The notes under the pieces are model-generated. The model was not told the DNA's origin. It saw only the letters and a list, made by a program, of their open reading frames with translations, and did no database searches. Shown piece after piece: positions 1 through 48,315 of a stretch of 48,315 bases of DNA. Numbering within the stretch: position 1 is the first letter of the stretch; each line of letters starts with the position of its first letter. The DNA is from a virus: the IMG/VR virus record IMGVR_UViG_3300025132_000062, positions 1 through 48,315 of that record, one strand, 5' to 3'. The position numbers were made by a program, and so were the translations under genes.

Positions 1-4
1 AAAG

Positions 5-205
5 ATGATCGTGTATAGTTCAGATGAAGTTAAAGATTGGCTTGATACTTTTGATGGTAATAGTGCAGAAGACCTAATAGCCTCGATAGTAAATAATGAA
101 ATAAAACATGAAGTCCTAGTCGATAGTATTTGTGCCTTTGCAAATGGCAGAACAAAACTAGCTGGGTATTGCTATGAAGAAATGTGGAAAAAGGGGGAGA
201 AATGA
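5..205 (+). CDS. Small hypothetical protein (66 aa)
   Basis: Acidic small protein with no motif I recognise. It begins 4 nt into the window, so its ribosome site and any longer start are out of view. Its stop overlaps the next start as ATGA (202-205), which suggests translational coupling and supports both being real. It is the first gene of a rightward cluster leading to the RAMP-like gene and the pentamer array. Function unknown. Confidence 0.6.
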   Translation: MIVYSSDEVKDWLDTFDGNSAEDLIASIVNNEIKHEVLVDSICAFANGRTKLAGYCYEEMWKKGEK

Positions 206-414
206 ATAAAACAAAAATGGAAATAGTATCAAATTTGGAAGGGGAAGATAATATTGTTTGGATAGATTTTAAAGGCAAAGAAATCAGAATAGAACAAGAT
301 AACTTTTATAACGAGGGAAAATTGATGATAACTGTTCACAACAAAGGTGAAGATTATCATGCAAAACTTTTAGTTGATAACAAAGAGAACACAAACGAGC
401 AATCAGCTAAATAA
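202..414 (+). CDS. Small hypothetical protein (70 aa)
   Basis: The start at 202 is chosen over an upstream ATG at 184 because GGGGGAG lies just 5' of it and it forms an ATGA overlap with the preceding stop. The product is charged, with alternating hydrophobic residues suggesting a small beta-rich domain. No family recognised. Its place upstream of the 204-aa gene suggests co-transcription. Confidence 0.6.
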   Translation: MNKTKMEIVSNLEGEDNIVWIDFKGKEIRIEQDNFYNEGKLMITVHNKGEDYHAKLLVDNKENTNEQSAK

Positions 415-464
415 TAACGGGTGTTATTGTTTGGTGTTGAGTGCATAATTTTCGAGAGGAATTT

Positions 465-1079
465 ATGAATAATAAAATACGCGAACAGAAGTTCGTAATC
501 AACCCACCTAATTTCAATCTTGTGAAATTGCAAGTCGAGGGTTTAACTCCTTTAATCCAAAATAAGATGAAGGAGGCTTTGATAAAAGAAATGGAAGAAG
601 TCCGTTCTGGTAAGGCTAATAAAGTCAATGCCAAAAGAACTGCTATCGATCCTAAAAAAGAGTATTTGAAATCTGCTTATACCCAGGATGATGGCTCGTT
701 TGGATTTCCTGCAAGTGCATTCAAACAATGTGCAGTTAGAGCAGGTAAGGCTTTAGGCTTGGCTATGACAGATGCAAGAACTTTGTTTTTTGTTTTGCCA
801 AATGCCCCGGATGGAGAGTGTGTTTCTATTAAGTCTAAGAAACCAGTATTGAGGAAAGACCCAGTTAATGTAAAGACTGGTAAAGACCTCAGATTTAGAC
901 CAGAGTTTAGAAACTGGTCAGCAGAACTCCTGGTAAAATATGACGCTGATAGAGTGACCATAGAGCAGATAGCTAATTTGCTTAATCATGGTGGTCAAAC
1001 CGTTGGTGTAGGTGAATGGCGTCCCGAAAGGAATGGCACATTTGGTATGTTTACAGTTGGTTCAAATAAGGCAGCATAA
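465..1079 (+). CDS. Conserved phage protein with RAMP/Cas7-like motifs (204 aa)
   Basis: The start at 465 is chosen because GAGAGGA precedes it; the upstream ATG at 441 has no site. Three blocks recall the RAMP (Cas5/6/7-type) RNA-binding fold: a first strand and turn at residues 18-34 (VEGLTPLIQNK), FGFPASAFKQCAVRAGK at 79-95, which resembles the GSSLKGALR element, and a Gly-rich C-terminal end at 179-198 (GVGEWRPERNGTFGMF) like the RAMP glycine-rich loop. From memory, proteins with a closing VGEWRP block occur in many phages without assigned function. The stop overlaps the next gene (TAATG). The gene sits directly upstream of the periodic array. The RAMP assignment is an inference from motifs; a single-stranded DNA or annealing protein is an alternative. 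Confidence 0.7.
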   Translation: MNNKIREQKFVINPPNFNLVKLQVEGLTPLIQNKMKEALIKEMEEVRSGKANKVNAKRTAIDPKKEYLKSAYTQDDGSFGFPASAFKQCAVRAGKALGLAMTDARTLFFVLPNAPDGECVSIKSKKPVLRKDPVNVKTGKDLRFRPEFRNWSAELLVKYDADRVTIEQIANLLNHGGQTVGVGEWRPERNGTFGMFTVGSNKAA

Positions 1080-1570
1080 TGAGAAATAGCAGAGTAAATT
1101 TAACTGCTGAACTCGTAAAAGTGCAACAAAGGTATGGGTCGGTTTCGGCTCATACCGTCTTACGAGAGGCAAAGAAGAAGTCTAGTCCTTTGCATAATTT
1201 CTTCGAGTGGAATGATAGTAAAGCTGCTCAAAAGTGGAGAATGCATGAGGCTAGAATGTTGATAGCAACGGCTAAGGTCTATGTTAATGAAGTTAGTCCT
1301 GAAACCGTAAGAGCTTTTGTAAGTTTAAGAACAGACGAGGGTAGACGATTTGTTGAAACTGCTGAGGCTTTAACTGATGACCAAATAGCTACTGAGTTAT
1401 TTGAAACACTTCTAAGAAGAATGAATAGCTTAGAGGAACAGTTAAGGTTGATGAACTTGTATAAAGGCTCATATAAAAATACACTAGATAACGCTAGAAA
1501 ACCTCTACAAAATAAATTAGTGCAAAAAAAAGGTCAAACTACAACGGATTTAACACCAAGATTAGTTTAG
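1079..1570 (+). CDS. Conserved helical phage protein, partner of the RAMP-like gene (163 aa)
   Basis: Coupled to the upstream gene by a TAATG overlap, so the two are probably made in fixed proportion. Largely helical and charged. Residues 36-62 contain the block SPLHNFFEWND followed by an Arg-rich helix; I recall similar LHSHFEW-type blocks in uncharacterised phage and prophage proteins. The N-terminal 35 residues could form a small helix-turn-helix (the protein starts by pairing a short basic helix with an alternating segment). The gene ends 11 nt before the stem-loop that precedes the array. Function unknown; a nucleic-acid-binding or small-subunit role beside the RAMP-like protein is an inference. 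Confidence 0.7.
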   Translation: MRNSRVNLTAELVKVQQRYGSVSAHTVLREAKKKSSPLHNFFEWNDSKAAQKWRMHEARMLIATAKVYVNEVSPETVRAFVSLRTDEGRRFVETAEALTDDQIATELFETLLRRMNSLEEQLRLMNLYKGSYKNTLDNARKPLQNKLVQKKGQTTTDLTPRLV

Positions 1571-1581
1571 TTGATCTTTTT

Positions 1582-1628
1582 AGTAGGTCGTGTGTCTTAC
1601 ATTTTACCCCCTCGATACATGACCTACT
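1582..1628 (+). other. 15-bp stem-loop with T-tract, leader of the pentamer array
   Basis: Arms 1582-1596 and 1614-1628 pair over 15 bp, of which 13 are Watson-Crick and two are G-U (1590/1620 and 1594/1616). The G-U positions keep pairing only in + strand RNA. The loop is 17 nt, pyrimidine-rich with a run of five C. The 3' side runs into TTTTTAATTTT and then directly into the first GGCAG. It could be a Rho-independent terminator for the two-gene operon, an attenuator, or a structured leader or processing site of an array transcript. Confidence 0.7.
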
Positions 1629-1638
1629 TTTTAATTTT

Positions 1639-1983
1639 GGCAGTCAAGGTGAGTTGGGGTTTGTTGGGTTCTGGTAAGCAAGGCAGTCCAGGTGGGGTTG
1701 GTTGCGTTCTGTCACGTTAAGGCAGTCGTGGTGAGTCTCGTCTTGTTAAGTTATGTCAAGTTATGGCAGTTGTGGTGGGTCTTGTTGAGGTATCGAGAGT
1801 TTCGTCCAGGCAGGTTAGGGCAGTTGTGGTTCGGCGCTGCGTGTTTCGTTCCGTTTTGTTATGGCAGTTGAGGTATGGCAAGTCACGATACGTTCTGGTG
1901 CTGTCCGTTTTGGTATGTCAGTCTAGGAGAGGTTTGTCAAGGTGTTGCAAGTTGAGTTATGGTCTGTTGGGGCAGTTGTGGTG
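1639..1983 (+). repeat. Periodic pentamer array, seven units plus a partial eighth
   Basis: Units start at 1639, 1682, 1721, 1765, 1819, 1863, 1917 and 1971 with GGCAG (GTCAG in the seventh). Unit lengths are 43, 39, 44, 54, 44, 54 and 54 nt. Cut into 5-mers from each start, 51 of 55 non-header pentamers end in G, 54 of 55 begin with T or G and 53 of 55 have T or C second; positions 3 and 4 are free. The header is GGCAG then TYNWG, usually followed by a pentamer starting GT. Each unit ends with a 4-nt remainder (TTAA, TTAT, TTAG, GTAT, TTGG; 3 nt in the first), which shifts the phase by one at every boundary. A 5-nt period does not fit coding sequence. The array runs in the direction of the upstream operon. 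It resembles neither a CRISPR nor a simple microsatellite. Confidence 0.88.
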
Positions 1984-2083
1984 TTATACAACAAAGATTA
2001 TAATTAGTTAGCTGGGGTCAATCCTACTCCCTATAGTGTATTTCATATTCGGGTTGGCTTCGGCTATTTTATGGAGAGATATT

Positions 2084-2278
2084 ATGAAAGGAAAAGTAAG
2101 TAAAAATTTTATATACGATAACGATAGAAGTCCAATAGAAAATTTTAACTTTTGGCTATCAGAGAATGAAAGTGAAAGGTTTTGGAATGAAGAAAAACCG
2201 TTATCTTATAAAGAGTCTGTTGATCTGTTTGAAAAACAGTATTGTGTCAAGATAGATGGAGTGAAGATTGATGAGTAG
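2084..2278 (+). CDS. Small hypothetical protein (64 aa)
   Basis: The start at 2084 is preferred over 2036 because GGAGAG lies 6 nt upstream. Acidic, Phe/Trp/Glu-rich and probably soluble; no family recognised. It follows the array by about 100 nt (1984-2083), in which I see no convincing promoter. It ends 4 nt before the convergent end of the small-terminase gene, leaving no room for a terminator between them. Confidence 0.55.
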   Translation: MKGKVSKNFIYDNDRSPIENFNFWLSENESERFWNEEKPLSYKESVDLFEKQYCVKIDGVKIDE

Positions 2279-2282
2279 TTTA

Positions 2283-2861
2283 TTAGCTGTTATCTTCGTT
2301 ATCATCCTGGCTGCTATTATCGATTTCATGAGTGGTGGCAGTAGTGGACACAAGTGAGTCATCATTTATTGGCAGATCTATGATTTCTTGACCCATAAGT
2401 TGCTTTAACCTATTTTCTATCTCTTCTCGTGACATCATATCGATCTTACCAAATCTAACTTCTTTTTTATCAACAACCAATCCACCTACTTTTAACAAAC
2501 TATTCTGGGCTGCGATTGCAGCATTATATGATCCAGAGTCCAGAGCTTTATCTCTTATGTCATACAAATCTTTAACTGCTCTATCATGATTTAATTCATA
2601 CTTCTTTCTAACTTCCGACATTAAGTATTTGTATTCCGACAACACATTATCGTTTTTCATAAGTTTGTATGCCGACTGTCTAGCATCTTTGTAGCCAGAT
2701 CTTTTTGCAGCTTCAACATAACTCATCTGTGGATTATTGACTATAGTCCAGACGAACACTTGTTGTCTGCGATTAAGTTTCTTATCTAGATCAAAATATT
2801 CGATAGGTGGTGTTTCTTCTTGATGAAGTATAGGCTCGAACTTGACTTCTGGTTTGGACAT
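2283..2861 (-). CDS. terS: Terminase small subunit
   Basis: 192 aa. Residues ~30-90 hold the DNA-binding helices of the Terminase_2/TerS type: an NRRQQVFVW opening, YVEAAKRSGYKDARQSAYKL and a following NDNV segment, a pattern typical of small-terminase helix-turn-helix domains. A long helix at ~90-135 would be the oligomerisation region, and the tail is acidic. It should recognise packaging DNA and load the large terminase. It lies far from terL (40.5 kb) in this window; both are on the minus strand. Confidence 0.75.
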   Translation of the reverse strand: MSKPEVKFEPILHQEETPPIEYFDLDKKLNRRQQVFVWTIVNNPQMSYVEAAKRSGYKDARQSAYKLMKNDNVLSEYKYLMSEVRKKYELNHDRAVKDLYDIRDKALDSGSYNAAIAAQNSLLKVGGLVVDKKEVRFGKIDMMSREEIENRLKQLMGQEIIDLPINDDSLVSTTATTHEIDNSSQDDNEDNS

Positions 2862-2919
2862 ATACTCGTAATTCTATGGTTTCTTATTGTAGAAGTAAAG
2901 TATGGTCTAGGAACTGAAT

Positions 2920-2948
2920 ATTATATGTGGCTATCTCTACTTATCTAA
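2920..2948 (-). promoter_or_regulatory. Candidate promoter for the small terminase gene
   Basis: On the minus strand a perfect TATAAT (2920-2925) has TTAGAT (2943-2948) 17 nt upstream, a poor -35. A second candidate, TTGACG (2986-2991) with GATAGT (2964-2969) at 16 nt, lies further upstream. Either would transcribe the gene starting at 2861. The region 2862-3122 holds no gene. Confidence 0.35.
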
Positions 2949-3029
2949 TAAGTATATTCCAAGACTATCACGCCAGATTATGTATCGTCAATATAAAAAA
3001 GCAATAAATATTAAATTAGTTTCTAATTC

Positions 3030-3113
3030 TCTGACAAAAATGAAAAAAATGTTTTTATTGTCAAAACCACTAAACATAAGACTTTCATACGACAAGAAAA
3101 GTCTGACAAAAAT
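3030..3113. repeat. Direct repeat and small hairpin between methyltransferase and terS
   Basis: TCTGACAAAAAT occurs at 3030-3041 and again at 3102-3113, 72 nt apart. Between them a 7-bp hairpin pairs AGACTTT (3079-3085) with AAAGTCT (3098-3104) around 12 nt. It lies just beyond the methyltransferase stop and upstream of the terS promoter candidates, so operator sites or a weak terminator are both possible. Confidence 0.35.
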
Positions 3114-3122
3114 AGACAATAA

Positions 3123-4526
3123 TCAAATATCCATATTTTTAAGGATATGTTCTATTACTGATACTGTGAATCCATTACCCAACATTTTGTATGCTTGGGT
3201 GTTGCTTACTGGCATTTCGTAGTCTTCTGGTATTGTTTGTAGTCTACGACACTCTCGAACTGTTAGCTTTCTCCAGGTTAAGTCCTCTTTTACTGCTACT
3301 GAATCTTTGCTGACCGTTGTTATAGCATTTGATTTATCGTCTTTTCTTAGCTCTAACATTTGTTTTGTTTGATTAGCTACCGAATTGCCATCTCGATCCA
3401 TTCTTTTACCATCACTATCATATGCTCTACCTCTAAGTGCACCACCAGACACAACCTTTGGTTCTCTGTTGCCACCACCCATACTATTAAGAGTAGGAGC
3501 TTTACCGTCTAGGCTATAGACTCTTTTAAGTATATCGTGTCCATTTACGTCACTAGCCACCCCAACTTGTACTGGTTTAGTTTGAATTTTTGGACTGTAG
3601 CTTGAAATAACCGTAGGTGATTTACCCTCAGAGGAATACACTCTTCTTCTCATTTCATTATCCTTTAATATTTCTCTTGGTATATCAAAAGCCTTTTTTG
3701 GTTTAGTTTCTACTTTGGGAACTGTGCCCTTACCAGCATGAGCGGTGACTGTAGGTGACTTACCATCTTCACTATAAACTCTTTTTAATATATCGTGACC
3801 TTTGATGTCATCTAAACTACCTACTTGTTTTGGTTTATTTCTCACACCAGTCATGCCATAAGTGTTCCAACCTTTGTAATCACGAGCTAATAATGTTGAG
3901 CCTTTTTTTATGTTTTCTTTTAGGGCTACACTTCCGTTATTCCCAACTAAATCTGTTTCTCCATCTGTTTCCAAAACATCTCTTAACACTATCCCCAAAT
4001 CATTTGGTTGTTCTATGTTTGGTATGTTTGTCCAATAAAGTCGCTGTCTGCTTTGTGCACTTAAAAGTGAACTATTTATTAAAATAGGCTCGATACGACC
4101 TCCCAATAAATCTTGACCACTTGAATACTCTGGATAACATTCTGAAACTTGTTGTGTGATGACTTCTTGAAACTCCTTTTTCATTCTGACATTTTCAAGT
4201 AAAAAGTATTTAGGTTTAATAGCTTTCAGTAATCTCACAAACTCAAAAAACAAAGCAGATCTAGGATCGTCAAATGCCAACTGTTTTCCTGAAAAACTAA
4301 ATCCCTGACAAGGGGAGCCAGCGACTATAAGAGTGACATCTTTGAAATCGTTTGGGTTTAACTTTGTTATATCTCCTACTTGAACAGTATTTGGAAAATT
4401 TGCTTGTGTGACTTGTATGCCGTATTTATCTATTTCACTAGCGAAATAAGTATCAACTTTAATGCCTAAATTTTTAAGTGCAATCTGGGTGCAACTCATC
4501 CCATCAAATAAACTTAATACCTTCAT
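3123..4526 (-). CDS. C5-cytosine DNA methyltransferase with repetitive recognition region
   Basis: 467 aa, longer than the usual 330-400 aa. Motif I is LSLFDGMS (4-11), motif IV GSPCQGFS (70-77) with catalytic Cys73, motif VI ENV (111-113), motif VIII QSRQRLYW (158-165), and motifs IX-X lie at 419-462 with LTVRECRRLQ and YKMLGNGF. The region between motifs VIII and IX (~200-410) carries four related segments around RVYSxDGKSPT at about 244-260, 291-306, 330-345 and 363-373. It would methylate host-type sites to protect phage DNA; no cognate restriction enzyme is nearby. It overlaps the upstream gene by ATGA. Confidence 0.92.
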   Translation of the reverse strand: MKVLSLFDGMSCTQIALKNLGIKVDTYFASEIDKYGIQVTQANFPNTVQVGDITKLNPNDFKDVTLIVAGSPCQGFSFSGKQLAFDDPRSALFFEFVRLLKAIKPKYFLLENVRMKKEFQEVITQQVSECYPEYSSGQDLLGGRIEPILINSSLLSAQSRQRLYWTNIPNIEQPNDLGIVLRDVLETDGETDLVGNNGSVALKENIKKGSTLLARDYKGWNTYGMTGVRNKPKQVGSLDDIKGHDILKRVYSEDGKSPTVTAHAGKGTVPKVETKPKKAFDIPREILKDNEMRRRVYSSEGKSPTVISSYSPKIQTKPVQVGVASDVNGHDILKRVYSLDGKAPTLNSMGGGNREPKVVSGGALRGRAYDSDGKRMDRDGNSVANQTKQMLELRKDDKSNAITTVSKDSVAVKEDLTWRKLTVRECRRLQTIPEDYEMPVSNTQAYKMLGNGFTVSVIEHILKNMDI

Positions 4527-4792
4527 TCAAAATCTGGCATACTTTCATAAAGTGCAGAATAAATTTCTTGTTCAGAGTAGCCAGAAATAATTTGATCTAA
4601 TGTGTTCAAAGATAAATTAATGTCTTTTTGTTCATGTATAAGTCTAGAAAAACAATAGCTAATACACCAAACTACAGTATCTTGGGGCGGCACACCTCTA
4701 ATATTATTTTCAGCAATCAAACCTTCTAACGATTTAGCCGTTTCTTTTGGATCTGCATCTGGTCTGTACTCTGACATCTCTATGACTTCCAT
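4523..4792 (-). CDS. Hypothetical protein upstream of the methyltransferase (89 aa)
   Basis: Overlaps the methyltransferase start by 4 nt (ATGA), so the two are probably translated together. A second start at 4777 is also possible (GGAAG precedes it). Acidic and helical, with a Cys/Trp-containing central helix. No family recognised. A fixed partner or antirestriction-type role is only a guess from position. Confidence 0.65.
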   Translation of the reverse strand: MEVIEMSEYRPDADPKETAKSLEGLIAENNIRGVPPQDTVVWCISYCFSRLIHEQKDINLSLNTLDQIISGYSEQEIYSALYESMPDFE

Positions 4793-4870
4793 AAATTAAA
4801 TTTAACATAAATAAAAATAATTTACTATAAGCGAATTGCTAAGTTATATTATGTGTGCTATTTATAGAAG

Positions 4871-4899
4871 CAGAGGGTTATGTTGCTAAGGTCCCTCTG
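4871..4899. other. 7-bp inverted repeat in a 177-nt gap
   Basis: CAGAGGG (4871-4877) pairs perfectly with CCCTCTG (4893-4899) around a 15-nt loop. It lies in the gap 4793-4969 between two minus-strand genes. TTTACT (4821-4826) and TATATT (4845-4850), 18 nt apart on the + strand, could be a weak promoter in front of it. No U-tract follows on either strand. Confidence 0.3.
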
Positions 4900-4969
4900 A
4901 TACCTAAGTCCGATCAAGACTTCTATTCAAAGTGTATGGAGAATTCTATACAGAATAGGCAACAAAAAA

Positions 4970-5203
4970 TTAAATACCGTAGTCTTCTGGATTTTCACCA
5001 AAAGCAGCTAACAAGATACTGCATTCACTAGATCTTTCTACGGCATTTAAATCAATACCAGTAGATTTTTTTAGATTTTCAGCATACCTAGATGTTAACT
5101 CCTCTGAAGTATCGCATCCAAACTTATAAGCATCATCAAACGCCTTTTGTCGTGCGCCATCCTCTACAATATTATCGTGATATTCTCTCCACATTCTAGA
5201 CAT
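4970..5203 (-). CDS. Small hypothetical protein (77 aa)
   Basis: Preceded by AAGGA about 6 nt before the start on the minus strand. Acidic, helical, one Cys pair, no recognised family. It is the first gene of a leftward unit whose TATAAT (5247-5252, minus) overlaps the rightward promoter of the next operon, so the two units may be co-regulated. Confidence 0.65.
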   Translation of the reverse strand: MSRMWREYHDNIVEDGARQKAFDDAYKFGCDTSEELTSRYAENLKKSTGIDLNAVERSSECSILLAAFGENPEDYGI

Positions 5204-5239
5204 TTATTATCCTTAGTTAATAATATTTATTACCAACAG

Positions 5240-5267
5240 TAGACATATTATACTATTGATGTATAAT
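5240..5267 (+). promoter_or_regulatory. Promoter of the exonuclease operon
   Basis: TAGACA (5240-5245, 5 of 6 to consensus) and a perfect TATAAT (5262-5267), 16 nt apart. Transcription would begin near 5274, just before the AGGAGAAG ribosome site of the first gene at 5289. Confidence 0.6.
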
Positions 5268-5273
5268 TTGCAA
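5247..5273 (-). promoter_or_regulatory. Overlapping divergent promoter for the 77-aa gene
   Basis: Minus strand TATAAT (5247-5252) with TTGCAA (5268-5273) 15 nt upstream. It occupies the same DNA as the rightward promoter at 5240-5267, so polymerase could not use both at once. Spacing is short, so this is less certain. Confidence 0.4.
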
Positions 5274-5288
5274 TATAGGAGAAGAACT

Positions 5289-5498
5289 ATGTCGAAAAAT
5301 ACTAAAAAATTAGAAAATAAAACAATCAAAGATTCAAGTGATCTTTCTTTGTTTGAACATGCAGAATATATGCAGTACCTAGCTTGGAGCAGTTTGCAAG
5401 ATTTAAAAAATATAGATAGAGAAACCAAGAAAGATATGATAAAAACTATCAACAATATACCTATTTATAAAGCAAAAAAAACTGGGAGAGATAAATGA
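5289..5498 (+). CDS. Small hypothetical protein (69 aa)
   Basis: The start at 5289 is set by GGAGAAG six nt upstream; an ATG at 5256 would precede the promoter's transcription start. Lys-rich N terminus, then a helical segment with Tyr, Trp and acidic residues. No recognised family. First gene of the exonuclease operon; its stop overlaps the next start (ATGA). Confidence 0.7.
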   Translation: MSKNTKKLENKTIKDSSDLSLFEHAEYMQYLAWSSLQDLKNIDRETKKDMIKTINNIPIYKAKKTGRDK

Positions 5499-5632
5499 GT
5501 AGAGAAGTTTTTATAGAAAAAATGAAAGAAATAATGACACCTAAAGATTACCGTTCTTGGAGATTTGGGCAACTACATCCAGAAGATCTTGAAAAGTATA
5601 TTAACAAAGTTCATAAAAAAGGAGAGAAATGA
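5495..5632 (+). CDS. Tiny hypothetical protein (45 aa)
   Basis: Found by reading the frame between 5495 and 5632. Its ATG overlaps the upstream stop and its TGA overlaps the exonuclease start (ATGA at both ends). The last codons (AAAGGAGAGAAA) double as the exonuclease ribosome site. Sequence is charged, with a central YRSWRFGQLHPED block. No family recognised. Confidence 0.65.
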   Translation: MSREVFIEKMKEIMTPKDYRSWRFGQLHPEDLEKYINKVHKKGEK

Positions 5633-6498
5633 TTTTACCAGAAACATTAGAAAAATATGACCGTCAAGCATTAGGAAATGCTATCTACTTTACTTCATTA
5701 ACCAATGAGGAATATCACAATTCTCCTGGCATATCATCATCTGTAATAAGAAAATTTATGGACTCACAAATACATGCTATGGAAGAAGATGTTTTAAACA
5801 CACCTGCATTAAAATTTGGAACTGCTGCACATGCTTTGATAGTCGAGGGAGATAAGGCTTTTGCACAAGATATTGCATGTATAGAGGGCTCTCCATATAC
5901 ACAATACAACAAAAACTTAAAAGCAGACTTTGAAGAAAGAGGTATGACAGTAATCACAAAAAAAGAGAGAGATGATATTTTTAGGATGAGAGATCTTTTA
6001 ATACCAGAGGCAAAAAAACTCTTACAACCAAGTGAAAATGAATATCCAAGTATTTTTAATTACCCTTATGAAAGAGCGATTTATTGGTTCGAGAACGATC
6101 TTCTGCTCAAAGTAAAGTCTGATATTCTAAGATACCCTCTAGAAAATGCTTATGCAGAAAATAAAATAATTTTAGTAGATTACAAAACTACACAAAGTTG
6201 TGAGCCAAGTTCTTTCTTGTCCTCTGTGAAAAGATATAAATATGATTTACAAGCAGCTTGGTATAGAAGAGGTTTTGAAAAAGCTGGTTTTGAAGTTGTA
6301 GATTTCTATTTTGTAGCACAAGAAAAGAAGCATCCATATGCATCAAAAATATTTAAAATGAAAAAAGAAGATATGGATAAAGGTTGGATAGTCTTAGAAA
6401 AAAATTTACAAGATTATGTCAAAGTTTTGGATGGAGAAAGACCAACAGTATACAACACACCAGATATAGTTGAGTTGAGTTTATCTGATGAAGAATAA
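5629..6498 (+). CDS. PD-(D/E)XK exonuclease, DUF3799/RecE-like
   Basis: 289 aa. The N-terminal block YHNSPGISSS (29-38) and GTAAHALIVEGD (64-75), the acidic KSDIL (163-167), VDYKTT (183-188, D184 and K186) and YKYDLQAAWYRRG (203-215) match the PD-(D/E)XK nuclease layout of DUF3799/RecE-type phage exonucleases. It would resect double-stranded DNA 5'-3' and feed single strands to an annealing protein. A Sak4-like ATPase and DUF669 protein encoded nearby on the other strand would complete a recombination set. ATGA overlap with the upstream gene. Confidence 0.82.
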   Translation: MILPETLEKYDRQALGNAIYFTSLTNEEYHNSPGISSSVIRKFMDSQIHAMEEDVLNTPALKFGTAAHALIVEGDKAFAQDIACIEGSPYTQYNKNLKADFEERGMTVITKKERDDIFRMRDLLIPEAKKLLQPSENEYPSIFNYPYERAIYWFENDLLLKVKSDILRYPLENAYAENKIILVDYKTTQSCEPSSFLSSVKRYKYDLQAAWYRRGFEKAGFEVVDFYFVAQEKKHPYASKIFKMKKEDMDKGWIVLEKNLQDYVKVLDGERPTVYNTPDIVELSLSDEE

Positions 6499-6610
6499 AA
6501 AGAACATATTATTAGTTACTACATTTTCATTATTTATATTTGCCGTAATCCTAAGCAAATATTTTTTATGGGGATGCATAATAATTTGTGGAGATTGGTA
6601 TGATGAATAG
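6488..6610 (+). CDS. Tiny membrane protein (40 aa)
   Basis: Begins 11 nt inside the exonuclease end. A Lys-rich start (MKNKK) is followed by one hydrophobic helix (about residues 7-35) with two Cys. The frame closes 8 nt before the next gene. It has no strong ribosome site of its own and would depend on reinitiation. Could be a chance frame. Confidence 0.45.
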   Translation: MKNKKNILLVTTFSLFIFAVILSKYFLWGCIIICGDWYDE

Positions 6611-6618
6611 GAGGAAAT

Positions 6619-6930
6619 ATGTCGATTGATAAAATAACCCCAGAACAATGGGACGAAGCAAATAAAATTATAAAAAAAATAGGTCCAGGAGACTCTGAAA
6701 ACACTAATGAACAAGATATGGTAAATAAACCACCACATTATAATCAAGGGACTTTAGAGGCTATTGAGTATATAAAACAACAACTAGGACCATTAGGTTA
6801 TAGATCGTATTTAGAAGGAACAGCAATAAAATATTTACATAGGTTTAAATACAAAACATCTAACATACAAGATTTGGAAAAATGCGTTTGGTATATTAGA
6901 AGATTAATTAAAGAATTAGAAAATATGTAG
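6619..6930 (+). CDS. DUF3310 protein (SaV-like, so-called nucleotide kinase)
   Basis: 103 aa, with strong GGAGG ribosome site. After a variable N terminus, VNKPPHYNQG (35-44), the IEYIKQQLG helix, GTAIKYLHRFKYK (~67-79) and a closing helix DLEKCVWYIRRLI match DUF3310. Family members are small phage proteins often labelled nucleotide kinases without a proven reaction. Probably acts in phage nucleotide or replication metabolism; co-transcribed with the exonuclease. Confidence 0.85.
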   Translation: MSIDKITPEQWDEANKIIKKIGPGDSENTNEQDMVNKPPHYNQGTLEAIEYIKQQLGPLGYRSYLEGTAIKYLHRFKYKTSNIQDLEKCVWYIRRLIKELENM

Positions 6931-6932
6931 CC

Positions 6933-7016
6933 ATGAATATTGATCCCTTAACAGTTATCGCAGTTCTAATGTTGATATGGGTAATTTATGGTTCAAAAGA
7001 TGACGGTGGAGAATAA
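6933..7016 (+). CDS. Tiny membrane peptide (27 aa)
   Basis: One hydrophobic helix (residues ~5-20, ending in Tyr-Gly-Ser-Lys) followed by an acidic tail. Its last codons, GGTGGAGAA, supply a ribosome site for the next gene, with which it overlaps as TAATG. Too short for a family call; the tight packing is the main support. Confidence 0.5.
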   Translation: MNIDPLTVIAVLMLIWVIYGSKDDGGE

Positions 7017-7207
7017 TGCAAGAAATAGTTACTGACTTTGGCAAAGTAGAAGATAGAAGAGCATGTGTAGTGCAAACAAAAAATGGTCTTAGGGTAGATC
7101 TTTATGAATACAAAAACTTTATTAGATCAGTAGACTTAAATGAACATAATCTTTTATATGCAGAGAGTCTTGCAAAAAACTGGACAAATAGATTAATTAA
7201 GAAATAA
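7016..7207 (+). CDS. Small hypothetical protein (63 aa)
   Basis: Start at 7016 overlaps the previous stop (TAATG) with GGTGGAG upstream. Beta-rich N-terminal half with two Cys-free strands and a C-terminal basic helix. Last gene of the rightward exonuclease operon; it ends 5 nt before the first of two hairpins that terminate the opposing transcript. Confidence 0.65.
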   Translation: MQEIVTDFGKVEDRRACVVQTKNGLRVDLYEYKNFIRSVDLNEHNLLYAESLAKNWTNRLIKK

Positions 7208-7212
7208 AAAAA

Positions 7213-7233
7213 GGGGAGTTTAAAAAACTCCCC
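7213..7233 (-). terminator. Rho-independent terminator (distal of a pair)
   Basis: GGGGAGTTT (7213-7221) pairs with AAACTCCCC (7225-7233) around AAA. Seven A precede it on the + strand, giving a T-tract when read leftward. It stops the Sak4-DUF669 transcript from running into the rightward operon. Confidence 0.85.
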
Positions 7234-7298
7234 AACCATTCGGGAGAGAACTAATGAATGATATACCTCATTCTATCCCAAAAATCAAATAAAAAAAA

Positions 7299-7316
7299 GG
7301 GGAGATTACTCTCCCC
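7299..7316 (-). terminator. Rho-independent terminator (proximal of a pair)
   Basis: GGGGAGA (7299-7305) pairs with TCTCCCC (7310-7316) around TTAC, with eight A on the left giving a T8 tract for leftward transcripts. It lies 21 nt beyond the DUF669 stop. Its sequence resembles the distal copy, suggesting duplication. Region 7234-7298 holds nothing else visible. Confidence 0.88.
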
Positions 7317-7337
7317 AATAATTACCTATAATTTTAT

Positions 7338-7808
7338 TTATAAGGTAGGTTTGGCTTTTGCTGTTGAATCACTAGCATTTTGTCCTGCAGATGACTCTGG
7401 GTTAACAAAAGATCTTACTCTTGTTTTAGTTACTTCAATAGTTTCACCAAACTCGTTTTTAAAAGAATCTTGCTCGTTAGAAACTCTAATATTTAGATGT
7501 TTGTTAACGAAATCTCCATACGCATTAGGAAATTGTTTAAATCCTACTGCTTTACATAATGAGGTAAATTGCTCATTAGAGATTCTTTTAGCGTCTGCAT
7601 TAGCTGACCACAAAGAAAAATACTCTGTGTGTTCTCTGAATGCTCCGTTCTGCAAATCAAAAATTACTCTTACAGACCAGTTATCACTACTCTTTGATTG
7701 ATACTTCTCGCAAGAAATAACTTTTGCTTCATATTCACCTGGTGGTGCGACATCTTTTGATGGCTCTCCACTTGTTTCAAGCCAATCAACATTATCAAAA
7801 TCACTCAT
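7338..7808 (-). CDS. DUF669 single-stranded DNA-binding-like protein
   Basis: 156 aa. APPGEYEAKVISCE near residue 21 opens an OB-like beta region that continues through WSVRVIFDLQNGAFR and a helical FTSLCKAVGFKQFP, followed by KHLNIRVSN. This is the DUF669 pattern usual beside phage recombinases. The low-complexity acidic/Ala tail resembles SSB tails. It overlaps the Sak4-like gene by 8 nt, so the two products are probably made together and bind single strands during annealing. Confidence 0.8.
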   Translation of the reverse strand: MSDFDNVDWLETSGEPSKDVAPPGEYEAKVISCEKYQSKSSDNWSVRVIFDLQNGAFREHTEYFSLWSANADAKRISNEQFTSLCKAVGFKQFPNAYGDFVNKHLNIRVSNEQDSFKNEFGETIEVTKTRVRSFVNPESSAGQNASDSTAKAKPTL

Positions 7809-8529
7809 TTATAGCCTCCTGTTGTAATGCTTCTTGAGTTTTAAAACCTAGCTTTTTGATTATGCTAGTTAAACAAGGCTCTTCAAAAGGATCTAGTTTC
7901 CCAGATCTATCTTTTGCAGTATATCCTTGACCAATTTCTGTTTGTAGCCATCTGTTTTTTACATTTTTACCATCATCATCTTGTTCTTCAATGACACGCA
8001 AAGCAAGAACTTCATCAAAAAAGTAAGTAATAGATTGTCCTAGTTTTGTTCCAACCATTTTTGGTTCATATAAAAGAACATTATCTACGTTTTGCTTTTC
8101 CATTTTAGAGACAAAGACAACATGCATATGTAAATCTCTATATGCTCTCATAACATTAGTGACTGATTCTTGCACATTGCCATATGCCATCCTTGGGTCT
8201 TTATGTTTTGCCTTTTCATAATTTAACAAAATTTCAGACATCTCAGATATAGAATCTAAACAGACAGTATCGTAGTTAAGTTCACCAGATTTTAATGCAT
8301 CATGTATCTGCATTATTTCTTGTGCTTCTTTAACTTCGATTGCATCAACATTTTGACGATCTCTAATAGAAAGCAAACCACTCTCCATACTTATCATCAA
8401 AATTTTACCGGGAGCAGTTGCACATGCAGTAGTTTTACCAGCACCAGCAGCCCCGTATATTAGGATTTTTGCACCTTGATCTTCTACTAGATCAGACGGT
8501 GCAACTATGCGATTTTTTAAATCACTCAT
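7801..8529 (-). CDS. Sak4-like RecA-fold ATPase, recombination mediator
   Basis: 242 aa. Walker A GAAGAGKT at 26-33, a beta-strand plus MESGLLSI (~48) and Walker B-like TVCLDSISEM (~83). The short RecA core without N- or C-terminal extensions is typical of Sak4/AAA_24 phage annealases. Partner genes are the DUF669 ssDNA-binding protein (same operon) and the PD-(D/E)XK exonuclease. Transcribed leftward from a clear promoter (8556-8584), divergent from an HTH gene. Confidence 0.85.
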   Translation of the reverse strand: MSDLKNRIVAPSDLVEDQGAKILIYGAAGAGKTTACATAPGKILMISMESGLLSIRDRQNVDAIEVKEAQEIMQIHDALKSGELNYDTVCLDSISEMSEILLNYEKAKHKDPRMAYGNVQESVTNVMRAYRDLHMHVVFVSKMEKQNVDNVLLYEPKMVGTKLGQSITYFFDEVLALRVIEEQDDDGKNVKNRWLQTEIGQGYTAKDRSGKLDPFEEPCLTSIIKKLGFKTQEALQQEAINE

Positions 8530-8548
8530 AATAGTTTCTCCAAAGTTG

Positions 8549-8577
8549 TTGAAAAAGTATATAACATATATTACTAT
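8549..8577 (+). promoter_or_regulatory. Promoter of the HTH/primase operon
   Basis: TTGAAA (8549-8554) and TACTAT (8572-8577), 17 nt apart. It overlaps the leftward promoter, so use of one should hinder the other. Confidence 0.45.
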
Positions 8578-8584
8578 TTGTAAA
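8556..8584 (-). promoter_or_regulatory. Promoter of the Sak4-DUF669 operon
   Basis: Minus strand TTTACA (8579-8584, 5 of 6) and TATACT (8556-8561, 5 of 6) with the ideal 17-nt spacer. Transcription would start near 8549, 20 nt before the Sak4 start at 8529. Confidence 0.6.
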
Positions 8585-8601
8585 TTAATTAAGGAGAAAC
8601 T

Positions 8602-8961
8602 ATGAGCAATAATTTAATTTGGTTAGCCAACTATTATTACCGACAACTAATACTTTCTAATAAACATTTAGAAATTTTAAATAAACTTAATGTAAAACCA
8701 CAATTTACTGAGAGAGAAAAAGAAATGAAAAGATATTCTTTAAAACAATATATCGAGTTTATAGGAATGCCAAAAGCTGCTGATTTGTTTGGATGTTCAG
8801 AAGCGTCAATAAAAGCCTGGAGATATGGTTATCGGCAACCGTCTATCAATCAAGCGAAAAAAATAATACAACAATCTGACGGTAAGTTAGACTTTGAATC
8901 CATTTATGGTAACTTAGATAACTCCACCTCAGATAGTGTTCAATCTAAATCTTACAGATAA
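8602..8961 (+). CDS. Helix-turn-helix regulator
   Basis: 119 aa. Residues ~46-82 form a Cro/CI-type helix-turn-helix: SLKQYIEFIGMPKAADLFG, then CSEASIKAWRYGYRQPS as recognition helix, then an INQAKKII helix. It is divergently placed from the recombination operon and leads the primase operon, the classic place for an autoregulating switch protein. The primase start at 8936 lies within its last 26 nt. GGAGAAAC ribosome site. Confidence 0.75.
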   Translation: MSNNLIWLANYYYRQLILSNKHLEILNKLNVKPQFTEREKEMKRYSLKQYIEFIGMPKAADLFGCSEASIKAWRYGYRQPSINQAKKIIQQSDGKLDFESIYGNLDNSTSDSVQSKSYR

Positions 8962-11056
8962 TGAAACACCTCTAGACCTAGCTACCACATATTATGATGA
9001 GGGTCTTTCGGTTGTTCCATTATATAGAAGCAATAAAAAACCACCAGCTTTTCTAGGTGGCTGGCATCAATATAAAACTGAAAGACCAAAAAGAGAACTT
9101 GTAGAATCTTGGTTCAAAGGTCGTGATGATTTAGTAGTGGCTTTGATTTGTGGTGAATTTATTGTAGTTGATGCAGACACACCAGAAGCTATGACCTGGG
9201 TAGAAAACAATTTACCTACTACCCCATTTCGTGTTGTTACTGGTAAAGGTATGCACTTTTACTATAACAACCCACAAAACTTTACAACATTTGCTACCAA
9301 AAGACTAAACGAAACTCCATTAGAAAGACATATAGATATTAGAGGGGAAGGTGGTTTAATTATTGCTCCTTATAATAAACATGCTACTGGTAGAATATAT
9401 AAACCAAACATCATACCAGAATGGGACATACACGATTATAGTGATTTGCCAGATTTTACTGAAAAAGAATGGATCCAAATAACTGGTAACGGTAAAAACA
9501 ATGGTCATCAAGTAACTGCTCCAATATCACTAGATGGTGTAAACGAAGGATCAAGAAACGATCAAGCTGCAAGACTCGCAGGATATTTAATATCTAAAAA
9601 TATTAACCTAGATTTTTGTAAATTTTTTCTACAGTCTTGGAACACACAAAATACACCACCTTTACCAAACAACGAAGTTTTATCTGTAGTCGATAATGTA
9701 AAAAGAACACATGACAGAAAAAACCAAAGAGCACCCTTGTTTGTAAATGCCTCTGAAAAAATCGATCCACCAAAAGATTTATTTAATCCACCAGGCATAT
9801 TAAAAGAAATGTATAGGTTCTGTGAAGAAATGGCAAAAGTATCTCAACCAGAATTATCAATAATAGCAAGTTTATCCTTAGCAAGTGTTTGTTGTGGCAG
9901 ATTATACAGAACTAATATGAATAATTTTTCATCACTATACTTTATGGGTATAGCCAAGTCTGGACAAGGTAAAGAAAATATAAAAAGTTTTGTCGAGGCT
10001 ATTTTAAATATGTCTGAGCACTCGGATTTGGTAGTTGGTGATGGCTATACCTCATCTGGAGCAGTACATTCAATATTAAGGTATAGACCTACACAAATAA
10101 CAATAATGGATGAGTTTGGTAAAAGACTAGAAAATATTAGTGCCCAACAAAACACAAATAGAGAGGATGGTATACAAACTTTGATGGAGGCTTGGGGTCG
10201 TTGTCATGGTACTCTTAGACCAGATAATTATTCTCTAATGAATGTTCCAGAACAATATAAAGAACAAGCCATGAATAGAGTTACACATAAACCAGCAATC
10301 ACTTTGGTTGGCATGTCAGTACCACAAAACTTTTATAAAGCGCTAAACTCTGGTCGTATTGCTGATGGTTTTTTAAATAGATTCTTAATAATAGAAAGTA
10401 AAGAACCAAGAAAAATACAAAGGCTTAAAAAATATATCAGACCACCATTAACTTTAGTAAATTGGGTAAATCAAATAAGAAAACCATCAACAGAGTTTGG
10501 TGCAGTAGGGGAAAATAATGCAGAGCTAGATGTTGAACAAAAGATAATTAGTTTTACACCAGAGGCAGAAACATTATTGGAAATATTTGCAGAGGAAATA
10601 GTCAAAAGACAAAACGCTTTGGAAAAGGATAATTTAGAACCGTTACTATCTAGAACAAGAGAAAAAGCTATGCGTTTATCACTATCTTGTGCATTAGCAG
10701 AAAATCCTAAAAATACAACAATATCAGCAGATGTTACAAAGTGGTGTATAGATTATGTCAGATACTATGACTTATTATTTATAGAGGCATGTAAAGATAA
10801 AGTTGCCTCATCAGCTACTGAATCAAAAATAAAAAATGTTCTATCGTTCATTAGGTCTAGAGGAGAAGAGGGTATAAGTAAAAGAGAAGTAGATAGACAT
10901 GAATTATTTAGAAGTATGAAATCTTATGAAGTAAAAGAAATAATAGATAGACTTAAAAATGCAGGAGAAATACAAGAAATAGATATTAGAGTGGGTGGAA
11001 AAGGCAGACCTACAAAAAGATTTGTAGCTGTAGATCCAAATTACTATGAAGATTAA
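8936..11056 (+). CDS. Primase-polymerase / helicase-like replication protein
   Basis: 706 aa from a GTG start. Residues ~12-170 are a bifunctional primase-polymerase (Prim-Pol) domain, with DAD at 79-81, GKGMHFYY at 103-110 and DIRGEGG at 134-140. The middle is a P-loop ATPase of DUF3987 type, with GIAKSGQGKE (338-347) and Walker B ITIMDEFG (388-395). The P-loop ends Lys-Glu instead of Lys-Ser/Thr. The C terminus (~640-706) is winged-helix-like. It would prime and help unwind phage DNA. It overlaps the HTH gene by 26 nt and the next gene by 11. Confidence 0.85.
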   Translation: MFNLNLTDNETPLDLATTYYDEGLSVVPLYRSNKKPPAFLGGWHQYKTERPKRELVESWFKGRDDLVVALICGEFIVVDADTPEAMTWVENNLPTTPFRVVTGKGMHFYYNNPQNFTTFATKRLNETPLERHIDIRGEGGLIIAPYNKHATGRIYKPNIIPEWDIHDYSDLPDFTEKEWIQITGNGKNNGHQVTAPISLDGVNEGSRNDQAARLAGYLISKNINLDFCKFFLQSWNTQNTPPLPNNEVLSVVDNVKRTHDRKNQRAPLFVNASEKIDPPKDLFNPPGILKEMYRFCEEMAKVSQPELSIIASLSLASVCCGRLYRTNMNNFSSLYFMGIAKSGQGKENIKSFVEAILNMSEHSDLVVGDGYTSSGAVHSILRYRPTQITIMDEFGKRLENISAQQNTNREDGIQTLMEAWGRCHGTLRPDNYSLMNVPEQYKEQAMNRVTHKPAITLVGMSVPQNFYKALNSGRIADGFLNRFLIIESKEPRKIQRLKKYIRPPLTLVNWVNQIRKPSTEFGAVGENNAELDVEQKIISFTPEAETLLEIFAEEIVKRQNALEKDNLEPLLSRTREKAMRLSLSCALAENPKNTTISADVTKWCIDYVRYYDLLFIEACKDKVASSATESKIKNVLSFIRSRGEEGISKREVDRHELFRSMKSYEVKEIIDRLKNAGEIQEIDIRVGGKGRPTKRFVAVDPNYYED

Positions 11057-11282
11057 CAAAAAAGCTGCAAAAGAAGCAATATTCGATACTGTTTTAGGTT
11101 TACCTATAAATTGGTTTTTTGCATATATAACGATAGTTGTGTTAATGTTGTTTGGTATAAATAGTGCTTTTGCAATATCAATAGCACAAGTAGTAGTGCT
11201 TACTATACTAGCTTTAATAAGAAAATATTTGGTAAGAATCTACTTCAAACAAGGAGACGACTATGAGGACACCAAGTCTTGA
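11046..11282 (+). CDS. Small inner-membrane protein, DUF7220-like
   Basis: 78 aa with two hydrophobic helices (about 17-40 and 45-62) between basic ends. The pattern AKEAIFDTVLGLPINW then FAISIAQVVVL recalls small phage membrane proteins placed beside replication genes; the family name is from memory. Overlaps both neighbours, so it is part of the primase operon. Confidence 0.65.
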   Translation: MKINKKAAKEAIFDTVLGLPINWFFAYITIVVLMLFGINSAFAISIAQVVVLTILALIRKYLVRIYFKQGDDYEDTKS

Positions 11283-11724
11283 GACGAAAGATGACCAAAA
11301 ACGTGAGGAGAGAGTTGCTGGGTTTTTAGAGGGGGCTTGGGATGTTACATGTCATAAGTTGCCCACTTCATATAGTCTAGATTACTGGATAGAATCAAAA
11401 GCAAAATGTTATTGGTGTGAAGTTAAATGCCGTACATTCGCATCAGACAAGTACGATACATTTATATTATCAGTTAACAAATTAAGAAAAGGAGCATCTT
11501 ATACAAGATCTACTGGTATACCTTTCATTATAGTTTATGCCATGACTGATGGTTTGTTTTATCATGAGTGGGATAATTCACATGAATATGATGTAAGAAT
11601 GAACATAAAACCAGAAGCCGTATATGACGACGAAAATGAACCATATGCTCACATACCTAGAGATATGATAAAATGTATTACAGACAAACCTTTAGGTATG
11701 GATAGGAACGAAATAGGTTTTTGA
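11263..11724 (+). CDS. Probable PD-(D/E)XK nuclease
   Basis: 153 aa. D40 followed by WCEVKCR (51-57; E53 and K55) on consecutive strands is the D...ExK catalytic pattern, and IPFIIVYA (~86-93) is the next core strand. Size and layout resemble phage resolvase or VRR-type nucleases. It lies between primase-helicase and holin and may process replication intermediates. Motif evidence only. Confidence 0.6.
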   Translation: MRTPSLETKDDQKREERVAGFLEGAWDVTCHKLPTSYSLDYWIESKAKCYWCEVKCRTFASDKYDTFILSVNKLRKGASYTRSTGIPFIIVYAMTDGLFYHEWDNSHEYDVRMNIKPEAVYDDENEPYAHIPRDMIKCITDKPLGMDRNEIGF

Positions 11725-12128
11725 TGGGACAAATAACAGAATCAGTAATCGGAGTAGCAGACAAAGTTCTAAGTAAATTTGTTACCGATAAAAATTTAAA
11801 ACTTAAATTAGAACACGAACTTAAAACTGAATTTCATAAGGCTAATTTAGCACAAATAGAAGTCAACAAGGAACAAGCAAAACACTCATCTATTTTTGTA
11901 TCTGGTGCTAGACCTGCAATTATGTGGGTAGCTTGTTTTGGTTTGTTATGGTCATATTTTTTAGCACCTATTTTAAATTGGATTATCGTTGTTAGTGGAA
12001 GTGACGTGCCATTACCAAAAATAGAAACAGAAGGTCTTCTAACTTTAACACTCTCACTTTTGGGATTAGGCGGCATGAGAAGTTATGAAAAAATGAAAGG
12101 AGTTGCTAGAAATAGTATGAATGAATAG
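11724..12128 (+). CDS. Holin, GTA_holin_3TM family
   Basis: 134 aa. The start is ATG 11724, overlapping the upstream stop (TGATG), not the TTG at 11721. An amphipathic Lys/Glu-rich helix (~15-50) is followed by SIFVSGARPAIMWV, then hydrophobic segments at ~60-85 and ~105-122. This matches the three-helix holin family first named in gene transfer agents. It would permeabilise the inner membrane at lysis. No endolysin is recognised next to it. Confidence 0.8.
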   Translation: MGQITESVIGVADKVLSKFVTDKNLKLKLEHELKTEFHKANLAQIEVNKEQAKHSSIFVSGARPAIMWVACFGLLWSYFLAPILNWIIVVSGSDVPLPKIETEGLLTLTLSLLGLGGMRSYEKMKGVARNSMNE

Positions 12129-12132
12129 AATT

Positions 12133-12187
12133 GGGTGGCGGTTGTACTAAAGTATCTGTTGTTCCCTATTACTTAATATCGTCACCC
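12133..12187. terminator. Possible weak hairpin between convergent operons
   Basis: GGGTGGCG (12133-12140) can pair with CGTCACCC (12180-12187), with one G-U, around a 39-nt loop. The gap 12129-12257 separates the rightward holin operon from the leftward virion operon, where a terminator is expected. Loop length makes this uncertain. Confidence 0.25.
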
Positions 12188-12257
12188 TCTTATTCGCTTT
12201 CTAATAACTTTTGTTAAAAATTTTTGATAAAAGGTAAAGGGGTACCAAAAGTTTTCG

Positions 12258-15200
12258 TTAAACTAACGGTGAAGAGCCGACAAGGAAATCTGACCTAATT
12301 TGAGGGTCTTTTGCTAGTTCAGAGCCTCTAATTGGTGATATTTCTGGTAATTCTATCGAAGCTGTTGGTACATCTCTAATTAATTCTTTGCCTTGTCTTT
12401 GTATATCTGGTAAAACTGCACCAGCTTCATCTATTAGTCGTTCATCAAGATCTGTGCCTTCTAATTGTTTTTGTAATTCTTTTTCTACATAATCATTTAT
12501 ATCACCAGTAAGACTTGCTATGCCTCTAACTGCTGATAGTCTGAACGCTCTATCAAAATATTCTAGAACCTCTACTACTGATGATTTATCTGTTTTAGCC
12601 ATAGCTTTTAAAAATCTAGGGCTCATAAAAACTCTTCTTAGAACTTCAGCACCAACTATAGTAGGCCACAAAGCTGGATTATATGCATTAATAGCTATGG
12701 CAGCAGCAATAAGTGTACCAGATGTCCCACCAGTTCCTCTTTCTCCTTTAGTCATGACATCCAATGCCCTAGAGTAATCTCTAAGTCCTTGTTGTATTTC
12801 TTTGCCAAACATAGCTTCTAAAGTTTCATCACCATAACTGTCTAATGTAGTTTTAAATTTAGATGCATTTAAAATTTTAGTAATGTCGGCTGATTTAGTT
12901 GGTCCATCAAAGTCAATAGCTTTTTGTAGAAGCCTAGTCATAGCATTAGCTTGAAGAGCTTTGAAATCATCTGAACCCTCGCCTAATGCCTGCCTTATTA
13001 CTTTTATGTTAGAAGAGCCTTGTGGTGTAAATATTTTACCAATCAATTCTTCATTTGTTGCTTCTGGCAACTTGTTTAAAATTAAATTAGCTTCAAACTT
13101 TTGTTTTTCTGCTGATGCCTCTGCAAGATCAGATAACCCTCGTAAAAATTGTTGTCCAGGTTGTGTCGCACCTAACCCTACAATTTCTTGTCCCTCCCTT
13201 GGTTTATTGAATTGTAAAATTAATTTTTCTACTTCATCTGCTTTGACTTTTGGGCCTAATTTATTTAATTGTTCTATGGTTCTTATAAAATTATCTGAGT
13301 TTTGACCAAACACTATGGATGCTTTATTAGGAAATTTTCTATAAAATTTTGATATTTCATTTGCAAATACATCAAATCGCATAACATCTGTGCCAAAACT
13401 TGTAGCCTCTCTATAAGCATCATTTAGAATTCGTTGTGTTATGTATTTTTTTACCTCATTACTTTTGTTTGTTCTACCAATTACGGTAGTGCCATAGTTG
13501 TCATAGTTATCTAGAGCATTAAAAAAAGCCCTTAAATCGGCACTATCCCCATCTAAAATAAGATTTTTATAAATATTTTCTGGGTCGTAGGCACCAAAAG
13601 CTGCTTCATTTTGTGCCTTAACTATACGTTGTTTATCAAAAGGTTTTAGTACGTTTGCTGCAAATTCATTTGCCTCTTGTAATTCTTCAACTCCTTTTTT
13701 CACTCTAGCAGAATCAATTTCAAATAATTCTCTAACTGCTTGGAGTCGGCTTACTGCATCCGTTCTTTGTTTAAATCCTTTACTTAGACCCTTAACTGCT
13801 GCTAACCTTGGATCAGCAAAAGTTTTAAAAATATCTTGGTAATCTGTTTTCATATTGTGCATGATTTTAGTCATGGTGTTTGTTTGTGTAAAAGATTTGA
13901 CTTCTTCAGCAATAGTGCTTAACTCTCTTCGTAAGTTTTCCAAACTAAATGGCAAAATTTTCATGTCAGCAAAATTATCTGGACCTAGCCCAAGCCTTTG
14001 ATTAGTAGGAGTCAACTTTACGAAATTGCTATAAGCATTATCAAATGCAGGACCTTCATCTCCAAAATAATCTCTAATTGTTTTAAGTGGTGTGCCTGCG
14101 TCTGCAAATGCTTGTACCTCATCTGGCGTTGCTTGTGTAATGTTTAAAGCTCTTCGTCTTAGTCTATTGTTTATTTGTTCTAAATATGCAATGGGAGCAG
14201 TTTTTAATTTAGCAACTTCACCTAATTCTGGTCTAACTGCAAGTTGTGGTTCTTTTGCACCATACCTTGACAGCATACCTTTTGTTTTTTGAAAAAATAC
14301 ATCAGCCAATTCTCCTAATTTAATAGCAGTAATTGGATCTTCTAATTGAAAAAAAATGTCATCGACATTTGTATATTTTCTTTGCATAGCGTTAGTTACA
14401 CCGTCTCTAGCCTCTTGCAAAGCACCTCTAATCAAGGCACCACCTTCTAGATTGCCACCCGGACCATATTGAATACCTTCATCCACCATAGCGTCCATAG
14501 TATCGTCAACTAATTTTTCTAATTTGTTTATGACTTTACCTTCTTGGCTACTTAATTCTGTTTTCATCTCAGCTATCTTTCTGGCTACTGCTCCCCTTTC
14601 ACGAGCAGATACCCCTAACTCCCTAAACCTTTTTAGAAATTCTTCAAGTTTTACTTGTTGCATGTTAACTAGCCCTAAATCTTCATACAGAGATGCCATA
14701 CCTCTAAGAGCAAATTTTACGTTTGGCAGATTTCTAGCGTTACCTAATATCTCCTCAGTCATAGCTTGGGCTCTAGCTGGTAACGGTCTATTAAATGCTT
14801 TCTGTGACGGTAGAAGACCTTCTTGAAATTTTCTTACGGTAACACCTTGAATAGGTTGTGTAGTTGCTCTCTTTAATTCAGCGTCTGTAGCTTCTCTACC
14901 CAAAACCCTATTTAACTTCATAACATCTATTGGGTTATATTGTTGTATCATAGACCTTTGTAAATGTAGATCATCAAAAGGAGCTTTTTTACCTAACATA
15001 ATTTGATAACCAGTTCCTAAGATTTCACCTACGCCTTGACCAGTAGCTCCCAAAGCAAACTCAAACCCTAATAATTCTGCAATATCTTTAGCATCTTGTT
15101 CTTGAAAACCTGCTAATGCATCAACGACTTCTTCACCTGCCTTACCCCCTGCAGTTCCTATACCAGCTGCAATCGTTCTTTGAAAACGAGGTCCAAAAAC

Positions 15201-15707
15201 TTTTTGATATTTAGCTAGAGTTTTAAGTAATCTTCCTTGAGGGGCCAATGCTGCGATAGCGCCAAATATAGGTCCAGCAGCACCAGAAAAATCTGCAATA
15301 TCACGAATACCAAAACTGTTCTCGTCTATCATTACATTCTTCTCTACAGTTTCACCATTTTCTAAGGTAATGAAACTTGGTTTGATGCCTAGTGATCTTT
15401 GTCCATCTGGTGTCAAAGCCATTTGACCACGACTGTTATATAAAAAACCACTATCTCCTACATAATTTGTAGCAACTTTTTCTCTTTCTTCAAAGGTTTC
15501 TGCTCGTCCTAACCTTTGTCTGAAGAAGGCATCTTGAACACCAGTTTCATAATCGAATAAAACATCATCTAGATAAGATTGTCCAGCTTGTTTAACTAAT
15601 TGTGTATTTATATCTCTACGGACTTTTTCTCTAGCTGTAGACTCATCTGGTGCATCTACTAGGACACTTTCACCAGAATCTCCAACGGTAACTCTGTATC
15701 TAGGCAT
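12258..15707 (-). CDS. Large virion-associated protein (1149 aa)
   Basis: Last gene of the leftward virion operon. The N terminus (MPRYRVTVGDSGESVLVDAP) looks like a small beta domain with a DESTAREKV helix. A Gly/Ala-rich hydrophobic region lies at ~140-235. The rest is long, charged and helical. The size, helical content and place among tail genes fit an internal or ejection protein of a podovirus, or a tape-measure-like protein; I recognise no enzyme motif. Start overlaps the preceding stop (TAATG). Confidence 0.6.
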   Translation of the reverse strand: MPRYRVTVGDSGESVLVDAPDESTAREKVRRDINTQLVKQAGQSYLDDVLFDYETGVQDAFFRQRLGRAETFEEREKVATNYVGDSGFLYNSRGQMALTPDGQRSLGIKPSFITLENGETVEKNVMIDENSFGIRDIADFSGAAGPIFGAIAALAPQGRLLKTLAKYQKVFGPRFQRTIAAGIGTAGGKAGEEVVDALAGFQEQDAKDIAELLGFEFALGATGQGVGEILGTGYQIMLGKKAPFDDLHLQRSMIQQYNPIDVMKLNRVLGREATDAELKRATTQPIQGVTVRKFQEGLLPSQKAFNRPLPARAQAMTEEILGNARNLPNVKFALRGMASLYEDLGLVNMQQVKLEEFLKRFRELGVSARERGAVARKIAEMKTELSSQEGKVINKLEKLVDDTMDAMVDEGIQYGPGGNLEGGALIRGALQEARDGVTNAMQRKYTNVDDIFFQLEDPITAIKLGELADVFFQKTKGMLSRYGAKEPQLAVRPELGEVAKLKTAPIAYLEQINNRLRRRALNITQATPDEVQAFADAGTPLKTIRDYFGDEGPAFDNAYSNFVKLTPTNQRLGLGPDNFADMKILPFSLENLRRELSTIAEEVKSFTQTNTMTKIMHNMKTDYQDIFKTFADPRLAAVKGLSKGFKQRTDAVSRLQAVRELFEIDSARVKKGVEELQEANEFAANVLKPFDKQRIVKAQNEAAFGAYDPENIYKNLILDGDSADLRAFFNALDNYDNYGTTVIGRTNKSNEVKKYITQRILNDAYREATSFGTDVMRFDVFANEISKFYRKFPNKASIVFGQNSDNFIRTIEQLNKLGPKVKADEVEKLILQFNKPREGQEIVGLGATQPGQQFLRGLSDLAEASAEKQKFEANLILNKLPEATNEELIGKIFTPQGSSNIKVIRQALGEGSDDFKALQANAMTRLLQKAIDFDGPTKSADITKILNASKFKTTLDSYGDETLEAMFGKEIQQGLRDYSRALDVMTKGERGTGGTSGTLIAAAIAINAYNPALWPTIVGAEVLRRVFMSPRFLKAMAKTDKSSVVEVLEYFDRAFRLSAVRGIASLTGDINDYVEKELQKQLEGTDLDERLIDEAGAVLPDIQRQGKELIRDVPTASIELPEISPIRGSELAKDPQIRSDFLVGSSPLV

Positions 15708-17635
15708 TATTCGTCCTCTTCGTCATCTGCGACTTGTGTGACTGTTCCTGGTGTTGCTAATGATATTGTTGTGGTATCTTGATCTCTGTCCCCGCCATCC
15801 TCTGGGTCATAATTCAAATTTGCAACATAATCTTTGGCAGATTGTTCGTCATTAAGAATAACTAATTGTTGAACAATATCTGAGTTTAGTCTTTGTACCG
15901 TACTTGGTTGTCTAACATTAGCAAAATATTTTAGATTTGCTACTGTACTTCCACCAGTAGCACTTAAATCTTCTGTCAATCTGCTTCTTATATTTTTAAG
16001 TTGTGCTAGAAGAGCAGCTTGTGATGTAAATGCATTAAGATCCCCAAATATTTGTGCGACTATTTCTCTATCCAAGTTTGATATAGTTCTACCAGACTCT
16101 CCTAACAAACTTTTTACTTCCTCATTTCTAAGTGCCGTAATAATTAAGTCCACTCTAGTTCGTGCAGGTAGATCCTCAAATTTTACTGCACCACCACCAA
16201 AAGCGGCTTTACCTTGTTCTATAACCTTTAAAATAACACCATCAAGACCAAAAGCCTCTTTTCCCTTAGGACTCTTTAATAAGTTTATTGAGTAATTCAA
16301 TCTGGCTAAGTTTCTTTCACTAGATTTGAAATTCTTAATATTACTGTTCAAAGACTCTTCCATCTCACTTACTGATTCAGCTAATTTATAATCCAAAGGT
16401 TCTGTTTGAATGCCTTTAGCAGCTCTTATAGCTGCATTAACACCAGCTTGTCCAACACTACCAGTTTTGCCAGCTTCTTCAGCAAAAAGTTTAAGAAAAT
16501 TTAAAAATTGTGGACTACTTAAAAAAGCAGATCTTGATGGTCTAGGTATTTTTACTTCACTTTTAGTTTTGTCGTCTTTTTCTCTAATATTATAGCTCAT
16601 ACCTCTATATTCAAAAGATGTGGCTGAATCACCCAAAACTCTTTTTGCTTCCTCTCTTGCTTCTTCGACACTATTGAAAGCATCAAAAGGTCCACCTAGT
16701 TTAGTATCTAAATCACCAACATTAATACCTTGTGCTTTTAACTCTTTAATCTTTGCTCTAGCCAAATCTTTTTGTTTTTGTGAGGCATTTGGATCATTTA
16801 TTATATTTTCTAATGCTAAGACTTGGTTATCTGGCGTAACATCTTCTAAAAATTCTTTAGTTTCTATATCAGAAATAGCCGAACCAATTGCACCAGGAGC
16901 AGTAAGACCAACTGTGAGACCAAGCGTTGTTGCTTGTGCTGGTTGTATTGCAAGTGGTATTTTACTTTTAATTCTGCTACCTATACCTTTGAAAAAAGGT
17001 TGTTGTGTCGCGGTTGGTGTTTTGCCTAATATTTCAGCAAATTTATTTTCTGGAATAAATTGTGTTTTAGCATCAAAGTTTTTGTTATTTACAATAGCTT
17101 GGCCTTGTGGACTATTTACATCATATGTTTTAGGAGCATCTTTTTTAGGTTTACCTAATGGAGTTTTGAATGCTTTTCCTACACTACCTTTTGAAATAAC
17201 TACACCAGTTTGTGCTACAACTGGAGAGATAAAACGCCCCGCACCACTTACTAAAGCCCCTACACCTTTAGCTAACAACTCAGCCCTTTTACCGATAAAT
17301 GGAATACTACCTGCAACAGCACCTAATCCAGCAATACCAGTACCAAATTTTGTTACAGCTTCTCCAAGCTGTTGTCTTCCTTGTACTCGGGCAGCTTCGG
17401 CAGGATCTCCAGTAGGTGATAATGTTAAATCTATAGGTTTTTTACTTACTTCATTACCTGATGAGTCCCTTTGTACTACAAAAAATTGCTCTTTACCATC
17501 TACACCAACTTGTCTTTCTATATTTTCATCTAAAACTATTGGATTTCTAAATCCTCTACTTATTTCTCTTGTTTGTACAATGTTGGAATCGGCTAGACCA
17601 CCTTCTTGAAACATTCTTCTTTTAAAGACATTCAC
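15707..17635 (-). CDS. Virion-associated protein (642 aa)
   Basis: The N terminus is FKRRMFQEGGLADS, carrying the EGG motif seen across this phage's virion proteins. A Gly/Ala-rich stretch at ~95-135 could be membrane-active, and a second short hydrophobic region lies near 240-260. The remainder is helical, Asp/Glu-rich at the end. Probably part of the internal or injection machinery with its neighbours (12258 and 17641 genes); no family recognised. Confidence 0.6.
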   Translation of the reverse strand: MNVFKRRMFQEGGLADSNIVQTREISRGFRNPIVLDENIERQVGVDGKEQFFVVQRDSSGNEVSKKPIDLTLSPTGDPAEAARVQGRQQLGEAVTKFGTGIAGLGAVAGSIPFIGKRAELLAKGVGALVSGAGRFISPVVAQTGVVISKGSVGKAFKTPLGKPKKDAPKTYDVNSPQGQAIVNNKNFDAKTQFIPENKFAEILGKTPTATQQPFFKGIGSRIKSKIPLAIQPAQATTLGLTVGLTAPGAIGSAISDIETKEFLEDVTPDNQVLALENIINDPNASQKQKDLARAKIKELKAQGINVGDLDTKLGGPFDAFNSVEEAREEAKRVLGDSATSFEYRGMSYNIREKDDKTKSEVKIPRPSRSAFLSSPQFLNFLKLFAEEAGKTGSVGQAGVNAAIRAAKGIQTEPLDYKLAESVSEMEESLNSNIKNFKSSERNLARLNYSINLLKSPKGKEAFGLDGVILKVIEQGKAAFGGGAVKFEDLPARTRVDLIITALRNEEVKSLLGESGRTISNLDREIVAQIFGDLNAFTSQAALLAQLKNIRSRLTEDLSATGGSTVANLKYFANVRQPSTVQRLNSDIVQQLVILNDEQSAKDYVANLNYDPEDGGDRDQDTTTISLATPGTVTQVADDEEDE

Positions 17636-17640
17636 TATTA

Positions 17641-19026
17641 TTACCCCTGCGGTTGTTGTTGTTGATAAGGATTTTTAAATGATGTATAAGCTCCAAGACC
17701 AGCTGCTAATCCACCAGCTACTGGATCTCTTGGTAATCTATATTGTGTGTCAACTCTTTGGAAACCACCAGTAAACTTAGGCAGTAACTGACCAGCTGCA
17801 CCTAATACTTTTAACGGTCTATCTAACGCGTCTTGTTGTTGTTTGAATTGTGCTGATAGTCTATCTTGTGCTATTTGTCTTTGTTGGCCACCTAAATTCA
17901 TAAGTTCAGACCTTTCTAATCTACCTAGAGTTTGTTGTTCACGCCCAAGTGCCCCAAAGTCTTTACCTAGACCTACAAGTGATCTTGTAATATCTCTACT
18001 TAAATCTGTTTTTTGACCACCTAATCCAAGCAAATCACTTGCTAATATTCTTCGAGCACCAGATACATCTCTACCAAGACCAGCTTCAAATGATGCTGCT
18101 CTTTCTAAACCGCCTCTTTGAAATTGTGACTCTGCTTGTGCTTGTCTCATAGCGTCAGAAAAGCCTCCAGACCTTATGCCAGCTAGTGCTTCACCTAACC
18201 CTCTTCCAAGAGCTCTCTGTCTGTCGGCAGCTGTTAGTCTAGCTCTAGATCCAAAGGCTGATTCACCACCAGTTTTTATATCTGCGGCTCTTTGTTCTAT
18301 ATCTCTCATTTCACCTGCTCGTAATACATCATCTATTGTTCTTTGTACTACTTGGTCTTCAAAAGGGTTAAAAAATCCTTGTGCTGATCTTGGGTCAAAA
18401 CCAGTCAGACTAGCTCTTTGAAAATCTCTAGCTGAAGGTCCCATTTTCCCAAAAGAAGATAAAAGCCCACCTATCCCAGAGCCAAGTTGTGTTTCTGCTT
18501 GTTGAAAGTACGGATCCATAGTGGTTCCTGCTTGTTGTTCTCTTGTTATAGCGTCTTGTATAGATTTTTGTGTGACATCTAAAAACGGTTGGAATCCACC
18601 AATACCACTAACTGCACTTTGCAAAGCCCTTTGTTCTGCGTCTGAAAAATCTGCAAATTGTTGTACTGGAACATCTTGACCTAAACTTTGTTGTGTAGCT
18701 TTTTGTACTTGTGATAAGAAACCAGGAGTATCTTCAGAACCAAAATATAACTGTCTTAGTAAAGGATCAGCCATATAGTCTATTGCGTCTTGTTGTGCTA
18801 TAACTGGCTCTATTTTAGCTTGGTCAATAACTTCTGTACCTAATTGTGGAAAGCCACTCATATCAGTACCTGGTGGTTGAAAAGAATATGGTACCCCTGC
18901 GGCTTGTGCAGCAGCGGGACTAGGATAAGCCTTGCCGTCAGGTCCATATACTATAACTTGGGTGCTAACACCACCACCTTGAGGTGTATAATCGTTCATG
19001 TCTACGTTACCTCCTGGTTGTGCCAT
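17641..19026 (-). CDS. Virion structural protein (461 aa)
   Basis: Gln/Gly-rich with long helices: many QQ, ERQQ and LGRDxxGAR-type segments at residues ~190-400. N terminus is Pro/Gly-rich with YGPDGKAYPSPAAAQAAG. No catalytic motif. It overlaps its upstream neighbour by 1 nt (TAATG). Probably an internal or tail protein in the ejection cluster, judged by context and composition. Confidence 0.6.
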   Translation of the reverse strand: MAQPGGNVDMNDYTPQGGGVSTQVIVYGPDGKAYPSPAAAQAAGVPYSFQPPGTDMSGFPQLGTEVIDQAKIEPVIAQQDAIDYMADPLLRQLYFGSEDTPGFLSQVQKATQQSLGQDVPVQQFADFSDAEQRALQSAVSGIGGFQPFLDVTQKSIQDAITREQQAGTTMDPYFQQAETQLGSGIGGLLSSFGKMGPSARDFQRASLTGFDPRSAQGFFNPFEDQVVQRTIDDVLRAGEMRDIEQRAADIKTGGESAFGSRARLTAADRQRALGRGLGEALAGIRSGGFSDAMRQAQAESQFQRGGLERAASFEAGLGRDVSGARRILASDLLGLGGQKTDLSRDITRSLVGLGKDFGALGREQQTLGRLERSELMNLGGQQRQIAQDRLSAQFKQQQDALDRPLKVLGAAGQLLPKFTGGFQRVDTQYRLPRDPVAGGLAAGLGAYTSFKNPYQQQQPQG

Positions 19027-20426
19027 TATGCTACTCCTTCAAAAAATTTCATTAACTTCATCATATTTTTTGCACCTCTTTGTCTATCTGGGTCTAACTC
19101 TGGTGCTATTTCCATAATACCACCCTTTTTCTTTTTAATCTTTACGCCACCTGCACCTAAATTAGCTTTTGCTGTCATAACAAATTCACCATCAGATAGC
19201 ATAGCTGGTATATCGTCTGAGGTACCAGTACCAGGTCCAATAGACTCACCACCCTCTCTCATGTCTAACACTTCACCACCCTCGGCATAATCTGATTCAC
19301 CAACTACAGAACCACCTTTTGCAAATGATGCTAAACCACCTTTAGCAAAATCTACATTAAATCCAGCTGAATATGGAGCTTGTACTCTCATATCTGGTCT
19401 AATTGTTGTTCTAATATCTCTTAACCCACCAGCTTCTCTTTCTAACTGTCTTTGTACGGCTTTACCATAAGCAGTAGACAAGGCTAATAATCTAGGATCA
19501 AGACCACCTTTAGATGGATCTAATGCGTCTTTTGCAGAACCAAAGATACCACCTCCACCAGGGTCAAAGCCTAGCAAATCGTCTAAAATTCTACTTTGGA
19601 AAAAAGATCTTTTATCAATACCTTTTTTTGGGTCATATACACTTGGATCTAAACCAAAAAAACTACCTATACCCGAGAGCGCCCTTTGGAAAATATTTTT
19701 TTTGGCCTCTTCCTCTGCTACTTTTGTTGCAGCGCCTTCTGCTGTTTCTTCTAGACCACTTTTTAACGAGTCCATAAGCTGATTTGATCTAGTAGTTTCA
19801 GTTCCAGTAACGCCTGCGCCAGTATCTGTACCAGTAACTTCTGTACCAGTTTCACCACCAGTACCTGCAGCTTCTGTCTCTCCACCACCAAATTTATTTG
19901 TGAAAAAGTCTCTAGCTCTACCCCCAAACTTTGTGCCAGTACCAGAGGCATCTGCCGTTAATTGACCATCTTTAAACCCTATATTTGTAAATGCATATGA
20001 CTGACCTAAGTTTCTAACTAATGCCATAAAATCTTGGTCGCCTTTTGCTACATTAACGGCCACACGACCAGTATCATATATTTGTGCGGGTAACTGCCAA
20101 GGTCCAGGAACAAACTTAGCGACTTTAGCAACTTTGTTAACAATAGGTTTAACTTTTTTATTCCAGAATTTACCTATTTTTTTACCTAATTTTTTAAGAA
20201 AAAATTCTGGTAATCCAGTTTCTGGATTTATTGATACCATATCGGAACCAATCATTAATTCTGTTAGTTCTGTATCATCTTTTTTTAATATGTTTTCTAT
20301 AGATTTTTTGATTGTTGGATTCTCTTCTAGAAAGTTAGGTGGTAGTACGACTTCACCTACAGTTAAGTGAGCTAACTCTGTATCTCCAAATCTGCCTTTA
20401 TTTTTTAAACTTTCTATACCTTGCAT
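19026..20426 (-). CDS. Virion protein with SDDIPAMLSDGEFVM C-terminal domain (466 aa)
   Basis: The C-terminal third has repeated Lys/Glu-Gly-Gly motifs (FAKGGLAS, FAKGGSVV, YAEGGEVL) then TSDDIPAMLSDGEFVMTAKA, a short block I recall in many marine phage virion proteins. The middle is Thr/Gly-rich (TGTETGTEV-like), and residues ~170-250 look disordered. A basic segment at ~75-100 (KKLGKKIGKFWNKK) could contact DNA or membrane. Exact role unknown. Confidence 0.65.
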   Translation of the reverse strand: MQGIESLKNKGRFGDTELAHLTVGEVVLPPNFLEENPTIKKSIENILKKDDTELTELMIGSDMVSINPETGLPEFFLKKLGKKIGKFWNKKVKPIVNKVAKVAKFVPGPWQLPAQIYDTGRVAVNVAKGDQDFMALVRNLGQSYAFTNIGFKDGQLTADASGTGTKFGGRARDFFTNKFGGGETEAAGTGGETGTEVTGTDTGAGVTGTETTRSNQLMDSLKSGLEETAEGAATKVAEEEAKKNIFQRALSGIGSFFGLDPSVYDPKKGIDKRSFFQSRILDDLLGFDPGGGGIFGSAKDALDPSKGGLDPRLLALSTAYGKAVQRQLEREAGGLRDIRTTIRPDMRVQAPYSAGFNVDFAKGGLASFAKGGSVVGESDYAEGGEVLDMREGGESIGPGTGTSDDIPAMLSDGEFVMTAKANLGAGGVKIKKKKGGIMEIAPELDPDRQRGAKNMMKLMKFFEGVA

Positions 20427-20427
20427 A

Positions 20428-20739
20428 TTATGTAATTGTAACCGTTACACTTCCAAGCGAACTTGTCGCACTCAAACCACCTACATACGTTCTATGTGAT
20501 GTTAGATCAATAAATTCTGTCCCGTCAAAAACTTGCAATACTTCTGTAGTCGTATTGAATATGAGCGTGCCTCGTTGAAAGTTCAACTTATCACGTTGTG
20601 TTGTAGTTAATTGTATCGTATTTAGTGGGTCAAAACTACCTAAATTAATTTCTAATATACGGACTAATCTGTTAAAAGTTTCGGTATCTACTGTACTACC
20701 AGAAGAAATTGGTAATCTTGTAGGTAAAAGTTTTGCCAT
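20428..20739 (-). CDS. Small structural protein ending in SATSSLGSV motif (103 aa)
   Basis: The central region (TLIFNTTTEVLQVFDGTEFIDL) resembles the head-binding or trimeric segments of tail-fibre-like proteins. The last 18 residues (GGLSATSSLGSVTVTIT) share a motif with the 26136 and 28934 genes. It sits 1 nt from the gp10-like gene. Probably a minor tail component. Confidence 0.6.
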   Translation of the reverse strand: MAKLLPTRLPISSGSTVDTETFNRLVRILEINLGSFDPLNTIQLTTTQRDKLNFQRGTLIFNTTTEVLQVFDGTEFIDLTSHRTYVGGLSATSSLGSVTVTIT

Positions 20740-22602
20740 TTATCTTCTGCCGTCTGTTCTAAGGTCTAATCTAGTTGCACCTAATCTCCATCCTATATCT
20801 AAATTTCCTACATTTCCATCATTAGATGCTACCCTTAAAACAGCTTGTCTACCTCTTCCTCTAATAAAATTCTGTTGTGTAGTAGGGGTTACATTAGAGG
20901 TAGCTACTGTTGATAATGAGTCTCCTGGAAAATTTCTTACTTTGGTTACTAAGTTAAGATTACCAGTATTTGTTAAGAATTTAATATCTGGTATCAATTT
21001 TTTTAAAAATGTAAAACTATCACCATCACCTAAATCGAAGTCTGAAGATTCAATAAAGACATTTGTCATTTCACTGCCATCATCATTAAAACCAAATTCA
21101 TGTTCAAACAAACTATTACTACCTACTGCTTGAGGAAATGGCTCTACACCAGAGTCTAACCAAACGGTTCTTACTAATTCTCCATAATACCAAACTTGTT
21201 CTTCGTAGTTATAAATCACATATCTATCTATTTCTTGTGAGTTTTCAGATGGATAAAACCAACCTATTTCGTTTTCTTTATTGTTTGTAAAAGCAGATAC
21301 TTTATATGCTTGACTACTATTAAAATTAGAAAATACAAAATTTAACACACTACAAGGCAGTTTTTGTACTGTACCGTTGTATACATAAAAATTATCATAA
21401 GACATGAAAAACACACCTTGAGGAGCAGTAACAGCTGCATTAGGTCCTACTAAGCCAGTAGCCTCATTTATTAGGTTTACTGAAAAGGTAAAAGGAGGTC
21501 CAGTAAATTGCATACTATAAACAGAGGTGTCTGTAAAAATAACTATTTCTTGTCGTGATTTGACTGCACCTACAATGGTAGACCCAGACGAAAGTCTTAA
21601 CGATCCAGCAGTATTTGTAATTTTTGGTTCAAATTCTAATTCGTTTTCTTGGTCGGAAAAAGCTATAAACATAGGATCTATCGACCCAGTTCTTGCAGTA
21701 CCAGCAGCATTAAGTTGGTCAGCACCCAAAACTACAAGATGTCTGTCTATTTCAGATGTTATTACTTGTAATCCCTTGGTTGGGACTAGATTAGCGTTTG
21801 TTATACCAGAAAGTTCTACTGCTCTAGTGCTTAATCCTCCACTTTCTATCCATCTAAATATACCACCAGCTCTAGCATTAATAATTAAATTTTCACCAAA
21901 ATTGTCATGTGACCATAATCTAAGTTGGTTTGTCTCTGATAAAGCTGCTGTCGTACCCCAAGTCCCATCACCCCATGCATTTGCACCCCAACCAGTAGAT
22001 GAAACATAAAAATCTAAACCTACATTTATTTGATAGGCACCTACCACACTAGAACCACCATTACCACTATCAGAAGCATTAGCAGTTACTGTTGAGCCAG
22101 ATGTATCTTTAGCTGTAATTTTGTATGAATTTGCATTTACTATGCTATCTATTTGATACTCTTGATTTAAAACGGCAGCAACTACATTACCACCTAAAGA
22201 GGAAGCTCCACTAAAAGTTACAAAATCGTTTTTTACTGCACCATGTGCGGTATCTGATACTGTTATCTCAGAAGAACCATTTGATGCACTAAATGTCACA
22301 TCACCAGCAGAAGTTGTTGATCTTATCGGTGTAACATCATTTAAAGATGTGCCTTCTTTTATTAAATATTTTTGATGTGTTCCTATACCCAAATATTTAG
22401 TGCCGTCTAATGCTATCCAATTATGCAAAGCTCTAGCAGTACCAGTTATCGTTGAGCTTGTAGTTTTTCTCCAACCACCAAATTTTTCTGGTCTACCAGA
22501 CCTAAATCTAATTAAATTACAATCAAACCAACCTCCCTCGTTATCGTAGGCAGTACCCTCTCTATTGATTCCTGGTCTAAATTGTAGTTTTTGTAACGGC
22601 AT
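20740..22602 (-). CDS. P22 gp10-like DNA-stabilisation / tail hub protein
   Basis: 620 aa, almost all beta. It opens MPLQKLQFRPGINREGT then GGWFDCNLIRFRSGRPEKFGGW, a signature I associate with gp10-like proteins of podoviruses. Repeats around residues 240-460 (LVVLGAD, IFTDTSVYSM, FFMSYDNFYVY) suggest a beta-propeller. It would cap the portal and gp4-like ring and join the tail. Overlaps the upstream gene by 26 nt. Tail tubular protein B (T7 gp12-like) is an alternative name for the same position. Confidence 0.65.
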   Translation of the reverse strand: MPLQKLQFRPGINREGTAYDNEGGWFDCNLIRFRSGRPEKFGGWRKTTSSTITGTARALHNWIALDGTKYLGIGTHQKYLIKEGTSLNDVTPIRSTTSAGDVTFSASNGSSEITVSDTAHGAVKNDFVTFSGASSLGGNVVAAVLNQEYQIDSIVNANSYKITAKDTSGSTVTANASDSGNGGSSVVGAYQINVGLDFYVSSTGWGANAWGDGTWGTTAALSETNQLRLWSHDNFGENLIINARAGGIFRWIESGGLSTRAVELSGITNANLVPTKGLQVITSEIDRHLVVLGADQLNAAGTARTGSIDPMFIAFSDQENELEFEPKITNTAGSLRLSSGSTIVGAVKSRQEIVIFTDTSVYSMQFTGPPFTFSVNLINEATGLVGPNAAVTAPQGVFFMSYDNFYVYNGTVQKLPCSVLNFVFSNFNSSQAYKVSAFTNNKENEIGWFYPSENSQEIDRYVIYNYEEQVWYYGELVRTVWLDSGVEPFPQAVGSNSLFEHEFGFNDDGSEMTNVFIESSDFDLGDGDSFTFLKKLIPDIKFLTNTGNLNLVTKVRNFPGDSLSTVATSNVTPTTQQNFIRGRGRQAVLRVASNDGNVGNLDIGWRLGATRLDLRTDGRR

Positions 22603-23014
22603 TTTTTATCTCATCTACTATTGTAATAGATCTTCTCAAACTTTTTAAAGCATCTATATCTTCTAAATATTCTACCTTTTTCTGATATTTATTTCCTATT
22701 TTATAGTTAGCTACAAATTCAACAATATTATCTGGTAAAAAAACGAAAGCAAATATGTCTACTTCTGCTGAACTATAATTTTTTTTTATTTTATTTACTT
22801 TTTTCCTTATATCCCACCTAACATATGTAGAACTATGGTGTTTAAAAGGTGATTCTGTTGTTTTAACTTGTATTTTATAAGATTCAGAGGACGATTGAGC
22901 TAGAAAATCATATCTAGAACTTGGTGATGCTTCAAAGACTTCTTCAAAGTGTCTGATTAAAAAACTAGCAGCAAGGTATTCTCCTGCTCTGCCTATTCTT
23001 TGAGTAAAAGCCAT
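22577..23014 (-). CDS. PD-(D/E)XK endonuclease-like protein
   Basis: 145 aa from the start at 23014, which has GGAG 6 nt upstream; ATG 23026 has none. GRAGEYLAASFLIRH (8-22), YDFLA with D36 (35-39) and YKIQVKTT (46-53, Q49 and K51) form the fold seen in group I-intron-type and DUF4365-like endonucleases. The acidic residue before Lys is replaced by Gln, as in some active families. It sits among tail genes, where an inserted mobile nuclease or a DNA-processing role are both possible. Confidence 0.6.
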   Translation of the reverse strand: MAFTQRIGRAGEYLAASFLIRHFEEVFEASPSSRYDFLAQSSSESYKIQVKTTESPFKHHSSTYVRWDIRKKVNKIKKNYSSAEVDIFAFVFLPDNIVEFVANYKIGNKYQKKVEYLEDIDALKSLRRSITIVDEIKNAVTKTTI

Positions 23015-23065
23015 GCTTTTCTCCATTATAAATATTAGTTATATCAATCATAAACAATATTTATA

Positions 23066-23287
23066 TTAAGATAAGTTGTTTCTTATAATTAAAGTTATAA
23101 TACTTGTAATTAAAATGCCTAACAAACCTATTATTGATTTATTACCAGCATCAATTTTACTTCTTATTTCTTTAACATCAGAATCAATTTCCTCGAACTT
23201 GCTGAATGCAGTTTTCCAACGCTCTGAACATTCTTTTTCATGAACAGCAAGTTCTAAGTGTACGTCTGCAGCCGTTTTTCTACTCAT
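23066..23287 (-). CDS. XhlA/holin-like small membrane protein (73 aa)
   Basis: A charged coiled-coil-like N-terminal half (~8-45, including VKEIRSKIDAG) followed by one C-terminal membrane helix (~50-68, GLLGILITSIITLII) and a short basic tail. This is the layout of hemolysin XhlA and similar lysis-associated phage proteins. First codons overlap the upstream stop (ATGA). A second lysis or spanin-like function is plausible by layout only. Confidence 0.6.
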   Translation of the reverse strand: MSRKTAADVHLELAVHEKECSERWKTAFSKFEEIDSDVKEIRSKIDAGNKSIIGLLGILITSIITLIIRNNLS

Positions 23288-23454
23288 TTTTTTATCTTAA
23301 ATTTTAAGGCTATCAAGTCTAAATAATCGTATAGTTTACTTATTAACTTATCATCTCTTTCACTTGGTGTTAGTGTAGACAGAATAGAAGCTAAACTTAT
23401 TACTATAGATAAACTTATAATTAAGTCACTTAGCCAATTTAACAAATACATCAT
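23284..23454 (-). CDS. Small membrane protein (56 aa)
   Basis: Start at 23454 has GGAGG 9 nt upstream. One hydrophobic helix (~5-30: LSDLIISLSIVISLASIL) and a C-terminal TPSERDDKLISKLYDYLDLIAL segment, a pattern I recall in small phage membrane proteins near lysis genes. It overlaps the next gene by ATGA and the preceding one by 4 nt. Confidence 0.65.
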   Translation of the reverse strand: MMYLLNWLSDLIISLSIVISLASILSTLTPSERDDKLISKLYDYLDLIALKFKIKK

Positions 23455-23588
23455 TTTTTATACCTCCAGACTCTTTTCCAAGCCTCATTTTTGTGTTTAG
23501 TTTTTTTGTTATCTGGTATATATTTGCCTTTTTCGTCTCTTTGACGAACCCATACAAATCCTAACCATTCTAATAATTTATTCCACAT
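23451..23588 (-). CDS. Tiny basic protein (45 aa)
   Basis: MWNKLLEWLGFVWVRQRDEKG at the start combines Trp-rich and basic residues, then a Lys/Arg-rich tail. Linked by 11- and 4-nt overlaps to its neighbours in a block of four small genes (23066-23760) that resembles a lysis or membrane module. No family call. Confidence 0.6.
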   Translation of the reverse strand: MWNKLLEWLGFVWVRQRDEKGKYIPDNKKTKHKNEAWKRVWRYKK

Positions 23589-23760
23589 TTTTTTGTTCTT
23601 CTTCGTTTTGTTCTTCTTCTGGTATAAGAGGTTTTAATCTTAACACTAATTCCTCTCTTATTTTACTAACCTGCGAAATTTCTGATCCATTCCAAGCACC
23701 TTTTTTACAAGAGGCATCAACCAAAGTAAGCAAACTTAACAAAAGTTGTTTCTCATCCAT
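23578..23760 (-). CDS. Small acidic protein (60 aa)
   Basis: Helical, with a Leu-rich N-terminal half (QLLLSLLTLVDASCKKGAW) and a Glu/Gln-rich end. Overlaps the next small gene by 11 nt. No family recognised; part of the small-gene block downstream of the fibre genes. Confidence 0.6.
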   Translation of the reverse strand: MDEKQLLLSLLTLVDASCKKGAWNGSEISQVSKIREELVLRLKPLIPEEEQNEEEQKNVE

Positions 23761-23770
23761 TATTTTCTCC

Positions 23771-24115
23771 TTATGTTCCTAGTTGTTTTTCTACCGAACT
23801 AGGATTTATTTTTTCATTAATGTTAGATTCTATATCACTTTTTATTTGTAATACATTTTCTGAACCCATATTATTTTCTACCCAACCTTCCACTATTGCA
23901 GGTGTTAGTTCTGACCAAGGTATAAAATTTGATAGATCAGATGTATCTAAATAAACTCTGCCTATTGATGTTGCAGAATAATTTTTGCCATCTGGGTCTT
24001 GATGAGAATCATCAATACCTGTTAGCTTATAATGCACTTTATGTACTACATCTGACAATCCATCTTTGTTAGGATAAACTTCACAATCTGATACATTCCA
24101 CTCAAAATTAATCAT
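23771..24115 (-). CDS. Fibre-associated protein, DUF7936-like (114 aa)
   Basis: Opens INFEWNVSDCEVYPNKDGL then VVHKVHYKLTG, a beta-rich beginning shared with small proteins encoded beside tail-fibre genes in marine phages; the DUF number is from memory. The C-terminal helix (VEGWVENNMG) follows. Start overlaps the fibre stop by 1 nt. Likely a fibre cap or assembly factor. Confidence 0.65.
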   Translation of the reverse strand: MINFEWNVSDCEVYPNKDGLSDVVHKVHYKLTGIDDSHQDPDGKNYSATSIGRVYLDTSDLSNFIPWSELTPAIVEGWVENNMGSENVLQIKSDIESNINEKINPSSVEKQLGT

Positions 24116-26124
24116 TATGATACTCCTTTCAGTTGTTGTATTTCATTTTGTAAAACTTCTATTTGTTCTTGTTGTTCTTGTATAGCTTTCACCAAATTTG
24201 GTACTAAAGGCGCATAATCTAACTCCCACTTTACTGTTTCTGAACCAACTGTTACACCTCTAGCATGTTCTCCTATATCATCAAAGGCTTTTTTATATGA
24301 TTGTGCACCAAAACCACAACCATCAGTAACACCTGTTTCTTCTCTTGTATATTTGATCGGCTCTAATTTAGATATTAAATTTAACCCAGCAGCTGGTCCT
24401 GTAATTTGTTTGTATCTTTCATCAGATTCAACTGCTAGTGAAATAGTGTCGCCTGAAAGATCATAATCTAATTTAGCTAAACTTGAGTTAGCATTTTTTC
24501 TGTAGAATCTCATGAATCTATAAAAAGATGCGTCACCAGTATCAGAATCTAATGCTAAAACTGCATCATCATTATTACCTGTTTTCTTAATATTGCAGGC
24601 TTCATTTTCAAATGTGCTACCACTACCGATACGGACTAATTCACTTGTATTAATTACACCATCTGATTCAATAGCAAATCTTAAATTTTGACCATTAGTA
24701 TAGAAGTCTATAGAACCAGTATCAGTTCTAAATGAAAAGTCATTAGCACTACCACCAGATTTAAGAGCATTACCACCACCAATGAAACCGTAGTTTGTAG
24801 ATCCGTCAGTAAGTGATATACCAGTATTCCCTGCTCCTGCTGTTAAAGCTAAAGTATTGCCGTTAAAAGTAGCATTAGCCTCACCTTCTAATGTGTTAGC
24901 TGTGCCACTACCAGTTATTAGTCTGTTATCTGCATTATTGTTAATAGTAGTCCCAGAGCCAGAAGCGAATGATAAAGCACCACTACCATTAGTTTGTAAA
25001 ACTTGTCCGTTAGATCCATCAGATGTTGGGAAAGTATAAGCTCCATTAAATTGCACTACTTGGCTTTCATTTATACCTATAGCTACGTTAGAGCCTACTG
25101 TACTGCCATTTCCGATCAATAAATCATCAGCAGAATCGTCAAGTGCGATATAAAAATCCTGCGCGTTGCCGTCAAATACTATAGAAGTATCTACTGCTGC
25201 CCCATCACCTATAACAACTGAATCATCATCTAATGTTAATATTGAGTTTGTGCCTACTGTTGAGCCTACACCTACCACCAATTTATCAGCACTATCATCT
25301 AATCCAACATAAAAATCTTTCGCGTTGCCATCAAAGACTAGGCTTGTGTCTTCTGCTCCTGCATCTCCTATAGTTAAACTAGGTGTAGTGCCATTTATAA
25401 CTACTGGACTTGCAATAGAAATACTGGATCCGTCTGCTGACAAACTATCTAAAGCTATATCCCCTACATTTGTTATGTTTGAATCGTTAAAGCTAGTAGC
25501 TCCAAAAGAGTTAGAAGCGGCAGTTGATGTAATACCATTAGCGGCGGTAATACCACCACCATCTGCAATAGTGATGGCATTATCTCCATCTGTAAAACCT
25601 ATATTTGCTGTTTGTACTTCACCACTTACTAATAAGTCGCCACCAACTGAGGCATCATCAGTTACTGTTAAATCATCACTAACTTTTAAATCTACTGTTG
25701 ATAAACTTGCAAAAGCATCATTTACTGCGCCACCAGAACCTGCACCATCTAAATAAACCACTTTTACATCACCAGGACCTATAGTTACAGTAGAACCACT
25801 ACCTTGTTTTATTATTATGTTTTGACTACCAGAAGTGCCATTTTCTATAAAATGTAATCTTTTTAAAGTGTTAGGACCTATTGTTATAGTACAAGCACTA
25901 TCTAATGTGCCTGTATATTTAATATACATAGCTCTGGCTTCATCTGCTGAGCCATCTGCTACGGTTGATGCGTGTGTATCAGCATTTGTTGTGATTGCTT
26001 CTGTGCCAAAACCTAGTCCCTCTCCTACTAATTCTAAATTTGTGTTTGTTGATGTTCCCCAAGTTCCAGACTCATCACCTGTTGCGATTTCTTTTAATCT
26101 TAAATTGTTTACATATGTTGCCAT
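24115..26124 (-). CDS. Tail fibre with S74 intramolecular chaperone
   Basis: 669 aa. Residues 1-60 (NLRLKEIATGDESGTWGTSTN) are a typical fibre N terminus. The shaft is Gly/Ser/Asp-rich with imperfect repeats of a DTSIVFDGNAxDFY/ALDDSAD/GSTVG unit (about 255-345). From ~565 the S74 chaperone begins: SDERYKQI (Ser567 of the Ser-Lys dyad), ISKLEPIKYTREE and GFGAQSYKKAF, ending in a coiled coil (645-665). It trimerises, folds the shaft and is expected to cut itself off. Receptor binding is the likely role. Confidence 0.88.
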   Translation of the reverse strand: MATYVNNLRLKEIATGDESGTWGTSTNTNLELVGEGLGFGTEAITTNADTHASTVADGSADEARAMYIKYTGTLDSACTITIGPNTLKRLHFIENGTSGSQNIIIKQGSGSTVTIGPGDVKVVYLDGAGSGGAVNDAFASLSTVDLKVSDDLTVTDDASVGGDLLVSGEVQTANIGFTDGDNAITIADGGGITAANGITSTAASNSFGATSFNDSNITNVGDIALDSLSADGSSISIASPVVINGTTPSLTIGDAGAEDTSLVFDGNAKDFYVGLDDSADKLVVGVGSTVGTNSILTLDDDSVVIGDGAAVDTSIVFDGNAQDFYIALDDSADDLLIGNGSTVGSNVAIGINESQVVQFNGAYTFPTSDGSNGQVLQTNGSGALSFASGSGTTINNNADNRLITGSGTANTLEGEANATFNGNTLALTAGAGNTGISLTDGSTNYGFIGGGNALKSGGSANDFSFRTDTGSIDFYTNGQNLRFAIESDGVINTSELVRIGSGSTFENEACNIKKTGNNDDAVLALDSDTGDASFYRFMRFYRKNANSSLAKLDYDLSGDTISLAVESDERYKQITGPAAGLNLISKLEPIKYTREETGVTDGCGFGAQSYKKAFDDIGEHARGVTVGSETVKWELDYAPLVPNLVKAIQEQQEQIEVLQNEIQQLKGVS

Positions 26125-26135
26125 ATTCTATCCTT

Positions 26136-26603
26136 TTACAAACTTGTCCAATTTGGAGTTTGTGTAGTTGTTATCTCATTATAGTTTGGAGTTTGGCTTG
26201 TATCAACCAAAGACCAAATTAAAACAGATCCTAAACCTGTTGTTCCTTGTACACCAGTTAACAAAACATTTGCCTTACCGATAGTAGAGACAGAGCCTAA
26301 TGCACTTGTCAAAGCAAATCCAGAAACTACCACTACTTCGTTTTCATGAACTACTATAGTTCCTAAAGAAGCAGTAGCGCCTTGTTCTGTTACTGGAACA
26401 TTAGCTAAACCAATAATAGCTACTGCCCCTAATCCAGAGGTAGCTCCTTGTTCAGAAACTGGTATATTTGCAGCAGCTGATTGTGCTGTTGTGCCGAGTG
26501 CGGATGTAGCTGATAGACCAGATACAGTAACTTCTATATCGGCTGGTTGACCCCAAGGGCCAGATCCCCAGCTATCTCTACCCCAACCTGTATCTATAGC
26601 CAT
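26136..26603 (-). CDS. Repeat structural protein with SATSALG motifs (155 aa)
   Basis: Starts with the Trp-rich GWGRDSWGSGPWGQ and then four to five repeats of about 26 residues around (S/T)GLG-type blocks: SGLSATSALGTT, EQGATSGLGAV, EQGATASLGTI, SGFALTSALGSV and GVQGTTGLGSV. The motif recurs in the 20428 and 28934 genes. Probably a fibre or decoration component; it lies between fibre and tail-terminator-like genes. Confidence 0.65.
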   Translation of the reverse strand: MAIDTGWGRDSWGSGPWGQPADIEVTVSGLSATSALGTTAQSAAANIPVSEQGATSGLGAVAIIGLANVPVTEQGATASLGTIVVHENEVVVVSGFALTSALGSVSTIGKANVLLTGVQGTTGLGSVLIWSLVDTSQTPNYNEITTTQTPNWTSL

Positions 26604-26616
26604 AGGGCACCTACCC

Positions 26617-27054
26617 CTAAGCTATAGTGATTATTGCGTTTGCACCTGCTGTTGGAAAAACTATTGTAAAATCCCCAGCAGTAGAGGTTTTAGATGCTCC
26701 AAAGCTGATTGTAGCTACTGATTTGTCTGAATTTGTATCGTTGTAAATTAAACATCCACTTGCAGTTATAGTAGCAGTAGAAAAAGTTAAATTTGCAAAA
26801 TCTACAAAAGCAGTAGTTCCTGTAGAAGATGGGGCTGCTATTCCAGGTGTAAGAGCTGCACCACCCGCTGTATAATTTGTGCCTGTAATTTGTCCAGTTA
26901 AACTTGTAGCATATGCTGTAGTGGTTGCACCTAAAGATGCAGTTGCACCAGCGTATAGAGCTAGTTTGAATGAATTACCACCAGACGCAAAATTGTGCAC
27001 TCCTTGAAGAAGTTCTTTTTTAAAACTTGTTGTTAAAGCTGATGAAATTGCCAT
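26617..27054 (-). CDS. Structural beta protein (145 aa)
   Basis: Ala/Thr/Gly-rich, beta-strand pattern, with FKLALYAGATASLGATTTAY and a closing FTIVFPTAGANAII. I recall this SALTTSFKKELLxGVHNF opening in many podovirus-like genomes as an unnamed virion protein. Lies between a repeat protein and a 95-aa helical gene. A decoration or fibre-base role is an inference. Confidence 0.65.
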   Translation of the reverse strand: MAISSALTTSFKKELLQGVHNFASGGNSFKLALYAGATASLGATTTAYATSLTGQITGTNYTAGGAALTPGIAAPSSTGTTAFVDFANLTFSTATITASGCLIYNDTNSDKSVATISFGASKTSTAGDFTIVFPTAGANAIITIA

Positions 27055-27342
27055 CTATAATCTCCTAATTATGTTTGCTAAGTCGGTTTCGTTACCTTTT
27101 ACTAATTCTTGTATGACCGTACCTTTATATGATTTTAAAGCATTATTAATATAAATCAAACAAACTTGGTAAATTGCGTCTTTGTAAGCTATAGCTTGTT
27201 GTGCAATATGTGGTTCTTGATCCTTTGAATAAGAAACAATTTTATTAGTAAGTTGCTCTGCCCAAAACTCTGGAGTATGACCACCATTACTGGATGTCAC
27301 AACTTTTATATCACCTAATTTTGGTTCAGCGTTTTGATTCAT
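27055..27342 (-). CDS. Small hypothetical virion-cluster protein (95 aa)
   Basis: Helical, with a TPEFWAEQLTNKIVSY segment I recall in phage proteins and a Tyr/Ile-rich second half. One nt upstream of the next gene's start. No function assigned. Located between the 248-aa gene and the 145-aa structural gene. Confidence 0.6.
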   Translation of the reverse strand: MNQNAEPKLGDIKVVTSSNGGHTPEFWAEQLTNKIVSYSKDQEPHIAQQAIAYKDAIYQVCLIYINNALKSYKGTVIQELVKGNETDLANIIRRL

Positions 27343-27367
27343 AACTAATATTTATAATTAATCATAA

Positions 27368-28114
27368 TTAATATTTATTTGGTTCTGGTGGACTTTTTTT
27401 GTGTGAGTCGTATCTATCGAGTAAGCCACCCTCTTTTTTTACTTGTGGTATTTCTATTTCACTTACCTTTTTTACATGCGGATTACCATGACTATCTAAA
27501 CCAATAACTCTAGGATCATCTAACCTATGATAACCATATAATTTATCTTCTGACGGTATGTTTGCATCTAATAAACTAGAGCTTTGTGCTACATCTACTT
27601 GTATGCCTTTATCTAAGCATTTAGCTAACCAAAACTCTACACAACCTCTACCAGCCTCTGCATATCCAGGATTAGATTTGTATGTAAAATCAACACCAAA
27701 TAATGATACTTTTCTTACATCATTCCAATAAGCAAAAGCTACTGCATAAGCTACAGTATTGTTTAAATACCAACTTTGTGTATCTGCAACGACTTCTGCT
27801 ACTGGATATTCTACAAGTCCGGGACATCTTTCATCTAACTCACATGTGTAGATAGGGCCTTTATGTTTTACTAGCATTTCTCTCATACAATCTGTTTGAC
27901 CAGCAGCATCTGTTGTGTCCAAAAATCTAGATGCGGGATCCATCATAAAAAGTCTGTCGTGAAATATTACACTACCTACTGCGTTTATAGCCCAAACTTC
28001 ATCAAAATTTACACCATGTGTTTTAGCAATATTAAACTCATACCAGCTGTTACCTAATCCAACTATAGCTACGGCAGCTTGTTTAAGTTTTTTGATTGGT
28101 TTCTGTGCTTTCAT
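27368..28114 (-). CDS. DUF115/MptE-like Rossmann-fold protein (248 aa)
   Basis: The N-terminal strand VAIVGLGNSWYEF (~14-26) starts a nucleotide-binding-like fold. EVWAINAVGSVIFHDRLFMMDP (~39-60), YWNDVRKVSLFGVDFTY (~130-146) and RGCVEFWLAKC follow the pattern of DUF115/MptE-like sugar or pterin enzymes carried by phages. It might modify virion or host sugars; substrate unknown. It overlaps a 55-aa gene by 32 nt. Confidence 0.55.
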   Translation of the reverse strand: MKAQKPIKKLKQAAVAIVGLGNSWYEFNIAKTHGVNFDEVWAINAVGSVIFHDRLFMMDPASRFLDTTDAAGQTDCMREMLVKHKGPIYTCELDERCPGLVEYPVAEVVADTQSWYLNNTVAYAVAFAYWNDVRKVSLFGVDFTYKSNPGYAEAGRGCVEFWLAKCLDKGIQVDVAQSSSLLDANIPSEDKLYGYHRLDDPRVIGLDSHGNPHVKKVSEIEIPQVKKEGGLLDRYDSHKKSPPEPNKY

Positions 28115-28250
28115 GTTCTAACTCCCATTCTTCCATTTGTTTCACAATGGTTGGTAATTCTGCATCTTGGTTATTTTCGATACATTTTATGAAATGTAAT
28201 TTTAATAAATCCCAAGCGTATTTACGCGTTACTGGTTTATTCATGTACAT
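28083..28250 (-). CDS. Tiny hypothetical protein (55 aa)
   Basis: ATG at 28250 with AGGAGAG upstream (ATG 28244 is an alternative). Helical: RKYAWDLLKLHFIKCIE then acidic KQMEEWELEHES. The last 32 nt lie inside the DUF115-like gene. No family. Confidence 0.55.
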   Translation of the reverse strand: MYMNKPVTRKYAWDLLKLHFIKCIENNQDAELPTIVKQMEEWELEHESTETNQKT

Positions 28251-28262
28251 ATACTCTCCTTA

Positions 28263-28937
28263 TTATGTAACTTGCTTTCTTAAAGCATCATAACGATACT
28301 CGTCTTGTCTACCTCTTGCTTCTGCTCTATTTTTTAATCTGTCTATTTCTAACTTATATCTAGTTTCATATAAAGCCATTAAATCTGGTTCACCTTTTAA
28401 AAATACATATGCTTCAGCTATACAAGCATACAGTAACCCATTTCTTGCATTTTTTGACAACCAAGTGCCAGTTGTATCTGTGACTATAGAATTAGGCTTG
28501 TAAAGATAAGATAATTCTACAGAGTAATCACTATCTGGTATTGGTGCAATAATTAAGGTAGAACCGTTATCAGAGCCGCTTGATAGTTGTTTGTCGTATT
28601 GTGCGTAGTAAAGTGGTAATCCTCTCAAGGAAGTATCAGATATATCCTCTGCGTATTCCTGCATGAAAGTTGGGTGTTTTTTATCTAGATAATGATAATC
28701 ACTACTAGAGTCTATTACTGCTAAACTAAAAGGTAAAATAAAATCAGTAGGACATGTTAAAAATCTGCTACCAGTAGATACATTACCATTTACATTTTTC
28801 CTAAAAAAATCAAATTGTACATCTTCAAAAATTCTTTCTTCTGCATTTTTTATAATGTCATCAAGTGAATTTACAAAAGTTGTTTCAGAGGACTCGACAT
28901 AATTTTGTATTAAAGTTTTTAACTCTGATAAAGTCAT
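28263..28937 (-). CDS. Head-tail adaptor-like protein (224 aa)
   Basis: Helical start LSELKTLIQNYVE (phage adaptor proteins commonly open this way), the RIFEDVQFDFFRKN element, a beta-rich middle (RFLTCPTDFILPFSLAVI) and a C-terminal long helix ALYETRYKLEIDRLKNRAEARG, as in collar or adaptor proteins of podoviruses. It sits beside the gp4-like gene and probably joins the portal to the tail. Overlaps the next gene by 4 nt (ATGA). Confidence 0.7.
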   Translation of the reverse strand: MTLSELKTLIQNYVESSETTFVNSLDDIIKNAEERIFEDVQFDFFRKNVNGNVSTGSRFLTCPTDFILPFSLAVIDSSSDYHYLDKKHPTFMQEYAEDISDTSLRGLPLYYAQYDKQLSSGSDNGSTLIIAPIPDSDYSVELSYLYKPNSIVTDTTGTWLSKNARNGLLYACIAEAYVFLKGEPDLMALYETRYKLEIDRLKNRAEARGRQDEYRYDALRKQVT

Positions 28938-29242
28938 GATGTAGTAATAGTAACACTTCCTAAACTAGAAGTCGCAGAAAAGCCGTCAAAGTTTGAACCA
29001 ATGGTATCAGTATTCGTGAATACTCTGCCAGGAGTATTTTCTTTGTCATTATTAGGACGAGGGTCATATATAGCTTCTGCATCTGCAACATGTGTAGGTG
29101 GTTCTAATTGTGGGTGTTTTTCTTCGTAACACTCTGGACAAGTTTTAAGACCGTTCCATTCTTTACGAAGTTCTAATAGTTTATACCGAAAACCACATCT
29201 ATCACAATGGGCTAAGGCAAATTTACCTACTGCATATGACAT
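28934..29242 (-). CDS. Zinc-ribbon small structural protein (102 aa)
   Basis: CDRCGF and CPECYE (residues ~14-19 and 35-40) give two CxxC pairs about 20 residues apart, a zinc ribbon. The tail is acidic, then GFSATSSLGSVTITTS closes the protein, the motif shared with genes at 20428 and 26136. It lies between two adaptor-like genes and overlaps both by a few nt. Probably part of the head-tail connector. Confidence 0.65.
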   Translation of the reverse strand: MSYAVGKFALAHCDRCGFRYKLLELRKEWNGLKTCPECYEEKHPQLEPPTHVADAEAIYDPRPNNDKENTPGRVFTNTDTIGSNFDGFSATSSLGSVTITTS

Positions 29243-29916
29243 TAATAAGCACCTCTAGAGAAAGGTCTAATTTTAAAAGAGGCTCTATCTTCATCTTGAT
29301 CTGCCGCTCTTCTAAACTCTTCTTCGTATATAGCTTTAAGTTCTGCTGTTCTTTGTGGTGCTTTTTTTATACTTATGTAATAAGCAAGACCTGCTGCAAA
29401 ACAAGGAAAGAATCTAAATGGTATATCCATAGTGTTTCTTGCGTTATCTGCATCATCCATTCTTGTTAATTTACTAAATCTTATAATGTCTGTAGAGTTT
29501 TCTGGTGCGGGATATAAAAAAAGTGTTGGGTTGTTTTGTTTATCAAGAAAAAATTGTGACGGTCTAGATTTTGTAGCTTTGTTCGGTATATTAAAATATT
29601 CTGACCTAGATATTCTATCCATGTTTATATCTGTAGTTGTAGAACCATCTGTTCTTCTTACAACCACATCTAAAATATCTATCACATTTGTGCCTAAATT
29701 ATAACTAGCAGTACCTTCTGTAACAGTTTGTGTGCCAGTTTCTATTGTCCATTGGTTTAAGCCTCTGTTAGCCCACTCAGCTAACATGAGATTAGCAGAC
29801 CTAATTGCTGACTTTAGATCATATCCAGTTCTAAGCTCTATACCACATCTCTCATAGGCTTCTTCTATAAACTCTGTTATGTTGGGTTCAAAATTTGTAC
29901 TACCTGATACTGCCAT
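29242..29916 (-). CDS. P22 gp4-like / T7 gp11-like head-completion protein
   Basis: 224 aa. EFIEEAYERCGIELRTGYDLKS, SANLMLAEWANRGLNQWTI (~45-63) and the beta insert up to TLFLYPAPENSTD are characteristic of packaged-DNA-stabilisation or tail-tubular-A proteins. The C terminus (YEEEFRRAADQDEDRAS) is helical. It should bind the portal exit and hold packaged DNA. Overlaps its neighbours by 1 nt each side (TAATG-type). Confidence 0.8.
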   Translation of the reverse strand: MAVSGSTNFEPNITEFIEEAYERCGIELRTGYDLKSAIRSANLMLAEWANRGLNQWTIETGTQTVTEGTASYNLGTNVIDILDVVVRRTDGSTTTDINMDRISRSEYFNIPNKATKSRPSQFFLDKQNNPTLFLYPAPENSTDIIRFSKLTRMDDADNARNTMDIPFRFFPCFAAGLAYYISIKKAPQRTAELKAIYEEEFRRAADQDEDRASFKIRPFSRGAY

Positions 29917-30590
29917 TATTCTTCATATAAATTATTAAAGGTAATTGATGGATCAAGATAACTTTCATGCCCCTCTGCTGAGTGTGTCCATTGTGACGGT
30001 TTAAAGTCTGGGGCACCTTCTCCAGTTACCCAAAGAGCAGGGCTTGTAGCTCTTACCCTATTATTTGGTAAAGCAACTAAATTACCTTTCCATTCACAAT
30101 CCTCTGTTATATATAATACATGACTTTGTTTGTGTTGTGCAGAATCATCTGCAATATGTGAATTCGTATAATCTACAGTAAACAAATATTTGCTAGTAAA
30201 AAAATTACCATCAATCTTAGCTAACCAAGGTGAAGAGCTTACTCTATCCATTACAATAACTGAATGTTCTCTAGATTCACAATCCCAAGGTTGTGCAATA
30301 TGATTTTGCATCGGTTTAGGAAAATCTTCCATAGGCATATCAGCCACTAACGCTTGTATAGGCATACGAGCCCACATAGCACCTCCATGAATATTTGGTT
30401 CGTCATTATCATCACAATTAGATTCTTCACCAGTAAAAACTACTTGGAAACTTAACGATCTGTCTGGAATTGTATTTACGGCTATTGCTAGAGCATGTAT
30501 ATACTCGTCATGATATTTTTCATGATTATGTGTAAATTCTCTCCGCACCCAACACTTAAAATGTGGAATGTTACTTATTAAATGTGACAC
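29916..30590 (-). CDS. Conserved hypothetical virion-cluster protein (224 aa)
   Basis: His- and Trp-rich beta protein: EYIHALAIAVNTIPDRSLSFQVVF (two strands), GGAMWARMPIQALV and PWDCESREHSVIVMD. I recall this family in uncultured marine phages, with no assigned role. Four His/Cys residues near the N terminus might bind metal. It sits between the gp4-like gene and the KKSKGG repeat gene. Confidence 0.6.
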   Translation of the reverse strand: MSHLISNIPHFKCWVRREFTHNHEKYHDEYIHALAIAVNTIPDRSLSFQVVFTGEESNCDDNDEPNIHGGAMWARMPIQALVADMPMEDFPKPMQNHIAQPWDCESREHSVIVMDRVSSSPWLAKIDGNFFTSKYLFTVDYTNSHIADDSAQHKQSHVLYITEDCEWKGNLVALPNNRVRATSPALWVTGEGAPDFKPSQWTHSAEGHESYLDPSITFNNLYEE

Positions 30591-30593
30591 TAA

Positions 30594-30866
30594 TTATTTT
30601 TTAAATTTTTGTCTTCTTCTGTTTGCATTACCTGCAATTATGCCACCCTTAGATTTTTTCATGACTTTGCCGCCTTTAGACTTCTTCATCATCATTCCGC
30701 CCTTAGACTTTTTCATCATCATGCCACCTTTGGATTTCTTCATCATCATGCCACCTTTAGACTTCTTCATGACTTTTCCACCTTTGGATTTCTTCATGAC
30801 TTTACCGCCTTTAGATTTCTTCATCATGCTACTGTTTTTTGATTTTTTCTTGTAATGTCCTGGCAT
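30594..30866 (-). CDS. Polybasic tandem-repeat protein (KKSKGG, 90 aa)
   Basis: Seven KKSKGG blocks in tandem with a 9-residue period (variants KV or MM before MKKSKGG) fill residues ~14-75, corresponding to 27-bp repeats in DNA. N terminus MPGHYKKKSK and C terminus RRRQKFKK are also basic. The strong positive charge suggests DNA condensation inside the capsid or another nucleic-acid contact. The GG-K/M spacing matches the Gly-Gly motif found in other virion proteins here. Confidence 0.75.
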   Translation of the reverse strand: MPGHYKKKSKNSSMMKKSKGGKVMKKSKGGKVMKKSKGGMMMKKSKGGMMMKKSKGGMMMKKSKGGKVMKKSKGGIIAGNANRRRQKFKK

Positions 30867-30874
30867 ATTAACTC

Positions 30875-31318
30875 CTAACTCATTGTTGTGACTTTACGTT
30901 TGTCAGACATAACTTTACCACAACCTTTTGCGATAAAGCCACCTTTTTTCATTTTAACTTTATTCTGCTTTGCCATAGCCTTTTGTATAGCCATACCTCT
31001 AGCTTTTTCATACTTTGAAAATTTACCGTCTTTATTTAAATCTGCTTTTTTACTAAGTTTCACAAAGCCTCCTTCTTTAAGTTTAGTTGAAACATTTATA
31101 GGTTTACCTTTTCTGTTTGGGTTTGGATCTTCTCTTCTTTTTCTTTGTACTATTTTTGCTCTAGCTTCTTTTGACATACCTTGTGCTTTTTTCTTTGGTA
31201 AACATCTTGGTTTGCCTTCTGCTTTTTTTCTGCCTCCACATGAGCCAATAATGTTGCCTTTGGCATCCATACGAACCCATTCTTCATCTAACCAAGATTG
31301 TAGTTGTCCTTTGCTCAT
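30875..31318 (-). CDS. Small basic virion protein with EF-hand-like loop (147 aa)
   Basis: EEWVRMDAKGNIIGSCGGRK then CLPKKKAQGM recalls small basic phage proteins with SCGGRKKAEG. Residues 93-104 form DLNKDGKFSKYE, a textbook 12-residue calcium loop (D93, N95, D97, S101, E104). KEGGFVKLS and GGFIAKGCGKVMSDKRK repeat the Gly-Gly motif. Possible calcium-dependent DNA-binding virion component; the only EF-hand seen here. Confidence 0.65.
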   Translation of the reverse strand: MSKGQLQSWLDEEWVRMDAKGNIIGSCGGRKKAEGKPRCLPKKKAQGMSKEARAKIVQRKRREDPNPNRKGKPINVSTKLKEGGFVKLSKKADLNKDGKFSKYEKARGMAIQKAMAKQNKVKMKKGGFIAKGCGKVMSDKRKVTTMS

Positions 31319-31542
31319 CTCAATCTATCTTGTAAAACTGCGCCTTGTCCTCTAATAGAAACTAACCCACCACGAGATTTTTTAACTTTTTTACCTTTTG
31401 CCTTTTTAGCGTAATTTGGGTCTTTACAATATTTAGATGCCGCTAGATTTGCATAAGCACTTGGGTAAACATCAAAAGTTCTTTTAGCCCATGCTTTTCC
31501 CTTTGGACATATTTTACCTTTACTTTTTACTTTCTTAGCCAT
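31315..31542 (-). CDS. Small basic virion protein (75 aa)
   Basis: KGKICPKGKAWAKRTFDVYPSAY then ANLAASKYC, a sequence family I recall in marine phages. Two or three Cys and Lys-rich throughout, ending SRGGLVSIRGQGAV with the Gly-Gly motif. Overlaps both neighbours (ATGA and 1 nt). Part of a cluster of tiny basic proteins. Confidence 0.65.
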   Translation of the reverse strand: MAKKVKSKGKICPKGKAWAKRTFDVYPSAYANLAASKYCKDPNYAKKAKGKKVKKSRGGLVSIRGQGAVLQDRLR

Positions 31543-31835
31543 TACTTTATCTTACCATGTTTTCTTCTTACTTTGTCTTTACCCTTTTTGAAAATACTTG
31601 CTACCATATTTTTACCCATAACTTTTGCTCTTTGCTCACCTACGGTTAATATTTGTATTTTTCTAGCAAAAGACTTACCAACATTCAAAACTTTTTTGAC
31701 AGTCTTTCTTGCATCTTCTGGTGTTGCAAACTTTATAGATACAGTATCTTTTGGGTTTTCGTCAGTATATAACCGTCTACCACTACCTTTTGGTTTTTTT
31801 CCTGTTCCTACTTTTGGATCCCTTTTTTTGCTCAT
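31542..31835 (-). CDS. Small basic virion protein (97 aa)
   Basis: MSKKRDPKVGTGKKPKGSGRRLY at the start is Lys/Arg/Gly-rich, and a middle TPEDARKTVKKVLNVG helix is followed by Lys-rich sequence. Overlaps the 31783 gene by 53 nt in another frame. Probable nucleic-acid contact by composition; no recognised domain. Confidence 0.6.
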   Translation of the reverse strand: MSKKRDPKVGTGKKPKGSGRRLYTDENPKDTVSIKFATPEDARKTVKKVLNVGKSFARKIQILTVGEQRAKVMGKNMVASIFKKGKDKVRRKHGKIK

Positions 31836-31929
31836 CTTTTATTATTTTTTTTATGGTATTAGATTGTTTTTTGTGCAGCCTAGATGCTTTGTTAAGTTGT
31901 CGTGATACTTTTTTTAGCCTTCTAATCAT
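31783..31929 (-). CDS. Tiny basic protein (48 aa)
   Basis: Read in the frame starting at 31929, whose ATG overlaps the upstream stop (ATGA). Nearly half Lys/Arg: MIRRLKKVSRQLNKASRLHKK. It overlaps the next gene by 53 nt, which lowers confidence, but the ATGA junction and the basic composition fit this cluster. Confidence 0.5.
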   Translation of the reverse strand: MIRRLKKVSRQLNKASRLHKKQSNTIKKIIKDEQKKGSKSRNRKKTKR

Positions 31930-32081
31930 AATCCTTGTCCTCTATATTTTTTAAAACTTCTTTTCATATTTTTGTTCATAGTAGAAGTACCGATATTATT
32001 ATAACCTATTGATGTTTTTTTACCTCTTCTCCCACAAACAGGCACATGATCTCTAGCAAGACCCTTAGCTTTTCTAGGCAT
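31926..32081 (-). CDS. Tiny conserved basic protein (51 aa)
   Basis: MPRKAKGLARDHVPVCGRRG then KKTSIGYNNIGTSTMNKN, which I recall as a conserved small protein in marine phages. One Cys next to Arg-rich residues. It starts 1 nt from the DUF6321-like gene and ends on the start of the 48-aa gene. Supports the polybasic cluster being a real set. Confidence 0.7.
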   Translation of the reverse strand: MPRKAKGLARDHVPVCGRRGKKTSIGYNNIGTSTMNKNMKRSFKKYRGQGL

Positions 32082-32366
32082 CTAGCATCTCCAACGTCTT
32101 CTTGCTTGTCTTAATCTTGAGTTAGGATTTTTTGCTGCTTTAGGAAACTTTTTCATTTGACCAGCGGATCTGGCACAAAAAGATTTACGTCTTGCTTTTT
32201 CTTTTTTTGTTAGATTTTTCTTTTTAGTAACTGCTGTTTTGAGTTTACTACCAGGATTGTCTCTCCTGTATTTGGCAACTCCAGCTTTTGTCATGCCAGC
32301 ACCCTTTTTTGTGGGTCTGAAATACTTTTTAGTTTTTGGTGGTTGTTTGTCTCTTTTACGAGCCAT
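32082..32366 (-). CDS. DUF6321-like basic protein (94 aa)
   Basis: GAGMTKAGVAKYRRDNPGSK (~22-41), LTKKEKARRKSFCARSAGQM (~51-70) and a terminal PNSRLRQARRRWRC match the DUF6321 domain as I know it in cyanophage and marine phage proteins. About a third Lys/Arg. Likely DNA- or RNA-binding virion-associated protein, in the block of tiny basic proteins. Confidence 0.75.
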   Translation of the reverse strand: MARKRDKQPPKTKKYFRPTKKGAGMTKAGVAKYRRDNPGSKLKTAVTKKKNLTKKEKARRKSFCARSAGQMKKFPKAAKNPNSRLRQARRRWRC

Positions 32367-32377
32367 TCAAATAATCC

Positions 32378-32779
32378 TTAGTATTCTTTTACAAGCTCTA
32401 AGATTATTGAATATGTGTCACCGCTTGAATGCCCTACTGTAGTAAATAAAATGTCTCCTGTTTTTCCAGAGCCTGCATTATTAGGAATACCAGTAAAATT
32501 GTCGTAGTATTCATCACCCGTGCTGTCTGCGGGCAAACCAGTTATCAATACATTGGCAGTAGCATCAAAAAGTAAATTGACACCCATACCACGACATGCC
32601 CAATAAATTCTTTGAATTGTTACACCAGTACAAGCAGCTCCACTTCCATTTGCTTGTAAACTAGAAACATCTACTTTGACAACATTACTTTCACCTGTAC
32701 CATCAGAGACATTAGTAAATTTCAAGACGGCCTTTTTTTGACCGTCCTGAATTATTTGTGATGTAACTGTGTCAGCCAT
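32378..32779 (-). CDS. Structural beta protein (133 aa)
   Basis: Gly/Asp/Thr-rich with beta strands: KKAVLKFTNVSDGTGESNVV, IYWACRGMGVNLLFDATANV and a C-terminal SGDTYSIILEL. Overlaps the next gene by 1 nt. Resembles small decoration or neck proteins; no firm family. Confidence 0.6.
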   Translation of the reverse strand: MADTVTSQIIQDGQKKAVLKFTNVSDGTGESNVVKVDVSSLQANGSGAACTGVTIQRIYWACRGMGVNLLFDATANVLITGLPADSTGDEYYDNFTGIPNNAGSGKTGDILFTTVGHSSGDTYSIILELVKEY

Positions 32780-33501
32780 TATCTTTCTACCAATACACTT
32801 ACATAGTCAACAACTAGACTCTTAGCTGCTGCCTCACCTGCTTGAACTGCAAGTGTGACTGTAAGCTCTTCATTGTTAGGTAGGTTGGTATTAACTACCC
32901 CTACTGGCTCTGCGTTATTGATAGCATAGAATACTTGACTAGAGTTAGGATCAATAAAAAATGATGCCGTTACAAAAGTATCGTTCACCATAGTGTGGAT
33001 GCCTGCACTCTCAGTTTCTGTAGAATCTTTTTCAACTACAAAGTCTAAATTAGTATCACCATCATCTTTAGTAAAGAAGATGCCATCTGAAACACCATCA
33101 ATAGCTGTTGTATCGGTTATTGCTAAACCGATTAAAGCATCAGATTGTGTAACATCACTTAATTTAAATCTGCATGAGAAAAATGCTCTTTTATTACCAT
33201 CTATTAAAAATGATTCACCTTTTAGCTGTAACTCTTCTGAGTCATTGTCTGCATCATTAGTAGTAACTATAAGTTGACCACCAGCTCCGCTTGTGATTTG
33301 AATTACTTCACCAGAATCACCACCACCATCTGTTGATGTGATAGTCCAATCACCAGATACATAGTTCATGAAATCATTAAAATACCCATAATACGTTTGA
33401 TCTGACGGATATGGTTGAAACATAGGTAAGTCCTTTTTGGACTTAGAGGAGACAGTATTACCTGCCCATAAAATTTGGTTTTGAAAATGTGGATTAGACA
33501 T
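32779..33501 (-). CDS. Structural protein, lectin-like jelly-roll (240 aa)
   Basis: Alternating beta strands with ESFLIDGNKRAFFSCRFKL, SDALIGLAITD, KDDGDTNLDFVVEKD and a closing SLVVDYVSVLVER suggest a concanavalin-like jelly roll, as in head-decoration or fibre-tip proteins. First gene of the unit downstream of the DUF1289 gene, with GGAG ribosome site 33505-33510. Role inferred. Confidence 0.6.
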   Translation of the reverse strand: MSNPHFQNQILWAGNTVSSKSKKDLPMFQPYPSDQTYYGYFNDFMNYVSGDWTITSTDGGGDSGEVIQITSGAGGQLIVTTNDADNDSEELQLKGESFLIDGNKRAFFSCRFKLSDVTQSDALIGLAITDTTAIDGVSDGIFFTKDDGDTNLDFVVEKDSTETESAGIHTMVNDTFVTASFFIDPNSSQVFYAINNAEPVGVVNTNLPNNEELTVTLAVQAGEAAAKSLVVDYVSVLVER

Positions 33502-33577
33502 AAGAACTCCTTTCTTTTTAAATGGAACGCTTCATGCGCCTCATTATGCTAATAACTAAATTTTATATTAGGCTTAA

Positions 33578-33976
33578 CTATATATCAACAGGTAAATCAT
33601 CTTTACCCTTTTCAAGCGATTTTACTGCTTTGTATAATTCTTGATAAGTATTTTTTATTTTTGGGTCTTTTCCACAAATATCTAATAAATCGGCACCAAT
33701 CATTTCTACTAAACATTTAGCAGAAAATATTTTTTTCTCAATCTCTTCTAGAGATTTTTTTCTTTCATCCATATTTTTTAAAAAGAATTTTTTAGATAAA
33801 GATAAGTTTATCAGTTTTTTTTCTAAAGATGTATAAGAGTGCCAATCTCTTATCTGTTTTTCCGATCTGCCACACCCCTTACATATGACATCTCCCCAAG
33901 TTGTGCTGCATCTACCAATACAAGGGCTGTCAGATAAGGATGTTGACTCTCCTATTATTTGACTCAAATTACTCAT
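33578..33976 (-). CDS. DUF1289 domain protein
   Basis: 132 aa. Residues 17-45 hold SPCIGRC, VICKGCGRSEKQI and RDW, the Cys-rich DUF1289 signature usual in proteobacterial proteins and rare in phages. The rest is a Lys/Leu-rich coiled coil. It has its own consensus promoter (34001-34029) directly after the capsid terminator, and a GGAG site 7 nt before the start. Possible zinc- or iron-binding regulator; function not known. Confidence 0.75.
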   Translation of the reverse strand: MSNLSQIIGESTSLSDSPCIGRCSTTWGDVICKGCGRSEKQIRDWHSYTSLEKKLINLSLSKKFFLKNMDERKKSLEEIEKKIFSAKCLVEMIGADLLDICGKDPKIKNTYQELYKAVKSLEKGKDDLPVDI

Positions 33977-34000
33977 GCATCTACTCCAAGTAACATCATG

Positions 34001-34029
34001 AATATACTATAAGTAAGTTTATGTGTCAA
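34001..34029 (-). promoter_or_regulatory. Consensus promoter after the capsid gene
   Basis: Minus strand TTGACA (34024-34029, perfect) and TATATT (34001-34006) with a 17-nt spacer. It starts just after the capsid terminator hairpin, so the DUF1289 gene and those beyond form a separate transcription unit. Confidence 0.7.
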
Positions 34030-34033
34030 AAAA

Positions 34034-34055
34034 AAAGGGCCCCTAAAGGCCCTTT
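34034..34055 (-). terminator. Rho-independent terminator of the capsid operon
   Basis: AAAGGGCC (34034-34041) pairs perfectly with GGCCCTTT (34048-34055) around 6 nt, and a run of A on its left gives a U-tract for leftward RNA. It lies 38 nt after the capsid stop. Confidence 0.85.
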
Positions 34056-34092
34056 GTAATACTGAGTTAAAAACTGTACTACGAGTTCTTAA

Positions 34093-35001
34093 TTAAGCTC
34101 CTTGAGAACCGTCAACACATCTCCAGTTAGAGAACCCAAATGAGTATCTCTCTCTAGCTTTGTATCTCATGTTTCCAGAATCGAAATCTCCTTCTAAAGA
34201 AGTTTGCATTGGAGATCTAACAAAATACTTAAATCCGTCAGGTACATCTGTTTTAAAGAAATATGCATCTGGATCATTTAAGTAATGATTAACCACATAT
34301 CCTTCTGGTAACATACCTTGGTTTACAACGGAGTTAATGTCGTTGTCAGAAGTTCCTACTCTTCCTGGTGAGCTTAATAGTCTATCAGCCACAAATTGAA
34401 GTTGTGGTGGAACTATTAATTTTACACCTTGGAGAGCAATATTAAGACCTCTATCATCTGTTTGAGTAGAGATTCTAATAAGTGCATCTTCTATTGAAGT
34501 TTCATTCAAATCGGCAAATGTTGATGCTCTATTAGCAGATACAGCACCACTTGAAAGTGGGTGTGAACTGTTAATTAGAGAAACTCCATCACCGCCAGGG
34601 AATGAACTTGAGAAAGCATTATTCAATACATTTGCTGCTTTAATTTGCTTAGTATTTGCCATACTTCTAGCTAAAGCCTTTGTATATCGAGAACCAAGCC
34701 TGTCATACAGATTGTCCTCAACAGCCTCTTCTGTTAAAGCGAATGCAAGTGCAACTGTTTCATGCTCGTATCTTGCAGTAAAGCCTTCGTTTGCGTTGTC
34801 GAATGAAACACCTTCACCCTCTGGTTTTACAGGGGCATTTCCGAAGCCAACAATCATTACTTCTTCTTCAAAAGCTCTGTCTGATGATTCTTCTTCATAG
34901 ATTTCTGCATGTTCGTTATCGTAACGTGCATATTCCATACCGAACAAGGCATTTAAGCCCGGCTCTAGTTCTTTTGCTAATTGTGCTCTATTAATTGCCA
35001 T
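34093..35001 (-). CDS. Major capsid protein (302 aa)
   Basis: LTEEAVEDNLYDRLGSRYTKAL (~90-112), QIKAANVLNNAFSSSFPGGDG, SHPLSSGA, the GLNIALQGVKLIVPPQLQFV strand (~185-204) and a basic C-terminal RYSFGFSNWRCVD are the layout of HK97-fold major head proteins of the Mu gpT-like kind. Size is normal. It is the last gene of the operon with portal, scaffold and co-chaperonin, and a strong terminator follows. Confidence 0.88.
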   Translation of the reverse strand: MAINRAQLAKELEPGLNALFGMEYARYDNEHAEIYEEESSDRAFEEEVMIVGFGNAPVKPEGEGVSFDNANEGFTARYEHETVALAFALTEEAVEDNLYDRLGSRYTKALARSMANTKQIKAANVLNNAFSSSFPGGDGVSLINSSHPLSSGAVSANRASTFADLNETSIEDALIRISTQTDDRGLNIALQGVKLIVPPQLQFVADRLLSSPGRVGTSDNDINSVVNQGMLPEGYVVNHYLNDPDAYFFKTDVPDGFKYFVRSPMQTSLEGDFDSGNMRYKARERYSFGFSNWRCVDGSQGA

Positions 35002-35014
35002 GATTATTTACTCC

Positions 35015-35587
35015 TTAAACACCAGCTGTGTTTTCATAAGCGTGTTCATTTATCTTTACGATAACATTTACATTAGCTGAACCAAGCTCGTCATTTTCAG
35101 AATCTTTTGACACACCAACTATTCTATAGTTAGCAGCAGCTGATCCTGATGAACTAGCAACTTCAGCTTTTGATTGACCGTTTAAAGTCGAACCGGCTGT
35201 ATACGCTATATCTACATTAGCACCAATATCTGTTCTAGCTAAAGAACCAGTACATTGTACTTCATATAGATTTAGAGGGTTATCCTCAACAAAGGCTACA
35301 ATATCTCCTGTTGCTGTTTGGGCAGCAGGGAAATGAGCAGAGAATTCTACTTCTTTGCTACTTGAATTTACGAATTTACATCCTCTGAAAATACCTAAAA
35401 TTTTTACGTCACCAGCGGCATCAGCTACGTCGATGAAACCACCAGTTAACAGTTTTACTGGATCTCCAGAAAATATTCCTTGAGTAGAACCTGATTCGAT
35501 ATTGTACTCGTGCACAGAACCACTCTGTCCACCACTACCAAGTGATCCAACCAGCTTAAACCCAAAAGGGGCATCTTGATTTGCCAT
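35015..35587 (-). CDS. Head decoration-like protein (190 aa)
   Basis: Gly/Ser-rich, beta-strand pattern: APFGFKLVGSLGSGGQSGSV, GDPVKLLTGGFIDVA, VKILGIFRGCKFV and NVIVKINEHAY. It directly precedes the capsid gene, where decoration or stabilising proteins are expected. No firm family. Confidence 0.65.
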   Translation of the reverse strand: MANQDAPFGFKLVGSLGSGGQSGSVHEYNIESGSTQGIFSGDPVKLLTGGFIDVADAAGDVKILGIFRGCKFVNSSSKEVEFSAHFPAAQTATGDIVAFVEDNPLNLYEVQCTGSLARTDIGANVDIAYTAGSTLNGQSKAEVASSSGSAAANYRIVGVSKDSENDELGSANVNVIVKINEHAYENTAGV

Positions 35588-35604
35588 AATAACTCCTTAA
35601 AAAA

Positions 35605-36090
35605 TTATTTTCTTTTACCGCCTCCAAATGTAACACTTGAAGTTCTCCTTGGAGACATTATTGGAGAACGAGCATCAGATTCTTTCATGAGGTCGTTATC
35701 TACCGCTTCTTGAGCAGAATCGGTTCTGCCTTGGTAGTATGCGTTACGTTCGTTTCTTGTTTCCTCTGGAATCTTAGCTAGTAATAAACCTCCTACACTT
35801 ACCACACCAGCGTGCTTACCGTCTTGTAAGGATGGTAAATCAAAATCTCCTATCTCTTCTGAGCGAACGAGTTCAAAACCCTCTCTCATCCTAGACATGA
35901 CATTTTTTTTATCATCTTCATTCAAAACTTCTGCTCTAATCCATCTATAGATATATCCTGGGGGATTAGGTGGAGTTTCTAACATACTTGGGGGTGCCCA
36001 AGGTTTGCGTGTTTCTTCTTTAACACGAGTTTCAGCAGAGCGGGACACTCTGTTATTGCTTACAAATTTCCCTTTATTATCTCTTTCCAT
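35605..36090 (-). CDS. Conserved virion-cluster protein (161 aa)
   Basis: NPPGYIYRWIRAEVLNEDDK, MREGFELVRSEEIGD, a HAGVVSVGGLLLAKIPEETR strand-helix (~100-115) and a basic tail. I recall this family between scaffold and capsid genes in many marine podovirus genomes with no known role. Gene order supports a head-assembly function. Confidence 0.65.
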   Translation of the reverse strand: MERDNKGKFVSNNRVSRSAETRVKEETRKPWAPPSMLETPPNPPGYIYRWIRAEVLNEDDKKNVMSRMREGFELVRSEEIGDFDLPSLQDGKHAGVVSVGGLLLAKIPEETRNERNAYYQGRTDSAQEAVDNDLMKESDARSPIMSPRRTSSVTFGGGKRK

Positions 36091-36095
36091 TTTGT

Positions 36096-37022
36096 TTACC
36101 TTCTAACATGTTTTGCGTACTCACTAAGAGGTACGTTAAGTTTTTTTGCCATAGCTACTTCCGATGGAGATAGCTTGACTTGTTTTTTTGAACCTTTTAC
36201 TTTTGTGTCCGCTCTGTTAGCAGATGCCACTCTTTGTTGTGGTTTTTGCTTCACATCAAATTTATGCGGAAACTCTTGTTTGATTCTATTATCTACCTCA
36301 GTATAATACTCATCTGACTTTGGGTCAAAGCCTTCTTCTTCAACCAATTTCCTATGAATATTAAAAGCGGCTAGTGTCATAGTCTCATCTTCACCAAACC
36401 AAGTGTTTTGATCTGCCCAACTTTGGGCTTTAGGATCTGGCTCTGATGGAGCAGTTTGATTGTTAGGTACATTTTGCTGATAGCCTTGAGGATTACCATA
36501 AACCACTTGTTGATTATTTTCTTGAAGTTGATCTTGGTACTCTACTTGGCTTTTGCTTTGTAGTATCTTACTTTCTTCTACTGCTATCTTAGCTAATATA
36601 TCTTGAGCTTTTGCAACTTTATCGTAATCAGAAACCTCATGAGCATTTTTCAAAGCTGCTTGAGCTTGTGCTCTTTGTGATTTTAATCTGTTTTCTGCTT
36701 CTGATAAATAAGACCTATCAAGAGAAGAGCTTCTTAATTTAAGCCCTCTATTTTCCTCTTGTAGTTGTTGTGCATAATTATATGCACTATCTTTAGCTCT
36801 TTCTTCCTCTCTTAACCGTCTAGTAAGATTGGATATACGTTTTTTAACTCTCTCTGAGTAATCACCAAGTTCACTATCACCTTGTGATTCCTCCTCTGAT
36901 TGAGCTTCGACAACCTCTGGTTCACCATCTTGAGAACTAGGGGCTGGTTCAGATACATCTTCCGAAGGGATTTCTACAACCTCCCCTTCTTCGATATTAT
37001 TTTCTATTTCTTCAGCACTCAT
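36096..37022 (-). CDS. Scaffold protein (308 aa)
   Basis: Very acidic first 50 residues, then coiled-coil helices (~55-170) rich in Arg/Glu/Gln and Ala, and a basic C-terminal end (KQVKLSPSEVAMAKKLN) that would touch the capsid shell. Composition and position between portal and capsid fit a P22-like scaffold. No protease domain seen. Confidence 0.75.
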   Translation of the reverse strand: MSAEEIENNIEEGEVVEIPSEDVSEPAPSSQDGEPEVVEAQSEEESQGDSELGDYSERVKKRISNLTRRLREEERAKDSAYNYAQQLQEENRGLKLRSSSLDRSYLSEAENRLKSQRAQAQAALKNAHEVSDYDKVAKAQDILAKIAVEESKILQSKSQVEYQDQLQENNQQVVYGNPQGYQQNVPNNQTAPSEPDPKAQSWADQNTWFGEDETMTLAAFNIHRKLVEEEGFDPKSDEYYTEVDNRIKQEFPHKFDVKQKPQQRVASANRADTKVKGSKKQVKLSPSEVAMAKKLNVPLSEYAKHVRR

Positions 37023-37030
37023 TTTTACTC

Positions 37031-37516
37031 CTATACTGCAACGATGTCAGTAGGGTCGTGTATTGTTGCTATAACTTCATCATCATTTATGATTCTACAT
37101 TCTGCATCATCACCAAGTTTGAATCTAGCACCAGCATAACGGCCTATCAACACCCATTGTTTTTCACTACACCATTTCTCTCCAGAAAATCTTTTGTCTT
37201 TATAACATAACGGTCCCATTTTTACTACATATGCACATACGGTCGCTAATGTTTCTCTATCTACAGCAGACTGTAACAAGTGTATGCCACCTTTAGACAC
37301 ACCTAAGCCAGCAAAAGGTAATATTAGCATACGCCAACCAGTAGGTTGTGGCATTCTCTCTATTACACTTTTATCTAATAAACTTGGATCTAGGACTCTT
37401 GATTGTTCGGGTACATATGCTTGGTCAAGCTCTTCCCCTGTTTTTTCGTTTTCGACTTCTATTTGTTTTGCAACGTGATTAGGTACTATTACCTTGTTGT
37501 TCGTCTTCTTGGTCAT
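37031..37516 (-). CDS. GroES-like co-chaperonin
   Basis: 161 aa. RMPQPTGWRMLILPFAGLG (~54-72) opens the GroES beta-barrel, SKGGIHLLQ follows where the mobile loop would be, VVKMGPLCYKD and GEKWCSEKQWVLIGRYAG continue the barrel, and ECRIINDDEVIATIHDPTDI closes it. The N-terminal 50 residues are an extra charged extension. It would cap host GroEL so the phage capsid protein can fold. Overlaps its neighbour by 38 nt. Confidence 0.78.
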   Translation of the reverse strand: MTKKTNNKVIVPNHVAKQIEVENEKTGEELDQAYVPEQSRVLDPSLLDKSVIERMPQPTGWRMLILPFAGLGVSKGGIHLLQSAVDRETLATVCAYVVKMGPLCYKDKRFSGEKWCSEKQWVLIGRYAGARFKLGDDAECRIINDDEVIATIHDPTDIVAV

Positions 37517-37700
37517 CTTGTATTACTCTTCCCAGCAGTTCTCTAAGTTCCATCTCTACGTCAACCAGAGAACTGTAACGTCCACGCAGATATTCATATT
37601 GCGCCATGTCTTTGACACCCGCAAGTAACGTATCTTTCACGTCTTCTTTTCTCTCTCGAATATGTTTGGTCAGTTTATCCCTAACCCAGATTACGGACAT
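37479..37700 (-). CDS. Small helical protein (73 aa)
   Basis: All-helical: VRDKLTKHIRERKEDVKDTLLAG then MAQYEYLRGRYSSLVDVEMELRELL. Its 3' end overlaps the co-chaperonin start by 38 nt. Similar short helical genes sit beside portals in related phages (recall). Function unknown. Confidence 0.6.
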   Translation of the reverse strand: MSVIWVRDKLTKHIRERKEDVKDTLLAGVKDMAQYEYLRGRYSSLVDVEMELRELLGRVIQDDQEDEQQGNST

Positions 37701-37879
37701 TAATAAATACCAGAGAACTTAGTACCGTATTCTGCGATACCAACTCCTTTTGATTTACCTTTACCCATACCTGGCTTTGGATTTACATCAGCAACAAAAC
37801 TCTCTTTTTTTGAATAAGAAAGATTACCCTTATTAGAGTAGCCTTGTTTATTATTTAAAATTTTCTGTTCTTTAGCCAT
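37700..37879 (-). CDS. Tiny Gly/Lys-rich protein (59 aa)
   Basis: Starts at 37879 and ends on the next gene's ATG (TAATG). KQGYSNKGNL and KPGMGKGKSKGVGIAEYG are Gly/Lys-rich, probably disordered. It fills the space between portal and the 73-aa gene. No family. Confidence 0.6.
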   Translation of the reverse strand: MAKEQKILNNKQGYSNKGNLSYSKKESFVADVNPKPGMGKGKSKGVGIAEYGTKFSGIY

Positions 37880-37895
37880 TTTTTAAATTATTACA

Positions 37896-40367
37896 CTATT
37901 TGTTGTATTTGTTAAGTAAATCTTGGATTTTTAATTGTTTCTGTTGATCTAGTCTTACCCTAGCTGTATCGTCTTTCATCTCAGCAATATCCTCTTGTGT
38001 AGCTATTCTTTCTCTGTCAATTTTGTCTTGTCGCGCCGCTTCTTCTATTTTTCTTTTTTGATCTGCTGCAAATTGTTGTTGCTCTTGTGCAAGTTCTTGA
38101 CCTTTAAGAGCTATTTCTTGTCTCTTCAAAGTAATCAAAGGATCTTCATCACTAGGTGCTGATATTTTTTGGCTGTACTCTGCTACTAACTCTGCAAGTA
38201 TTGGGGAAGAAAATTGTGCTACAAGTTCATCACTTTGTATTTTTAAGAGATTAGCATCTTCTGGACTTGCTTGTTGCATTTGTTGATTTATTTGATCGTA
38301 TTGATTTTTAACCTCTGGTGGCATTTGTTCTATTGCTAAATTATCTGCTTTCATTTGTAAATGTTGCATTATATGTGCATGTATTGTTGCTTGTACTTGT
38401 GCATTTGATTGAACTGGTGGTGTGTTGAATAAACTCATATGTATAGCTATATGCGCATCATGATTCTGTTGTGGAAATGCTGTTTGAGGCATACCCATCA
38501 TTAACCCATTATTTTCCATACCAGCTTCCATGGGTTGAGGGTCAGTAGGTGGAGGTGGTATTAAGAGTTGTTCAATATTATCTACACCTATAGCAGCATA
38601 CATTCTTCTATAAGATTCATATACACCATTAGGACCATGTATATCTGGATTTGATTGCACTAATGCCATCATCTCTTGTGCCATAGCTATTCTTTGCGAA
38701 GTGCTAAATATATCTGGGTTAGATACAGGGAACACATCCACTCTATCATCAAAATCACTCGCTTTTACATTTTTAGAACCCTTTGCAGTAGCATAAGGAT
38801 AATCTTGTGGTAAATATTCTTGAAAAACTCTTGATAGGATTGCAAATTCTTTTTTTTGTGAATTGTGTAATCTTTTATGTATTGCAGAAAGAACTTTTGT
38901 TGATCTTTCTAACAATGCCATAGTGGTACCAACTGGAGCTTGTGAATTTCCTTGACCAGTATTTATTTCCGCAATAGAGGCAAATGTTTTACCCGAATCT
39001 ACCAATATTCCTAACAAATTAAGTAGTGTACCACTTGGCTCTTTAAAGGGTAGGGGTTGTATAGATTCTCGTAATGAACCTCCGGGGGCATCCACATCTC
39101 TGAATTCTCCAGGCTGAATAGGGGTGTCTTCATCCCTAATTCTAATACCTCTTGTCTTAAAACCAGCAGGAAGGTTAGACAGGGTACCTGCATCAATCAA
39201 CTGCCTCATAATAGAAGTGGATGCCTTTGATAAGCCACCTATCATATGAGTTAGTCCAAAACCATAAAAACCTAAACCTGGGAGAAATTTAAAATGCACG
39301 AAATACTCTATTTTTTTTCTTAGAGGATCATCTTCATTGTAGTTTCTTCTGATTGATAATATATTGTTAGAATTAGAGTCTATTGTGACAATGTAGGGTA
39401 ATTTAACACCAGTACTCTCTCCCTCAACATCAGAGTCTTCAAAACCATCTAGATCTAAATTACAATGTATTTCATACAATACTGCAACTTCACTATCATC
39501 ATTTCTAGATTCTATACCAGTTAATTTTTCTATTTCATCTTCGACATTACCATACTGTGATTCGTTTCCATACTGAACATCTACTTTTCGATAAAATCCC
39601 ATAGCTTGTAATTTTCTAACTTCATTTTCTGGCATTTTAATTACATGTGTAATACGGTTGCAAGAGTCTAGATCAGTTGTGTAATATGGAACTATCAAAT
39701 CCTCTGGAGCTACAAACTTAGATACTGCTCTGCCTAAAGTCTCATCATAATAAATTTTTTTGAACGCTGAACCTGCAAGAGGCAGATAAAATAAAAGTTG
39801 ATCTAACTCGTGGTCATATTCTTGCATCTCATGAACTATTTGATAATTCATAAATTCAGATACTCTTTGAGCTTGTGTTTCTAACTCTGGACTATAGTCT
39901 CCAACTATTTGTGTTTTTACTGGACCGTTAGCTGGTAACAATTCTTTATATGCTTGTGCTTGAAAGCTAGTTACTGCTTCTCCGAGCAAGGGGTGTATAA
40001 CACCAGATGCTCCCTCAAAAGGCTCTGACCTATCTTCATCAAACTTCATACCTAGATATTTCAAGCCATCTGTATAAGTTTTTTCCCAATCTTTACGAGA
40101 TGATTTGTCTTTTTCTATAGACGCAACTAAATCATTTGCAATATTTAATAATTCATCTTCCTCTACACTTTCAGCCAGATTGCCGTCAAAACTATCATCT
40201 ATTACTTCTTCTTCTTCACCAAGGACTGCACTTCCGTCTTCTAGCAGAGTAAAACCATCTGGGGATGGCTCATTTTCAATGTTAATTATTTCATCAAACT
40301 GTTTTTCATTGTCAGTTTTAGGTTGATTTGGATTTACCTCTATAGGTTCTTGTCTTTCTATTGCCAT
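37896..40367 (-). CDS. Portal protein, P22-like
   Basis: 823 aa. Acidic N terminus, then RSEPFEGASGVIHPLLGEAV (~115-134), AQAYKELLPANGPVKTQIVGD, a LPLAGSAFKKIYYDE crown-stem segment and APEDLIVPYYTTDLDSCNRITHVIK follow the P22-family portal order. RRNYNEDDPLRKK, LPGLGFYGFGL and a Gln-rich C-terminal helical barrel complete it. It forms the dodecameric DNA gate and motor docking site for terminase. Size fits the large portals of this group. Confidence 0.85.
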   Translation of the reverse strand: MAIERQEPIEVNPNQPKTDNEKQFDEIINIENEPSPDGFTLLEDGSAVLGEEEEVIDDSFDGNLAESVEEDELLNIANDLVASIEKDKSSRKDWEKTYTDGLKYLGMKFDEDRSEPFEGASGVIHPLLGEAVTSFQAQAYKELLPANGPVKTQIVGDYSPELETQAQRVSEFMNYQIVHEMQEYDHELDQLLFYLPLAGSAFKKIYYDETLGRAVSKFVAPEDLIVPYYTTDLDSCNRITHVIKMPENEVRKLQAMGFYRKVDVQYGNESQYGNVEDEIEKLTGIESRNDDSEVAVLYEIHCNLDLDGFEDSDVEGESTGVKLPYIVTIDSNSNNILSIRRNYNEDDPLRKKIEYFVHFKFLPGLGFYGFGLTHMIGGLSKASTSIMRQLIDAGTLSNLPAGFKTRGIRIRDEDTPIQPGEFRDVDAPGGSLRESIQPLPFKEPSGTLLNLLGILVDSGKTFASIAEINTGQGNSQAPVGTTMALLERSTKVLSAIHKRLHNSQKKEFAILSRVFQEYLPQDYPYATAKGSKNVKASDFDDRVDVFPVSNPDIFSTSQRIAMAQEMMALVQSNPDIHGPNGVYESYRRMYAAIGVDNIEQLLIPPPPTDPQPMEAGMENNGLMMGMPQTAFPQQNHDAHIAIHMSLFNTPPVQSNAQVQATIHAHIMQHLQMKADNLAIEQMPPEVKNQYDQINQQMQQASPEDANLLKIQSDELVAQFSSPILAELVAEYSQKISAPSDEDPLITLKRQEIALKGQELAQEQQQFAADQKRKIEEAARQDKIDRERIATQEDIAEMKDDTARVRLDQQKQLKIQDLLNKYNK

Positions 40368-40368
40368 T

Positions 40369-40548
40369 TTAGTGTATCGTCTCGTTAGTGTTAATCTCTA
40401 AATTAGCTAAAGGAAACATCTCTCCAACTAATTTTAAATTTAAATCTTTTGCTTGTCGATCAGCAGATTCCAAACTATCTGCCATAATTACGGGACCTTC
40501 AACATAGTTACCATCTTTCTCATATTCGGTCATGTAAAATTGAATCAT
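40369..40548 (-). CDS. Small hypothetical protein (59 aa)
   Basis: The start at 40548 is preferred to the longer frame to 40599, which would lie inside terL; it falls 1 nt after the terL stop, with GAGGAT somewhat distant. A beta-helix pattern (MIQFYMTEYEKDGNYVEGP) and an acidic end. Lies between terL and portal. Function unknown. Confidence 0.55.
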   Translation of the reverse strand: MIQFYMTEYEKDGNYVEGPVIMADSLESADRQAKDLNLKLVGEMFPLANLEINTNETIH

Positions 40549-40549
40549 T

Positions 40550-42010
40550 TTAATAGTATATCCTCTTAATGGGTGCCTTTGCATCTTCCTCATAGTCATC
40601 AGATAGGGAAACTAAACCACCTTCTCTAAACCGCATTAAGGCTTGAGTCATTGTATCACACAAATCATCATGTGCACCAAAGGGAAAACTGGCACATTCT
40701 TCTATCATGTCTTCAGCAAATTTTCTTTGAGGAGCCCACACTAAGCCAGATTCAAAAATTGGTGCTACCGAATGCATTCTTGAATGTTTGTCATGCCCCC
40801 TAGATGGTGAATAATTTACTACTGGTATTCCTAATCTTCGTAATTCTTGTGTAAGTGGTGTTCCAGAAGCCTTAGCCTCTATTAAAACCATATCTGGATC
40901 CCAATACTTGTATTCATCTTGAGCTATCTTTTTTAGATCTGGAAAGTCCCATCGACCTCTTTGGCAATCTAATAAAATGATAGAGTCTGGTTCATCTTCG
41001 CTGGGTCTAAATACACCCCAAGTAGATATTGCAGAAAAATCGGCAGTTTGTTTTTTGCTGTAAGCAGTATCATAAGATTGAATAATATATTGAACCGCTG
41101 GCAGTTGTTCATGAGCCCACTCTTGCCACCATTCTCTTTTGATTATAGAACCCTCCTCAGCAGTTGGTGTTTGCATCCATTGTGCGTTCCATTTCATAGT
41201 AGGCAAAGATGCTTTGACTTTTTTTAACTCATCGATAGGCCAAAACTCTGGCCATAGTGGCTTGTCTGTTTCTTCAAAGATAGCAGGAAACTCTATAACT
41301 TCCCATTGATCTGCTAAAGGTTCTTTTTGTGCATTTAAAAGTTTGGCAGTTAAATCAATATTACTCCATCTAGTCATGACTAAGACGATAGCCCCTTTTG
41401 GTTGTAACCTTTGTCGAGGTCCAGAAGTGTACCACTCCCAACATGCTTCCATTTGTGTTAAAGAAAGTGCATCTTGTTCTGAATGAGGGTCGTCAATAAT
41501 TAACAAGTCTGCACCACGACCAGTTATAGCCCCACCTACACCCGCAGCAAAATACTCACCACCTTTGTTTGTTTCCCAACGACCAGCAGATTTAGAATCG
41601 GCAGACAAAGAAACATCTGGAAATATTTTAGTGTAGTCTTCACTATCCATTAAGTTTCTTACTTTACGACCAAATCGTACTGCTAATTCACCTGTATGAG
41701 TAGTCTGCATTATTTTTTTGTTAGGTGTTCGACCCATAATCCAAGCGGGAAAATAAGTTGAGGCAAACTCTGATTTAGTATGTCTTGGCGGCATGTTAAC
41801 AATTAATCTGTTAATTTTGCCAGTAGCTATATCTTCTAATTTTTGGGCAAATATTTTGTGATGTCTGCCACAAATAAATTCTGGCCATATATTGTTAATA
41901 AAATCTAAGAACTTATCTTGGCATACTTCTTGTTTTTTTAGATTGGCTAACCTCTCCTGTAAAAGATAAGCCTCTCTCAACTCACTATCTGAAAGATTTG
42001 TTAAATTCAT
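40550..42010 (-). CDS. terL: Terminase large subunit
   Basis: 486 aa. Walker A-like MPPRHTKS (73-80), Walker B LLIIDDP (169-175) and the motif III region GSIIKREWW near 300 give the ATPase. YDTAYSKKQTADFSAIS (~315), LIEAKASGTPLTQEL (~390) and GAHDDLCDTM (~455) are the RNase H-like nuclease with three acidic residues. It pumps and cuts DNA with the small subunit (2283-2861). The tail carries REGGLVSLSDDYEE, the motif that recurs in other virion proteins. Confidence 0.95.
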   Translation of the reverse strand: MNLTNLSDSELREAYLLQERLANLKKQEVCQDKFLDFINNIWPEFICGRHHKIFAQKLEDIATGKINRLIVNMPPRHTKSEFASTYFPAWIMGRTPNKKIMQTTHTGELAVRFGRKVRNLMDSEDYTKIFPDVSLSADSKSAGRWETNKGGEYFAAGVGGAITGRGADLLIIDDPHSEQDALSLTQMEACWEWYTSGPRQRLQPKGAIVLVMTRWSNIDLTAKLLNAQKEPLADQWEVIEFPAIFEETDKPLWPEFWPIDELKKVKASLPTMKWNAQWMQTPTAEEGSIIKREWWQEWAHEQLPAVQYIIQSYDTAYSKKQTADFSAISTWGVFRPSEDEPDSIILLDCQRGRWDFPDLKKIAQDEYKYWDPDMVLIEAKASGTPLTQELRRLGIPVVNYSPSRGHDKHSRMHSVAPIFESGLVWAPQRKFAEDMIEECASFPFGAHDDLCDTMTQALMRFREGGLVSLSDDYEEDAKAPIKRIYY

Positions 42011-44493
42011 AATTCTGCTAACATATCATCTATAGAAACAAAACCACCCTCTTTAAATGCTGGTATTCTTTTGCCTTCTGCTAAAGCCTTTCTTATTGGA
42101 TCAAGATCAAATTGGTACAAGTTAGCCGAAGGTAAATCAGCTACGTCAAACAAAAATGCAGTTGATCTTATACCTTTCTTAATTAGATTTTCAGACGCTT
42201 CACTTAGATTATCTTTGAATGCTTTGTCGGTAAGAGGGAGCTCTTTGGAATCTAACTGAGCCAGATTTTCTAAGAACCCTTCTATTTCTTCTCCTCGACC
42301 TAATTTAGCAGCTGCTTTGTATTCAGAAGGAGTTAAAAACTTTTTAGCAGGATATGCTTGATCTAAACCTTGGTATCCAGAAAACTGGTAAACTGGTTCT
42401 ATTCGTACATATTCATCTGGGTCTAGACCTAATTCCCTATAAATTTTAAGCATTTCATCATAAATGGCTTTGTATTCTCTAGCGACAGTAGCACTAGGAA
42501 TTTCATTTGCTTTTGGTAACACATCGTAGTACTTTACGTTTGTCGTGCTACTCAAATCATTAACAAGTTTTCTTGTAGGAAATTTATGTTGTTGTGTATT
42601 TGAACCTTTAACATAAGGATCTGGATCAGTTATTGTTAATTCTTCACCTTTTTTCGTTAACGGTATGTTGTCTTGTGTGGCAGCTTTGTTAATACCCTTT
42701 TTACTTATTTCAGCTAATCTTTTTATTGTTGCCTCTGAGTTTGCATATAGGTTCGGACTTATAGAATATTCGACCACACCCCCTTCACTAGAAATATTTG
42801 GATTTAACCCATCTCTTACTGCATAGTAATTTTTTCTATTTGCAATTCTTTTTGCACCTTCGGACATTTCGTCAGTATTAATAAGCGTTTTACCTTTACC
42901 TTTTATAGCCTTAACTCCATCTTGAAAGGGGCTTATAAAATCCTCATCAATTAATCCTGCTTTGATAAATTTATCTATACCCGTTCCACTAAATAAAGAG
43001 CCAGCTCCAGCTTCTACTTTAGCTTTAGCAACATCTAATTTTTGCCCTGCGTCTGTTATTTTTTTAAGTTTTCTACTTTCGGATTCTTTTATAAAAAATT
43101 TTTCCTCTCTTGTTAAATTTATTTTTTCGGCTGGTTGTGTGCCTATCATCTTTGGGTTTGGATTATTTACTACAAGACTTTGTAAAGTTTCATCATCTGC
43201 TTTTCTTATATCATCTATACTGGTGCCCTCTTTCAATATAAAATCATCAAACAATAAATCTTCACCCCGGAACAAATTTATGTCTTTGTTTTGTGCCTTA
43301 GCTTGGTCGTTGTAATTATCTACATACCTTTTTAAATCTTGTACTTTTGTATCAAAACCTTTGCCTACAGTAGGAATATAGTGTGGGTTGCCAAACCCCT
43401 CTCCTTCGCCCAACATAGAATTTCTTTTACGTCTTAATTCTGCTATATTTGCTGTTCTATCTGATTGTAATCTGCTCAGTTGTACGCTATCGTATTCTGG
43501 AACAAATCTAAACCCATCAAAAGCATAAGGTCTATCTAATTCTGGATCATTTGTAGCTTTGTTGTAATGCACATTATTTGTTCCTAGCCTCATATCTCCG
43601 TAGTTTTTTCCATCAGCATTTTTGACATAATAAAGATTAGCAAAACCATCCCCCTCAGAACGACCTGCAACACCTCTAAAAAAAGCGTCCCTAGCTGTAT
43701 CTGATGCATTATTAGCTATTTCTCTATTGACTGGAACAGACCTTAATGTGCCCGGCTGTTTACTAGCCATATATTGATTCAATCCTTCTGGTGTAACTCT
43801 ATCTAAATTAGCTCTAAAGTAATTTGTAAGATCTGGGTGTAAGTCACCATTCTTAGTGATGACATTCAACATTTCTAACTCACCTAATTTACCGGGGACT
43901 TTTTTCTTTAAGTCAGAAACTAAGTTACCTAATTTTTTTGGCTTGTTAGGAAATTCAGATAACGCTTTCCTGCTAGGTGATATTAGACCTACTGGATTAT
44001 CAAATGTTTCTATTCGTCCATCTCCACCAACTCTATCTAGATCAATAGGCACACCATCCATATCAAGAAAAGGTTTGGATCGTGTATCAAAATATTCAAA
44101 TTCACTATCCTTTATGACAGGTAAAGATGAACCACCGCCCCCTGGTATGTTGTCACCAACTTTGGCAAATCTTGTGAGTCCTCTAGCAACTCTAGGTATT
44201 GCACCTATAACTGGTAGAGTTCCCAAACCAGCAAGACCTTGTAATAGTCTGTTGCCCAAACCACCAAGCCTATCGTCTTGCGCAAATCTCTCTTCTGCTC
44301 TCTTACCAAATTCACCTACCTCGAAAGCAGCAAGTCCCTCACCTACAACTGGTGTGACACTTATACCTAATTGTTCTTTGATTGGTAACTCTTCAAAAAG
44401 TCTATAGGCTTCCCTATTTTTACCTTCTGATATGAGTTGTTGGATTTTTATTTGCTTTGCAGCGATACTTGCTAACTCTTGCTGACTTCTCAT
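42007..44493 (-). CDS. Large virion-associated protein (828 aa)
   Basis: A Gly-rich, hydrophobic patch at ~45-120 (GLAGLGTLPVIGAIPR) could be membrane-active. The rest is charged and helical with little repetition, ending FKEGGFVSIDDMLAEL, which has the Gly-Gly motif seen in terL. It overlaps terL by 4 nt and lies upstream of it, where some marine phages keep internal virion proteins. No enzyme motif that I trust. Confidence 0.55.
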   Translation of the reverse strand: MRSQQELASIAAKQIKIQQLISEGKNREAYRLFEELPIKEQLGISVTPVVGEGLAAFEVGEFGKRAEERFAQDDRLGGLGNRLLQGLAGLGTLPVIGAIPRVARGLTRFAKVGDNIPGGGGSSLPVIKDSEFEYFDTRSKPFLDMDGVPIDLDRVGGDGRIETFDNPVGLISPSRKALSEFPNKPKKLGNLVSDLKKKVPGKLGELEMLNVITKNGDLHPDLTNYFRANLDRVTPEGLNQYMASKQPGTLRSVPVNREIANNASDTARDAFFRGVAGRSEGDGFANLYYVKNADGKNYGDMRLGTNNVHYNKATNDPELDRPYAFDGFRFVPEYDSVQLSRLQSDRTANIAELRRKRNSMLGEGEGFGNPHYIPTVGKGFDTKVQDLKRYVDNYNDQAKAQNKDINLFRGEDLLFDDFILKEGTSIDDIRKADDETLQSLVVNNPNPKMIGTQPAEKINLTREEKFFIKESESRKLKKITDAGQKLDVAKAKVEAGAGSLFSGTGIDKFIKAGLIDEDFISPFQDGVKAIKGKGKTLINTDEMSEGAKRIANRKNYYAVRDGLNPNISSEGGVVEYSISPNLYANSEATIKRLAEISKKGINKAATQDNIPLTKKGEELTITDPDPYVKGSNTQQHKFPTRKLVNDLSSTTNVKYYDVLPKANEIPSATVAREYKAIYDEMLKIYRELGLDPDEYVRIEPVYQFSGYQGLDQAYPAKKFLTPSEYKAAAKLGRGEEIEGFLENLAQLDSKELPLTDKAFKDNLSEASENLIKKGIRSTAFLFDVADLPSANLYQFDLDPIRKALAEGKRIPAFKEGGFVSIDDMLAEL

Positions 44494-44511
44494 ACATCAG
44501 AGTATAACAGA

Positions 44512-46029
44512 CTACATCATCTCTAGACTAGATGCAGGTCTAAATTCTATTGATTGCTCAGATATTTTTACACCACCCTCTTCTGTTGGCTCGACTTCAC
44601 CTTCTTGTTTATTTAATTGTTCGTCTATCAATAGCTTTAGTTGTTCCATTTCATTTTCGGATAAGTCATCATCCATAAATTGATCTATAAGTGCGACTCC
44701 AGCAGCTCCTATCCCCGCACCTGCTAGTCCTTGTGGACTAATTTTGAAAGGATTCATCATGAGTCCTCTACCTACTTTACGAAGTCCGCCTAAACCTTTT
44801 TGTAATAATGATGGTGGCATTCTTTTTTGTTGCATTACATCTAAATAATTTTTCAGTTTTATTAACTGTTGTCTATCCATTTTTGAAACACCCTCACCAA
44901 ACAAATCTTTTGGTACATCTTTTATAAGTCTTCTAGCTATTTCTTCATTATCAAAACCTATATTTGCTAAATGTTTTGCTGCTTCTTGTGCGCTTTTTGC
45001 ACCCCCTACTCCTAGAAACCCACCTTCTGCCATTTGAGGTAAAGCACCTGGATTATTGAAATCTGGCATAGGTGAACCTTGATTTAAAAGATATGAATAT
45101 TTGTCTATTAATTCTTGTGCTCTGTCAATATCATAATCATAAACAGAAAATCCTGTTTCACCAGATAAAACTCTTTTTAGTAAAGCAGCCTCACGATCGT
45201 CTGTTTCTCCCCTATAATTTTTAGATCTTAAATCAGCTATTTGGTTTTCTAAAAGTTGGGCTTGTGTTTCATTTGCAACACTAAAAGGTTCTGCTCTTAA
45301 TTTTTCGATTTGATTTTTTAGATTTTGCATCTCATTTGAATAATTTTTTTGTGACTCTTGTATAATTAAATCAAGCACATTCAAGACTGGAGCATTTCTT
45401 TGTGATAAAGGAATAGCCACACCCTCTGGTCCAAACCTTGAAGTAACAATATCTCTACCTAAAGGTAAGTCTTCATCTGGTATCTCTGGCATTTGATCTT
45501 CAACGACACCACCCTCTGCAAAACTTTCTATTGGCTCTAATTCATCCATTTGCATATCTACAGATGGCATAGGTGGTGGTAATTGCTGACCAACTTCTAT
45601 ATCTGGCAACATCATAACTGGCATCTTAGGAACTGCTCTACCTATTGCTTCATCACCAGTCATTTGTCCAAGCCCCTTTAATTCTTTTAAATTTATGCCC
45701 TTGCTTGGTGCTATAGGTTGAGTGATTGGCATAGGCATAGGCCTCATTATTGGCATAGGCATAGGTCCTCTAGGCGGTAGTCCACCTATTGGCATAGGCA
45801 TTATTCTTCCAGGGGGTAGTGCCCCCTTAATTGGTAAAGGTTGACTTTTTATCGGTTTAGAAAAAATTCCTCTATCTATTGTTGGCATGTTAGGTAACGG
45901 CATTCTTTCTCTCATATCGTTGCTATTACGAAATCTGTTATCCATATCGAAAGCACGAGCAGACATTCTATCTGTAAAGGAGCCACCTTTATTTTTCAGA
46001 TTGCCCAGTATTCTGCCGATTATACCCAT
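44512..46029 (-). CDS. Pro/Met-rich virion-associated protein (505 aa)
   Basis: The first 170 residues are Pro/Met/Gly-rich with repeats of PMPI- and PMPMPI-type words, probably disordered. SFAEGGVVEDQ (~168) has the Gly-Gly motif. Then helical segments up to a Gly-rich hydrophobic stretch (FKISPQGLAGAGIGAAGVAL, ~435-455) and an acidic end. Likely internal or scaffold-like; no family recognised. Confidence 0.55.
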   Translation of the reverse strand: MGIIGRILGNLKNKGGSFTDRMSARAFDMDNRFRNSNDMRERMPLPNMPTIDRGIFSKPIKSQPLPIKGALPPGRIMPMPIGGLPPRGPMPMPIMRPMPMPITQPIAPSKGINLKELKGLGQMTGDEAIGRAVPKMPVMMLPDIEVGQQLPPPMPSVDMQMDELEPIESFAEGGVVEDQMPEIPDEDLPLGRDIVTSRFGPEGVAIPLSQRNAPVLNVLDLIIQESQKNYSNEMQNLKNQIEKLRAEPFSVANETQAQLLENQIADLRSKNYRGETDDREAALLKRVLSGETGFSVYDYDIDRAQELIDKYSYLLNQGSPMPDFNNPGALPQMAEGGFLGVGGAKSAQEAAKHLANIGFDNEEIARRLIKDVPKDLFGEGVSKMDRQQLIKLKNYLDVMQQKRMPPSLLQKGLGGLRKVGRGLMMNPFKISPQGLAGAGIGAAGVALIDQFMDDDLSENEMEQLKLLIDEQLNKQEGEVEPTEEGGVKISEQSIEFRPASSLEMM

Positions 46030-46031
46030 AA

Positions 46032-46355
46032 TTACATCATGTTAAGACCCAATTCTTGACCACCACCAACTAGCAGTTGTTCAGCGAATTGTAGCTCTTC
46101 TAATGAAATACCTATTTGTTGTAAGAATTGTTCAATTTCTTCTTCAGATGCACCTTGAGCTTTCATCTGCTCAATTATCTGTAAGATTTGATCCATAGCT
46201 TGTTTAGCTTCTTGTTTCTCTTGTCCACTTAAAGCATCTATCTCTGCTTGTATCTGACTTGGATCGGCAGCAGGCATTTGACCACCCATATCCATTTGAG
46301 GTTGCATACCCATTTGGTTGGGCATCATATTTGGATTCATCATATCGTTTTCCAT
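46032..46355 (-). CDS. Met/Gln-rich coiled-coil protein (107 aa)
   Basis: Met/Pro/Gln-rich N terminus, then helices EKQEAKQAMDQILQIIEQMK and EEEIEQFLQQIGISLEELQF. AAGGA lies before the start. First gene of the leftward late operon that runs to terL, portal and capsid. Function unknown; an assembly factor or small scaffold is plausible from place and composition. Confidence 0.6.
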   Translation of the reverse strand: MENDMMNPNMMPNQMGMQPQMDMGGQMPAADPSQIQAEIDALSGQEKQEAKQAMDQILQIIEQMKAQGASEEEIEQFLQQIGISLEELQFAEQLLVGGGQELGLNMM

Positions 46356-46504
46356 TTTTTGTCCTTATGTAAGAGATCAGAAATGTTCCAACAATAGTTG
46401 CGGCGTAGTTCCGAGTCAAGACTGACCTCAACTAGAAGATTACCCTATTTATCAAATTAAATCTAGTTAAAAATATATATACCCTAGCTATAGGGATCCT
46501 AACT

Positions 46505-46531
46505 TTTATAAGTTTGAAATCTAGGGGTCAA
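46505..46531 (-). promoter_or_regulatory. Possible promoter of the virion operon
   Basis: Minus strand TTGACC (46526-46531) and TATAAA (46505-46510), 15 nt apart. It sits in the 46524-46569 hairpin, giving a 150-nt leader before the 46355 start. Spacing is short, so this is weak. Confidence 0.3.
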
Positions 46532-46569
46532 CGGTTCTACAGAAACCGTTTCATATATAAATTGACCCC
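46524..46569. other. Nested inverted repeat in the virion-operon leader
   Basis: GGGGTCAA (46524-46531) pairs with TTGACCCC (46562-46569) and, inside, CGGTT (46532-46536) pairs with AACCG (46544-46548). The -35 candidate lies inside the left arm. Gap 46356-46728 holds no gene; CCCTA/TAGGG (46482-46495) is another short inverted repeat. An operator or an RNA structure both fit. Confidence 0.5.
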
Positions 46570-46626
46570 CCCAGGGTACCTTTGTAAAAAAATATGAAAT
46601 TGTGTGAGAAAAACCTTGTGTATACA

Positions 46627-46692
46627 TGTGTATATATACGCCGTAGGCAAAATACCCTCCCCCGCGTGCTTCAGCCACCCGATTGTCCGACT
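46627..46692 (-). repeat. Intergenic ~60-nt module, copy A
   Basis: TGTGTATATATA (46627-) followed 60 nt later by CCGACT (46687-46692). One of five copies in the last 1.7 kb; it lies upstream, in the leftward sense, of the virion operon leader. Confidence 0.5.
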
Positions 46693-46728
46693 TTTTTGAC
46701 CGCTCCAGGAATCCTAAGACACAAAAAA

Positions 46729-46748
46729 AGGGCAACCGAAGTTGCCCT
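46729..46748 (-). terminator. Rho-independent terminator of the 65-aa gene
   Basis: AGGGCAAC (46729-46736) and GTTGCCCT (46741-46748) pair around CGAA, preceded on the left by seven A, i.e. a U-tract for leftward RNA. Confidence 0.85.
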
Positions 46749-46769
46749 CTAATATGGGGTAGTCAAAAT

Positions 46770-46967
46770 TTAATGCATGTTCTCCCCCTCATCTTCGTTG
46801 TTAATTAACCTCATACTAGGATTAACATCTACAGTTGTGTCTGCAATATGTAAAGTTTCGTCCTTTACAATTTGCACACCATTAATGACTAACTCTTTGA
46901 GTTCAGTCTCAGCACCCAATAAAAGTGGAGTGCCATCTTCGGTTGTAATCTGAAATTTAATTTTCAT
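46770..46967 (-). CDS. Small beta protein (65 aa)
   Basis: Start at 46967 has GGGAG 6 nt upstream; a longer frame to 47030 lacks one and would cover the promoter. MKIKFQITTEDGTPLLLGA and ELVINGVQIVKDETLHIAD form beta strands. Own promoter (46987-47014) and own terminator, so it is a single-gene transcript. No family; an early anti-host peptide is possible. Confidence 0.7.
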   Translation of the reverse strand: MKIKFQITTEDGTPLLLGAETELKELVINGVQIVKDETLHIADTTVDVNPSMRLINNEDEGENMH

Positions 46968-46986
46968 ACTAACTCCCATACATATA

Positions 46987-47014
46987 AGTATACATAAAGT
47001 AAACTCATATGCAA
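46987..47014 (-). promoter_or_regulatory. Promoter of the 65-aa gene
   Basis: TATACT (46987-46992) and TTGCAT (47009-47014), 16 nt apart, minus strand. Start of RNA would be near 46980, 13 nt before the ATG at 46967, and the GGGAG site lies between. Confidence 0.55.
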
Positions 47015-47074
47015 GTTCTTTTTTTGGCAAAGCTAGACGAGATGAGTGTTTGGTTCGGCATCTCGTCTGACAAG

Positions 47075-47143
47075 TTGTGTGTGTGGTATATTAAAAACTT
47101 ATGGGAGCCATCCTAGTTCGCCTATCATTCCGACCGACCGACT
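47075..47143 (-). repeat. Intergenic ~60-nt module, copy B
   Basis: TTGTGTGT (47075-47082) followed at 55-59 nt by CCGACCGACCGACT (47130-47143). It lies 61 nt upstream, leftward sense, of the -35 at 47014. Confidence 0.5.
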
Positions 47144-47192
47144 TCCGACAATAGGGCCAGGATTACCAGCACCACAACTAAAAATAGAATTG

Positions 47193-47372
47193 TCATTTGC
47201 GACCAATTTCAGAGAACCCATCAAACCAGTTCTCGCCGTGTGTGTCTTCTCGATTGCAATGCTCTTTTGCCTCAGCTTTTGTCAAACCTTTTTTAATAGT
47301 TCTTTGGGTCACTTCTTCCGTCTTTGGATTACGTCTGAACCTTACTATCTTATAGTTTTTACTCTCCCACAT
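47193..47372 (-). CDS. Small conserved phage protein (59 aa)
   Basis: Start at 47372 preceded by GGGGGTGG. IKKGLTKAEAKEHCNRED then NWFDGFSEIG matches a small family I recall in many phages, with Trp-Phe-Asp-Gly near the end. Overlaps the zinc-ribbon gene by 14 nt. Function unknown. Confidence 0.7.
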   Translation of the reverse strand: MWESKNYKIVRFRRNPKTEEVTQRTIKKGLTKAEAKEHCNREDTHGENWFDGFSEIGRK

Positions 47373-47538
47373 ATTCCACCCCCTGGATTTGTGCCAACCT
47401 AGATGGTATGACTTTAGTTAAATTACATTCTGAACAACAACGATCGTCCACACTTTCTTTTAAAGGTTGCGGATTATGTCCGTAGCCCCACGATTTAGTT
47501 CCACAAAGGGAACACTTAAAAGTATCTTTCATATTCAT
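47359..47538 (-). CDS. Small zinc-ribbon protein (59 aa)
   Basis: The start is placed at 47538 because the strong promoter at 47545-47573 lies inside the longer frame; 47532 is an alternative. CSLCGT (~8-13) and CCSECN (~36-41) give a zinc ribbon, with GYGHNPQPL between and VIPSRLAQIQ after. Short zinc proteins of this type occur in phage early regions, often as host-protein binders (inference). Overlaps the 59-aa gene at 47193. Confidence 0.65.
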   Translation of the reverse strand: MNMKDTFKCSLCGTKSWGYGHNPQPLKESVDDRCCSECNLTKVIPSRLAQIQGVEYVGE

Positions 47539-47544
47539 AATCAT

Positions 47545-47573
47545 ACTATAGCTCTCTGTATACATTTTGTCAA
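47545..47573 (-). promoter_or_regulatory. Consensus promoter with a near-leaderless start
   Basis: TTGACA (47568-47573, perfect) and TATAGT (47545-47550) with a 17-nt spacer. RNA should start near 47538, which is itself an ATG, so the message would have almost no leader. Confidence 0.7.
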
Positions 47574-47622
47574 CTGAAAGGTGATGCGCGTGTTGGATCT
47601 GACGCCGCCGTAGACGAAGCTC

Positions 47623-47688
47623 TTGTGTGTATATATAAGAAAATTTTTTATCACCAAGTTCCTGGATCAACTACGCTGGAAGCCGACT
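47623..47688 (-). repeat. Intergenic ~60-nt module, copy C
   Basis: TTGTGTGTATATATAAG (47623-) followed 60 nt later by CCGACT (47683-47688). It lies 50 nt upstream, leftward sense, of the promoter at 47545-47573. Confidence 0.55.
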
Positions 47689-47693
47689 CCGAC

Positions 47694-47728
47694 AAAAAAA
47701 AAGGCCAAGCTCATGAAAACTTGACCTT
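47694..47728 (-). terminator. Terminator of the candidate small RNA
   Basis: AAGGCCAAG (47701-47709) pairs with CTTGACCTT (47720-47728) with one G-U over 9 bp and a 10-nt loop; seven A at 47694-47700 give the U-tract. Confidence 0.8.
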
Positions 47729-47854
47729 ATAGTTCTAGTGGACCGTTTACCAGAAGAACTGTATCGATTATCAGTTCCACATTCCTAGCTATCAACCAAA
47801 TAACTATTTATGGATTAGTCCAAAGGTATGGTTTTTATAATTTACCTTAACTAC
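47694..47854 (-). ncRNA. Candidate small RNA (~160 nt)
   Basis: Transcription from the perfect promoter at 47861-47890 would start near 47854 and stop at the hairpin 47701-47728. No frame over 20 codons with a ribosome site is visible in either sense. Inside, GAACTG pairs with CAGTTC (47768-47773 and 47752-47757 approximately) and GTGGA can pair with TCCAC around it. A free-standing promoter-RNA-terminator unit without a gene argues for a regulatory RNA. Confidence 0.55.
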
Positions 47855-47860
47855 GAATAT

Positions 47861-47890
47861 ATTATATTACTAAATGTAGACAGATGTCAA
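47861..47890 (-). promoter_or_regulatory. Perfect sigma-70 promoter of the candidate small RNA
   Basis: Minus strand TTGACA (47885-47890) and TATAAT (47861-47866), both 6 of 6, with an 18-nt spacer. No gene starts downstream before the terminator at 47694-47728. Confidence 0.75.
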
Positions 47891-47924
47891 GACGTGGATC
47901 TAGGCCGCATCCAGATCTAAAAAA

Positions 47925-47994
47925 TTGTGTGTATATATATAAGAAAAATTTATGGGCTTCACCCAGGAGTCTATTTTATTTTTGCCGACCGACT
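47925..47994 (-). repeat. Intergenic ~60-nt module, copy D
   Basis: TTGTGTGTATATATATAAG (47925-) followed 60 nt later by CCGACCGACT (47985-47994). It lies 35 nt upstream, leftward sense, of the perfect promoter at 47861-47890. Confidence 0.55.
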
Positions 47995-48027
47995 CTCTTG
48001 CATCTGAACCTGGGTCATGAAGACGGA

Positions 48028-48098
48028 GTGTGTGTAAGGAAAAATGAAATTTGGGATATAAATACACACACCCCACCTAATAGAAATGCCGACCGACT
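48028..48098 (-). repeat. Intergenic ~60-nt module, copy E
   Basis: GTGTGTGT (48028-48035) followed 61 nt later by CCGACCGACT (48089-48098). It touches the end of the last gene. No clear promoter lies between it and copy D. Confidence 0.45.
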
Positions 48099-48303
48099 AC
48101 TCTATTTCAATCACTTTGATAATTGCATAAGAACTATCTGGTAGTTTGCCTTTAGATATATCCTCGTAGAAATCATCAAAACTACCAGCTACTGCTAGGA
48201 CTTCACCAGACTTTGTGTCAATAAAAAGATAATCCTCATCTTCATAATTAACGAAGTCTATTACAGTATGTTTAAACCGACGTTGTTCTGCTTTAACTGC
48301 CAT
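48097..48303 (-). CDS. Small hypothetical protein (68 aa)
   Basis: The start at 48303 has AGGGGGTG just upstream, like the site before 47372; a GTG at 48309 lies within it. Basic N terminus, then VNYEDEDYLFIDTKSGEVLAV and acidic FDDFYEDI, beta-rich. No family. First visible gene of the leftward early-type region; more genes may lie beyond the window. Confidence 0.65.
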   Translation of the reverse strand: MAVKAEQRRFKHTVIDFVNYEDEDYLFIDTKSGEVLAVAGSFDDFYEDISKGKLPDSSYAIIKVIEIE

Positions 48304-48315
48304 CTTCACCCCCTA

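What the first reader, a model, noticed from the sequence alone, without database searches (positions are those of the whole stretch)
1639..1983. Non-coding array with a fixed G every fifth base, a possible guide-like nucleic acid
Read from each GGCAG header in steps of five, 51 of 55 pentamers end in G, 54 of 55 start with T or G, 53 of 55 have T or C second, and positions 3-4 are free. The rule spans 345 bp, while unit contents differ. Tandem repeats decay in content and period together; here the period is kept and the content varies, which suggests selection on spacing. A protein that flips or reads one base in every five along a strand would leave this pattern. The array follows, in the same direction, a gene with RAMP/Cas7-like motifs, a family known to bind RNA at regular intervals. 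A guide or pairing role is an inference. GT-rich recombination or loading sites are the main alternative.
Basis: partly seen in the sequence, partly recalled or inferred. Interest (0 to 1): 0.93.

Follow-up and report, generated by a model that had tools for sequence, protein, structure and literature searches.

The report
Phage guide-RNA array of VIPR type
A marine phage carries a small CRISPR-like protein gene followed by a row of seven guide sequences written in a five-letter stutter (GKYNN), which makes it a new member of the recently described VIPR systems that phages appear to use to silence rival phages.

Summary
The period-5 array is real and lies at 1639-1984. G autocorrelation is 9.5 sd above dinucleotide shuffles. 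The array recurs, with different contents, beside nearly every relative of the 465-1079 gene. It reads as GKYNN pentamers grouped into seven units by GGCA tetramers; headers lie 5n+4 bases apart. It is not coding.

The 465-1079 protein has a Cas7/Csm3-type RAMP fold and matches the solved SUSP1 Vipr protein (PDB 36pp, E 4e-13). With gene 1079-1570 (a Vap candidate) and the array this is a VIPR system, described in a 2026 preprint (PMC13142463): vrRNAs of GGY/NN repeats whose NN pairs read DNA with one base skipped.

Out-of-sample tests support that code. In relatives, the strongest target matches obey only the 1-nt skip, all in codon-wobble register, three of four inside rival vipr genes. The NN pairs of window-type guides have the composition of codon positions 1-2. 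One window guide matches, 16 of 16 bases, a related marine phage; this is a candidate target, not proven.

Novelty is modest because the kind is published. The relaxed GTY/GGY framework and GGCA punctuation are not in the main text I could read.

The parts
465..1079 (+). vipr homologue: 204-aa RAMP protein (phrog_4652)
   Evidence: hmmsearch of its alignment hits PDB 36pp 'SUSP1 Vipr protein' E 4.1e-13, phmmer 3e-10; AF2 pLDDT 86.8; Foldseek top hits Csm3/Cas7 of types III-A and VII, E 2.4e-6; conserved GG..GVGEWRP glycine-rich loop
1079..1570 (+). vap candidate: 163-aa protein (phrog_15946), overlaps the vipr stop by one base
   Evidence: a homologue lies just downstream of vipr in most loci; AF2 pLDDT 77.7, mostly helical, no confident fold match
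1582..1628 (+). 15-bp hairpin with C-rich loop followed by a T run, between vap and array (terminator- or attenuator-like)
   Evidence: MFE -21.8 kcal/mol, z -6.3; a comparable hairpin in L002, L004, L006, L010, absent in other members
1639..1984 (+). vrRNA-type guide array: GGCA headers and GKYNN pentamers
1643..1681 (+). guide U1: NN = AA GA GG TT GG CT AA, then a 4-nt GCAA remnant; header GGCA 1639-1642
1686..1720 (+). guide U2: NN = CA GG TG GC CT AC AA; header 1682-1685; identical unit in L002, near-identical in L010
1725..1764 (+). guide U3: NN = GT GA TC TT AA AT AA AT; header 1721-1724
1769..1818 (+). guide U4: NN = GT GG TT GA AT GA TC CA AG AG; header 1765-1768; first eight NN match 16/16 a gene of a related marine phage (L278 family)
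1823..1862 (+). guide U5: NN = GT TC GC GT TC CC TT AT; header 1819-1822
1867..1916 (+). guide U6: NN = GA AT AA AC AC CT GC CC TT AT; header 1863-1866
1921..1970 (+). guide U7: NN = TA GA TT AA GT AA GA AT CT GG; header decayed to GTCA 1917-1920; the NN string is identical in 11 contigs
1971..1984 (+). terminal header GGCA plus two pentamers (n guides, n+1 headers)
   Evidence: same ending in nearly all homologous arrays
2009..2066 (+). 16-bp hairpin after the array (possible end of transcript or tail)
   Evidence: MFE -22.2 kcal/mol, z -4.4

Best explanation
This is a VIPR locus (Viral Interference Programmable Repeat) of a marine phage: vipr (465-1079), a vap candidate (1079-1570) and an array of seven guides (1639-1984). 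The array is probably transcribed as RNA on the + strand. Several Vipr subunits, a minimal Cas7-like RAMP, would coat each guide, one subunit per pentamer, holding the GKY framework and exposing each NN pair. The exposed pairs read double-stranded DNA as NN-skip-NN-skip, the skipped base usually falling on the codon wobble position, so synonymous escape mutations in the target do not help. Binding would silence genes of competing phages, including their vipr genes. GGCA tetramers mark guide boundaries; units are gained, lost and swapped between phages as cassettes. Shown here: array, conservation, RAMP fold, relation to SUSP1 Vipr, 1-nt-skip matches in relatives, codon-like NN composition in the window's clade. 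Inferred: transcription, processing at GGCA, subunit stoichiometry, silencing.
For: Arrays of the same grammar beside nearly all vipr homologues with enough flanking sequence. Profile match to PDB 36pp SUSP1 Vipr, E 4.1e-13; Foldseek RAMP hits. Mechanism of the family: PMC13142463. Target code: 907 guides against 4.9 Mb give E<1e-3 for 4 guides with 1-nt skip versus 1 (low complexity), 0 and 0 for skips 0, 2 and 3. All four have the skip on the codon wobble base; three lie in vipr genes of related phages: L107 to L088 (23/26), L197 to L196 (19/20), L224 to L215 and L216 (19/20). NN composition of window-clade guides: KL 0.070 bits to codon positions 1-2, 0.170 to their reverse complement, 0.38-0.47 to all other registers. 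In window-clade phages, 16 guides have E<0.1 with 1-nt skip versus 4, 7, 11 and 4.3 (shuffled order) in controls, the best 19/20 in wobble register. Window guide U4 16/16 in seven contigs of a phage with a structural module collinear to the window's; the two variants differ in the site only at skip bases.
Against: No window guide has a statistically secure target. U4 is exact for eight of ten NN and was one of four independent hit clusters where several were expected by chance; U6 and U7 scans found only chance-level hits. Four window guides have 7 or 8 NN, fewer than the published 9-16. No structured tail follows each guide, and the array RNA itself is unstructured. The framework is GTY more often than GGY. 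No promoter above background was found. No expression data.
Confidence: 0.9

Rival explanations
1. The array is a DNA element (recombination hotspot, replication or packaging site) bound by a phage DNA-binding protein with a 5-bp step; unit shuffling is ordinary recombination between repeats.
For: Units are exchanged and deleted between phages; a terminase small-subunit-like gene lies next door at 2283-2861; the phage has a Sak4-like annealing protein.
Against: The array tracks the vipr gene across unrelated phages (marine phages, mycobacteriophages, a Gordonia phage, Felixounavirus) rather than a terminase or recombinase. The NN positions carry codon-like text and gapped matches to rival genes, which a binding site would not. 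The SUSP1 vrRNAs are transcribed and co-purify with Vipr (PMC13142463).
Confidence: 0.04
2. A regulatory or decoy RNA bound by a TRAP-like or other period-5 RNA-binding protein, in which NN positions have no targets.
For: Fixed 5-nt step with conserved G resembles TRAP (G/U)AG-NN sites (own knowledge); array RNA is unstructured.
Against: The neighbouring gene is a RAMP, not TRAP. NN strings are kept exactly in some shared units while framework letters drift C/T and G/T (U7 in 11 contigs). NN composition resembles codon positions 1-2.
Confidence: 0.03
3. VIPR, but with guides that pair with RNA or with the phage's own genome to regulate its genes.
For: None direct; the window's own guides have no secure foreign target, so self-regulation is not fully excluded.
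Against: In the window clade 37 of 147 guides are clearly sense-like and 4 antisense-like; a guide with coding-strand text cannot pair with the mRNA, which argues for DNA. The whole 48-kb window was in the searched set and gave no significant own target. Secure matches lie in other phages.
Confidence: 0.05

Closest known systems
VIPR systems (SUSP1 and P. fulva type II; PMC13142463)
   Same: Phage-encoded RAMP Vipr, adjacent accessory gene, intergenic tandem pentamers with GGY/NN grammar, 1-nt skip targets with wobble-base skip, targeting of other phages and of other VIPR systems.
   Different: Framework relaxed to G[G/T]Y with GTY about 60% in this window; guides packed head to tail and separated by a GGCA tetramer instead of ~100-nt vrRNAs each with a structured tail; four guides with only 7-8 NN; marine phages. 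[quoted passage not shown] S18) could not be checked.
Class 1 CRISPR-Cas (Cas7/Csm3 filaments)
   Same: RAMP fold; oligomer on a guide RNA with periodic interruption of pairing; array of swappable units.
   Different: Step of 5 instead of 6; repeat and guide are interleaved at base level; no cas1/cas2, no palindromic repeats, no separate Cas5/Cas6 among the window's genes examined.
TRAP RNA sites
   Same: About five-nucleotide spacing of G-containing triplets on an unstructured RNA.
   Different: Unrelated protein and no variable information positions (own knowledge, not searched).

Membership tests
VIPR | Vipr protein: minimal RAMP with RRM core and G-loop, homologous to SUSP1 Vipr | tested here: met
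   36pp E 4.1e-13, phmmer 3e-10, Csm3/Cas7 folds, conserved GGxxxGVGEWRP
VIPR | tandem pentamers alternating GGY and hypervariable NN, or a related consensus | tested here: met
   GKYNN, 63 pentamers in the window, GGCNN/GGTNN in relatives; GTY variant counted as a related consensus
VIPR | 9-16 repeats per guide | tested here: inconclusive
   window guides have 7, 7, 8, 10, 8, 10, 10; most units in relatives 9-12
VIPR | adjacent vap gene | tested here: met
   P0002 homologues next to vipr in most loci; which of vap1-6 it is could not be decided
VIPR | noncontiguous DNA recognition with 1-nt skip | tested here: inconclusive
   met by sequence matches in relatives of the same array grammar; for the window's own guides only compositional support and one candidate; no binding assay
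VIPR | constant structured 3' tail on each vrRNA (a type II trait, not of all types) | tested here: not met
   units abut through GGCA and fold no better than shuffles; the preprint reports other array forms
VIPR | vrRNA transcribed and co-purifying with Vipr | not testable with these tools
   needs small-RNA sequencing and pull-down
CRISPR-Cas | identical repeats of fixed length separating spacers, with cas genes | tested here: not met
   only a 4-nt GGCA separates units; no CRISPR protein family among the genes scanned

The most novel reading that the evidence does not exclude
GGCA-punctuated, tail-less guide arrays with a relaxed GTY/GGY framework are a distinct way of storing and cutting VIPR guides: each guide ends at a 4-nt mark that shifts the 5-nt register, so that Vipr filaments start and stop there without a structured tail or ribozyme, and guides as short as 7 NN (14 read bases) still work. 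Marine phages use them against related phages of the same community.
Probability: 0.35. Interest if true: 0.7.

Novelty: new member of a known kind. Interest (0 to 1): 0.6.

Why it matters
VIPR was reported in 2026 as an RNA-guided system that may predate CRISPR, worked out experimentally for Escherichia phage SUSP1 and a Pseudomonas prophage. This locus was found blind, from letter pattern alone, in marine phages. It gives out-of-sample support for the gapped code: the strongest target matches appear only with a one-base skip, the skip falls on the wobble base, and guide text has the composition of codon positions 1-2. The latter is a test that needs no target database and can be run on any array. 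It also shows guides aimed at rival vipr genes and a simple GGCA boundary whose role in guide maturation can be tested directly.

Tried and rejected
Coding sequence: rejected, stops in all six frames in 24 of 25 homologous arrays. Decayed tandem repeat: rejected, spacing kept while contents are unrelated and shared units keep their text. Rfam families: none convincing in 1-5000. Matches continuing through the GGCA header into the next guide: checked on the four best targets, not consistent. U7 target in Cyclobacteriaceae ABC-F genes (20/20, wobble register, L276 and L277): about 0.5 hit expected by chance in 257 Gb, and the phage's genes have Shine-Dalgarno-like starts (sequence seen directly), which does not suggest a Bacteroidetes host, so kept only as a curiosity. 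U7 in a T4-like tail-fibre gene (L115) and U6 in L275: chance level, wrong register or GC. Guide L060 to L148/L149: 17/20, chance level; it is a different gene from the L071 target. U4 in annotated relatives HTVC027P, HTVC023P, 023Pt_psg01, DSL-LC04, CRP-901: no match. Substitution rates by pentamer position over all loci were confounded by unrelated GGC-type units; restricted to the window clade, NN positions change about as often as K and Y, with C/T at position 3 and G/T at position 2 the commonest changes. The supplement of PMC13142463 could not be read, so the VIPR type was not assigned.

Full report
OBSERVATION. The period-5 pattern at 1639-1984 is genuine. G autocorrelation at lags 5, 10 and 15 sums to 0.868, against a mean of -0.010 (sd 0.093, maximum 0.293) in 2,000 dinucleotide shuffles. 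The correct grammar is G-[G/T]-[C/T]-N-N pentamers with a GGCA tetramer between groups; a segmentation with these two words gives 63 pentamers with 90% G, 98% G/T and 97% C/T at the three framework positions. Seven guides of 7, 7, 8, 10, 8, 10 and 10 pentamers result; the seventh header has decayed to GTCA, and the GGCAG at 1809 is an ordinary pentamer.

CONSERVATION. The upstream protein (P0001, phrog_4652) found 31 close homologues in IMG/VR; nearly all with enough downstream sequence carry an array in the same place with other contents. More distant homologues and annotated phages do too: Felixounavirus Andreotti, mycobacteriophage Brocalys, Gordonia phage Pipp and cyanophage Cy-LDV1. Distant arrays mostly use GGCNN or GGTNN; the window's array uses GTY about 60% and GGY about 38% of the time. 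GGCA headers occur in most groups examined but not in the Felixounavirus, whose arrays are separate tracts followed by a recurring sequence, as published for SUSP1. Header spacing is 4 mod 5 in 125 of 181 cases in the window clade and 564 of 834 in distant loci. Arrays begin with a header, often right after the vap stop codon, and most end with a header plus one or two pentamers, so n guides have n+1 headers. Individual units are shared between phages (the U2 unit in W and L002 is identical, in L010 nearly so) in different orders.

WHAT IT IS. A literature search found PMC13142463, which describes VIPR: Vipr RAMP proteins, vap genes, and vrRNAs of GGY/NN tandem repeats that recognise DNA through the NN pairs with one base skipped. 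Membership was tested. A profile of 36 homologues hits the PDB sequence of SUSP1 Vipr (36pp) at E 4.1e-13, the single sequence at 3e-10. The AlphaFold model (pLDDT 86.8) matches Csm3/Cas7 subunits of type III-A and VII complexes. A homologue of the second gene (P0002) sits next to vipr in most loci; its fold gave no confident match.

TARGET CODE. Testing the published rule on independent data, 907 guides of at least 9 pentamers were compared with 4.9 Mb (both strands) of phage sequence outside the arrays, under skips of 0 to 3. E<1e-3 was reached by 1 (low complexity), 4, 0 and 0 guides. The four 1-skip matches all place the skipped base on the wobble position; three lie in vipr genes of related phages, the fourth in another phage gene. 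The matches do not continue consistently through GGCA, so each GGCA-bounded unit looks like one guide. For the window's clade, the NN pairs fit the dinucleotide composition of codon positions 1-2 of the phages' own genes (KL 0.070 bits; a mixture of sense and antisense 0.048; antisense alone 0.170) and not the other registers (0.38-0.47). This needs no target, though framework constraints on neighbouring letters could contribute, and the high-GC distant arrays fit less well (0.112 antisense, 0.203 sense). Because guides have codon-like composition, chance matches also lean to the wobble register, so the register alone is weak evidence for any single match. Against 3.3 Mb (both strands) of related phages, 16 of 138 window-clade guides reach E<0.1 with a 1-nt skip, versus 4, 7 and 11 with other skips and 4.3 for order-shuffled guides; the best is L071 to L323, 19/20, in wobble register.

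THE WINDOW'S OWN GUIDES. Exact gapped scans of IMG/VR were made for U7 (18 bases, 1 hit), U6 (18 bases, 1 hit) and the first eight NN of U4 (16 bases, 13 contigs in 4 independent clusters). The largest U4 cluster (L278, L279, L280, L282, L286, L287, L289) is a phage with a structural module collinear to the window's, its main portal segments 46-57% identical. The site lies in a short ORF in wobble register, and two variants 88% identical in DNA differ inside the site only at skip bases. U4's last two NN do not match. Because several chance clusters were expected, this is a candidate target only; what speaks for it is the kinship of the matched phage. No window guide matches the window itself significantly.

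PHAGE AND HOST. Terminase and capsid place the phage near Pelagibacter phages HTVC027P and HTVC023P (58.8 and 57.4% TerL identity; about 67% capsid identity) and phage DSL-LC04. Among 18 records tested only the very close G001 and DSL-LC04 carry a vipr, so the system is an accessory. The host is not established.

FLANKS. Strong hairpins lie before (1582-1628, z -6.3) and after (2009-2066, z -4.4) the array, while the array RNA is unstructured. The upstream one is limited to the window's closest relatives. Their role (terminator, attenuator or processing signal) is open.

LIMITS. The kind of system is already published, and the preprint says that a related consensus and staggered arrays exist; its supplement could not be read, so I cannot say whether GGCA-punctuated arrays are described there (the word GGCA is not in the main text). 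Transcription, guide ends, silencing and the true targets of this phage remain to be measured.

Noticed in passing
L032 6578-6811 (Gordonia phage Pipp, MN234179.1): The period-5 guide array lies inside an annotated protein gene (gene 43, 6581-6850), probably a mis-annotated ORF.
   Followed up: no
L034 5631-5876; L033 6611-6804 and 7403-7562; L035 five tracts between 5687 and 7423: VIPR-type arrays in mycobacteriophage Brocalys, cyanophage Cy-LDV1 and Felixounavirus Andreotti; none is annotated as such (one Felixounavirus tract is marked only as a repeat_region).
   Followed up: partly
OR003939.1 (phage DSL-LC04) 22453-22965, minus strand, locus L332: A vipr homologue in an annotated relative of the window phage (E 5.9e-11); whether it has an array was not examined closely.
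   Followed up: no
window 3123-4526 minus: C5 cytosine methyltransferase with several internal copies of a motif like RVYSxDGKSPTV between its catalytic parts; may be repeated target-recognition modules.
   Followed up: no
window 30640-30827: 27-bp tandem repeat in a short lysine/glycine-rich gene, open on both strands; a similar protein lies beside the portal gene of L286 (597-932).
   Followed up: no
window 1582-1628 and 2009-2066: Long hairpins with C-rich loops on both sides of the array; comparable ones flank the arrays of L006 and L010.
   Followed up: partly
L276 820-848 and L277 377-405: All 20 NN bases of window guide U7 match ABC-F ATPase genes of two Cyclobacteriaceae in wobble register; about 0.5 chance hit expected.
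   Followed up: yes
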